From Bacteroidota bacterium (GTDB lineage Bacteria > Bacteroidota > Bacteroidia > UKL13-3), in assembly GCA_947453415.1 (NCBI GenBank), contig CANGGG010000022.1, positions 1 through 41,816 on the forward strand: a stretch of 41,816 nucleotides of DNA, read 5' to 3'. The translations under genes were made by a program, and so were the position numbers. This document shows positions 1 to 41,816 of the stretch, in pieces; the first letter of the stretch is position 1, and each line of letters begins with the position of its first letter. A model generated the notes under the pieces. That model was not told where the DNA came from and did not search any database. It saw nothing but the letters and a program-made list of their open reading frames with translations.

Positions 1-18
1 TAAAAAAATGATTGGATA

Positions 19-600
19 ATGGAAATAATTTTTGCAAGTCATAACGAAAATAAAGTAACAGAAATTAGTGCGTTAATTGGAGCTGATTTTATTGTTAAAT
101 CACTCAATGCAATTGGCTATCATGATGAAATAATAGAAGATGGCGAAACGCTAGAAGCAAATGCATTGATAAAAGCAAGAACCATTTATAATAAAACTAA
201 AAGCAATTGTTTTGCCGATGATACTGGCTTATTGGTAGAGGCTTTAAATAATGAGCCGGGAGTATATAGTGCGCGTTATGCTGGTGAACAAAAAAACGCC
301 AACGATAACATGAATTTATTATTGAAAAACCTTGCTGATTTTGACAATAAAAATGCACGTTTTGTAACTGTAATTGCTTTAATAATTGATGGAAAAGAAT
401 ATTTGTTTGAAGGTGAATTATTAGGAAAAATTACCGATACTAAAACTGGTAAATTCGGATTTGGTTATGACCCAATATTTATTCCAAATGGTTTTAACAT
501 TTCATTGGCTGAAATGGATTTACAAGAAAAAAATAAAATTAGTCACCGAGCAAAAGCATTTGAAAAAATGATCGGCTTTTTAACTACTTACAAGCAATAA
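19..600 (+). CDS. rdgB: Non-canonical purine NTP pyrophosphatase (RdgB/HAM1 family)
   Basis: Hydrolyses ITP, dITP and XTP to the monophosphates so that deaminated purines are not built into DNA or RNA; a cytosolic housekeeping enzyme. The 193-residue length is normal for the family. Seen: the N-terminal substrate loop ASHNENKVTEI, the central FADDTGLLVEAL with the acidic metal-binding pair, PGVYSARYAGE, the FGYDPIF nucleotide-specificity motif and a C-terminal SHRAKAF. All are family signatures in the right order. The gene ends only 13 bases from the convergent DUF4296 gene, with no clear terminator hairpin between them. A TAA at the very first bases of the window may be the stop of a preceding gene, which cannot be judged from here. 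Confidence 0.96.
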   Translation: MEIIFASHNENKVTEISALIGADFIVKSLNAIGYHDEIIEDGETLEANALIKARTIYNKTKSNCFADDTGLLVEALNNEPGVYSARYAGEQKNANDNMNLLLKNLADFDNKNARFVTVIALIIDGKEYLFEGELLGKITDTKTGKFGFGYDPIFIPNGFNISLAEMDLQEKNKISHRAKAFEKMIGFLTTYKQ

Positions 601-613
601 AAAATCTAAAACA

Positions 614-967
614 CTACTTTTTCTCTAACCTCAGTTGAGTGATATTTTTTATCACATCGTTATAAACACTGTCGAGCAGCTGAGGTTCTTCTAAATAGTA
701 AGTATAATTATCGTTGAATTGTTTTTCTGTTATGTTATTTTTCTTGTAAACATATTCATAATGCCATAACATTGATTTGTTTAGGCTATCAATTAAAAAT
801 CCTTGTTGGTTAACTCCCGCTTCCGCAATTTGAATGTCGGTTAAAATGTTTGCCATTTTAGTTCTATCAAAAAACGGATTTGGTTTTAAAGAATTATCCG
901 TTTGGCAAGCAATTGTAATAATAACTAATGCAATTAATGCATATTTGTAAATTGAATTTATCATCAT
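614..967 (-). CDS. DUF4296 domain lipoprotein
   Basis: Small exported protein of unknown function. The N-terminus is a hydrophobic stretch ending in ITIAC, a lipobox with Cys21 as the likely lipidated residue. The body holds the DUF4296-type segment MANILTDIQIAEAGVN followed by a helical region rich in Tyr and Asn (about residues 38-105). The family is essentially restricted to Bacteroidota and has no assigned activity. Two ATG codons lie in tandem at the start (967 and 964); either could be used. The first overlaps the ATG of the divergent yggS gene base for base, so this gene's promoter must lie inside yggS. Confidence 0.85.
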   Translation of the reverse strand: MMINSIYKYALIALVIITIACQTDNSLKPNPFFDRTKMANILTDIQIAEAGVNQQGFLIDSLNKSMLWHYEYVYKKNNITEKQFNDNYTYYLEEPQLLDSVYNDVIKNITQLRLEKK

Positions 968-1628
968 GAGTATAGCTGCAAATATTGAAAAAATAAAACA
1001 ACAACTAAGCCAAAATATTAAATTAATTGCGGTAAGTAAAACAAAACCGGTGGAAACCCTTATGGAAGCTTACAATTCAGGACAAAAAATATTTGGTGAA
1101 AATAAAGTTCAGGAGCTTGTAGGCAAGTTTGAACAAATGCCAAAAGACATTGAATGGCACATGATTGGTCATTTGCAAAGCAATAAAGTAAAATACATTA
1201 TTCCATTTGTGGCATTGATTCATTCGGTTGACAGTGAAAATATTTTACTTGAAATCAATAAACAAGCCGCTAAAATCAATAAAATTCAACAGGTGCTTTT
1301 GCAAATTAGCATTGCCGATGAAGAAACAAAATTTGGTTTTGAAGAAGCAGAATTATTTAATCTTCTAGTAAAATTTAAAAACCATGAATTTCCCAATATT
1401 GAAATAGTTGGTTTAATGGGAATGGCAACATTTACTGAAAATGAGGAGCAAATTGCAAATGAATTTGCAGGCTTAAAAAAACTATTTGACAATGTAAAAG
1501 CTACTTATTTTTCTTCACAGGAATCTTTCCATCAATTATCGATGGGAATGAGCAGCGATTATCAAATTGCTATTGCCAATGGCAGTAATTTAATTAGAGT
1601 TGGAAGTACTATTTTTGGTGGAAGATAA
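966..1628 (+). CDS. yggS: YggS/PROSC family PLP homeostasis protein
   Basis: Pyridoxal-phosphate-binding protein of the alanine-racemase TIM-barrel fold that buffers PLP and affects amino-acid metabolism; it is not a standalone racemase. Seen: the PLP lysine in KLIAVSKTKP (Lys25), FGENKVQEL, WHMIGHLQSNK, the long barrel region, GLMGMATFT, and the C-terminal phosphate-binding segment LSMGMSSDYQIAI followed by RVGSTIFG. The 220-residue length is usual. The start codon shares bases with the start codon of the opposite-strand DUF4296 gene. Downstream is a palindromic dispersed repeat rather than a classical T-tailed terminator. Confidence 0.95.
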   Translation: MSIAANIEKIKQQLSQNIKLIAVSKTKPVETLMEAYNSGQKIFGENKVQELVGKFEQMPKDIEWHMIGHLQSNKVKYIIPFVALIHSVDSENILLEINKQAAKINKIQQVLLQISIADEETKFGFEEAELFNLLVKFKNHEFPNIEIVGLMGMATFTENEEQIANEFAGLKKLFDNVKATYFSSQESFHQLSMGMSSDYQIAIANGSNLIRVGSTIFGGR

Positions 1629-1637
1629 CATTGGAAA

Positions 1638-1676
1638 TTCGAAAAAATATTCCGATTAATCGGAACGAAATTCGAA
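1638..1676. repeat. Dispersed palindromic repeat, copy 1 (TTCCGAT core)
   Basis: The core TTCCGATTAATCGGAA (1650-1665) is a perfect 16-bp palindrome, bracketed by TTCGAA on both sides. A near-identical copy in the opposite orientation occurs at 28500-28531. Both copies lie at the 3' side of genes (yggS here, both flanking genes at the second site). The function is unknown; REP-like element or transcript-end hairpin are possibilities. Confidence 0.75.
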
Positions 1677-1771
1677 ATATTTTGACTGAACAAATTATAA
1701 TTCATAAAGTAAATTGAATAATGAATATCTATTTTCGAATTTAGGATTTAGAATTTAATTTTTTTTCTTTT

Positions 1772-1786
1772 AGCCCTGAAAGGGCT
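1772..1786. repeat. Short hairpin AGCCCT-GAA-AGGGCT
   Basis: A perfect 6-bp stem with a 3-base loop between yggS and the radical SAM gene, preceded by a run of T on its left side. On the minus strand the T-tract becomes an A-tract, so a terminator is not well supported in either direction. Its CCTnnnAGG centre resembles the tandem 20-bp units at 28314-28397. Confidence 0.45.
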
Positions 1787-1823
1787 CAACAAAACTCACT
1801 GTTCTCATTTGACACAATAAAAC

Positions 1824-1831
1824 TATATTTG
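1824..1831 (+). promoter_or_regulatory. Bacteroidota -7 box TATATTTG
   Basis: Perfect match to the TAnnTTTG -7 element known for Bacteroidota sigma-70 promoters, 17 bases before the ATG of the radical SAM gene. The TTTG at 1808-1811 is too close (12-base gap) to be a well-spaced -33 element, so only the -7 part is supported. Confidence 0.45.
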
Positions 1832-1848
1832 CCTTTTTAAAATTATCA

Positions 1849-3516
1849 ATGCGCATATTATTAACTACGCTTAACGCCAAATATATTCATATCAATCTTG
1901 CCATCAGACTTTTGTTTGAGTTAAACAAAGACAAAAAAGGCTTGGAATGGAAAGAATTTACCATTAAAGAAGACAAAGCTGGAATTGCAGATTTCTGCAA
2001 AGATTTTGAAATCATTGCTTTCAGTTGCTATATATGGAATATTCAGCAAACACTAGTAGTGGCACGTTTAATAAAATCAATTAATAAAGACATAAAAATA
2101 CTGTTAGGTGGACCAGAAGTAAGTTATGAATACAATGATGTAATTGGATTAGATGAAGTAGATTATATCATTACAGGCGAGGGAGAAACTCCTTTTAAAG
2201 AGTTTATCAATAGCTATCCAAACATAGAAAATGTTCCAAATTTAGTATTTAAAAAAGACGGAAAAGTGAAAGAAAACTTGCCCGCTCCCATGTTTGATTT
2301 AACTAATTACACCAACTTTAATCCTTATATTAACGATAAACCAGCAGACCTATACAACAAAGTTTGCTATGTAGAAACCAGCCGTGGTTGTCCTTATAAA
2401 TGTGAGTTTTGTTTGGCTAGTTTAGACAATAAAGTGCGTACACTTCCAATAGACGACATTAAAACAAATTTGCTGTATTTGATGGAACATGGGCGTGTGG
2501 TAAAGTTTTTAGATAGAACTTTCAATGTAAAAAAAGATTTTACCATCGATATTTTTAAATTCATATTGGCAAACCACAAACCAAACAATGTTTTTCAGTT
2601 TGAAATTACTGCCGATATAGTCCATCCCGATATTGTTAAATTTATTCAAGAACATGTTCCAAAAGGATTATTCCGTTTTGAAATTGGTATTCAAACAGTA
2701 AACCAACAAGCGAATTTACAAGTAAACAGGAAACAAAATTTTGATAAAACCAGTGCGGTTATCAAAACGCTAGACAATAAAATAGAAATGCATTTAGACC
2801 TCATCGTAGGTTTGCCTTTAGATTATTGGAACGATATAAAATACAGCATTGAGGAAGTTTTTAAACTTTTTCCGCCTGAGTTACAATTGGGTTTTTTAAA
2901 GTTTTTAAAAGGAACTCCCATGCGTCATAAATATTTGGAACACGATTATGTATATGATCCACTTCCACCCTACCAAATTATAAAAAGTAAATATTTAAGC
3001 GAAGAAGAACTTTTAAAAATTACTGTTTTAGAAGAAGCATTAGAAATTTATTGGAACAAAAAACGCGCATTTCATACCTTAAAATATGTATCGAATAACT
3101 ACAGCATTTTCGATTTTTTGTTGGGTTTAGGAAATCTTTTTGCTAGCAAAAGTAATTTCCACAAACATGCTTTGGTTACAGTTTATGAAATCATACATGA
3201 ATATGCAAAAACAACTTTTCCAAACGATAAAATATTGCTTGATTTGATAGCAATTGATTATTATTTGCATCCAAATATTAAACCTAAAACTTTATTTATT
3301 GAAGAAATAGATAGAGCCGAAAGAACCAATATGATTGAGCGTTTACGTTTAAATCATCATAAATTCAGATTCATTATTATTCAAATCAATTTTGATTTTG
3401 AAACATGGCAACAAAGTGAAACAATAGCTGAAGAAAAGCACCATTTAATTTTCCAATATAATGGAACTTCAAAACCAGCTGTAATTTTTGACCAGTTGGA
3501 AATGGTGAGGATTTAA
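1849..3516 (+). CDS. B12-binding radical SAM protein with DUF4080 C-terminal domain
   Basis: Predicted cobalamin-dependent radical SAM enzyme; the reaction of the DUF4080 group is unknown (related classes do radical methylations). Three parts: an N-terminal cobalamin-binding Rossmann-like region (about residues 1-130, with LLGGPEVSYEY and IITGEGETPF), the radical SAM TIM barrel with Cys181, Cys185 and Cys188 in CPYKCEFC for the 4Fe-4S cluster, and a C-terminal DUF4080 region from about residue 370. The length of 555 residues fits the family. It has its own -7 box upstream and no operon partner: the following toxin-antitoxin pair has a separate promoter. The substrate cannot be inferred from context. 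Confidence 0.9.
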   Translation: MRILLTTLNAKYIHINLAIRLLFELNKDKKGLEWKEFTIKEDKAGIADFCKDFEIIAFSCYIWNIQQTLVVARLIKSINKDIKILLGGPEVSYEYNDVIGLDEVDYIITGEGETPFKEFINSYPNIENVPNLVFKKDGKVKENLPAPMFDLTNYTNFNPYINDKPADLYNKVCYVETSRGCPYKCEFCLASLDNKVRTLPIDDIKTNLLYLMEHGRVVKFLDRTFNVKKDFTIDIFKFILANHKPNNVFQFEITADIVHPDIVKFIQEHVPKGLFRFEIGIQTVNQQANLQVNRKQNFDKTSAVIKTLDNKIEMHLDLIVGLPLDYWNDIKYSIEEVFKLFPPELQLGFLKFLKGTPMRHKYLEHDYVYDPLPPYQIIKSKYLSEEELLKITVLEEALEIYWNKKRAFHTLKYVSNNYSIFDFLLGLGNLFASKSNFHKHALVTVYEIIHEYAKTTFPNDKILLDLIAIDYYLHPNIKPKTLFIEEIDRAERTNMIERLRLNHHKFRFIIIQINFDFETWQQSETIAEEKHHLIFQYNGTSKPAVIFDQLEMVRI

Positions 3517-3551
3517 AAAAGGAAATATTAATTAAATTTAGAAATAAACAC

Positions 3552-3559
3552 TAAATTTG
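3552..3559 (+). promoter_or_regulatory. Bacteroidota -7 box TAAATTTG before the toxin-antitoxin pair
   Basis: Perfect TAnnTTTG match 20 bases upstream of the antitoxin ATG. No convincing -33 element is seen. It would make the toxin-antitoxin pair an independent transcription unit. Confidence 0.45.
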
Positions 3560-3578
3560 TGCTATAAAAAACAAAACG

Positions 3579-3788
3579 ATGAAATACATTTTAGAAATAG
3601 CAGAAAACAAATCAGACTTTGCTGAAGAATTTTTTAAAACAATTTCTTTTATAAAAAATGTAAAAGCGGTTCCATCTAATGAAATAACTAATCCAATCAT
3701 TTTACAAAATATAGAAGCCTACGAAAAAGGGAAACTTAAGGCATCACCTTTATGCTTGGCAGATTTAAAAAAAATGCTCAATGATTGA
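3579..3788 (+). CDS. Putative antitoxin of a YoeB-type toxin-antitoxin pair
   Basis: A 69-residue protein whose stop codon overlaps the toxin start by 8 bases, the usual translational coupling that keeps antitoxin in excess. By position it should neutralise the downstream RNase. The sequence is not a clear YefM/Phd protein: it is shorter than the roughly 80-90 residues of YefM and I see no Phd-type N-terminal DNA-binding signature. It starts with a beta-strand-like KYILEIAENKSDFAEEFF segment, then a charged helical segment. Similar short antitoxin-like proteins pair with RelE/YoeB toxins in Bacteroidota. The role rests mainly on context. Confidence 0.75.
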   Translation: MKYILEIAENKSDFAEEFFKTISFIKNVKAVPSNEITNPIILQNIEAYEKGKLKASPLCLADLKKMLND

Positions 3789-4044
3789 GTTAGTTTTTAT
3801 TCCAAAAGCATGGACTGACTTAGGTTGGTGGATGCAAAATGATATAAAATCTGTCAAAAAAATATACAAGCTTTTAGAAAATTGTTGTAAAACTCCGTTT
3901 GAAGGATTAGGTCAGCCAGAGCCACTAAAGGCAAATTATAGTGGATATTGGTCACGAAGAATAAATTTGGAACATAGAATAATATATAAAGTTGAGGACA
4001 AACGAATCGTTGTAATTTCTTTATATGGTCATTACCAAAATTAG
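3781..4044 (+). CDS. yoeB: YoeB/Txe family mRNA interferase toxin
   Basis: Ribosome-dependent endoribonuclease of the RelE superfamily that cleaves mRNA in the A site and halts translation. The 87-residue sequence matches YoeB throughout: TPFEGLGQPEPLKAN, SGYWSRRINLEHRIIYKVED and the terminal YGHYQN. The catalytic residues known from E. coli YoeB (Glu46, Arg65, His83, Tyr84) correspond by eye to Glu47, Arg66, His84 and Tyr85, so the toxin looks active. It is translated from an ATG inside the end of the antitoxin gene. Regulation is expected to be autorepression by the complex, though no operator palindrome was identified. Confidence 0.94.
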   Translation: MIELVFIPKAWTDLGWWMQNDIKSVKKIYKLLENCCKTPFEGLGQPEPLKANYSGYWSRRINLEHRIIYKVEDKRIVVISLYGHYQN

Positions 4045-4064
4045 AATAAACGACAAAACTTTCC

Positions 4065-4583
4065 TTACAACAAATATTTCTTTTCTATCACAGTTCTGTG
4101 GTGAATTTCGTGGCCTAATAACATGTAAGCAATGCTTCTTACACTTGCTGGATTATTATTGGCAACGCCCATTTTATCCCAAGCAGCATTTGCTAACGAT
4201 TTTAGTATTTCAACAGTAGAACCTCTCACCATAGAAAACTCACGAACCATGTCGTAAATATCTCTTTTATCGGCCATGCTCGTTTCTACAAATATATTGT
4301 GGTCAAAGCCTGCCAAAGGAACCTCAGGATTACGCGCTATTGATAAAATTCTGTATTGGAAAACTCTTTCGCAATCAATAATGTGTTGGAAAATTTCTTT
4401 TACAGTCCATTTATTGGCTTCATATTTAAACAATAAAGTTTCCTCATCTAAGCTAGTAAAAAGCTCTATGGTTTCCATGCTTTCTTTGTATAATTCGGTG
4501 TATAAATCTTCCGATTTTACTAAATTAACATAAGTAGCAATGTAAGGATTAAATAACGATAAGTCAGGTTTTGTAATTTCCAT
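4065..4583 (-). CDS. DinB-family four-helix metal-binding protein
   Basis: DinB/YfiT-superfamily protein: a four-helix bundle that binds a divalent metal; members include thiol-dependent transferases (bacillithiol, mycothiol). The likely metal ligands are His67 (FQHIIDCERVF) and His158/His162 (LLGHEIHHRTVI), the family's usual spacing. I chose the ATG at 4583 (172 residues) over an upstream in-frame ATG at 4622, because the extra 13 residues are not DinB-like and the family domain begins soon after MEITKPDL. The gene converges on the toxin gene with a 20-base gap. The substrate is unknown. Confidence 0.88.
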   Translation of the reverse strand: MEITKPDLSLFNPYIATYVNLVKSEDLYTELYKESMETIELFTSLDEETLLFKYEANKWTVKEIFQHIIDCERVFQYRILSIARNPEVPLAGFDHNIFVETSMADKRDIYDMVREFSMVRGSTVEILKSLANAAWDKMGVANNNPASVRSIAYMLLGHEIHHRTVIEKKYLL

Positions 4584-4753
4584 TGTGTTTTTTTCGAGCC
4601 GCAAGTTTAGTAAAAATTTCATTCATTTATTGCAAATTATCATTCATTTTTACGATTTAAACTTTACATGTAAATTTATTTTCAAACATTTAATAGTTTT
4701 TGTAAAATTTATAAAAACAATAACTATAATTACAAAAAAATACAAATAGCCAA

Positions 4754-7384
4754 ATGAAAATACTTGATATAAAAACCATGCGCGGACCAAATTATTGGAG
4801 TGTACGCAGACATAAATTAATTCAAATGCGTTTGGATTTAGAAGAATTAGAACAAAGCCCTACCAATAAAATTGATGGTTTTTCAGAACGCTTAGAAAAA
4901 ATGTTTCCTAGCATGTTTTCACATAGATGTTCGGAACAAGTAGCTGGTGGTTTTTTTATGCGTGTAAAAGATGGAACTTGGATGGGACATGTAATTGAAC
5001 ATATTGCACTTGAAATTCAAACGTTGGCAGGCATGGAAACAGGCTTTGGCCGCACCCGATCAACCAGTAAAGAAGGCGTATACAATGTAGTATTTAGCTA
5101 CATGGAAGAAAAAGCAGGTGTTTTTGCGGCAAGATCTGCCGTAAGAATTGCGGAAGCATTAATAGCTGGAACCGACTACGACTTAGGAAACGATATTCAA
5201 GAACTTAGGGAAATTAGAGAAGATGAAAGATTAGGCCCAAGCACCGGCTGCATTGTTGAAGAAGCAGTTTCCAGAGGAATTCCTTATATTCGTTTAAACA
5301 GAAATTCATTGGTTCAGTTGGGTTATGGAATCAATCAAAAACGAATCAGAGCAACCATTGCCAGTACTACTGGCAGCATAGCAGTAGACATAGCCTGCGA
5401 TAAAGAAGAAACAAAAAATTTATTGGGTGCAGCTGAAATTCCAGTTCCCAAAGGACGAATTGTTTATGGTGAGGAAGGTTTGGAAGCAGCTATTGAAAGC
5501 ATCAAATATCCTATTGTTACCAAACCCGTTGATGGAAATCACGGAAAAGGCGCTACCACCGATATTAATAATTGGGAAGATGCTGTTAAAGGTTTAGAAG
5601 CTGCTAAAGTATATTCTAGAGGTGTTATTGTTGAAAAATTTATTTCAGGATTGGACCATCGTGTTTTAGTAATTAACTACAAGTTTGTTGCAGCTGCAAT
5701 CCGTAAACCAGCATCGGTTATTGGTGATGGAAAAAGTACCATTGACGAATTAATTGATATTACAAACCTAGACCCACGAAGAGGATTTGGACACGAGAAA
5801 ACTTTGACAAGTATCAAAGTTGATCAATTTACTTTAGATATTTTAAAAGATAAAAACTTAACACTTGAAAGTATTTTACCCGAAGGTGAAGAGCTTTGGT
5901 TAAAACCAACAGCTAATCTTTCTACCGGTGGTACTGCTACTGATATTACTGATTTAGTTCATCCCGATAATATTTTTATGTGTGAACGAATAGCAAGAAT
6001 TATTGGCTTAGATATTTGCGGAATTGATATGATGGCTAAAACATTAAGCGAACCGGTTGCCGAATCTGGCGGTGGCGTAATAGAAGTAAATGCTGCTCCT
6101 GGTTTCAGAATGCACATAGATCCAGCTCAAGGTTTACCAAGAAATGTGGCCGAACCAGTAATTGATATGTTATATCCAATAGGAAGTTCAGCACGCATTC
6201 CTATCATAGCTATTACAGGTACAAATGGTAAAACTACCACTACCCGATTAATGGCTCACATGGTAAAAACGATGGGTTATAAAGTGGGTTACACCACTAC
6301 CGATGGCGTTTATATTCAAAATCAAATGATGATGCGTGGCGATTGTACCGGACCCGTAAGTGCAGAGTTTGTGTTAAAAGATCCTACCGTTGATTTTGCA
6401 GTTTTAGAGTGTGCTAGAGGAGGAATTTTACGTTCAGGTTTAGGTTTTCACAATTGCGATATAGCCATTGTAACAAACGTAGCTGAAGACCATTTGGGAT
6501 TAGGTGATATAGACACCATAGAACAATTAGCAAGAGTAAAAGCAGTAGTTCCCGAAAGTGTATTGGCAAGTGGTTATAGCATATTAAATGCCGACAATAA
6601 ATGGGCAGCTCAAATGGCTAAAGGTTTAGCTTGTAAAGTAGCTTATTTCAGTATGGATGAAAATAATCCAATCATCAAAGAACATATAAATGCTGGAGGT
6701 TTAGCTGCTATTTATGAAAATGGTTATGTAACAATAAGCAAAGGAACTTGGAAAATTAGGGTAGAAAAAGCCATCAATATTCCATTGACTTTTGGGGGAA
6801 AAGCTACGTTTAATATTCAAAATATATTGCCAACTTTAATTGCTGGATTTATCCGTAATTTTAAAATTGAAGACATGCGAATTGCATTGCAAACTTTTAT
6901 TCCTAGTCCGGCACAAACACCAGGTCGTATGAATATATTTAATTTTAAAAACTTTCAAGTAATGGTTGATTACGCACACAATGCTGCTGGTTTTACAGCC
7001 ATAGCCGATATGTTAAGTAAAATAAATGCAAAACACGTTGGAATCATTGCTGGTGTTGGCGACAGACGCGATGAAGATACCATTGGTTTAGGAAGTGTGG
7101 CTGCCAAAATGTTTGACGAAGTAATAATACGCCAAGATAAAAACTTAAGAGGTAAAACCGAACAAGATATAATTGACTTGATGATGCGAGGTATTACAGA
7201 GGTAGATGCCAATAAAAAAGTAACTGTAATTAAGAAAGAAACTGAGGCCATAGAATTTGCGATAAAAAATGCTGCAAAAGGCAGTTTTATTACTATTTGC
7301 AGCGATGTAGTTCCAGATGCTTTAGACCAAATTATGAAAATGAAAGAACAAGAAGACGAGGGTTTGGTTGAATTTGGTTTGTAA
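4754..7384 (+). CDS. cphA: Cyanophycin synthetase
   Basis: Builds the storage polymer multi-L-arginyl-poly-L-aspartate (cyanophycin) from Asp and Arg with ATP. Domain order: an N-terminal CphA-specific domain (about 1-160), an ATP-grasp domain (about 165-480; LGPSTGCIVEEA at its start, KPVDGNHGKG, a C-terminal VIEVNAAPGFRMH metal site) that adds Asp, and a Mur-ligase-like domain (about 485-876) that adds Arg, with P-loop GTNGKTTTT at 489-497 and VMVDYAHNAAGF. The length of 876 matches the family. All active-site motifs look intact. No cyanophycinase or isoaspartyl dipeptidase gene lies next to it in this window. The 131-base upstream region is A/T-rich without a convincing promoter match. A short-chain poly-dipeptide synthetase variant cannot be excluded by eye. 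Confidence 0.95.
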   Translation: MKILDIKTMRGPNYWSVRRHKLIQMRLDLEELEQSPTNKIDGFSERLEKMFPSMFSHRCSEQVAGGFFMRVKDGTWMGHVIEHIALEIQTLAGMETGFGRTRSTSKEGVYNVVFSYMEEKAGVFAARSAVRIAEALIAGTDYDLGNDIQELREIREDERLGPSTGCIVEEAVSRGIPYIRLNRNSLVQLGYGINQKRIRATIASTTGSIAVDIACDKEETKNLLGAAEIPVPKGRIVYGEEGLEAAIESIKYPIVTKPVDGNHGKGATTDINNWEDAVKGLEAAKVYSRGVIVEKFISGLDHRVLVINYKFVAAAIRKPASVIGDGKSTIDELIDITNLDPRRGFGHEKTLTSIKVDQFTLDILKDKNLTLESILPEGEELWLKPTANLSTGGTATDITDLVHPDNIFMCERIARIIGLDICGIDMMAKTLSEPVAESGGGVIEVNAAPGFRMHIDPAQGLPRNVAEPVIDMLYPIGSSARIPIIAITGTNGKTTTTRLMAHMVKTMGYKVGYTTTDGVYIQNQMMMRGDCTGPVSAEFVLKDPTVDFAVLECARGGILRSGLGFHNCDIAIVTNVAEDHLGLGDIDTIEQLARVKAVVPESVLASGYSILNADNKWAAQMAKGLACKVAYFSMDENNPIIKEHINAGGLAAIYENGYVTISKGTWKIRVEKAINIPLTFGGKATFNIQNILPTLIAGFIRNFKIEDMRIALQTFIPSPAQTPGRMNIFNFKNFQVMVDYAHNAAGFTAIADMLSKINAKHVGIIAGVGDRRDEDTIGLGSVAAKMFDEVIIRQDKNLRGKTEQDIIDLMMRGITEVDANKKVTVIKKETEAIEFAIKNAAKGSFITICSDVVPDALDQIMKMKEQEDEGLVEFGL

Positions 7385-7429
7385 TAAAAACAAATTAATG
7401 AAATAAAAATAATTCTATGCTATCAGCTT

Positions 7430-8269
7430 ATGAAAAAAGAATATATTAATGCTTTATTTGATAAATTTGAAGAAGCGTGTTACGATTACAAAGGAATAGA
7501 ATGTTGGAGTGCAAGAGAACTTCAAGAAATTCTTGGATATGCACAATGGAGAAATTTTGAAAAAGTAATTGAAAAAGCTAAAAAATCTTGTGAACAAGCT
7601 TTAGAAATAGTAAAGAACCATTTTGCTGATATCAGCAAAATGGTCGAAATTGGTAGTGGCGCAAAAAAAGAAATACAAGATATAGCGCTTACGAGATATG
7701 CTTGTTATTTGATTGCACAAAATGGAGATGCTACAACCAAATCTGAAATTGCATTTGCTCAAACCTATTTTGCTGTTCAAACAAGAAAACAAGAAATTAT
7801 TGAAAAACGATTGTTAGATGTGGCAAGGGTTAATGCTCGTGAAAAACTATCGCAATCAGAAAAGAAGTTATCAGGAATTATTTTTGAAAGAGGCATTGAT
7901 AATAAAAGCTTTGCGTTCATTCGTTCTAAAGGTGATGAAGCTTTGTTTGGGGGAAGAACTACAAACGATATGAAAAGAATTTTGAAAGTTCCTGATAGTC
8001 GTCCATTAGCCGATTTCTTGCCAACATTAACCATAAAAGCAAAAGATTTTGCAACAGAACTTACAAGTCATAATGTTATAGATAAAGATTTACAAGGAGA
8101 CAACTTAATAACCAAAGAACACGTAGAAAATAATTTGGCTGTAAGAAAGATGTTACAGGATAGAGGTGTAAAACCAGAGCAACTTCCACCAGCCGAAGAT
8201 GTGAAAAAAGTAGAGCGAAGATTAGAAAGTGAAGAAAAAAAAATATTAAAAGATTTGAAAAAAAAGTAA
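7430..8269 (+). CDS. dinD: DinD-like DNA-damage-inducible protein
   Basis: Resembles E. coli DinD, an SOS-induced protein reported to inhibit RecA-mediated strand exchange. The N-terminus (residues 1-95) carries the BRO/DinD-type segment CWSARELQEILGYAQWRNFEKV; the middle has EIQDIALTRYACYLIAQNGD and the helical QTYFAVQTRKQE; the C-terminal half contains SFAFIRSKGDEALFGG and a Lys/Glu-rich tail. The 279 residues agree with DinD. It follows cphA after 45 bases on the same strand but is functionally unrelated. No LexA-like operator was recognised. DinD genes are patchily distributed, often alongside restriction or mobile functions, so transfer is plausible; the decayed gene downstream also marks this as a changeable spot. 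Confidence 0.85.
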   Translation: MKKEYINALFDKFEEACYDYKGIECWSARELQEILGYAQWRNFEKVIEKAKKSCEQALEIVKNHFADISKMVEIGSGAKKEIQDIALTRYACYLIAQNGDATTKSEIAFAQTYFAVQTRKQEIIEKRLLDVARVNAREKLSQSEKKLSGIIFERGIDNKSFAFIRSKGDEALFGGRTTNDMKRILKVPDSRPLADFLPTLTIKAKDFATELTSHNVIDKDLQGDNLITKEHVENNLAVRKMLQDRGVKPEQLPPAEDVKKVERRLESEEKKILKDLKKK

Positions 8270-8281
8270 ACAAGGAAAAAA

Positions 8282-8679
8282 ATGAAAAGTAAAATATTTT
8301 TTTAAATAATTTTATTCCTAACATCAAAGCTACATTCGCAAGAAGTAAAAAACATTTATCCTTTTTATTTGGATAAAATACCCTCTTTTAAATCAATTTA
8401 TGATTTTAATGGCGAACTAAATAAGGAAGAATTAAAAGAAATGTTTGCAGGAATCAAATCAATTAAAATGGAAAATTCCTTTGATCGCAAATTTTATAAA
8501 GAAAACAATCAATCAATTATTTTTAAACAAGTAACAAATAATTAGTTATTATAAAATTCATTATCAAAAATGAATATAATTATATTAGACTTTATAGAAA
8601 TTCAAAAACAAAAGAAATTACAAACTATTCCTATAAAACTGATATTCAGTATTTAACACAAAACCAATATTTAAAATAA
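8282..8679 (+). pseudogene. Decayed gene for a small secreted protein
   Basis: Reading from ATG 8282 gives a signal-peptide-like start (MKSKIFF, stop, IILFLTSKLHSQEV) interrupted by a TAA at 8303-8305, then about 79 coding-like residues (including IYPFYLDKIPSFKSIYDFNG) up to a TAG at 8543. The coding signal then continues in another frame from about 8542 (KFIIKNEYNYIRLYRNSKT and onwards) to a TAA at 8677. So one nonsense codon and one frameshift break what looks like a gene for an exported protein of about 130 residues. The family is not recognised. It fills most of the otherwise gene-free stretch 8270-8764. Confidence 0.6.
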
Positions 8680-8709
8680 AAAATAATATAGAATGTAAAT
8701 AAATTGTGG

Positions 8710-8737
8710 TTGCTAAAGTCTTAATTAAATATATTTT
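8710..8737 (+). promoter_or_regulatory. Promoter of the DUF2795 gene
   Basis: TTG at 8710-8712 and TATATTTT at 8730-8737, separated by 17 bases, fit the Bacteroidota -33/-7 arrangement. The box lies 27 bases before the ATG at 8765. Confidence 0.45.
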
Positions 8738-8764
8738 CGCATAAATTTAAAAACCTAAAATAAT

Positions 8765-8986
8765 ATGTATTGGACACTAGAACTTGCTTCATATTTAGAC
8801 GATGCGCCATGGCCAGCCACAAAAGATGAATTAATTGATTACGGAATTAGAAGTGGTGCGCCACTAGAAGTAATTGAAAATTTACAAGAAATAGAAGATG
8901 ACGGAGAGCCTTTTGAAGGTATTGAAGAAATTTGGCCTGATTACCCTACTAAAGAAGATTATTTTTACAACGAAGATGAGTTGTAA
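8765..8986 (+). CDS. DUF2795 domain protein
   Basis: A 73-residue, very acidic protein of unknown function, with conserved-looking features MYWTLELASYLDDAPWPATK, LIDYGIRSGAPLEVIENLQE and an acidic C-terminus ending in FYNEDEL. Proteins of this size and pattern are near-universal in Bacteroidota and carry a DUF2795 label. It has a promoter of its own and a strong terminator immediately after, so it is monocistronic; such isolated, highly conserved small genes are often well expressed. No catalytic motif is visible. Confidence 0.85.
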   Translation: MYWTLELASYLDDAPWPATKDELIDYGIRSGAPLEVIENLQEIEDDGEPFEGIEEIWPDYPTKEDYFYNEDEL

Positions 8987-8990
8987 CATA

Positions 8991-9024
8991 AAAAAAGGAA
9001 CTTTAAATTAAAGTTCCTTTTTTT
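8991..9024 (+). terminator. Intrinsic terminator after the DUF2795 gene
   Basis: The arms AAAGGAACTTT and AAAGTTCCTTT pair around a short AT loop, with an A-run on the left and a T-run on the right. It can serve both the DUF2795 gene and the convergent regulator gene that ends at 9042. Confidence 0.88.
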
Positions 9025-9041
9025 ATGCGTTATAATTTCTA

Positions 9042-10217
9042 TTATTCGTAACCAAGAATTACTTGTTCATCACTGTTTTTTAAGTATTCCGATTGGTACT
9101 GATTTATTGGATCTTGTTTGTAATTATCTAAGTTTAGAGAATACTTTAAAGCACTTCCCATTCCTATTATCTTCACCAAATTTAGCTCCAACAAATGCAC
9201 AAAATCGCGCTGAATAGTTTTGCGGTTACATTCAAACTCACTTACTAATTCTTTGGTACTTACAAAGCCTCTATGTTGAATAATATACATGATTAACTTT
9301 TGGCGTTTGTTTAAAATTGAATCATCAATTTCTTTCAATTTGTATCCGCTTTGGAACACAAAATTCATGATATTTTTTTGACGGGGATTTAGTTTTTCGT
9401 AATCAATTTGCTTACGGAAATAAGATTGTAATAACTGGTACATGCGTGTTAATTGATTGGCATGTAACGACAATCCAAAAGCAATTTGTTCGTTTAAACT
9501 TTGTTCTTGAACTGGTGATTCTGTATTTTTATTTTCAAGAAAATATGCTAAATATTCATTTTTCTTAATATATAATTCGTGTTCTAAACTTAACAAACCA
9601 TTTAAATCCATATTGTGTTTTCTTAACCAAAAACTTTGCAATAGTGAGGCAAATTTGTTTTTAGCTTCAGCAAACATTGGTAATGAAAGGATTTTAAAAT
9701 GCAACATCCAACTTTGAATAATAGGATGAAATTCAGTATCACTGTTTAAAAATTCAAATAAATTTTCTAACTCAAGTTCCGATTCTGGATGCAATCTTTC
9801 TGGTTGTGAAAACGATTTATTATCAAATAAATTTGATTCTGATGATTGAAGCAATAAATCAGTAACTAATATTTTATGTAAATGATAAACCATTGAAATA
9901 GTCAATGGTTGATTGATATTATCAAATAAATATTTTTCAGCTTTGTAAAATTGGTAAATAGCCGATTCCGCAGCGCCCGATGGACGAATATTTCTGCTTA
10001 TTATATATTTTACAGTTTTTATTTCTAATAAATTATGATCAATTGCATTGGCATAATAATTACGCAAAATAGAGCTGTTCAACTTTTCAGTTTCAACAAT
10101 TGCTTCAGGCAAATCAATAAAGTCAAATATTTTTTTCAACTCTTCATATTGATGTTGGTATTGTACAAATGCCTCATCAATGCTAATTGCTGCTTCGTAT
10201 TTATTTATCAGTATCAT
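9042..10217 (-). CDS. Fic-fold protein lacking the catalytic motif, fused to a winged helix
   Basis: Active Fic enzymes transfer AMP or other phosphate groups using HPFx[DE]GN[GK]R. Here the surrounding Fic landmarks are present: HPIIQSWMLHFKIL (164-177), then SLLQSFWL, GLLSLEHEL and the NEYLAYF helix. The motif itself reads LPMFAEAKNKFA (179-190): the catalytic His is Leu, and the Gly-Asn-Gly-Arg anion site is lost. The usual N-terminal inhibitory-helix pattern SSxIEG reads SSILRN, with Arg in place of Glu. Residues about 276-362 form a helix-turn-helix region (KELVSEFECNRKTIQRDFVHL, a DeoR-like winged helix). I infer a DNA-binding regulator that reuses the Fic fold for ligand or protein sensing. 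The ATG at 10217 is used; a perfect 11-bp inverted repeat lies about 100 bases upstream. Confidence 0.75.
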   Translation of the reverse strand: MILINKYEAAISIDEAFVQYQHQYEELKKIFDFIDLPEAIVETEKLNSSILRNYYANAIDHNLLEIKTVKYIISRNIRPSGAAESAIYQFYKAEKYLFDNINQPLTISMVYHLHKILVTDLLLQSSESNLFDNKSFSQPERLHPESELELENLFEFLNSDTEFHPIIQSWMLHFKILSLPMFAEAKNKFASLLQSFWLRKHNMDLNGLLSLEHELYIKKNEYLAYFLENKNTESPVQEQSLNEQIAFGLSLHANQLTRMYQLLQSYFRKQIDYEKLNPRQKNIMNFVFQSGYKLKEIDDSILNKRQKLIMYIIQHRGFVSTKELVSEFECNRKTIQRDFVHLLELNLVKIIGMGSALKYSLNLDNYKQDPINQYQSEYLKNSDEQVILGYE

Positions 10218-10305
10218 TCCTACGAATATATAGCACTGATTTTCTCTTAAAAATGCAGTTGCAACCTCTTATGGTGGATAAACCTTGTTTTAAATTTAAA
10301 TGATT

Positions 10306-10344
10306 AAAAAAAACAACTAAATCCTTTGCCAATAAAGGATTTAG
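10306..10344 (-). terminator. Perfect 11-bp hairpin with T-tract on the minus strand
   Basis: CTAAATCCTTT (10317-10327) and AAAGGATTTAG (10334-10344) are exact inverted repeats with a 6-base loop. Read on the minus strand the stem is followed by TTGTTTTTTTT, the form of an intrinsic terminator. No minus-strand gene lies immediately upstream, so it may stop antisense read-through from cca, end a small RNA, or be an operator for the regulator gene at 9042-10217. Confidence 0.65.
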
Positions 10345-10496
10345 CAAATCATATCAAAATAGACATTTAGATTTTATACTGTGAATAATGAAATTAATTG
10401 CGACATTCAAACACAATTAATGAATAAATTTAACTCTTTTATCTTCGTATATAAAATATAATATTGCATTTTTATTTTATATAAATAATCCAACTT

Positions 10497-11201
10497 ATGA
10501 ATAATAATATTGAATCAGTTTTTACTGAAATTGGTGGTGTTTTTTTATCCAATGCAGAACAAATTAATATAAAGCTAAAAGGCATCAAAGCCTTTGTTTT
10601 TGATTGGGATGGCGTATTTAATAATGCAGCAAAAAACGAAAACAAAAGTTCTACTTTTAATGAAGCAGATAGCATGGGAACAAACTTGCTTCGATTCAAT
10701 TATTTTTTACATAACAATAAAATGCCTGCTTGCGCCATTATTTCTGGCGAAAAAAATGAAATGGCTTTTTACTTTTGTAACCGTGAACATTTTTCTGATT
10801 CCTATTATAAAGTATCCGATAAAATTATTGCGCTTGAGCATTTTTGCAAAGCAAATAATATCAATAAAAATGAAGTTTGCTATATGTTTGACGATGTGTT
10901 AGACTTAAGCATTGCAAAGGTTTGCGGCATTCGAATTTTGATTAACAGAAAAGCAAATCCTTTGTTTAAAAACTATGTTATTAATAATAATTTAGCCGAT
11001 TATATCACAGCTCATGAAAGCGGAAATTTTGCTGTTCGTGAGGCTTGTGAAATGCTAATTGGATTAACTGGAACTTATAATGAAGTGATGGAACACCGAA
11101 CTAGTTTTAGCCCAATATACAAAGATTATATTACCCAACGACAAGCAGCACCAACTAATTTCTTTACAGTTGAAAACAATGAAATAGTTGATGGTTTATA
11201 G
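10497..11201 (+). CDS. KdsC-like HAD-superfamily phosphatase
   Basis: HAD phosphatase of the small-cap KdsC (3-deoxy-manno-octulosonate 8-phosphatase) type. Seen: nucleophile motif FDWDGVF with Asp36 and Asp38, motif II AIISGEKNE with a Ser, the motif III Lys in SDKIIALEHF, and motif IV FDDVLDL (the family usually has GDD; here Gly is Phe). The C-terminal SGNFAVREACEML matches the KdsC GGxGAVRE region. All catalytic groups are present, so it is probably active, but 234 residues is longer than classic KdsC (about 170-190), and no other KDO gene is nearby. The substrate is open: KDO-8-P, another sugar phosphate, or a nucleotide. Its TAG stop lies inside a palindromic repeat. Confidence 0.82.
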   Translation: MNNNIESVFTEIGGVFLSNAEQINIKLKGIKAFVFDWDGVFNNAAKNENKSSTFNEADSMGTNLLRFNYFLHNNKMPACAIISGEKNEMAFYFCNREHFSDSYYKVSDKIIALEHFCKANNINKNEVCYMFDDVLDLSIAKVCGIRILINRKANPLFKNYVINNNLADYITAHESGNFAVREACEMLIGLTGTYNEVMEHRTSFSPIYKDYITQRQAAPTNFFTVENNEIVDGL

Positions 11202-11251
11202 ACCATGGACCATAGTCGATGGACGATAGATTATGGTCTATCAACTATGGT
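11198..11251. repeat. Palindromic CCATAG/CTATGG repeat between convergent genes
   Basis: Two nested inverted pairs: ATAGACCAT (11198-11206) with ATGGTCTAT (11233-11241), and ACCATAGT (11209-11216) with ACTATGGT (11244-11251). The TAG stop of the HAD gene (11199-11201) and the TAG stop of cca (11245-11247 on the minus strand) both fall inside it. Related copies occur at 28287-28303 and 32867-32930. Confidence 0.75.
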
Positions 11252-12648
11252 TTAATTCCTAACTCAGCAGCAACAGATTTCATATACTCAAATGCTTCGT
11301 TGAAATCGTTTTTTATTTTTCCATCTAAAATAGCTTCACGAATATGGTTTTTAATGATACCAACTTCTTTGCAAGGTTGTAATTTAAATGTTTCCATGAT
11401 CATTTCACCAGTTATTGGTGGCTGCCAATTGCGCAATTCATCTCGTTCTTCTACTTCCTTTACAAACTGTTGAACTTTGTTCAAATTACCTTTATACAAA
11501 GCAATTTTTTCCGCAAAACGAGTGGTCATATCTGCTCTGCAAAGTGTAAACAAATCTTCTAAATCATCACCAGTATCAACAATTAAACGCCTAATTGCAG
11601 AGTCTGTTACGCCATCTTCTGCCAATGCTTTTGGCCTATGATGTAACGCAACTAACTTTTGAACATAACGCATTTTTTCATTTTGAGGCAATTTTAAATG
11701 ATTGAAAATTATTGGAACCATCCTACTTCCCTTGTCTTCGTGTCCATGAAATTTCCAACCACCTTCTGCTTCAATAAATCTTTTGGTGGCAGGTTTGCCA
11801 ATATCATGTAATAATGCAGCCCAACGCAACCAAAGATTATTGGTTTCTTCGCAAATATTATCTACCACATGAATGGTGTGATGGAAATTATCTTTGTGTG
11901 CTTTCCCGTTTTTTACCTCCACACCATGCATGTTGAACAACTCCTTAAATACCAATTTAAGTAATCCACTGTCAAACAATAATTTTAAACCAACAGATGG
12001 TTTTGGTGAAAGCAATATTTTATTCAACTCCTCACTGATTCTTTCATACGAAATAATGTTTATTCGTTCCGCATTTTGCTGAATTGCTTCAAATGTTTCA
12101 GGTAAAATAGTAAACCCTAATTGGGAAGCAAAACGAATGGCACGAAGCATGCGCAAAGGATCATCACTAAAAGTAATAGCTGGCGCTAATGGCGTTTTGA
12201 TTATTTTATTTTCTATGTCAATTAATCCACCAAATGGATCAACAAATTGGCCAAAAGTATTTTTGTTGATACTAATTGCTAAAGCATTAATTGTAAAATC
12301 TCTTCTGTTTTGGTCATCTATTAAAGTACCTTGACTTACCGTTGGTTTCCTGCTATTTGATTGGTAACTTTCTTTGCGAGAACCCACAAATTCCACTTCC
12401 CAATCTGCTGTTTTTACCATGGCAGTTCCAAAGTTTTTAAACACCGCAAAATCACTTTGCTTATGCAGCAAAGCAAATGCTTTTGCCAATGGCAATGCAT
12501 CGCCAACTACCACAATGTCGATGTCTTTCGACTCACGTTTTAACACCAAATCACGCACAAATCCACCAATAACATAAGCTTCTAAGCCCAGTTTGTCAGC
12601 ACACTGTTGTAATTCAGTAAATATGGGTAATTGTAATATTGGATTCAT
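11245..12648 (-). CDS. cca: CCA tRNA nucleotidyltransferase with HD domain
   Basis: Adds or repairs the 3'-CCA end of tRNA; class II nucleotidyltransferase. Numbered from the chosen start: GGFVRD (28-33) and DIDIVVVGD with the DxD metal ligands (42-44) form the catalytic head; FVDPFGGLIDIENKIIKTP and DDPLRMLRAIRFASQLGF follow; then the RNA-binding neck and an HD domain with HTIHVVDNI and AALLHDIGKP. I chose the ATG at 12648 (467 residues) since the upstream in-frame codon at 12654 is TTG. The HD domain suggests added phosphatase/phosphodiesterase activity. The gene ends inside a palindromic repeat that also ends the opposing HAD gene. Confidence 0.94.
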   Translation of the reverse strand: MNPILQLPIFTELQQCADKLGLEAYVIGGFVRDLVLKRESKDIDIVVVGDALPLAKAFALLHKQSDFAVFKNFGTAMVKTADWEVEFVGSRKESYQSNSRKPTVSQGTLIDDQNRRDFTINALAISINKNTFGQFVDPFGGLIDIENKIIKTPLAPAITFSDDPLRMLRAIRFASQLGFTILPETFEAIQQNAERINIISYERISEELNKILLSPKPSVGLKLLFDSGLLKLVFKELFNMHGVEVKNGKAHKDNFHHTIHVVDNICEETNNLWLRWAALLHDIGKPATKRFIEAEGGWKFHGHEDKGSRMVPIIFNHLKLPQNEKMRYVQKLVALHHRPKALAEDGVTDSAIRRLIVDTGDDLEDLFTLCRADMTTRFAEKIALYKGNLNKVQQFVKEVEERDELRNWQPPITGEMIMETFKLQPCKEVGIIKNHIREAILDGKIKNDFNEAFEYMKSVAAELGIKP

Positions 12649-12706
12649 TTGCAAAGTGCCGCAAATTATTAAAATTTAAGGGATTTTTTTAGTTTAAATG
12701 TTGGAT

Positions 12707-13813
12707 TTACTCCAAGTCCATTCTTTCAATAATTTTACTCCAATTATAGGTTTCGTAAAATTGTTTAGGAATATTTGTTGTTTTTGCTTGGCAATAATTA
12801 ATAACTGCAGTAGCAAAACCATCTACATCATGGTCGTTAACTACATATAATTTATTACCACAAACAGCTTTGTCTATTCCAATTGCTCCTGTTTCGGTAG
12901 AAACTAAATTAGCATTTCTCGCCAAAGCATCTATGGCTTTGGTTTTTACTCCTCCCCCACTTAATATTGGGTTCAGAACCACATTTGCAGCATCAATGTA
13001 TTCATTTAAATCAGGCACAAATCCGCAATAAATAATACTAGGATTTGCCTTTATTTTTTGTTCAATAGTAAAAGGTAAATTTTTACCACAAACCAATATT
13101 TTATAAAAAAAATTCGGATGCTTTTGCAATGCTGGTTGTAATTTATTTAACAAATATAAAACAGCATCATTATTGGGTTTATAGCCCATGGTTCCATAAA
13201 ACAAAATGATGTGATTGTTTTCGTTTATCTGATGTCTTAATTTTATATCTGCTTCCGCATTTTCGTTTTTCACTGGCATTGATTTAACATCAACTCCATA
13301 AGGAATTACTTGTGTTTGATGAGCGTTTAATTTAAAAACTTCAATTGCTTTTTGTCTGTCTTCTTCCGTTAAAAAAAATACTTTGTTGGCAGATTTATAA
13401 GTTATTTTCTCATAATAATAAAGTATTTTCCACCAAGCCTTACCAATGCTTTTAAACCTTAAATGCTCAATATTATGCGCACGAACAACTATTTTTTTGT
13501 TGGTAAATGTTTTTAATAACAATAGCAACCAACCGTACCAAGTTTGTTCAAAGAAAACAATGTCAATTTCCTTCGTTTTGATCAATTTTAGTATTTTAAA
13601 AAATACAAATATATTAATATACCTGCTTGCCTTAAATGGTAAATTTGCTATCAATTCAAAATTTGGCTTTGTAAAATTTGTAGCATATGGCTCCACCGTA
13701 TAAACAGTAACTTCATTGGTTTTTGCCAATTCATTGTGTAATCCTAAAGTGCAAATTTCGCCTCCAGTGGTGGCAGGCAAAAACGGGTAAGAAACAATTG
13801 TAAGCACTTTCAT
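12707..13813 (-). CDS. Glycosyltransferase family 4 (GT-B fold)
   Basis: Retaining sugar transferase of the large GT4 group, cytosolic face of the membrane. Seen: N-terminal FLPATTGGEICTLGLHNEL acceptor loop with the double Gly, a central hinge, FYGTMGYKPNNDAVLYLLNK opening the donor domain, CGFVPDLNEYIDAANVVLNP, and a Gly-rich segment SGGGVKTKAIDALARN that holds the donor phosphate site. The ATG at 13813 gives 368 residues; a TTG three codons upstream is less likely. It lies next to cca (58-base gap, same strand) and is separated from the polysaccharide cluster at 17-23 kb. Donor and acceptor are unknown. Confidence 0.88.
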   Translation of the reverse strand: MKVLTIVSYPFLPATTGGEICTLGLHNELAKTNEVTVYTVEPYATNFTKPNFELIANLPFKASRYINIFVFFKILKLIKTKEIDIVFFEQTWYGWLLLLLKTFTNKKIVVRAHNIEHLRFKSIGKAWWKILYYYEKITYKSANKVFFLTEEDRQKAIEVFKLNAHQTQVIPYGVDVKSMPVKNENAEADIKLRHQINENNHIILFYGTMGYKPNNDAVLYLLNKLQPALQKHPNFFYKILVCGKNLPFTIEQKIKANPSIIYCGFVPDLNEYIDAANVVLNPILSGGGVKTKAIDALARNANLVSTETGAIGIDKAVCGNKLYVVNDHDVDGFATAVINYCQAKTTNIPKQFYETYNWSKIIERMDLE

Positions 13814-13914
13814 ATTGGTCAAAAATAGTAAAATTTATAGTAAACAAACATCTTTTAATTAAGAATAGAGTCCATTATTATTGCAAATATTTTATTTCAA
13901 GCTTTTTATATATT

Positions 13915-14445
13915 ATGAACGTACAAGTTAAGGATTTACATTTTGAACCATTTATTAGCCATCATTCCATTCAAGCTCGTGTGGTGGAGTTAGCTAATAG
14001 ACTTACTGTTGATTATCATGGTAAAAATCCCATATTCCTTTCTGTACTGAACGGTTCGTTCATGTTTACTTCAGATTTCATGAAATCATTTTTAGCGCCT
14101 TGCGAAATTTCATTTATTAAATTAGCAAGCTATGAAGGAACTGAAAGTACTGGTGAAGTAAAAACTTTAATTGGTTTAAATCATTCAATTACCAATAGAC
14201 CTGTAATAATCATAGAAGACATTGTAGACACCGGAACTACTGTAAAAAAAATATTAGATTTGGTTTGGCAACATCAGCCTGAAAGTGTAAAAATTATGAC
14301 CTTGCTTTTTAAGCCAGAAGCCTTGAAAGAAAATATAGAAATTGATTATGTTGGTTTCGATATTGAGAACAAATTTGTGGTGGGTTATGGCTTAGATTAT
14401 GATGGTTATGGCCGAAACTTGAATCAAATTTATGTGATTGTTTAG
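13915..14445 (+). CDS. hpt: Hypoxanthine phosphoribosyltransferase
   Basis: Salvages hypoxanthine and guanine to IMP and GMP using PRPP. The PRPP-binding motif IIIEDIVDTGTT carries the acidic pair Glu101-Asp102. Upstream are the LNGSFMFTSDF loop and the flexible-loop region with SYEGTESTGEV; downstream, the purine-recognition segment YVGFDIENKFVVGYGLDYD contains the Lys, Phe/Val and Asp expected for HPRT. The length of 176 residues is typical. The gene stands alone, divergent from the glycosyltransferase, with a 101-base shared upstream region. Right after its TAG stop are two tandem ATGGTTGA units. Confidence 0.95.
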   Translation: MNVQVKDLHFEPFISHHSIQARVVELANRLTVDYHGKNPIFLSVLNGSFMFTSDFMKSFLAPCEISFIKLASYEGTESTGEVKTLIGLNHSITNRPVIIIEDIVDTGTTVKKILDLVWQHQPESVKIMTLLFKPEALKENIEIDYVGFDIENKFVVGYGLDYDGYGRNLNQIYVIV

Positions 14446-14461
14446 ATGGTTGAATGGTTGA
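14446..14461. repeat. Tandem ATGGTTGA x2 abutting the hpt stop codon
   Basis: Two exact 8-bp copies begin at the base after the TAG stop. Similar short periodic sequences sit at other gene ends in this window. The remaining bases to 14674 hold no recognisable gene or terminator. Confidence 0.55.
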
Positions 14462-14674
14462 TATTGTTGCTAAGGTATTTTATATGCGTCATTACATGGC
14501 ACAGCCTGTCCCACCAAAGCGGGAAAGCACTCTCTCTATGAATAAATTTCAAAAGTTTGAAAAGTTTTTAAATGAGTTTAATTTTCCATCACTAAATAAG
14601 CTATGCTTTTGATTATCTTTGGCGCTTAATAAAAATTGCAAATACTAACATTTGCATAGCAAAACAATAATTTC

Positions 14675-15892
14675 ATGACACAAAAACTACATCGCCCTTT
14701 AGTAAATGAAGTGGTAAATAACTTAAACGTAATATTTAATCAAAAAAAATACGCTGATAAAGTAATTGAGCAAAGCTTACGCAATAACCACACTTGGGGC
14801 GCTCGTGATAGAGCCTTTATAGCCGAAAATACTTACGACATTGTTCGTTGGATTCGTTTGTACCAATTCTGTTTAACGGGTCACCAAGACATGCGTCCTT
14901 TAAAACAACATCAAATGTTTGCCATCCTTGCCATTCATTTTATGATTAAAGGAGTGGAACTTCCATATTGGCCAGAATTTGATGGAATTAACTATCAAAT
15001 AGTAATGCAACGCAGACATGAAGCCATGGAAATTCGCAAAATCAATCAGTCGATTCCTGATTGGTTAGACGAAATGGGAAAAGCAGAACTAGGCGAACAA
15101 TGGGAAACTGAAATTACTGCTTTGAACCAAATGGCACCTTTTATTATTAGGGTAAATACTTTAAAAAGTACCAAAAGAGAACTAATAAAAAACTTAGCCG
15201 ATTTAAAAGTAGAAGCCCAAGAAATTCCAGGTTACGATGATGCTTTGTTGATCATTAATAAAACCAATTTATTCAGGACTGAACTTTTTAAAGAAGGCCA
15301 TTTTGAAGTGCAAGATGCTTCGAGCCAAATGGTGGCTCAGTTTTTACAAATAGATGGTAACAACATGCGTGTAATTGATGCTTGTGCGGGTGCCGGTGGC
15401 AAAACTTTACACATTGCTGCTTTGATGCAAAGCAAAGGAAAACTGATAAGCATGGATGTAGAGCAATGGAAACTAGATGAACTTCGCAAACGTGGACGAA
15501 GAGCGGGTGTAAGCAATGTAGAAGCTCGTTTAATAGAACCAAATACTGTTACCGAATTAACTGATTTTGCTGACCGTTTATTGATAGATGCACCATGTAG
15601 CGGATTAGGTGTTTTAAAACGTAACCCCGATGCAAAATGGAAATTGCAAGCAGACTTTATAGAAAATATTAAGAAAACACAATTTGAAATTTTGGACAAA
15701 TACCATGTAATGGTTAAAACTGGCGGTAAAATGTTATACGTAACTTGTAGCATTATGCCAAGCGAAAACCAACATCAAGTAGCCACGTTTTTAGCAAATC
15801 ACTCAAACTTCACATTGGAAAAAGAAGAAATTGTATTACCATCAGTTAGTGGTTACGATGGTTTCTACATGGCTTTGATGGTAAAAGGGTAG
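14675..15892 (+). CDS. RsmB/NOP2-family rRNA or tRNA cytosine-5 methyltransferase
   Basis: SAM-dependent m5C RNA methyltransferase. Seen: an N-terminal helical region (about 1-140; related to the NusB-like domain of RsmB), RVNTLKSTKRELI, the linker GHFEVQDASSQMVAQFL typical of the family, motif I DACAGAGGKTLHIA, motif IV DAPCSGLGVLKRNPD with Cys308, and motif VI TCSIMPSENQ with Cys358. The two-cysteine arrangement (nucleophile in TCS, release helper in PCSG) is the family hallmark and is intact. At 405 residues it is close to RsmB (429 in E. coli), but no PUA domain is visible, and the exact target (16S C967 or another site) cannot be assigned. Confidence 0.9.
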   Translation: MTQKLHRPLVNEVVNNLNVIFNQKKYADKVIEQSLRNNHTWGARDRAFIAENTYDIVRWIRLYQFCLTGHQDMRPLKQHQMFAILAIHFMIKGVELPYWPEFDGINYQIVMQRRHEAMEIRKINQSIPDWLDEMGKAELGEQWETEITALNQMAPFIIRVNTLKSTKRELIKNLADLKVEAQEIPGYDDALLIINKTNLFRTELFKEGHFEVQDASSQMVAQFLQIDGNNMRVIDACAGAGGKTLHIAALMQSKGKLISMDVEQWKLDELRKRGRRAGVSNVEARLIEPNTVTELTDFADRLLIDAPCSGLGVLKRNPDAKWKLQADFIENIKKTQFEILDKYHVMVKTGGKMLYVTCSIMPSENQHQVATFLANHSNFTLEKEEIVLPSVSGYDGFYMALMVKG

Positions 15893-15947
15893 TAATTTTA
15901 ATTGTAATAATATAAAAAGTTAGCCTTTTTTATTTTAATACCATAAG

Positions 15948-15983
15948 GTCGTTCCGATGGAACTTATAATAACGACTTTTTTT
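15948..15983 (+). terminator. Terminator-like hairpin after the RNA methyltransferase gene
   Basis: GTCGTT (15948-15953) pairs with AACGAC (15971-15976), followed by seven T. An alternative inner hairpin GTTCC-GAT-GGAAC (15951-15963) overlaps it and shares the TTCCGAT string of the dispersed palindromes at 1650 and 28504. Confidence 0.6.
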
Positions 15984-15995
15984 AAAAATTCATCT

Positions 15996-16036
15996 AATTG
16001 CCAGCTGCTAGGGACTAGTTGCTAGCAGCAATTTTT
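15996..16036. repeat. CTAG-rich inverted repeat between convergent genes
   Basis: AATTG plus CTGCTAG (16005-16011) pair with CTAGCAG (16022-16028) plus CAATT and a T-run. It has the same vocabulary (GCTAG, CTAGTTGCTAG) as the tracts around the four-helix-bundle gene at 31.3-31.9 kb. It abuts the stop of the MBL hydrolase gene. Confidence 0.6.
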
Positions 16037-17131
16037 CTAAAACTCCCACCAAATACTATCTGGATAGTTTTCATTGACGGTGATTACTTGGCCAATTAAT
16101 GGTGTGGTGAGTTTTACGTTTCGTTCTTTTGCATTGGCAGTAACTCGTTTTATTGGTTCGTTCCAAGGGTGTAATGCCAAAGTAAATTTACTCCAATGTA
16201 CAGGCATCAAAACTTTGGTGTTTAAATCAATGGCTGCTTGCACCACTTGTTCAGGCATCATGTGAATATAACCCCACATTTTGTTGTATTGCCCGCATTC
16301 TAATAAAGCCAAATCAAATGGACCATACTTTTTACCTATTTCTTCAAAATGCGTATCAAATCCACTGTCGCCACCTAAGAATAAATTTTCGGTTGGAGTT
16401 TGTAAAATATAAGATGCCCATAATGATTGATTTCTTTTAAACTTTCTCCCTGAAAAATGCCTTCCTGGTGCGGCAATTATTTTTATTTCAGGAGTAACAG
16501 CAATAGAATCCCACCAATCAAATTCAGTGATTTTAGAATCATCAATTCCCCATAAATTTAAATGCGCTCCAACTCCTAATGAAGTATAAAAATGTTTGGT
16601 TTTATTTTTCAATTTCAAAATAGTTTTGTAATCCAAATGGTCGTAATGATCATGTGTTATAATTACAAAATCTAACTCTGGAAAATCTTCTACCGCGTAT
16701 TCATTACTTCCTTTAAAGTTTTTTCCGAAAAAACTCACAGGTGAGGCACTCCCACTAAAAACAGGATCAATTAAAATATTTAAACCATTTGTTTTTATAA
16801 AATAACTAGAATGGCCAAACCAAACTATTTGTGATTTTAATGAATCTAATTGGAATAAATTAGTTTTTATAGAAGGAATATTTTGAGGGGGTTCCGTATT
16901 TTTAGGTTTATTCATAAATGATTTTAAAATATCAAAATACGAAGTTCCTTCGGCTAAATCGGGGGTAAAATGTTGGTTTTGAAAAGCACCATCTCTATAG
17001 TTTTTCGATTTTTTTATTTTTTCTAACCTATCACCAGTTGGCAATTTACCAAATTGATTTTGCTCTAAAAACATATAACTTCCTGAGGTGAGGGTAAATA
17101 AAATTGCAATAAAAATAATCATTTTTTTCAT
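16037..17131 (-). CDS. Membrane-anchored MBL-fold metallo-hydrolase
   Basis: Metallo-beta-lactamase-fold hydrolase of the broad NAPE-PLD/UlaG-like type, with an N-terminal hydrophobic segment (about residues 4-20) that should anchor or export it. Metal-ligand motif THDHYDHLDYK is complete; further ligands are supplied by the APGRHFSGR region, LGGDSGFD and MPVHWSKFTLALHPWNEP. The 364-residue length and the tryptophan-rich C-terminus fit phospholipase-D-like members acting on N-acyl-ethanolamine phospholipids, but many relatives have no tested substrate. Upstream, 128 bases separate it from the polysaccharide cluster on the same strand. Function beyond metal-dependent hydrolysis is inference. 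Confidence 0.85.
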   Translation of the reverse strand: MKKMIIFIAILFTLTSGSYMFLEQNQFGKLPTGDRLEKIKKSKNYRDGAFQNQHFTPDLAEGTSYFDILKSFMNKPKNTEPPQNIPSIKTNLFQLDSLKSQIVWFGHSSYFIKTNGLNILIDPVFSGSASPVSFFGKNFKGSNEYAVEDFPELDFVIITHDHYDHLDYKTILKLKNKTKHFYTSLGVGAHLNLWGIDDSKITEFDWWDSIAVTPEIKIIAAPGRHFSGRKFKRNQSLWASYILQTPTENLFLGGDSGFDTHFEEIGKKYGPFDLALLECGQYNKMWGYIHMMPEQVVQAAIDLNTKVLMPVHWSKFTLALHPWNEPIKRVTANAKERNVKLTTPLIGQVITVNENYPDSIWWEF

Positions 17132-17259
17132 AAAAATTAGGGCGCAAAAAAATGAAAATAAATTGGCTTTACCACTTTAAATATTTACAAAAATGATAAA
17201 AGGCAAAAAAAAATCAAAAAATAAAAACAAGCAATTTTATTCTTGAAGGAATCAATTAT

Positions 17260-18426
17260 TTAAGCCCTTTGTGCTCTTTCCCATGAAACAGATTGTTTGC
17301 CTTTTAAAAACCTAAATAGCCCTAAAAAAACGCACAAATTCATGATAAAAAAATAATAGGGTACAAAAAGTATTTTTACTTTTATTCGTTTGTTTTCAAA
17401 ATACCATCCTAGCATTGCTAACGCATAAAATCCTAATTGAAATACTAAAAGAACTGCATAAATAGTGTTAATATTTGAAGCTAAAAGCACATTAACAATG
17501 AGTAAAACTAATAAAGAAAAAGGGGCTAATGTCCAACGTAAAACCTTATGAGAAATAAAAGAAAAAAACAATTTTAAATTATGGAATGGATTGAAAGCAT
17601 TTCCTAACCTTAACATGGATTGCCAAGCGCCAGCACTGATTCTAATTTTACGTTTCAATTCTTCTTTTACATTGGCACTAGCTGTTTCTGCTGCCCAAGC
17701 TTTTTTCTCGTAAATAACTTTATAACCGTCAATGGCAATTTCCATTGATTGCATTAAATCGTCCAATAATGTATCGGTAGGAAGAACTTTATATAAACTA
17801 GTTCTATAGCTCATTAACTCCCCTGCCGCACCAACTACACTATAAAAATCAGAATCTAACTGTTTGAGTAATGATTCATATTTCCAATAAATTCCTTCAC
17901 CAGCTGAACTAGCACCTTCTTTGTTTGCAGAAATAATTCGTTTTTCACCTGTTACAGCTCCTACTTTATCATCTTGATAATGTTTTACTAATTCTTTAAT
18001 TGCTTCTGAATTAAGTATGGTATTAGCATCACAAAAAACAACGATTGGCGTATTTACAAATTCCATAGCTCTATTCATTGCCGATGCCTTACCACTTCTT
18101 TTGTTTTCATGCAATGCAACAACTGAAGGAAATTTTTTTATTATTTCATGGGTTTCATCAGAACTTCCATCACTTATAAAAATTAGTTTTAATTTGTTGA
18201 CCGGATAATCTAATGCTAAGCTATTATGAATTTTATCTTCGATATAAGCTGCTTCATTAAAACAAGGAACAATTAAAGTAACTTCAGGCTCATAAGTATA
18301 ATCAAAAACGGGTTTCATTCTTATGACGTTGTTTATTTTAACAATCAAATAAATAATAATTCCATAACCAAAATAGCTATAAAATACTATAAAAATGCAT
18401 GTCCAAAATATTGATTCTAAAATCAT
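17260..18426 (-). CDS. Membrane glycosyltransferase family 2
   Basis: Processive-type GT2 enzyme. An N-terminal membrane helix (about 5-27) is followed by the GT-A domain with VTLIVPCFNEAAYIEDKI, ISDGSSDETHEI, FCDANTILN (DxD equivalent) and LDDLMQSMEIAIDGYKVIY, then KRKIRISAGAWQSM, which takes the place of the QxxRW-type motif. The C-terminal third holds about three to four membrane helices. It is related to chitooligosaccharide or hyaluronan synthase-like transferases of extracellular polysaccharide clusters. It is the most downstream gene of the minus-strand group that also contains the Wzy-like and Wzz-like genes. The sugar is unknown. Confidence 0.9.
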   Translation of the reverse strand: MILESIFWTCIFIVFYSYFGYGIIIYLIVKINNVIRMKPVFDYTYEPEVTLIVPCFNEAAYIEDKIHNSLALDYPVNKLKLIFISDGSSDETHEIIKKFPSVVALHENKRSGKASAMNRAMEFVNTPIVVFCDANTILNSEAIKELVKHYQDDKVGAVTGEKRIISANKEGASSAGEGIYWKYESLLKQLDSDFYSVVGAAGELMSYRTSLYKVLPTDTLLDDLMQSMEIAIDGYKVIYEKKAWAAETASANVKEELKRKIRISAGAWQSMLRLGNAFNPFHNLKLFFSFISHKVLRWTLAPFSLLVLLIVNVLLASNINTIYAVLLVFQLGFYALAMLGWYFENKRIKVKILFVPYYFFIMNLCVFLGLFRFLKGKQSVSWERAQRA

Positions 18427-18519
18427 GATGTTAAATTAAATTGATGCGAATTTATTAGTAATAAAGGAAACTAAAGTAATATATTAAAATTTGAGCAGCT
18501 AAATTGGCATGCACTAAAT

Positions 18520-19977
18520 TTATTTTGACTGTTTTTCCTCAGCTAAAAATTCTATATCAAGTTTATCGGCAGTAGTAAAATAAACCATACAAATAAACAT
18601 AATTGGTCCAAGCGGAGTTTGATCAAAAATTGGACTTGCTAAACTAGATACTATGATTCCAATAAAACCTCCATAAAGCGCAATCATTTTATAACGAAGG
18701 TCAATACTTTTAAGCCGATAAACTTTTATAAAACCAATGACCAAAACATAGGCAATTCCAATAAAATGGAGAATTAAACCTATAATTCCATTTTGGTTCC
18801 AAATAGATGCAAACGAAATTTCGGAAGTTAAATTTGATAAAAAAGATCCAGGGTGGTTTTGAATTCCAAACAAATTAACATTTTCAATTCCAATGCTAAA
18901 TGGTTTATTTTCTAAATATTTGGCAACTATATATTGATTATTTGAATGAACCATTAAAGATGCATCATTTGGAGCCAGTGAAGATGCAATATTTAAAACT
19001 TGGTAATTCAAATTACTAATATCTGTAAACTTTAAGAACGAAAAAACAAAAAGACTAAAAGCTAAGCCAAAAATCAATGTTTTAAAGTGCTTGTTGAAGA
19101 TAAAAAAGAATAAAAATCCAAATATAAAAATATAAACTGACGCACTTGAACCAGAAATCAAGCAACCTAAAAAGGTAAATATTGCGATGGCAAGTAATGT
19201 GTATTTTTTTATTGTAGTAATAGATCCAAATGATAAAATCAAACAAACAAATGAAACAAAAGCCATGGTTGACCCAAATTGACTTGCATTTGAAAAAGTT
19301 GAAAATGAACGTAATTCTCCATTTAAAATATTAGTAATATATCCACCTGCATCAAGCCATTTTTGCTCATATAAATCGGCTCCCAAAAAAGTTTGTTTAA
19401 ACGCCCAAATTGTAGTTATCACCGACCAACCAATTATTATTTTTAAAAATGTATTGAATTCATTTTTAGTATTCATATACAGTAAAACCAACGGAATTAG
19501 CTGTACAGCATAAAAAGAGATTCCCTTCAATGCATAAATCAATGAATCAACTTGACCGAATAAAGGATTTACTACCAATAAAACTGAATAGATAGTCCAA
19601 ATGATAGCAATATAGAAAACAATTTGACTTAATTTTTTTAGATCATCCCACTTTATATGAACCACCATAGATAGCGTAGTTAATAATAAAATAAAATTGA
19701 TTCCTAAAATAAAAGAAATGTTTTCGGGAACATAACGAGATAAACCATTAGATATAAAACTAAAATTTAAATATAATAATATACCATAATATGGATTTGA
19801 AAAAATGATAATAATAATGCCTAAAACTATTGGTGCTATGATGGCTAAAACACCATAAAAGGAATTGTCAGACGATATCATTAATGCTAATAAAGCACCT
19901 ATTATTAAGAAAATAAAACCAATTCCAAAATTTACAATATTTGGATTTAAATGATTGGTTTGAGGCCTAGCTATCAT
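18520..19977 (-). CDS. O-antigen ligase/polymerase-like membrane protein
   Basis: Polytopic inner-membrane protein of 485 residues with about ten to twelve hydrophobic helices starting at residue 17. The large periplasmic-loop segment RSFSTFSNASQFGSTMAF is the type of motif found in the O-antigen ligase/Wzy family (Wzy_C), and the second loop contains the charged ENKPFSIGIENVNLFG region. These enzymes polymerise or transfer undecaprenyl-linked glycans in the periplasm. The neighbours, a GT2 and a Wzz-like chain-length protein, support a polymerase role here. The family is weakly conserved, so ligase and polymerase cannot be told apart by eye. Confidence 0.78.
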   Translation of the reverse strand: MIARPQTNHLNPNIVNFGIGFIFLIIGALLALMISSDNSFYGVLAIIAPIVLGIIIIIFSNPYYGILLYLNFSFISNGLSRYVPENISFILGINFILLLTTLSMVVHIKWDDLKKLSQIVFYIAIIWTIYSVLLVVNPLFGQVDSLIYALKGISFYAVQLIPLVLLYMNTKNEFNTFLKIIIGWSVITTIWAFKQTFLGADLYEQKWLDAGGYITNILNGELRSFSTFSNASQFGSTMAFVSFVCLILSFGSITTIKKYTLLAIAIFTFLGCLISGSSASVYIFIFGFLFFFIFNKHFKTLIFGLAFSLFVFSFLKFTDISNLNYQVLNIASSLAPNDASLMVHSNNQYIVAKYLENKPFSIGIENVNLFGIQNHPGSFLSNLTSEISFASIWNQNGIIGLILHFIGIAYVLVIGFIKVYRLKSIDLRYKMIALYGGFIGIIVSSLASPIFDQTPLGPIMFICMVYFTTADKLDIEFLAEEKQSK

Positions 19978-20212
19978 ATACTATTATTTGTTATATCGTT
20001 AAACTAAAAAACATACGCTCTTAAACTAAATAAACAAATTTTTAAATTATATATTGATATGTTTATTTATAAATACTTTCATCATATTTATTTGTAAAAC
20101 GAGCTGTTTATTCAAATGGAATTAGACCTGATAAAGCAAAATTTACATTTCAAGTAAAGAAATAAAATTTCAAATAATTGAAAAGGACTTTTTCATTTAA
20201 GTAATTAAAAAA

Positions 20213-22384
20213 TTACGATTTAACTAAAGAATTTCTTCCATTTCCAACACTTTTGTGATGAGGCACACCTACTAAACCTGTTAAATTTTTAGGAGTAACA
20301 TAATTTAACCAAACCATTATCTTGTTTGAATTATTTGTTGCTTTTTGAAATAAATTCAACATATAATTATCTGAGGTGGCCCACGATCTGCGACTATCAA
20401 GCATTAATAATGAAAGTTTAGAATTTTTTATAAGTTGATTTGGAATAGCATTTACACTGATAGCTGGAACTTCTAAAATAATAAAGTTATATGCTTCTTT
20501 GTTAACTCTTGAAAACTCTGGTAATAAATTTTGTTCACTTCGAGCGCTAAACAATTTGCTAGTTACATCGTATCTTATTGCTCTGAATCTTCTGTCTTCA
20601 GTTTCTATATCATCTACTCTTTCATCGTTAGTTAAAAACAATACTGAATAATCTAAACTATATAGTTTTTCAGCTAGTTTATTAGAGGCATATGTTTTAC
20701 CTTCTTGTTCTCTATTACTAATTACAGTTATTAAATAATTTGAAATTGATTCATTGCTATTTTCCAATTCAATTTTCAAATTAGTAACGGCAAAATCTAA
20801 CAAAGTATTTTCCAATTTTGCATTGGCTAAATCGTCATTACTAGTAATTGGCAATGCACTAAATAATTTCAAGCCAGTTAGTTCTTCTGCTCTTTCACCA
20901 TTTTTAATTGTTGAATCTAATAAATCACGAGCTATAAAATAAACTAACAATAAAAAGAATGAGGCTAAAAACGAAATAATAATAAGTGGTAACCTACGGC
21001 TTTGAATTGGTTTGGTAGGAAATGATGGAGCATCAGTAACTTGTAAATTATTACTCATTTCTATGTTTTGCTGGCGCAATTTTGCTAAATGCAAACCATG
21101 TAAAATTTCTAAGTATTGTTTTTCAGCAACATCAATTTCGCGCTCTAATCTGCTCATTTGCATTCCTAAAGGAGAAAACTCAATGTACTGACGATCAAAT
21201 TCTTTTCTTCTATCAATATGTACTTTTAAACGTGCCTCAGATTCATCGGCAATTAAAGTTTCGTTTAACCATTTGTTTAAAATATTTTCTTGGGGAACTG
21301 ATTCAATGGTATGGTTCAAACTATAATATTGTAAAACATATAGCTGTATTTCTTTTTTTAATGCATTCACTTTATTTGAAAGAATATCAATACTTGCAAC
21401 AGGATTTCCGTATATTTTGGCACGCTCTAATTGCTCATTTGCATCACCTAATTTTTTACGTAATCTATTTAATTCTTCGTTGTTTTTAAGTAAAACATCT
21501 CTGTTTTCTAACTTATCTTCTAACCTAGCAATTGCTCTTTTACTGGCTTCATTGTTAGAAAGTTCTTTATAATAATTTGATTCATTTAATTCTTTTTCTT
21601 CTGCTAAAAACTTGGTTTGCTCTTGGTAATTAATAATTTTATTTTTAACACCAAAATCTTTTAATTTATCCTCAGAATTATTTAAATCAGCTGCGGCTTC
21701 TTGTAAACGAGTTTCAAACCATTTTACAACATTTACTTTTAAATATTTAAACTTAGAAATAAATGTTTCTGATAATAACCTAACTGTCCAAACTGCTACT
21801 CCAGGATCACTCGATTTAAATGAAATATCAATAAAATCTGATGATTGTTTTCTTTTAACTGTTAAATTAGAATTGATTGTTTCAATACTATAAAAACCTT
21901 TATTGCTATTTATAAGCTCCGCAATAAAATTATCGCCACTTGAATGAAGTTCCTTTAATATTTTTTCGATTGTTTCTGCCTCGTTTTTACCAATTAAACT
22001 ATTGCGTTCATCCTGTGGAATTTGAAGAGCTAATAAATCAAAACCTTCTTGACTTAATGTTGAAAGTTCTGGTTCTTTTAACATTAAATGCTTAGCCAAT
22101 AACTTCACTGCTACTTCCTCAGATGTTTGGCGAGAATGTATGGTTACCATTAAATTATCAAATGCGTTATTTACAGCATTATAATCAAAATTACTTTGGC
22201 CATTATCATCTGAATTTGATGAATTAACGCCCGATGCTATGCCAGTATAAACACTAGCACCCGAAACAAATTCTTTGGGTAGTTTTGAAGTTAGAAAATA
22301 TACTAAAACTGCAATGATTGATGGAAATAAAATTAGCCATTTAAGTTTACTTCCTATTATTCGTGTAAATTGTGAAAAATTCAT
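20213..22384 (-). CDS. Wzz/GumC-like chain-length protein with degraded tyrosine-kinase domain
   Basis: Inner-membrane polysaccharide co-polymerase. Layout: TM1 at about 14-32, a long periplasmic coiled-coil region (about 200-440), a proline-rich FPTKPIQSRRLP segment before TM2 (about 475-495), then a cytosolic domain of about 220 residues that corresponds to a BY-kinase. The kinase motifs have decayed: the Walker A region reads SNREQEGKTYASN, the Walker A-prime site reads VLFLTNDE instead of a VLLIDxDxR pattern, the Walker B position is IILEVP, and there is no C-terminal Tyr cluster. It should still regulate chain length, but kinase activity is doubtful. It lies 33 bases downstream of the TolC-like gene, probably one transcript. 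Confidence 0.85.
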   Translation of the reverse strand: MNFSQFTRIIGSKLKWLILFPSIIAVLVYFLTSKLPKEFVSGASVYTGIASGVNSSNSDDNGQSNFDYNAVNNAFDNLMVTIHSRQTSEEVAVKLLAKHLMLKEPELSTLSQEGFDLLALQIPQDERNSLIGKNEAETIEKILKELHSSGDNFIAELINSNKGFYSIETINSNLTVKRKQSSDFIDISFKSSDPGVAVWTVRLLSETFISKFKYLKVNVVKWFETRLQEAAADLNNSEDKLKDFGVKNKIINYQEQTKFLAEEKELNESNYYKELSNNEASKRAIARLEDKLENRDVLLKNNEELNRLRKKLGDANEQLERAKIYGNPVASIDILSNKVNALKKEIQLYVLQYYSLNHTIESVPQENILNKWLNETLIADESEARLKVHIDRRKEFDRQYIEFSPLGMQMSRLEREIDVAEKQYLEILHGLHLAKLRQQNIEMSNNLQVTDAPSFPTKPIQSRRLPLIIISFLASFFLLLVYFIARDLLDSTIKNGERAEELTGLKLFSALPITSNDDLANAKLENTLLDFAVTNLKIELENSNESISNYLITVISNREQEGKTYASNKLAEKLYSLDYSVLFLTNDERVDDIETEDRRFRAIRYDVTSKLFSARSEQNLLPEFSRVNKEAYNFIILEVPAISVNAIPNQLIKNSKLSLLMLDSRRSWATSDNYMLNLFQKATNNSNKIMVWLNYVTPKNLTGLVGVPHHKSVGNGRNSLVKS

Positions 22385-22417
22385 ATTCTAATATTTTTAA
22401 ATTTGTATTTACTACCC

Positions 22418-22951
22418 TTAACGTCTTATTTTATTAAATTTTATTCCTAAAATTACTTGAAGTCTTTCAAAATAATTGATATAATCTCTTTTTGCATCTT
22501 CTAAAGCAGCCGTTGAATTTGTTAATGCATTTCGCTGACGTGCATATTCAGCAATTTTAATAACTCCCTCTCTGTATTCTTTTTCTGCTACATCACAAGC
22601 AATTTTCTGAACAAATAGATCTTCGTTGCGTACTTTAAAAATTTTTTGTGCACCTATTAAATTGGTATAACAATCTGTTAAGTCTTTTTTATAATTAAAT
22701 ATTTCAACTTCAATTTTAATTTTAGCTAGTTCCAATGCCTCTTTTTTCAATAATTCAGCTTGTGCCATTTCTAACTTAACTAATGGGTAGTTTCTTAAAC
22801 CAATTGCATATAATGAATCCAATGGCGGTAAATACTCTTCAATATCCATTTTAGGGTCAATGATGTTATCATTGGTGTTTTTTTGCGCAAATACATTTTG
22901 CTGCAAAGCCATAAATAGAAATAATCCCAATAGCTTAAATAAGTTTTTCAT
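22418..22951 (-). CDS. Short TolC-like coiled-coil exported protein
   Basis: A signal peptide (MKNLFKLLGLFLFMALQQNVFAQ) precedes a helical protein of 177 residues in all. The segments SLYAIGLRNYPLVKLEMAQ and the closing helix AEYARQRNALTNSTAALEDAKRDYIN resemble one repeat of TolC-family outer-membrane efflux proteins, which normally have two such repeats plus barrel strands in 400-500 residues. So this is about half a TolC repeat set and cannot form the usual barrel alone. It is the first gene of the polysaccharide operon, in front of the Wzz-like gene. A periplasmic partner of that coiled-coil protein is plausible. No Wza-type export gene is present here. Confidence 0.72.
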   Translation of the reverse strand: MKNLFKLLGLFLFMALQQNVFAQKNTNDNIIDPKMDIEEYLPPLDSLYAIGLRNYPLVKLEMAQAELLKKEALELAKIKIEVEIFNYKKDLTDCYTNLIGAQKIFKVRNEDLFVQKIACDVAEKEYREGVIKIAEYARQRNALTNSTAALEDAKRDYINYFERLQVILGIKFNKIRR

Positions 22952-23142
22952 TCGATTGCTGAATTAATATTTTAAAGTATTTTTATTGGTTCAAATTAAA
23001 GTTATTAGCAACTAATATATTTTTACAGTTATTTACATATAATGTCGCTATGTCCAATTTTTAAAACGTGGATTATTTAATAAGATTATTTTGCATAAAA
23101 ATTATCTCATTTAAATAAATAAATAAAGTTAAGTATATTTTA

Positions 23143-23412
23143 ATGGGTAATGACAATGTATTAGTTAGATTACATCCTTGTAAGGTTAAAATATTAAATA
23201 ATTGTATTCAAATTACTATCAAATTTACAAAGTATAATCAGGTTAAATATTTAATAAACCTATTGCATAGAATAAGCATTAATCGTGAATCGGAAAATCA
23301 ATTTATTACTATAACAATTGACATTATTAACAATAAAAAAGAAAACTTAATTCAAAATCAAAACAATATTTTGGAATTAAATACCGCTAATACATTAGAA
23401 CGTATCAATTGA
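23143..23412 (+). CDS. Small hypothetical protein, uncertain
   Basis: An 89-residue open frame, divergent from the polysaccharide operon, with no family I recognise. It has no signal peptide. The composition is Ile/Asn/Lys-rich, which in this AT-rich genome also arises by chance. Favouring a real gene: a mixed beta/alpha-looking first half (VLVRLHPCKVKILNNCIQIT) and its position in a gap divergent from an operon, where small regulators can sit. Against: no promoter box was recognised and no terminator follows. The bases from 23413 to 23597 show nothing recognisable. Confidence 0.35.
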   Translation: MGNDNVLVRLHPCKVKILNNCIQITIKFTKYNQVKYLINLLHRISINRESENQFITITIDIINNKKENLIQNQNNILELNTANTLERIN

Positions 23413-23597
23413 ATTCATGATACATTTTTGTTGAAAAAATAGTAAACAAATACATAATAGCTTGTCGAAGTATTTTATCTGAAAATTTTCATCCTATTCT
23501 ATTGCCATTAACAAAACCAAAAAGCTTTTTTAAAAAATATAATTTTTGTTTGTAGTTCGATTGTTTAAACTCATGTTTTATTACGTTGATTAAGAAA

Positions 23598-23605
23598 TAA
23601 ATTTG
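23598..23605 (+). promoter_or_regulatory. Bacteroidota -7 box TAAATTTG before the cytochrome gene
   Basis: Exact TAnnTTTG match 23 bases upstream of the ATG at 23629. The -33 element is not clear. Confidence 0.5.
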
Positions 23606-23628
23606 CAAAATAAAAAAAAGAAAAACTA

Positions 23629-24033
23629 ATGAAAAAAGTAAGTATCGTATTATCATTTGCAGCATTATTTTTAGCTGCTTGTTCTGGTGGAAACACTAAC
23701 ACAACTTCAACTGAAACTTCAACAACTGTGGACGCCACTGCAACAGAAGCAACTGCTGAGGCAACAACTGCTGAAGTTGAAGTTCCTGCCGACATCAATG
23801 CATTGTTGGAAAAAAACACTTGTTTAACTTGCCATAATGCAAACGAAAAAGTGGTAGGACCCGCTTATGTAGAAGTAGCAAAACGTAATTATACTCCTGA
23901 GCAAATTGTAGAATTAATATACAAACCAAAACCTAGCAACTGGCCTGATTACCAAACACCAATGATTGGATTACCAAATGTTCCTAAAGAAGAAGCATTA
24001 AAAATTGCTAATTGGATTGTTTCATTGAAATAA
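23629..24033 (+). CDS. Class I cytochrome c lipoprotein
   Basis: Small haem protein for periplasmic or outer-surface electron transfer. Signal peptide with lipobox LAAC (Cys18), then a Thr/Ala/Glu-rich low-complexity linker (about 20-55) and a compact cytochrome domain. The haem-binding motif is CLTCH (Cys65, Cys68, His69); the axial Met is probably Met112 in TPMIGLPNVP. Resembles cytochrome c551/c552-type domains. The 134 residues and lipid anchor with flexible linker suggest a tethered shuttle. It is monocistronic, with its own -7 box and a perfect terminator after it. Confidence 0.9.
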   Translation: MKKVSIVLSFAALFLAACSGGNTNTTSTETSTTVDATATEATAEATTAEVEVPADINALLEKNTCLTCHNANEKVVGPAYVEVAKRNYTPEQIVELIYKPKPSNWPDYQTPMIGLPNVPKEEALKIANWIVSLK

Positions 24034-24052
24034 TTTCACTTTATATTACAAT

Positions 24053-24084
24053 AAAAAAAGCAGATGATTTCATCTGCTTTTTTT
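24053..24084 (+). terminator. Intrinsic terminator after the cytochrome gene
   Basis: GCAGATGA and TCATCTGC (24060-24067/24070-24077) form a perfect 8-bp stem, extended by A-run/T-run pairing. An in-frame ATG inside this stem (24064) would lengthen the next gene but is unlikely to be its start. Confidence 0.92.
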
Positions 24085-24132
24085 ATGTTCAAATCATATA
24101 AAAAATTATATTCGCACTCCCAAAATCAAAAA

Positions 24133-24963
24133 ATGAAAAAGATAATAATTTTATTGATTTGTTTGGTAGTATTTACCATAAACAATTCAATTGCACAGCA
24201 AAACAAAACAACTTCAAAAAAAGGAACAGCCTATTTTAGTTGGGGTTATAACAGGGAATCTTATTCAAATAGCGATATTCATTTTAAAAACACCACTACA
24301 GCAAATTATGATTTTGTTTTAGTAAATGCCGCTGCGCACGATAAGCCTGGTTTTACAGATGGCTTACAACAATTTTTGTCGAACGATTTAACAATTCCTC
24401 AGTATAATTTTCACATTGGTTATTTATTTAATAATAAAAGAAAACTTGGAATAGAATTAAGTTGGGATCATTTAAAATATGTAGTTTACGACAATGCAAG
24501 CATGCATATTACTGGTCAAATTAATGGAAACGCAATTGATAAAGACACTTTTGTAACTTCCGATTTTATTCATTTGCAGCATACCAATGGCAATAATTAT
24601 TTGATGTTAAATTTGGTAAAAACACAACAACTTTACAAAAACAAATATGTAACCTTTGATTTATTAGGAAAAGTGGGAATTGGACCTTTAGTTTCTTATT
24701 CCATTTCTACAATTTTAGGTGATAGAAATGAAGGTAGATTCAGAATTCATGGTTTTGTAGCAGGAGCAAGCTTTGCAACAAGAATAAGCTTTTTGAAATA
24801 TCTGTTTATACAACCATCTTTCCAATATGCTTTTGCCGATTATTTGAGTACCGAATTGGGTAAAGATGCTGTTGGACGAGCTACTCATTCATTTAGTTCA
24901 TACACGTTTATGCTTGAAGGCGGAATGAAATTTGACGTTCCATTTGAAAAAAAAAAATTATAA
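24133..24963 (+). CDS. Outer-membrane beta-barrel protein
   Basis: Exported protein of 276 residues with a clear signal peptide (MKKIIILLICLVVFTINNSIAQQ). The body has repeated amphipathic strands with aromatic residues (TAYFSWGYNRESY, YNFHIGYLFNNKRKLGIEL, LFIQPSFQYAFADYL), typical of an 8-10-stranded barrel of the outer-membrane porin-like group. The ATG at 24133 is preferred over the in-frame ATG at 24064, which sits inside the terminator of the previous gene. A TATATTCG -7-like box lies at 24107-24114. The protein ends in Lys-Leu rather than the common terminal Phe. Specific role unknown. Confidence 0.75.
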   Translation: MKKIIILLICLVVFTINNSIAQQNKTTSKKGTAYFSWGYNRESYSNSDIHFKNTTTANYDFVLVNAAAHDKPGFTDGLQQFLSNDLTIPQYNFHIGYLFNNKRKLGIELSWDHLKYVVYDNASMHITGQINGNAIDKDTFVTSDFIHLQHTNGNNYLMLNLVKTQQLYKNKYVTFDLLGKVGIGPLVSYSISTILGDRNEGRFRIHGFVAGASFATRISFLKYLFIQPSFQYAFADYLSTELGKDAVGRATHSFSSYTFMLEGGMKFDVPFEKKKL

Positions 24964-24982
24964 AAACAATTTAACAATAAGG

Positions 24983-25009
24983 TTGTTAAAGTTATAGAAA
25001 AATATTTAG
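24983..25009 (+). promoter_or_regulatory. Promoter of the TonB receptor operon
   Basis: TTG at 24983-24985 and TATTTAG at 25003-25009, 17 bases apart, approximate the Bacteroidota -33/-7 arrangement, 30 bases upstream of the ATG at 25039. Confidence 0.4.
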
Positions 25010-25038
25010 CCCTTGGCATAACCCTTTTAAAAAACTCA

Positions 25039-27435
25039 ATGAAAAAAAATATATTATTCCTTTTGTTAATAGCCCTTTCAACAACTGCCTTTTCACAAAA
25101 GAAAAACCATACCTTAAGTGGTGAATTGAAAGATTCAAAAACTGGAGAAGAACTTGTAGGTGCTAGTGTATATGCCGAGGAATTAAAAACAGGAACTTTT
25201 ACCAATAGCTATGGTTTTTATTCTTTGAGTTTACCTACTGGGAAATATTCAATCGTTTTTTCATACATAGGATACGAAAGTATTAAGAAGATAGTAGATT
25301 TTTCAGCCGATCAAAAGCTAAAGATTGAATTGAAAGAATCGGATAAACAATTAAAAGAAGTAGCCATTAATTCTGATAAACCTACGGCAAAAAACGTAGA
25401 ACAAAATAAAATGAGTGTGGTGAAGTTGGATATCAAGGAAGTAAAGAAAATTCCTTTGTTATTAGGTGAGGTTGATATTATTAAAGCCATTCAACTTTTA
25501 CCTGGCGTACAAGCTGCTGGCGATGGAAGTTCAAATTTCATCGTTCGTGGTGGAAATATAGACCATAATTTAGTTTTACTAGACGAAGCGGTAGTTTATA
25601 ATCCTTCGCACGTATTGGGTTTCTTTTCAGTATTTAATGGTGATGCTATCAAGGATTTTGAAATATATAAAGGTGGTATTCCCGCACAATATGGCGGACG
25701 TTTGGCATCTGTTTTGGATGTGAGAATGAAAGATGGTAACTCTAAAAACTTTAGTGCCTCGGGTGGAATTGGTTTACTTTCATCACGCTTAACTTTAGAA
25801 GGACCCATTATAAAAAATAAATCGTCCTTTATGATTTCTAGCAGAAGAAGTTATTATGATATATTTTTTCCTTTAAGTTCTCAACTGGATGGAACTACAG
25901 CTTACTTTGGTGATTTAAATGTAAAACTAAATTACACTTTAAGTGATAAAGACAAAGTTTTCCTATCGGCATATTACGGACGAGATAAACTTGGAGTCGG
26001 AGGAATATTAGGTTTTGGATGGGGCAATTTTACTACAACTGCTCGTTGGAATCATATATTTAATAGCAAGCTTTTTGTAAATACCACTGTTGCTTTTAGC
26101 AGGTATGATTATAACTTTGATTTAAATATTGCTAAAAACTTAAACTTTACCAGAACCAATTATATCAATGACCTGAATTTAAAAATAGATGGGAATTATT
26201 TTATAACTCCTAAAAGCAGTTTAAAGTTTGGTACAAAACAAAATTATTATGTGTTTGAACCTGGAAACAGAACTCCAATAACAGTTGAATCAATTATTAG
26301 TGCTGCAAATTTACCAACAAAACGAGCTTTTGAACAAGATTATTATGCCAGTCATATATATAAATTTGGAAAAAGAGCCACCATTGAATATGGAGGGCGC
26401 GTTTCTATATTTTCAAATATTGGAGAAGGAAGAAGTATTAACTATTTAAATGGTTCACCAACTTTTATAGATAATGGTGCTATTAAGCAAAATAGTTTTG
26501 ATGTAAATAATCCTTATACCAATTATAGCTCTGGACAAATTTATAAAACCAATTACGGATTTGAACCACGAGTTAATTTTACTTATTTATTGAACTCAAG
26601 CAGTTCTATTAAAACTTCGTATAACAGAATGTTCCAATACATGCATTTAATTCAAAATGTAACTGCATCTATTGGACAAGAATTTTGGACTCCTTCCGAC
26701 AATTATATCAAACCACAAATGAGTGACCAAGTGGCATTTGGATATTTTAAAAATTTCAATGAAAACACCTTAGAATTTTCGGTTGAAGCATATTACAAAT
26801 GGATGAATAACACGGTGGAATTACGTGACGGTGCCGATATACAATTTAACGAAGCAATAGAAGGACAAGTTGTGGCAGGCCAAGGAAGAGCATATGGTTT
26901 AGAGTTTTTTTTAAGAAAACAAAAAGGAAAAACTACTGGATGGCTAAGTTATGCTTTATCTAAATCGGAACGACAAGCAGATAATATAAATAAAGGTGAT
27001 TGGTATTCATTTAGATTTGATAGAACCAATTATATTACCCTTGTAGTTTCGCAAGAAATAAGTAAAAGAGTAAGTGTAGGTGCTAGTTTTGTTTATGCAA
27101 CTGGCGAAGCATTTACTACTGCCACTAGCAGAACTACATTTTTTAACGACAAAAATCCAAGTATAATTTATGGTGCCAGAAATGGCGCTCGCTTTCCTGA
27201 TTACCACCGCTTAGATTTATCATTAACATTAAACCAAAAAAAGAAAGAAGCAAAACCGCTATGGTACTTCAAAAAACGTAATTTTGAAGGTAGTTGGGTG
27301 TTTTCATTATACAATGCATATGGCAGAGCAAATGCTTATTTCTTAGACTACAGCTCTAGAGACAATGTGCCAATAGTTAATAAATGGTACTTATTTACTT
27401 TTGTGCCTGCGGTAACTTATAACTTCAAATTCTAA
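25039..27435 (+). CDS. TonB-dependent receptor with carboxypeptidase-regulatory-like domain
   Basis: Outer-membrane active transporter powered by TonB. Order: signal peptide (residues 1-20), a carboxypeptidase-regulatory-like domain (about 24-105; DSKTGEELVGASVYAEE, IVFSYIGYES), a plug domain (about 120-230; LPGVQAAGDGSSNFIVRGG, VYNPSHVLGFFSVFN, YGGRLASVLDVRMKDG), then a 22-strand-type barrel finishing with the aromatic C-terminus TYNFKF needed for barrel assembly. The 798 residues are near the short end of Bacteroidota receptors and there is no SusC-specific length. The next gene is a DUF4249 lipoprotein whose ATG overlaps this stop by one base, a recurrent pairing in the phylum. Substrate unknown. 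Confidence 0.92.
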   Translation: MKKNILFLLLIALSTTAFSQKKNHTLSGELKDSKTGEELVGASVYAEELKTGTFTNSYGFYSLSLPTGKYSIVFSYIGYESIKKIVDFSADQKLKIELKESDKQLKEVAINSDKPTAKNVEQNKMSVVKLDIKEVKKIPLLLGEVDIIKAIQLLPGVQAAGDGSSNFIVRGGNIDHNLVLLDEAVVYNPSHVLGFFSVFNGDAIKDFEIYKGGIPAQYGGRLASVLDVRMKDGNSKNFSASGGIGLLSSRLTLEGPIIKNKSSFMISSRRSYYDIFFPLSSQLDGTTAYFGDLNVKLNYTLSDKDKVFLSAYYGRDKLGVGGILGFGWGNFTTTARWNHIFNSKLFVNTTVAFSRYDYNFDLNIAKNLNFTRTNYINDLNLKIDGNYFITPKSSLKFGTKQNYYVFEPGNRTPITVESIISAANLPTKRAFEQDYYASHIYKFGKRATIEYGGRVSIFSNIGEGRSINYLNGSPTFIDNGAIKQNSFDVNNPYTNYSSGQIYKTNYGFEPRVNFTYLLNSSSSIKTSYNRMFQYMHLIQNVTASIGQEFWTPSDNYIKPQMSDQVAFGYFKNFNENTLEFSVEAYYKWMNNTVELRDGADIQFNEAIEGQVVAGQGRAYGLEFFLRKQKGKTTGWLSYALSKSERQADNINKGDWYSFRFDRTNYITLVVSQEISKRVSVGASFVYATGEAFTTATSRTTFFNDKNPSIIYGARNGARFPDYHRLDLSLTLNQKKKEAKPLWYFKKRNFEGSWVFSLYNAYGRANAYFLDYSSRDNVPIVNKWYLFTFVPAVTYNFKF

Positions 27436-28259
27436 TGAATAAAACTAAAATGAAAACCATCAAAAATATTATAGCAGTTTTTGCATTTGTATTTGCTATT
27501 GCATCCTGCAAAGAAGAAATAAAATTAGATTTTCCCTCAAGCGAAAAAAAGCTTGTAGTAGAAGCCGAAATATCTACCGAAATGGATAGTTCGTATGTTA
27601 AATTGACCATGTCGGCCGATTATTACTCAACCGATCCTTATCCAAATGTGAGCAGTGCTACCGTAACTGTAAACGGGGTAAACTTTCCCTATGTTGGAAA
27701 CGGCATTTATAAAGCTCCATCACCTTATGCGGGCGATACAGGAACTGTATATAATTTAACTATTAACAATAATGGAAGTGTTTATACTGCTAAATCGTTG
27801 CTGGACCCAATGTTTAGAGTAGATTCTATTTTTCAGGTTTTCAAACCGGCTGAAGGCTTTTTTAAAGCTGGATATACAATTAACTACTTAGGTTTTGACG
27901 ATAGACCAAAAATCAAATATACTTTTTTTAAATTAGGTAAATTTGATACCATTCTTCAACGTGATTCTTTTGGCCAACAACGAATTTTATTCAATAGCGA
28001 TCAAACTCCAGTTGGTGTACAATATCCCTTTGAATTACCTTTTACCCGTTTGCAAAAAGGGGAAGAATCAATTCTGCTTTTCCGTTCTATTGATAAAAAC
28101 ATGAACGATTTTATTGAAGCATATAATACACAAACATCGGGTGCACCAGGTCCATTTAAAGTACCGCCAGCAAACTTACCTACCAATGTTGTAGGAGCAA
28201 ATGTAATTGGTTATTTTACCTGCTATGATGTGGTCAGAAAAAGATATAAAGTGAAGTAG
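27435..28259 (+). CDS. DUF4249 lipoprotein partner of the TonB receptor
   Basis: Exported lipoprotein of about 274 residues: signal peptide ending FAIASC (Cys25 from this start), then CKEEIKLDF and KLVVEAEIST, the opening strand pattern of DUF4249. The C-terminal half is beta-rich and ends in a GYFTCYDVVRKRYKVK segment. DUF4249 proteins accompany TonB receptors in Bacteroidota and probably act as surface partners, but no ligand is established. The ATG at 27435 overlaps the receptor stop (TAATG), suggesting translational coupling; an ATG at 27450 is an equally good signal-peptide start. The TAG stop leads directly into repeat sequence. Confidence 0.85.
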   Translation: MNKTKMKTIKNIIAVFAFVFAIASCKEEIKLDFPSSEKKLVVEAEISTEMDSSYVKLTMSADYYSTDPYPNVSSATVTVNGVNFPYVGNGIYKAPSPYAGDTGTVYNLTINNNGSVYTAKSLLDPMFRVDSIFQVFKPAEGFFKAGYTINYLGFDDRPKIKYTFFKLGKFDTILQRDSFGQQRILFNSDQTPVGVQYPFELPFTRLQKGEESILLFRSIDKNMNDFIEAYNTQTSGAPGPFKVPPANLPTNVVGANVIGYFTCYDVVRKRYKVK

Positions 28260-28303
28260 TTGTCAGTTGATAGTTGTCAGTTGAAAGACCATAGACGATA
28301 GAC
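28257..28303. repeat. AGTTGTCAGTTGA tandem followed by a CCATAG-type copy
   Basis: AGTTGTCAGTTGA occurs twice (28258-28270 and 28272-28284) starting at the A of the DUF4249 TAG stop codon. It is followed by GACCATAGACGATAGAC (28287-28303), related to the palindromic repeats at 11198 and 32867. The same AGTTGTCAGTTG word lies after the corA stop on the other strand (33205-33222). Confidence 0.7.
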
Positions 28304-28313
28304 AATATTTAAT

Positions 28314-28397
28314 AGTTGCCAAGTCCTTTAGGGAATTGCCACGTCCTTTAGGGAATTGCCACGTCCTTTAGGGAATTGCCACGTCCTTTAGGGCGTG
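28314..28397. repeat. Four tandem copies of a 20-bp unit with a CCTTTAGG core
   Basis: The unit ACGTCCTTTAGGGAATTGCC starts at 28321 (one variant base), 28341 and 28361, with a truncated fourth copy at 28381. Each contains the palindrome CCTTTAGG. The last copy closes as CCACG...CGTGG. It lies between the DUF4249 gene and the terminator shared with metH, and is non-coding. Confidence 0.9.
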
Positions 28398-28403
28398 GAT
28401 AGC

Positions 28404-28444
28404 AAAAAAAGCTGTTTTGAACAAATGTTCAAAGCAGCTTTTTT
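28404..28444. terminator. Bidirectional terminator between DUF4249 and metH genes
   Basis: AAGCTG plus TTTGAACA (28409-28423) pair with TGTTCAAA plus CAGCTT (28426-28440), with a T-G pair in between, flanked by an A-run on the left and a T-run on the right. It can end the plus-strand receptor operon and catch minus-strand metH transcripts. Confidence 0.88.
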
Positions 28445-28499
28445 ATTTTAAAAATACTTCAAAATTCTTTATTTTTTATTCAGTATTCGTGCTTCTAAT

Positions 28500-28531
28500 T
28501 TCGTTCCGATGTATCGGAATAATTTTTCGAA
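28500..28531. repeat. Dispersed palindromic repeat, copy 2 (TTCCGAT core)
   Basis: The core TTCCGATGTATCGGAA (28504-28519) is palindromic apart from the two central bases. With its TTCGAA flank it matches the inverse complement of 1638-1669 almost base for base. It lies downstream of the C-terminal metH gene. Confidence 0.75.
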
Positions 28532-28536
28532 TTTAA

Positions 28537-28606
28537 TTTGAATAACCGTCTGACACCTTGCCAACGCAAACCTTTGCGCAATCGTCTGACGGTATGTTAT
28601 TCGAAT
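28537..28606. repeat. Nested inverted repeat at the metH 3' end
   Basis: Outer arms GAATAACCGTC and GACGG(TATG)TTATTC pair with a small bulge; an inner CGCAAACCTTTGCG is a perfect inverted repeat; GTCTGAC occurs in both halves. The right arm touches the metH stop codon. Probably folds as a cruciform or transcript-end hairpin. Confidence 0.6.
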
Positions 28607-31300
28607 TTAGTTATCATAACCCAAATTAGGAGCTAACCATTTTTCAACGTAATCAATGCTTACATTTTTACGTTTGGCATATTCTTCTACTTGGTCTTTT
28701 TGAATTTTACCAACTGCAAAATATTTGCTTGCATCGTTCGCAAAATAAAATCCACTTACTGCCGATGCTGGATACATGGCAAAGTTTTCAGTTAATATAA
28801 TTCCTGCATTTTCTTCCGCATGTAACACATCAAATAACTTACGTTTTTCGGTATGATCAGGACAAGCGGGATAGCCTGGAGCGGGACGAATACTGTTGTA
28901 TTTTTCACGGATAATTTCATCATCGGTCAATTGCTCATTTGGAGCAAAACCCCAATATTCAGTTCTTACCAATTCATGCATTTTTTCGGCAAAAGCTTCT
29001 GCCAATCTATCAGCAATGGCTTTAATCATAATGCTGTTATAATCGTCATGGTCTTTTTCAAAAGCTTCTACCAATGGCTCAATTCCAATACCCGCAGTAA
29101 CTGCAAACATTCCTATAAAATCTTGCTTTCCACTTTCTTTTGGTGCCACAAAATCTGCTAAACATAAATAAGGTTGTCCATCGGCTTTTTCCCCTTGCTG
29201 TCTTAAAAAATTAAATTTTACTTCATTGCCTTCGAATTTCGAATTTTCTTTTTCGAATTTTATCATTACATCATCCCCTACTGAATTTGCTTCATAAAAA
29301 CCTATTACTCCACGTGCCGTTAACAATTTTTCATTGATTACTTTATCCAACATTTTGTTAGCATCAATGAATAATTTTTTTGATTCAACTCCTACTATTT
29401 CATCATCAAAAATAGCTGGATAACGGCCAACCAATTCCCAAGTTAAAAAGAAAGGTGTCCAATCTATTCTTTGGCGTAATTCTTCTAACGGGAAATTATC
29501 AAATACTTTTGTGCCTAAAAACTTTGGTGCTACAATATTGTCAAAATTTACCGGAATTTTATTGGCTCTGGCTTTTGTTAAATCAACCGAATTCTTGTCT
29601 TTTTTACGGTTTTTATAGTCAATTCTAAACTGTTCGTATTCGTCTTTAAATTTCTTTTCAGAAGCCTCACGTTGGTCAGGACTAATTAAGCTTGCTGCTA
29701 CTGGCACACTTTTACTCGCATCTAACACATGTACCACGGGTCCGCTATAAACTGGATCTATTTTAACGGCAGTATGCGCTCGGCTTGTAGTAGCTCCGCC
29801 AATTAACAAAGGAATTTTCATTCCTAAACGTTCCATTTCTTTAGCTACATGCACCATTTCGTCTAAGCTAGGCGTAATCAATCCACTTAAACCAATCACA
29901 TCCACGTTTTCCCTAATGGCTACTTCTAATATTTTTTCTGCAGGAACCATTACACCAATATCTATAATTTCATAGTTATTACATGCCAAAACTACACCCA
30001 CAATATTTTTTCCAATATCATGCACATCTCCTTTAACCGTTGCCATTAATATGCGGCCTTGGTTGGTAGTCATGTTTCCATTTTTACGTTTTTCTTCTTC
30101 CATATATGGCATCAAAACGGCTACGGCTTTTTTCATAACACGTGCACTTTTTACTACCTGCGGCAAAAACATTTTTCCCAATCCAAATAAATCACCCACC
30201 ACATTCATACCGGCCATTAGCGGACCTTCAATAACTTGTAAAGGTCTATCATATTGCAACCTGGCTTCTTCTGTATCGGCTTCTACAAATTCAACAATTC
30301 CTTTTATTAACGCATGACTCAAACGCTCTTCCACAGTTCCTTTGCGCCATTCTTCGTCTATAATATTTTCTTTGCCTTTACCTTTTACTCGTTCTGCTAA
30401 TTCTAGCAATCTTTCAGTAGCATCATCCCTCCTATCCAACAAAACATCTTCTACATGTTCCAATAATTCTTTGTCAATTTCGCTGTAAACTTCCAACTGA
30501 CTTGGGTTTACAATTCCCATATCCATTCCGTGATTAATGGCATGAAACAAAAATGCGGAGTGCATGGCTTCACGTACCTTATCATTTCCCCTGAACGAGA
30601 ACGAAACATTTGAAACACCTCCACTAATTTTTGCTCCAGGCAAATTTTCCTTGATCCATTTTGTACCATTAAAAAAATCTAACGCATTTTTTCTATGCTC
30701 TTCCATGCCGGTGGCAACAGGAAAAACATTTGGATCAAAAATAATATCACCAGCAGGGAAATGAACTTTTTCAGTTAAAATTCGATAGGCGCGTTCCGCA
30801 ATTTCTATTCTGCGTTCGTAGTTATCAGCTTGTCCTTGTTCATCAAAAAGCATCACAATAACTGCAGCTCCAAAACGTTTTACAATTTTAGCCTGACGAA
30901 TAAATTCTTCTTCTCCACCTTTCATAGAAATAGAATTTACCACGCACTTACCTTGCACGCATTTTAAACCAGCTTCTATAATTTCCCATTTCGAAGAATC
31001 AATCATAATTGGAACACGTGAAATATCGGGTTCCGATGCAATTAAATTCAAGAAGCGAACCATTGATTCTTCACCATCTATCATTCCCTCATCCATGTTG
31101 ATATCGATGATTTGCGCACCGCCTTCTACCTGCTGACGAGCAACAGCTAAGGCTTCTTCAAAATTTCCTTCACGAATTAATCGCAAGAACATTTTTGAAC
31201 CTGTTACATTGGTTCGCTCACCCACATTTACAAAATTGGTTTCTTTTGTAATCACTAATGGCTCTAAGCCCGAAAGGCGTAATGTATAATCTTTATTCAT
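28607..31300 (-). CDS. metH: Methionine synthase, pterin/cobalamin/reactivation half
   Basis: C-terminal three domains of cobalamin-dependent methionine synthase as a separate 897-residue protein. Pterin (methyltetrahydrofolate) domain about 1-320, starting [13 protein letters not shown]12-binding region about 330-560 with [11 protein letters not shown] carrying the cobalt-ligating His427 and the [15 protein letters not shown] segment; AdoMet reactivation domain about 600-897 with [15 protein letters not shown] and the closing [11 protein letters not shown]. All diagnostic motifs are intact. The homocysteine domain is encoded by the separate gene at 31856-32854, with a four-helix-bundle gene between. 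A TTCGAATTT-rich stretch at 29233-29265 encodes [13 protein letters not shown], where homologues differ. A hairpin-rich 3' region follows. Confidence 0.95.
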
Positions 31301-31310
31301 TTTTGTTTAT

Positions 31311-31358
31311 CAGCTACTGGCAACTGGCAACTAGCTAATTGCTAGAGGTCAATGGCCA
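31311..31358. repeat. CTGGCAACT/CTAG-rich tract left of the four-helix-bundle gene
   Basis: A periodic sequence made of CTGGCAACTGGCAACTAG and GCTAATTGCTAGAGG, ending in CAATGGCCA (31350-31358). That 9-mer is the exact inverse complement of TGGCCATTG at 31756-31764 on the other side of the gene. Confidence 0.7.
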
Positions 31359-31366
31359 AAGGCTCT

Positions 31367-31729
31367 TTATTTATTGTCTTGTTTAATTTTCAAAATCAAA
31401 TTGTTTGTCTGTTTTTGAATTTTATTTATTTCATTAATTATTGGCATTACAGTTTCTTCATTTGTGAAACCTATTTCTATGCACAACAATAGTTGCGTTT
31501 CTAATTCAAAGGAAGAACCAATTGCTATTTCTAAAAATCTTTTAAATTCTATATCACTATTTCTACTTGTACCTTCTGCAATATTAGAAGGTATAGAAAT
31601 AGCAGCCCTGCACATTTGAGAAATCAATCCAAATTTTTCTTCTTTTGGCATACACAATGTAAATTGATAAATTTGTTTTACTAATTTCATGCTATCATTC
31701 CAAATCTCGTATTTTTTAAAGTCTCTCAT
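31367..31729 (-). CDS. Four-helix-bundle protein (S23 / 23S rRNA intervening-sequence family)
   Basis: A 120-residue helical protein of the S23 family, first known as an open frame within intervening sequences of some bacterial 23S rRNA genes and structurally like the Avd accessory protein of diversity-generating retroelements. Seen: FKKYEIWNDSMKLVKQIYQF, GLISQMCRAAISIPSNIAEG, the SSFELETQLLLCIEIGF segment. The biochemical role is unknown. I chose the ATG at 31729; an upstream ATG (31762) would add 11 residues encoded purely by the flanking repeat. It sits between the two metH halves in the same direction and is bracketed by CTAG-rich repeats. No reverse transcriptase or rRNA gene is nearby. 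Confidence 0.88.
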   Translation of the reverse strand: MRDFKKYEIWNDSMKLVKQIYQFTLCMPKEEKFGLISQMCRAAISIPSNIAEGTSRNSDIEFKRFLEIAIGSSFELETQLLLCIEIGFTNEETVMPIINEINKIQKQTNNLILKIKQDNK

Positions 31730-31736
31730 CTTTTTT

Positions 31737-31764
31737 GCTTCTAGCTTCTGGCATCTGGCCATTG
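31737..31764. repeat. CTAG-rich tract at the start of the four-helix-bundle gene
   Basis: GCTTCTAGCTTCTGGCATC followed by TGGCCATTG (31756-31764), the inverted partner of 31350-31358. It supplies the spurious upstream start codon of the neighbouring gene. Confidence 0.65.
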
Positions 31765-31817
31765 TTAATTTTAAAATATTTTATTGCTTGTTGATACTGT
31801 TAGTAATCGAAAGTTAA

Positions 31818-31870
31818 CTGCTAAAAACTAGTTGCTAGAGGCTAGTTGCCAGAAGCTAGAGGCCAGAAGC
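31818..31870. repeat. CTAG-rich tract overlapping the end of the homocysteine-domain metH gene
   Basis: Periodic CTAGTTGCTAGAGG and CCAGAAGCTAGAGG units. The TAG stop (31856-31858 on the minus strand) and the last four codons (Ala-Ser-Gly-Leu) of the upstream gene are made of this repeat. Confidence 0.7.
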
Positions 31871-32854
31871 AATTACTCTCGGTTCATAACCAGCAGCCAT
31901 ATCAGCAATTGCCTTAATATGATCAGGAGTTGTTCCGCAACAGCCGCCTAATATATTTACCAATCCTTCTTTACAAAACTCTTCTACTTGTTTGGCCATT
32001 GCTGCAGGACTTTCATCGTATTGACCAAATTCATTAGGCAGTCCAGCATTTGGATAAGCACTTACAAAAAATGGTGAATGCGTTGCCATTACTTGCAAAT
32101 ACGGACGCAAAGCACTTGCCCCCAAAGCACAGTTTAAACCTATGCTCATTAAAGGTGCATGTTGCATACTAATTAAAAATGCTTCTGTTGTTTGTCCTGA
32201 TAATGTTCTACCAGAAGCATCAGTAATCGTTCCCGAAATCATTACTGGATAATGTTTTCCAATTTCTTCAAAAACTTCATCTACTGCATATAATGCTGCC
32301 TTGGCATTTAACGTATCAAATATGGTTTCTATCAATAAAATATCAACGCCACCTTCAATTAATTTGATGGCTTGTTGCTTATATGCTTTTACTAATTCGT
32401 CAAAAGTAGTAGCTCTATAACCAGGATCATTCACATCAGGACTGATAGATAATGTTCTGTTAGTTGGTCCCATTGCACCAGCTACAAACCTAGGTTTATG
32501 CGGTTCCTTAGCTGTCATTTCATCGGCTACTTCACGCGCTATTTTTGCAGAATAAAAGTTAATATCATCTACCAAATGTTCCAAATGATAATCAGCTTGC
32601 GCAATAGTTGTTCCACTAAAAGTATTGGTTTCAACAATATCGGCACCAGCTTCAAAATATAAACGGTGAATGCCTTTAATAATTTCAGGGCGTGTAATTG
32701 ACAATAAATCATTGTTCCCTTTTAACGGATATGTGTGATTAGCCAAAGCTTCATTTCTAAAATCTACTTCTTCCAATTTGTGACGTTGAATCATGGTACC
32801 CATCGCACCGTCCAAAATCACAATTCTTTGTTTTAATATATCGTATATGTTCAT
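31856..32854 (-). CDS. metH: Methionine synthase, homocysteine-binding half
   Basis: Zinc-dependent homocysteine methyltransferase domain of MetH as a separate 332-residue protein; it receives the methyl group from methylcobalamin on the partner protein. Seen: [11 protein letters not shown] at the N-terminus, [44 protein letters not shown], and the three zinc ligands Cys242 (GLNCALGA) and Cys305-Cys306 ([12 protein letters not shown]). I chose the ATG at 32854; in-frame codons further upstream lie in palindromic repeat and encode a non-homologous tail. A SAM-I riboswitch precedes it on the same transcript. The split of MetH between domains 1 and 2 is known in other Bacteroidota. Confidence 0.94.
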
Positions 32855-32866
32855 TTTTTTTATAAT

Positions 32867-32930
32867 GTCCATAGTCCATAGTCGATTGACCATAGGTTAA
32901 TAAATTCAAAAGCCATGGACTATGGTCTAT
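32867..32930. repeat. CCATAG/CTATGG hairpin between riboswitch and metH start codon
   Basis: CCATAGTCCAT (32869-32879) and ATGGACTATGG (32915-32925) are exact 11-bp inverted repeats; GACCATAG/CTATGGTC form a further pair. It is the same repeat family as at 11198-11251 and 28287-28303. The stem ends about a dozen bases before the ATG at 32854 on the minus-strand transcript. Confidence 0.8.
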
Positions 32931-33001
32931 TAGCTATTGACTTTTCCAGTAAATTTTTCCGATTGTGTGTTTGACAGCAACGCAATTGCATAGCATTCAT
33001 T

Positions 33002-33106
33002 CACTTATCAGTTCTCTCCAATTGAGATAGGTGTTGGCACTCCGCTACAAAGTAGTTTTTGCCAAGACATCATAGGGCCTATTCCCTCCGTCTTTCTGGA
33101 TAAGTG
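33002..33106 (-). ncRNA. SAM-I (S-box) riboswitch
   Basis: Read on the minus strand the sequence shows the S-box consensus in order: CACTTATC opening P1, AGAAAGACGGAGGGA, TAGGCCCTATGA, TTGGCAAAA, GTGCCAACACC, and GATAAGTG closing P1 with the first arm (8 bp). These conserved blocks form the SAM pocket and the pseudoknot of SAM-I. It lies 147 bases upstream of the homocysteine-domain metH gene and should lower its expression when S-adenosylmethionine is plentiful. A -7 box is placed so that transcription would start at or just before P1. No T-tailed terminator follows, so the switch may act on translation start. Confidence 0.92.
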
Positions 33107-33109
33107 GGG

Positions 33110-33117
33110 CAAATATA
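33110..33117 (-). promoter_or_regulatory. Promoter -7 box TATATTTG for the SAM riboswitch-metH transcript
   Basis: Exact TAnnTTTG match on the minus strand, four bases from the first arm of riboswitch P1, so RNA synthesis would begin at the riboswitch itself. A T-rich -33 region lies about 17 bases upstream. The remaining bases 33118-33204 are AT-rich, with loose TAGTTGATAGG-type repeats and no gene. Confidence 0.65.
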
Positions 33118-33204
33118 AAAAAGTATGTGATTTAAAAAAATTCTTTTATAGTTGATAGGTTAATTGAGTTATAAGTTGATTGCGTAAACATATCAAAATA
33201 TCAA

Positions 33205-33222
33205 ACTGACAACTGACAACTA
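33205..33222. repeat. AGTTGTCAGTTGTCAGT repeat after the corA stop codon
   Basis: ACTGACAACTGACAACTA on the plus strand is two copies of ACTGACA; on the minus strand it starts two bases after the TAG stop of corA. Same word as at 28258-28284. Confidence 0.65.
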
Positions 33223-33224
33223 CC

Positions 33225-34169
33225 CTAAATCCAACCTTTTTTCTTAAAGGTAAGCATTACAGCACCTGAAGAAAGTATCATTGCTAAAATACACAGAAAA
33301 AAACCAAAGGGTTGATTTGCGCCAGGAATATTGGTAAAATTCATTCCAAACATTCCCGAAATTAATGTAGGTGGTAAAAACGCAATAGAAAAAACAGTGA
33401 AGCGTTTTAACACTTTATTTTGGTCCAAATTGATTAAACCTGTTAAAGTATTTTGTAAAAATTCTAATCGTTCAAAGTTAAAAACACTGTATTCAATCAA
33501 TGATTGAATATCTTTAATGATTATACGTAACCTAACTTTTCTATCTTCGGGAAAAAGGCTGCTTTTTAACAAATTTGAAAGTACTCGTTGTTTATCAATC
33601 ATACTTTCACGCAACATCATGGTGCTTTCTTGTAAGTCGGTAATGTCTAATAAAAACTCACTATTAGGGTTTCTATCTGTACTTAAAGTTCTACTAAACA
33701 CTGTAATTTCATTAGAAACTCTTTCAATCAAATCCGCTTCTAAATCAATGCGCGTTTCCTGTAAACTCATTAGAACATCAAAGCCAGAATTAAACATTTC
33801 ACTATTGGCCTTCATTTTTCTAACCACATCAGCAAAAGTTGAAAGGTCAGCTTGACGGAAGGTGTATAGGATGCTGTCTTTTATGATAAATGAAACTGCA
33901 TGTTTTTCGTACTGTCCATTTTCTAAACGAAGAAAATTACTATTGGCTGTTATTTCATTATTTCTTTCAAAATAACGTGAGCTGCTTTCAATTTCGGTAA
34001 TTTCCTGAGGAGTTTGAATACTTATTTTGGATTTACTTTCAATCCATTCTTCCTCCTCACTAGTGGGTGCTTGCATATCTACCCACATAATATTTGTGAG
34101 TAAATCCAAACGTTTTACATCGTTATCTTTAAGTATTTTATCGCCTTGCCTATAAAATATACGAATCAT
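33225..34169 (-). CDS. corA: CorA-family divalent metal transporter
   Basis: Pentameric inner-membrane channel for Mg2+ (some members Co2+ or Zn2+). The large N-terminal cytosolic funnel (about 1-245) contains the long stalk helix with LLDITDLQESTMMLRESM and ending QNTLTGLINLDQNKVLKRFTVFS; TM1 (FSIAFLPPTLISGMFGMN) ends in the diagnostic GMN selectivity signature, here GMNFTNIPG; TM2 follows and a basic KKKGWI tail closes the protein. The ATG at 34169 gives 314 residues; the TTG further upstream is unlikely. It lies upstream of the riboswitch-metH unit on the same strand but is separated by that unit's own promoter. Confidence 0.93.
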   Translation of the reverse strand: MIRIFYRQGDKILKDNDVKRLDLLTNIMWVDMQAPTSEEEEWIESKSKISIQTPQEITEIESSSRYFERNNEITANSNFLRLENGQYEKHAVSFIIKDSILYTFRQADLSTFADVVRKMKANSEMFNSGFDVLMSLQETRIDLEADLIERVSNEITVFSRTLSTDRNPNSEFLLDITDLQESTMMLRESMIDKQRVLSNLLKSSLFPEDRKVRLRIIIKDIQSLIEYSVFNFERLEFLQNTLTGLINLDQNKVLKRFTVFSIAFLPPTLISGMFGMNFTNIPGANQPFGFFLCILAMILSSGAVMLTFKKKGWI

Positions 34170-34256
34170 GGGCGGCAAGATAAACCTTTTTTTTTAGTAT
34201 GAAATATGAATTTATTGTGAAGAGAAAATTCAATACATAAAAACGCAAATCAATAT

Positions 34257-37200
34257 TTACCTAAGAATGGTGAAATTACCGTTTTTAGTATATGCCACAT
34301 CATCAAAACCAGTAAAATTTAGTATGTAAAAATAAACATCATTTTGAACTGAATTGTTATTTAAAACTCCTTTCCAATACTCTTTTTTATTGTTAGTTTC
34401 AAAAATCATTTCTCCCCAACGATTGAATATTTTTAAATGATAAGTTTTAACAAATGAATTTTTCATTTCTAAAAAATCATTTAATCCATCACCATTCATT
34501 GAAATTGCATTTGGCGGATAAACATTTGGCTGTTGAAATAAAAATATTTCATTTGATTTACTTTGAGCTAATGGTCTATCTATAGTTCCATCTGGTAAGG
34601 CCTCTAAGGCATTTAAATAATAAAAATAAGCACCTTCATCGTTTTCAAATTTACTATCAACGTGTTGGTTTACTTTAATTCTTACCAACGATTCATATGG
34701 ACTTACAACATATCTTCTTAAAATTTGGTAATTATCAACGCCATTGTCCCAACCAATATAGCTGTTCCAATCCAAATTATGTTTTAAGTATTCCGACTTT
34801 CCTTTTAAAAATATAGAACATGCAATTTTTCCTTGTGGGCCAATATTATCGCAGGTATCATACATTACTAAATGGTAACAATACGACTGCTTATTAATAT
34901 CAACATCTTTGTCAATATATAAAGTATCAGTTACCAATTCAAAAGTATCGAGCATTTTAAAACTTACGCCATTATTTATTGATTTATACAAATAATATTT
35001 AGCAAAATCTTTTTCTTTACTTGGCAGCCAACTAACACTAACATTATTATTTGTATCAACTGTAACTGTAAATAGTTTTTGTTGTTGTGGAATATATGCT
35101 ATTTGTTCAAAAGTACTTATGGTATCACTTGTCTGGCCCGTTAACAAACATTTATTTACACCAATCATAAAATAGGTGTAATTTATCCCTTTGTTATTAG
35201 GTGAATTTTTATCTATAAAATAACGCGCCACTTTAGTTCTTATCGTGTCAATTACTTGATAGTTTTTATAATCAATTCCTCTAAATACTAAAAAATAATT
35301 GAACCTTTCTATAATTGAAGTATCTCCATAGTAAACATAGGTTTGATTATCGTTACTTAAATTCATGCAAAGCATGTCAGTTGATTCCACTGGTGGCATG
35401 GCAATAATTTTTAACCAAATAGTTTTATTAGTTATGTTAGAAATAGGACAACTTAAATTTTGAACTTCAATGTTAATTGGAATATATCTTAAGGCAAAAG
35501 CATCGCAGTTTGGATTCCAACATAATTTACTTTCAATGCTATCATTTCCATAAATTAAAGTATCTACTTTAGGTAAATTACCAATCGATTTATTATTAAA
35601 AACATTAGAAGTAATTCTCATAATTAAAGAATCTCCAATATCCTTGGCTTTAATAGTAAAACAAGTATTTTTATATACATAAAAATCTATAGTGTCTTGG
35701 TCAATTTTAACTTGTAAACTATCATTTTGATAAATAACTGGTAAACTTTCAATTGTACTTACAGATTTTGTAGCAACTCCTTCCGAATCACAGTCATTTA
35801 CACTTGTAATTTTATAAGTATAATTAATTGTTCTGTTATTGGGTGAATTATTATCAGTAAATTGATTGCTAATTTTACCAACTTCAGTTAATAATTGGTA
35901 GCCAGTATCATTTATTCCTCTGTATATTCTATAACTTTTCAATAAAACAGAAGTATTGGTATCACTCCAATTTAATTGTGTTTTATTAGCCAAAAGCCCT
36001 AAACATTTAAAGCTTGGTGGAGGCATTACTTTCATTGGTTTTATTCTAATTACTATTTCACTTTTAGTTGTTCTTGGCAGCGGACAACCATTGTCTTTTA
36101 CCTCTGAGGTAAAAGTAACCGAACCAATATGTGATAGTTCACACGTAGTTTGCCAACAGAATCTATTAGTAAGTGATTTGTAACCGGCTGCCAATTTTTT
36201 AACAGTTGGTTGACTTGTATAAGTAGAAGTAAAATGTGGTGAAGAAACAACCATATAAAGTGAATCACCCGGAGTACTTAAATCGCTTGCATTGATATCA
36301 AAACAAATATTATTGGGAATTTCTACTTCATAAAAAGTTTTTTTAATAACAGAAGCTGTATCACTATAATTGATATCTGGTGGAGGATTTGGAGCACATA
36401 AAACCACATTAAATTGCAATTCTAAACGCACTTCGCCAATTTTTACTCCATTTCTAAATTCTTCTACTTTAATGGCAGCCACATATGTTCCAACACTATT
36501 TGGTGTTACATTTATTTCGCCTGTTCTTCTATCAATGTATAATGAAGGCGTTCCATTGATTGCATTTGTTGCACTATATCCAGTTAACCAGGAAATAGAT
36601 GAATATGGACCCGGTGAATTTATATAAGTTGCCGTGCCATTGGGATTGTTTTTGTCTAATGTTCCATTTAATGGATTTACCAACGTATAAACCAATGAAT
36701 CATTATCTGAGTCAGTATATTTGAAATTATAGTTGAATGGAACACCAACACACATTAATGTTACAGGGTTATTGGTGTATTTTGGAGTAGAATTATTATA
36801 AATTTTAGGTGGTATTTCAGCATAAAAAGCGGTACTTGCGTCTCCAGGTAAATTAATATTACCAATAATACTATTTCTACAGCAACGCTCCCAACTTATA
36901 TAATAACCGCCAGCATAAGTTAAACTAGCAAAACTAACTGTAGCTGTATAATAACCTTCTTCGGTACATTCAATGGTACTTCCACCGCATTTAGGATTTA
37001 TGAATTGAAGTTTTTGAGAACTGATAAATGGTAATGTAAAATAAGTAGCTAGGCTATTATTATTTTTTTGGTATACACCAATTCTAATATTAGGCTTGTT
37101 AAAATCAGCAGTACCATTCCTACAATCACGTAATACCTTTAATGAAATTTTATAATTATTTCCTCCTTGCCATTGTACATCAAAAGCACCACCAACAATG

Positions 37201-37262
37201 TGTGTGGCGTAATTATTATAACTAATAAATACAAAAAATAATATGTATAAAATTCTCTTCAA
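34257..37262 (-). CDS. Large secreted protein with T9SS type B (CHU_C) sorting domain
   Basis: A 1001-residue exported protein. The signal peptide (MKRILYILFFVFISYNNYA) is followed by THIVGGAFDVQWQGG, a recurring N-terminal domain of gliding-associated secreted proteins, then Ig/fibronectin-like repeats (three segments of the form YRIYRGINDTGYQLL, YFLVFRGIDYKNYQVI and YYLYKSINNGVSFKML). The last 85 or so residues are the type B sorting domain: PNAISMNGDGLNDFLEMKN, IFNRWGEMIFET, NDVYFYILNFTG. Such proteins cross the outer membrane by the type IX system. The start is TTG at 37262: an in-frame TAA directly precedes it and no ATG lies in the signal region. Function on the surface is unknown; adhesion is plausible. 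Confidence 0.9.
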   Translation of the reverse strand: MKRILYILFFVFISYNNYATHIVGGAFDVQWQGGNNYKISLKVLRDCRNGTADFNKPNIRIGVYQKNNNSLATYFTLPFISSQKLQFINPKCGGSTIECTEEGYYTATVSFASLTYAGGYYISWERCCRNSIIGNINLPGDASTAFYAEIPPKIYNNSTPKYTNNPVTLMCVGVPFNYNFKYTDSDNDSLVYTLVNPLNGTLDKNNPNGTATYINSPGPYSSISWLTGYSATNAINGTPSLYIDRRTGEINVTPNSVGTYVAAIKVEEFRNGVKIGEVRLELQFNVVLCAPNPPPDINYSDTASVIKKTFYEVEIPNNICFDINASDLSTPGDSLYMVVSSPHFTSTYTSQPTVKKLAAGYKSLTNRFCWQTTCELSHIGSVTFTSEVKDNGCPLPRTTKSEIVIRIKPMKVMPPPSFKCLGLLANKTQLNWSDTNTSVLLKSYRIYRGINDTGYQLLTEVGKISNQFTDNNSPNNRTINYTYKITSVNDCDSEGVATKSVSTIESLPVIYQNDSLQVKIDQDTIDFYVYKNTCFTIKAKDIGDSLIMRITSNVFNNKSIGNLPKVDTLIYGNDSIESKLCWNPNCDAFALRYIPINIEVQNLSCPISNITNKTIWLKIIAMPPVESTDMLCMNLSNDNQTYVYYGDTSIIERFNYFLVFRGIDYKNYQVIDTIRTKVARYFIDKNSPNNKGINYTYFMIGVNKCLLTGQTSDTISTFEQIAYIPQQQKLFTVTVDTNNNVSVSWLPSKEKDFAKYYLYKSINNGVSFKMLDTFELVTDTLYIDKDVDINKQSYCYHLVMYDTCDNIGPQGKIACSIFLKGKSEYLKHNLDWNSYIGWDNGVDNYQILRRYVVSPYESLVRIKVNQHVDSKFENDEGAYFYYLNALEALPDGTIDRPLAQSKSNEIFLFQQPNVYPPNAISMNGDGLNDFLEMKNSFVKTYHLKIFNRWGEMIFETNNKKEYWKGVLNNNSVQNDVYFYILNFTGFDDVAYTKNGNFTILR

Positions 37263-37342
37263 TTAGAATGGCAATATAAAATTAATTAAGTAAAATTTTT
37301 CCTTTTTAAATTGTTCCATTCAATTTTACAATTAGCAGATAT

Positions 37343-38059
37343 TTAAATTATTTTTTTAAAGTAATTGTCCTCCAAAATTGGTAACACAGGTGCTGTGTTC
37401 ATTTGCAAACAATACTTTACATCATCGGTTTGAAAACTTTGCAATTGAAATCTTTTGGCATGCGAAGACGCTCTTACCAAATTTTCTAGATTGTTTTTAT
37501 TACTAATGTATAATAATTTTGCCGCTAAAGCACTGTCACAATCAACATTAAAATTAGATTCAATAATATTTACTACAGCACCTGCAAACAATGTGTCTTC
37601 TATATTAAATTTGTTTTTCCAACCAGCACATAATAAAATCACGTCATTATTTTGTTCAATTAACCAATTGCAAAGCACATCAATATTTAAAAAAGAACCA
37701 ATAACAATATTTGAAGCTCCATTTTCATTGGCATATTTAATTGCTTTTGTTCCATTGGTTGTTGCTAAAGCAATATTTTTACCTGCTAATAAAGGGTTTT
37801 CAAATTCAAAAGGAGAATTACCTAAATCAAAACCTGCAACTTTAATCGCATCTTTTTCAGCAGCTATAATAAAATCAAATTCTTTGAACAACATACATTC
37901 TTCAGCACTTGCCAATGTCAAAATTTTTTCAACTCCTATTTTAAAAGCCACACACATACTACTTGTAGCCCTTAAAATATCTATTACAACTACAGTTTTG
38001 TTTTTTACATGATAAAAAGGCAAAAGTGCGGGACTAACAACAACTTCTAGGTTTTTCAT
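37343..38059 (-). CDS. comB: ComB-family 2-phosphosulfolactate phosphatase
   Basis: Mg2+-dependent phosphatase fold first described in coenzyme M synthesis, where it converts 2-phosphosulfolactate to sulfolactate. Seen: VVVIDILRATSSMCVAF, ALATTNGTKAI and GSFLN motifs, and LLCAGWKNKFNIEDTLFAGA, the family's conserved blocks; length 238 is typical. Bacteroidota do not make coenzyme M in the archaeal manner, so the physiological substrate here is not established; sulfonate metabolism is one possibility. It lies between the sorting-domain protein and metK, divergent from metK, with no comA or comC visible. Confidence 0.9.
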   Translation of the reverse strand: MKNLEVVVSPALLPFYHVKNKTVVVIDILRATSSMCVAFKIGVEKILTLASAEECMLFKEFDFIIAAEKDAIKVAGFDLGNSPFEFENPLLAGKNIALATTNGTKAIKYANENGASNIVIGSFLNIDVLCNWLIEQNNDVILLCAGWKNKFNIEDTLFAGAVVNIIESNFNVDCDSALAAKLLYISNKNNLENLVRASSHAKRFQLQSFQTDDVKYCLQMNTAPVLPILEDNYFKKII

Positions 38060-38233
38060 TTCAAAATATATTTATGCAATGATACATAACATGTTTAGAA
38101 ATTTAAAGATGAACAATACAAACCATTCAATTATTATGTAAAGTGTTAAATACTAATAAAATTTTGTTTTGAAATAAGAAAAAAAGACATAAAATTGCGC
38201 CACTTAAAAAAAGTAATAGTTTAAAGCATTTAT

Positions 38234-38249
38234 ATTGTACGTTTACAAT
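38234..38249. promoter_or_regulatory. Inverted repeat ATTGTA-CGTT-TACAAT upstream of metK
   Basis: A perfect 6-bp inverted repeat 37 bases before the metK ATG. Its size and place suit an operator, but it could be chance in AT-rich DNA. No SAM riboswitch is visible in the 227 bases between comB and metK. Confidence 0.35.
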
Positions 38250-38286
38250 AGATACTACAAACTAAAAACATTATATAAATAAAAAA

Positions 38287-39540
38287 ATGGCATATCTTTT
38301 CACATCAGAGTCTGTATCAGAAGGACACCCAGACAAAGTAGCAGATCAAATATCTGACGCACTTATCGACAATTTTTTAGCTTTTGATCCTCAATCAAAA
38401 GTAGCTTGCGAAACTTTAGTAACTACAGGACAAGTTATTTTAGCAGGTGAAGTTAAATCAAAAGCATATTTAGATGTGCAAGAAATAGCTCGTGGAGTAA
38501 TTCGTAAAATTGGTTACACCAAATCGGAATACATGTTTGAAGCTAATTCTTGTGGTATTTTATCAGCTATTCATGAACAATCGGCAGACATTAACCAAGG
38601 TGTAGATAAAAAGAAAAAAGAAGAACAAGGCGCAGGTGATCAAGGTATGATGTTTGGTTATGCAACCAACGAAACTGACAATTACATGCCTTTAGCTTTA
38701 GATTTAGCACATGCTATTTTAATTGAATTAGCTGCATTGCGCAGAGAAAACAAAGCAATTAAATATTTGCGTCCTGATGCAAAAAGTCAAGTTACATTAG
38801 AATATAACGATAAAAACCAACCTGTTCGTATTGATGCAATTGTTGTTTCAACTCAACATGATGATTTTGATTTAGAAGCTAAAATGTTGGCTAAAATCAA
38901 AAAAGATATCGTTGATATTTTAATTCCTAGAGTAAAAAAGAATTACCCAAAATACGCTCATTTATTTAACAATAAAATCAGTTATCACATTAACCCAACA
39001 GGTAAATTTGTTATTGGTGGACCACATGGTGATACAGGCTTAACAGGCCGTAAAATAATTGTTGATACTTATGGTGGAAAAGGTGCACATGGCGGTGGCG
39101 CATTTTCTGGTAAAGATCCAAGTAAAGTTGATAGAAGTGCTGCTTACGCTACACGTCACATAGCTAAAAACTTAGTTGCAGCTGGACTTTGTACTGAGAT
39201 TTTAGTACAAGTATCATATGCTATAGGTGTTGCTCAACCAATGGGTATTTTTATTGATACTTATCGTTCTGCAAAAGTTAAAATGACTGATGGCGAAATT
39301 GCTAAAATAGTTGAAAAAACTTTTGATATGACTCCTTATGGAATTGAAACTCGTTTGAAGTTACGTAATCCTATTTATAGCGAAACAGCTGCTTATGGTC
39401 ACATGGGTAGAAAAAATGAAGTCGTTACTAAAGTATTTAGTAGCCCAGATGGTAAAAAAGTAACTAAGAAAGTAGAACTATTTACTTGGGAAAAATTAGA
39501 TTATGTTGAAAAAGTAAAGAAAGCTTTTAAATTGAAATAG
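38287..39540 (+). CDS. metK: S-adenosylmethionine synthetase
   Basis: Makes S-adenosylmethionine from methionine and ATP; cytosolic, essential. Seen: [19 protein letters not shown] at the N-terminus with the catalytic His14, the [16 protein letters not shown] motif, [23 protein letters not shown] and the P-loop-like [19 protein letters not shown]. The 417 residues are normal. All catalytic motifs are complete. It is a single-gene unit divergent from comB and followed by a strong terminator. Functionally linked to the split metH and its SAM-sensing leader, 5 kb away. Confidence 0.97.
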
Positions 39541-39565
39541 TTTTGAATAAATGTATTTTATAAAT

Positions 39566-39598
39566 TAAAAAAAACCACCTCATAAGGGTGGTTTTTTT
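39566..39598 (+). terminator. Intrinsic terminator after metK
   Basis: AAAACCACCT and GGGTGGTTTT form the stem around a CATAA loop, followed by a T-run. Between it and the gldN terminator (39600-39910) no open frame, tRNA or clear repeat is seen. Confidence 0.92.
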
Positions 39599-39843
39599 AT
39601 TTCTAATTTTTTAAGATGATAAAACTAATCACAGATTATTGATAATAGTTGTAAATAGTATGCCACAAAGCAATTTATCAATAAAATTGTATTCTCGCTT
39701 ATGCGCTTGCAAGTCAAACTAAGAACACCAAAAATATAAACTCAATAGGCAATTAATATAAATAGCCTGAAAGGAATTCAGGATTAAATAGTTAGAAAAC
39801 ATAATGAAAAACCCGTAAATATTTGCGTTTGGGTGATGGGCTG

Positions 39844-39950
39844 TTTGAGCTTCGCAATGACGTTTAAACTATATTTGAATTCACATAGATTTGTAGAAAT
39901 ATAATAATGCAAAAAAAAGGCTTCTACAAATATTTGTAAAAGCCTTTTTT
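39844..39950 (+). other. Promoter-to-terminator unit that could encode a small RNA
   Basis: TTTG (39844-39847), 22 bases, TATATTTG (39870-39877) fit the Bacteroidota promoter consensus; a terminator hairpin ends at 39950. A transcript of about 65 bases starting near 39884 is possible. Short AT-rich boxes occur by chance in this genome, so this is a weak candidate within the 429-base gap between metK and gldN. Confidence 0.3.
39911..39950. terminator. Bidirectional terminator after gldN
   Basis: AAAGGCTT and AAGCCTTT arms plus TACAAA/TTTGTA inner arms with one mismatch; A-run on the left, T-run on the right. It should end the minus-strand gld operon and could also act in the plus direction. 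Confidence 0.88.
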
Positions 39951-39969
39951 AAAAATTGAATGCTAAATA

Positions 39970-40830
39970 TTAGTATTCCCACATATCATGTTCTTTTTCG
40001 AACAGATCTTGTTTAATTTTTTCACCTTCTAATATTGCAGCTACACCATTATCTTTAAACTCAGCTCTGTCTCTAATATACAAATCTTGTTCATTTGATT
40101 GTTTAATGATATAACTTGAAAATTGTCTTGATTCGAACCAATCATCAAAAGTTACTCTAGCAGCATCATTCTGACGATTAAAAACTTCATAATTAATAAA
40201 CAAATGTCTTAAATCCATTTCAGTTACAGGAGTCATAGGATCAGCTTCTCTGGCATGGTATTTTAAAACACATAAATCCTGTTCTGATAACTCTACACCA
40301 CCTACAACTCTTTTAAATTGAGGAGCAATAGATATAATTCTTACAAAATAAGTACTTAATTTTTTATCAAAAATCCAATCTTCAACAACTCTGTAACGTT
40401 TAATTCTATCAATTGGTCTGAAAGTATTAATTACAGTATCCATAATTGTTTCATCAGGATTATTAGGATCTGGATTTTCAACAAAAGATGTATCAATGGT
40501 CATGGCAACAATTTCTTCTTGTGTATAAGTTCCACTCAATGAATCATCTTTATAGGCTACCATTTTACCTTTTTGCAATGCTTCAAATAAAATCACAGCT
40601 AATGGATTTTTAGGCCACGCCATCACTTGATTTTGCTTTTCTCTTACATCAATAATTCTAACAACTCTTTTCGAGCTAGTTACATCAGCCTCACGTAAGT
40701 ATGGCCAAGAAACAACTTTACGTTCTTTTACTGCCTGACGATTATAAATAAAATCGTCATAAACTCCTTGTGCTTTTACATTTAAAAACACAGCAAGTAA
40801 TAAACAAATTGATACTATTTTCTTTTTCAT
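39970..40830 (-). CDS. gldN: Gliding motility / type IX secretion protein GldN
   Basis: Periplasmic component of the T9SS, forming the ring with GldK under the outer membrane; needed for gliding and secretion (PorN in Porphyromonas). Signal peptide MKKKIVSICLLLAVFLNVKAQ; the mature protein begins with YDDFIYNRQAVKERKVVSWP and contains READVTSSKRVVRIIDVREKQN, both typical of GldN, and later VVEDWIFDKKLSTYFVRI and RIISIAP. I chose the ATG at 40830 (286 residues), seven bases after the gldM stop, over an upstream ATG inside gldM. Last gene of the gldKLMN-type operon, followed by a terminator. Confidence 0.94.
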   Translation of the reverse strand: MKKKIVSICLLLAVFLNVKAQGVYDDFIYNRQAVKERKVVSWPYLREADVTSSKRVVRIIDVREKQNQVMAWPKNPLAVILFEALQKGKMVAYKDDSLSGTYTQEEIVAMTIDTSFVENPDPNNPDETIMDTVINTFRPIDRIKRYRVVEDWIFDKKLSTYFVRIISIAPQFKRVVGGVELSEQDLCVLKYHAREADPMTPVTEMDLRHLFINYEVFNRQNDAARVTFDDWFESRQFSSYIIKQSNEQDLYIRDRAEFKDNGVAAILEGEKIKQDLFEKEHDMWEY

Positions 40831-40837
40831 AATTAAA

Positions 40838-41816
40838 TTATTTGCAAATTGCAATTACACCTTTAGGTATAGGAACTAAACCTTGAGGACCTTGAGCTTT
40901 AATATTTACTACTAAAACTTTATCACCAGTTCTCACATTTTGTAATACACCTTTCATTCTTGCAGGAACTAAATTACTTCCATTAATAGTTTCTACTATT
41001 GAAGCACCTGTTTTAGGTTGGTAAATAATTGTAAAATTCTTTACATCATATTTTATTCCTTCAAAAGCAAAATCCTTTAATAAAGCAAATACAGCATTAC
41101 CAGCTTTAATTTTGGCCGCTTCCACTTCACCGTCTGCTTCTATACTTCCTAACTGTGGATTTGGTTTAGGTATATTTTTTAAACGGAACATCATTTCTCC
41201 CATTTTCTTAGTTGCACCATCAGCTTTTACTGAAACTGAAATTGTCAATTCTTTATTAACATCACCGGGTGCAACCATAATATTGTACATACCGTTTTGT
41301 CCAGCTGAAGATAAAGTACCAACTGTTGAAGATACTGATATTTGACTTGCATCAAATCCTGGTACCGAAACAGAAATAGGGTTAGGAATAGCTCTATATA
41401 TAACATTCATTTTAGTGGCAGAAACTACAGCTAAAGGTTGTGTTACAAAATATTCACTTTCAAACTCATACTTTTTGTCTGTACCATCAATTTGTTTTTG
41501 AGTGATAACACCTTTGTATTTTTTCAATCCTTGACCACTTGCAGAAACTGAATATTTACCAATTCCACTTTCAACATTAACATTTGAACCATTAACAGAT
41601 AAATCAAATGTAGAGCGTGAACTAGATGCAGCTAAAAATATATCAGCTTCATATTTACCACCAGCTATGATATAAGTACCTTTATTAGGAATTACTTTAG
41701 CTTCAAATTGATCTACAACGATATTTACCTTTGTTAAATCTTTTTTCAATTCATCTAAAACTTGTGCCTCCGTATTTTTTACATCATTTTCTGTTTTAGT
41801 TAATAAAGTAATTACA
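40838..41816 (-). CDS. gldM: Gliding motility / type IX secretion protein GldM (N-terminus outside the window)
   Basis: The GldL-GldM motor drives T9SS; GldM spans the inner membrane once and reaches through the periplasm with Ig-like domains. Visible here are 325 C-terminal residues. The frame stays open to the window edge (reading ITLLTKTENDVKNTEAQVLDEL at the left of the fragment), so the membrane helix and first periplasmic domain are off the window. Seen: TKVNIVVDQFEAKVIPNKG, a beta-rich middle with SVSVPGFDASQIS, and the GldM C-terminal domain FALLKDFAFEGIKYDVKNF. Length lost is about 190 residues by comparison with the family's usual 510-520. Partial by window, not by mutation. Confidence 0.93.
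   Translation of the reverse strand, partial: VITLLTKTENDVKNTEAQVLDELKKDLTKVNIVVDQFEAKVIPNKGTYIIAGGKYEADIFLAASSSRSTFDLSVNGSNVNVESGIGKYSVSASGQGLKKYKGVITQKQIDGTDKKYEFESEYFVTQPLAVVSATKMNVIYRAIPNPISVSVPGFDASQISVSSTVGTLSSAGQNGMYNIMVAPGDVNKELTISVSVKADGATKKMGEMMFRLKNIPKPNPQLGSIEADGEVEAAKIKAGNAVFALLKDFAFEGIKYDVKNFTIIYQPKTGASIVETINGSNLVPARMKGVLQNVRTGDKVLVVNIKAQGPQGLVPIPKGVIAICK

Follow-up and report, generated by a model that had tools for sequence, protein, structure and literature searches.

A Fic-fold protein of Bacteroidota that lacks the catalytic motif and carries a conserved C-terminal winged helix: a predicted DNA-binding regulator

What is the function of a protein that has the fold of a Fic enzyme, lacks the catalytic motif of that enzyme, and ends in a winged helix? 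The question is raised by an open reading frame at positions 9042..10217 of the reverse strand (391 aa; coordinates include the stop codon) in the 41.8-kb stretch of freshwater Bacteroidota DNA that we analysed, referred to here as the window. Fic proteins have been studied almost solely as enzymes, and dead members have been treated as exceptions; some Fic and Doc clades without motif residues may be inactive (PMC4454073). A preliminary description of the locus had read this gene as a Fic fold turned regulator of its own DNA-binding domain, and as a candidate for a new regulator class.

The place of the protein among the Fics is visible only in certain kinds of comparison. Searched as a single sequence, it has no Fic match in Pfam up to an E value of 10, its sole matches there being winged-helix families; NCBIfam yields nothing past the HTH, and the PDB no match. 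A divergent member of the family, L034, also falls short of the Pfam PF02661 gathering score (16.8 bits against a cut-off of 24). Members that are invisible to single-sequence Pfam in this way are probably annotated merely as HTH proteins. The 391-aa sequence alone does retrieve active Fics with an intact HPFxDGNGR motif from the genomes of relatives (E 2.7e-9 to 1e-4), and hhalign matches a 29-member family profile to nine active Fics over 275 columns (99.7%, E 9e-27). When the same family profile is searched against the PDB, Fic structures dominate, with FICD best (E 5.7e-5), SoFic next (7.9e-5), and BT_2513 matched weakly. All of the Fic-domain flanks singled out in the preliminary description are found in the reading frame and align with true Fics: HPIIQSWMLHFKIL with the helix before the loop, LPMFAEAKNKFA with the HPFxDGNGR loop, SLLQSFWL with the helix after the loop, and NEYLAYF with the conserved-Tyr helix. 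Judged by these alignments, the protein belongs to the Fic/Fido fold superfamily, with a kinship well above chance.

Structure prediction is consistent with this assignment. An AlphaFold (AF2) model computed from nine close orthologues reached a pLDDT of 43 and was set aside; a better alignment, consisting of the family and 36 active Fics from viral contigs, raised the pLDDT to 71, and to 80–94 in most of the Fic part (we found no relatives of the dead family in viral contigs). The resulting model superimposes on SoFic over 244 residues (Z 23.4, 3.3 A), and its top Foldseek match is CbFic2 (8cil; E 1e-7). Since active Fics contributed to its alignment, the model is consistent with the sequence comparisons without being an independent proof of the fold. 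Together with the profile matches to PDB structures at E values of about 1e-4, it nonetheless bears out the Fic fold that had been proposed, and alignment, hhalign, model, and structure comparison place the Fic core helices at aa 144-228 (9534..9788, reverse strand).

At the place that HPFxDGNGR occupies in active Fics, the protein reads PMFAEAKNK (P180 to K188; 9654..9680, reverse strand), that is, with His replaced by Pro, Asp by Glu, Asn by Lys, and Arg by Lys, and with the Phe retained. The preliminary description was thus right that the motif had been replaced, and the replacement is a property of the whole clade: HPFx[D/E]GN[G/K]R with its catalytic His is absent from this protein and from every other member (29 of 29 lack the His). 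Orthologues with an intact His motif, which the preliminary description had named as grounds for refuting it, were thus not found in the clade. The inhibitory motif of class II Fics, [ST]xxxE[GN], has likewise given way to ANAIDH (aa 56-61; 10035-10052, reverse strand), which lies in the former inhibitory helix (aa 47-66; 10020..10079, reverse strand), both located by alignment with active Fics. Here we depart from the preliminary description, which had taken SSILRN (aa 48-53; 10059..10076, reverse strand) as the counterpart of this motif; in the alignment SSILRN is about nine residues out of register, and the position of ANAIDH is settled by the divergent members L033-L035, which carry ATALEG or STALEG there. 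Only divergent members, L034 for example, still have the motif itself. L033-L035 also retain an Arg at position 191, the second Arg of GNGRxxR, and the core family is without this Arg and, with one exception, without the inhibitory Glu as well. On sequence, this joint absence would look like the paired loss of the inhibitory Glu-Arg bridge. In L034 (2289-3437, reverse strand) and L035 (1964-3109, forward strand), NGRxxR and STALEG are kept and Gly replaces the His, the loops reading GPWGMANGR and GPWGQANGR, respectively; by their sequences, these two are apparent intermediates in the loss of catalysis.

Orthologues of the gene are present in 52 of the 58 genomes of the source genome's family, mostly in single copy, and with its more distant members the clade extends to three other families of the class, four families in all. 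In a maximum-likelihood tree computed with the loop columns left out, the 29 His-less proteins are separated from 22 active Fics on one branch (support 98/92); the tree is unrooted and contains long branches (L062, L064, L067, and L078), and a single loss of the His motif is the simplest reading of these sequences rather than a proven event. It might be supposed that we are looking at a Fic enzyme on its way to becoming a pseudogene, given a motif loss that appears graded (GPWGMANGR in L034, KPFGSDAPI in L031, and PMFAEAKNK in the source protein). However, reading frames are intact in nearly all genomes, and what the family records is a single ancient split and long conservation thereafter. 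Close orthologues compared with one another give a dN/dS of 0.04-0.06 for the whole gene and of 0.03-0.07 for its Fic core, and the gene is therefore not decaying; we give decay next to no chance, and the conservation data rule it out.

We also noted that active Fics are encoded by separate genes in the genomes of some relatives. A dead fold shared with active Fics could, in such genomes, act as an antitoxin-like partner that dimerises with them or titrates their targets. Against this stands the source genome, in which a profile search of the whole genome finds no PF02661 match and the gene is still intact, and in none of the loci read does a Fic gene lie beside the dead-Fic gene; we regard a partner role as very improbable.

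If not catalysis, what has selection maintained? The C-terminal part of the protein is a DeoR/HTH_11-type winged helix (aa 303-362; 9132..9311, reverse strand; placed by Pfam and the model), as had been proposed from the letters of the DNA: over aa 305-351, HTH_11 scores 26.9 bits (cut-off 25) and HTH_DeoR 25.4 bits (cut-off 21). This is the most conserved part of the protein, and its recognition-helix segment, CNRKTIQRDF (aa 330-339), is invariant among the 24 core members. Conservation in those members is 0.62 for the loop, 0.62 for the Fic core, and 0.82 for the winged helix, as against 0.87, 0.69, and 0.44, respectively, in six active Fics (mean identity 59%). By this measure of sequence, the constraint has moved from the active site to the winged helix relative to active Fics. 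Within the N-terminal 275 aa, conservation over 20 residues peaks at aa 52-71, the segment with the former inhibitory helix; there Y54, Y55, N57, A58, and N62 are invariant in all 24 core members, and D60 is found in 21 of them. Regulators of the DeoR group have an N-terminal HTH followed by a sugar-phosphate-binding domain. The likeness of our protein to them lies in the winged helix and its Pfam scores, whereas the domain order differs, with the Fic fold first and the HTH at its C-terminal side.

The same alignment leaves some room for a Fido enzyme that has been repurposed, one that has lost AMPylation but carries out another reaction through an F-x-E-x-K-x-K/R loop while the winged helix localises or regulates it. 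F182 and E184 are invariant in the 24 core members (as is A190), position 188 is K or R in every one of them, and K186 is present in 21; moreover, the Fido protein AvrB, whose motif is divergent as well, proved to be a rhamnosyltransferase (PMC10866546). On the other side, the loop is no more conserved than the Fic core around it, unlike in active Fics, E184 and K186 do not extend to the divergent members, and the target-docking flap has been shortened by about 11 aa relative to active Fics in the alignment, with no strands in that region of the AF2 model. Since the loop shows no special conservation and is not the same in the divergent members, we hold a repurposed enzyme to be less likely than a regulator, and quite unlikely in itself. 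Our preferred reading, and one that we consider probable from the sequences compared, is that the gene encodes a predicted DNA-binding regulator, vertically inherited and built on a Fic (Fido) scaffold whose AMP-transferase chemistry was lost long ago. At the level of sequence comparison, four elements of this reading are in hand: Fic kinship, the clade-wide disappearance of the catalytic residues, purifying selection, and the strongest constraint on the winged helix.

The DNA upstream of the gene contains a candidate operator, TTATTCACA-N14-TGTCTATTTT, that starts at -171 from the ATG (10356..10388, reverse strand), as well as a second conserved box, TTATCCACC (10273..10281, reverse strand). 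In relatives the positions of both are fixed (TTATTMACA-N14-TGTCTATTTT at -171 to -177, and ATCCAC at -62 to -66), with about 110 bp between TTATTMACA and ATCCAC and unconserved sequence between the boxes (10273-10388 of the window, reverse strand). The boxes persist although the upstream neighbour gene varies between genera, and a variant of the element is retained in L036, which belongs to another family. The box pair is found in 28 of 38 upstream regions, compared with a mean of 0.07 in shuffled sequences, a contrast that carries no probability because the sequences are related. Across 58 genomes, with at most one mismatch allowed, 14 of 15 matches to the element lie upstream of the dead-Fic gene, and the reversed control gives one. 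We describe the element as a conserved, gene-specific, imperfect inverted repeat. A search for a regulon in the source genome finds one perfect copy of the element, with weaker matches no more frequent than those of the reversed-pattern control; that only this good copy exists, and that no regulon is seen, counts against the regulator.

The upstream boxes also resemble DnaA boxes (TTATNCACA), and hence the protein that binds them need not be the one encoded by the gene. They could instead be DnaA boxes proper, making the gene a replication-linked DnaA target that does not control itself, even if its product still regulated something else. In keeping with such DnaA-linked control, the 41.8-kb window has a single TTATTCACA and a single TTATCCAC, and both lie in the intergenic region upstream of the dead-Fic gene, and divergent members have TTATNCACA words at about -70. 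However, neither TTATTAACA, the most frequent variant, nor the TGTCTATTTT box matches a DnaA box, and in a one-contig relative (400 kb densely read) neither a skew minimum nor a cluster of DnaA boxes marks an origin near the gene; we therefore rejected a replication origin at the element and consider DnaA-linked control unlikely.

Closer to the start codon, TATATTCG stands just before the ATG (10223..10230, reverse strand) and is kept in relatives as TAnnTT[TC]G. The -7 promoter box of Bacteroidota is TAnnTTTG, which TATATTCG looks like, and the transcript may hence be leaderless. Rfam finds nothing above the gathering score in the region. A terminator-like hairpin with a T run lies at 10317-10344 of the window (reverse strand), inside the divergent intergenic region on the upstream side of the gene; we considered it as a conserved RNA structure and set it aside, as it is strong in some members and missing in others.

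Several features of the neighbourhood may be recorded here. A DUF2795 gene (8765..8986, forward strand; 73 aa; PF11387, E 3.4e-17) is adjacent and convergent to the dead-Fic gene, an arrangement that recurs in 26 of 37 loci (L036, from another family, among them), and its product is nearly identical across genera whose remaining genes differ. At 7430-8269 (forward strand), between a cyanophycin-synthetase-like gene and the DUF2795 gene, the window has a Bro-N gene (PF02498, E 4.1e-9) that L052, a close relative, lacks at this position. A 234-aa reading frame at 10497-11201 (forward strand) has a HAD-like DWDGVF motif and is KdsC-like by eye, with no Pfam match at E 0.01. The window contains no tRNA genes.

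Among characterized proteins, a close parallel is CccR of Yersinia pseudotuberculosis, a dimeric repressor of its own promoter whose DNA binding is separable from AMPylation (PMC9755527). Both proteins have an N-terminal Fic fold and a C-terminal HTH; CccR, however, is secreted, retains an active FIC motif, and AMPylates FtsZ, and its operator, AGATAATCAT-N26-ATGATAATCT, differs from the dead-Fic upstream element. Our protein may work like CccR as a regulator, yet lacking an active FIC motif it is not to be classed with it. CbFic2 of Coxiella burnetii, a DNA-binding protein that both AMPylates and deAMPylates (PMC10628234), is likewise a class II Fic with a C-terminal DeoR-type winged helix, but it has HPFDDGNGR and TSAIEG, both of which are lost here. 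SoFic (3eqx/3zec) and other class II Fic–winged-helix proteins have the fold and domain order in common with our protein; SoFic differs in that its motif is intact and it works as an AMP-transferase. AvrB may be set beside it by description as a Fido fold without the canonical motif, but has an inserted domain and no winged helix, and is a glycosyltransferase (PMC2686095, PMC10866546). Of the preliminary description's central proposal, then, the idea of a fold turned regulator with a DNA-binding domain gains from the shift of conservation to the winged helix and from purifying selection, whereas "new regulator class" is too strong, since the literature already contains Fic proteins with winged helices that function as transcription factors or DNA binders (CccR, PMC9755527; CbFic2, PMC10628234). 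The architecture is familiar; the new part is the conserved, His-less clade dominated by its winged helix, no description of which was found in the literature searched (a search whose coverage excluded most subscription journals).

How might such a protein act? We envisage a dimer whose DeoR-type winged helix would bind a defined operator, with the old pocket and the former inhibitory helix serving as a structural or ligand-responsive unit that would position the winged helix, and with the conserved upstream element as the site through which the protein would control its own promoter. Autoregulation through that element, for which CccR offers a precedent in a Fic-HTH protein (PMC9755527), seems to us a fair possibility that stops a little short of being probable. 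More doubtful, and offered as a tentative proposal, is the fuller scheme in which the dead Fic site is a ligand-sensing pocket and the ex-inhibitory helix relays its signal to the DeoR-type winged helix and thence to the protein's own operator, making this an undescribed one-component regulator of Bacteroidota. If the regulator reading is true, the family would show clearly how an enzyme fold can become a regulator, in a core-genome gene whose constraint has shifted to its DNA-binding domain, and it would pose a new and testable question: what the pocket and inhibitory helix of a class II Fic are for once there is nothing left to inhibit.
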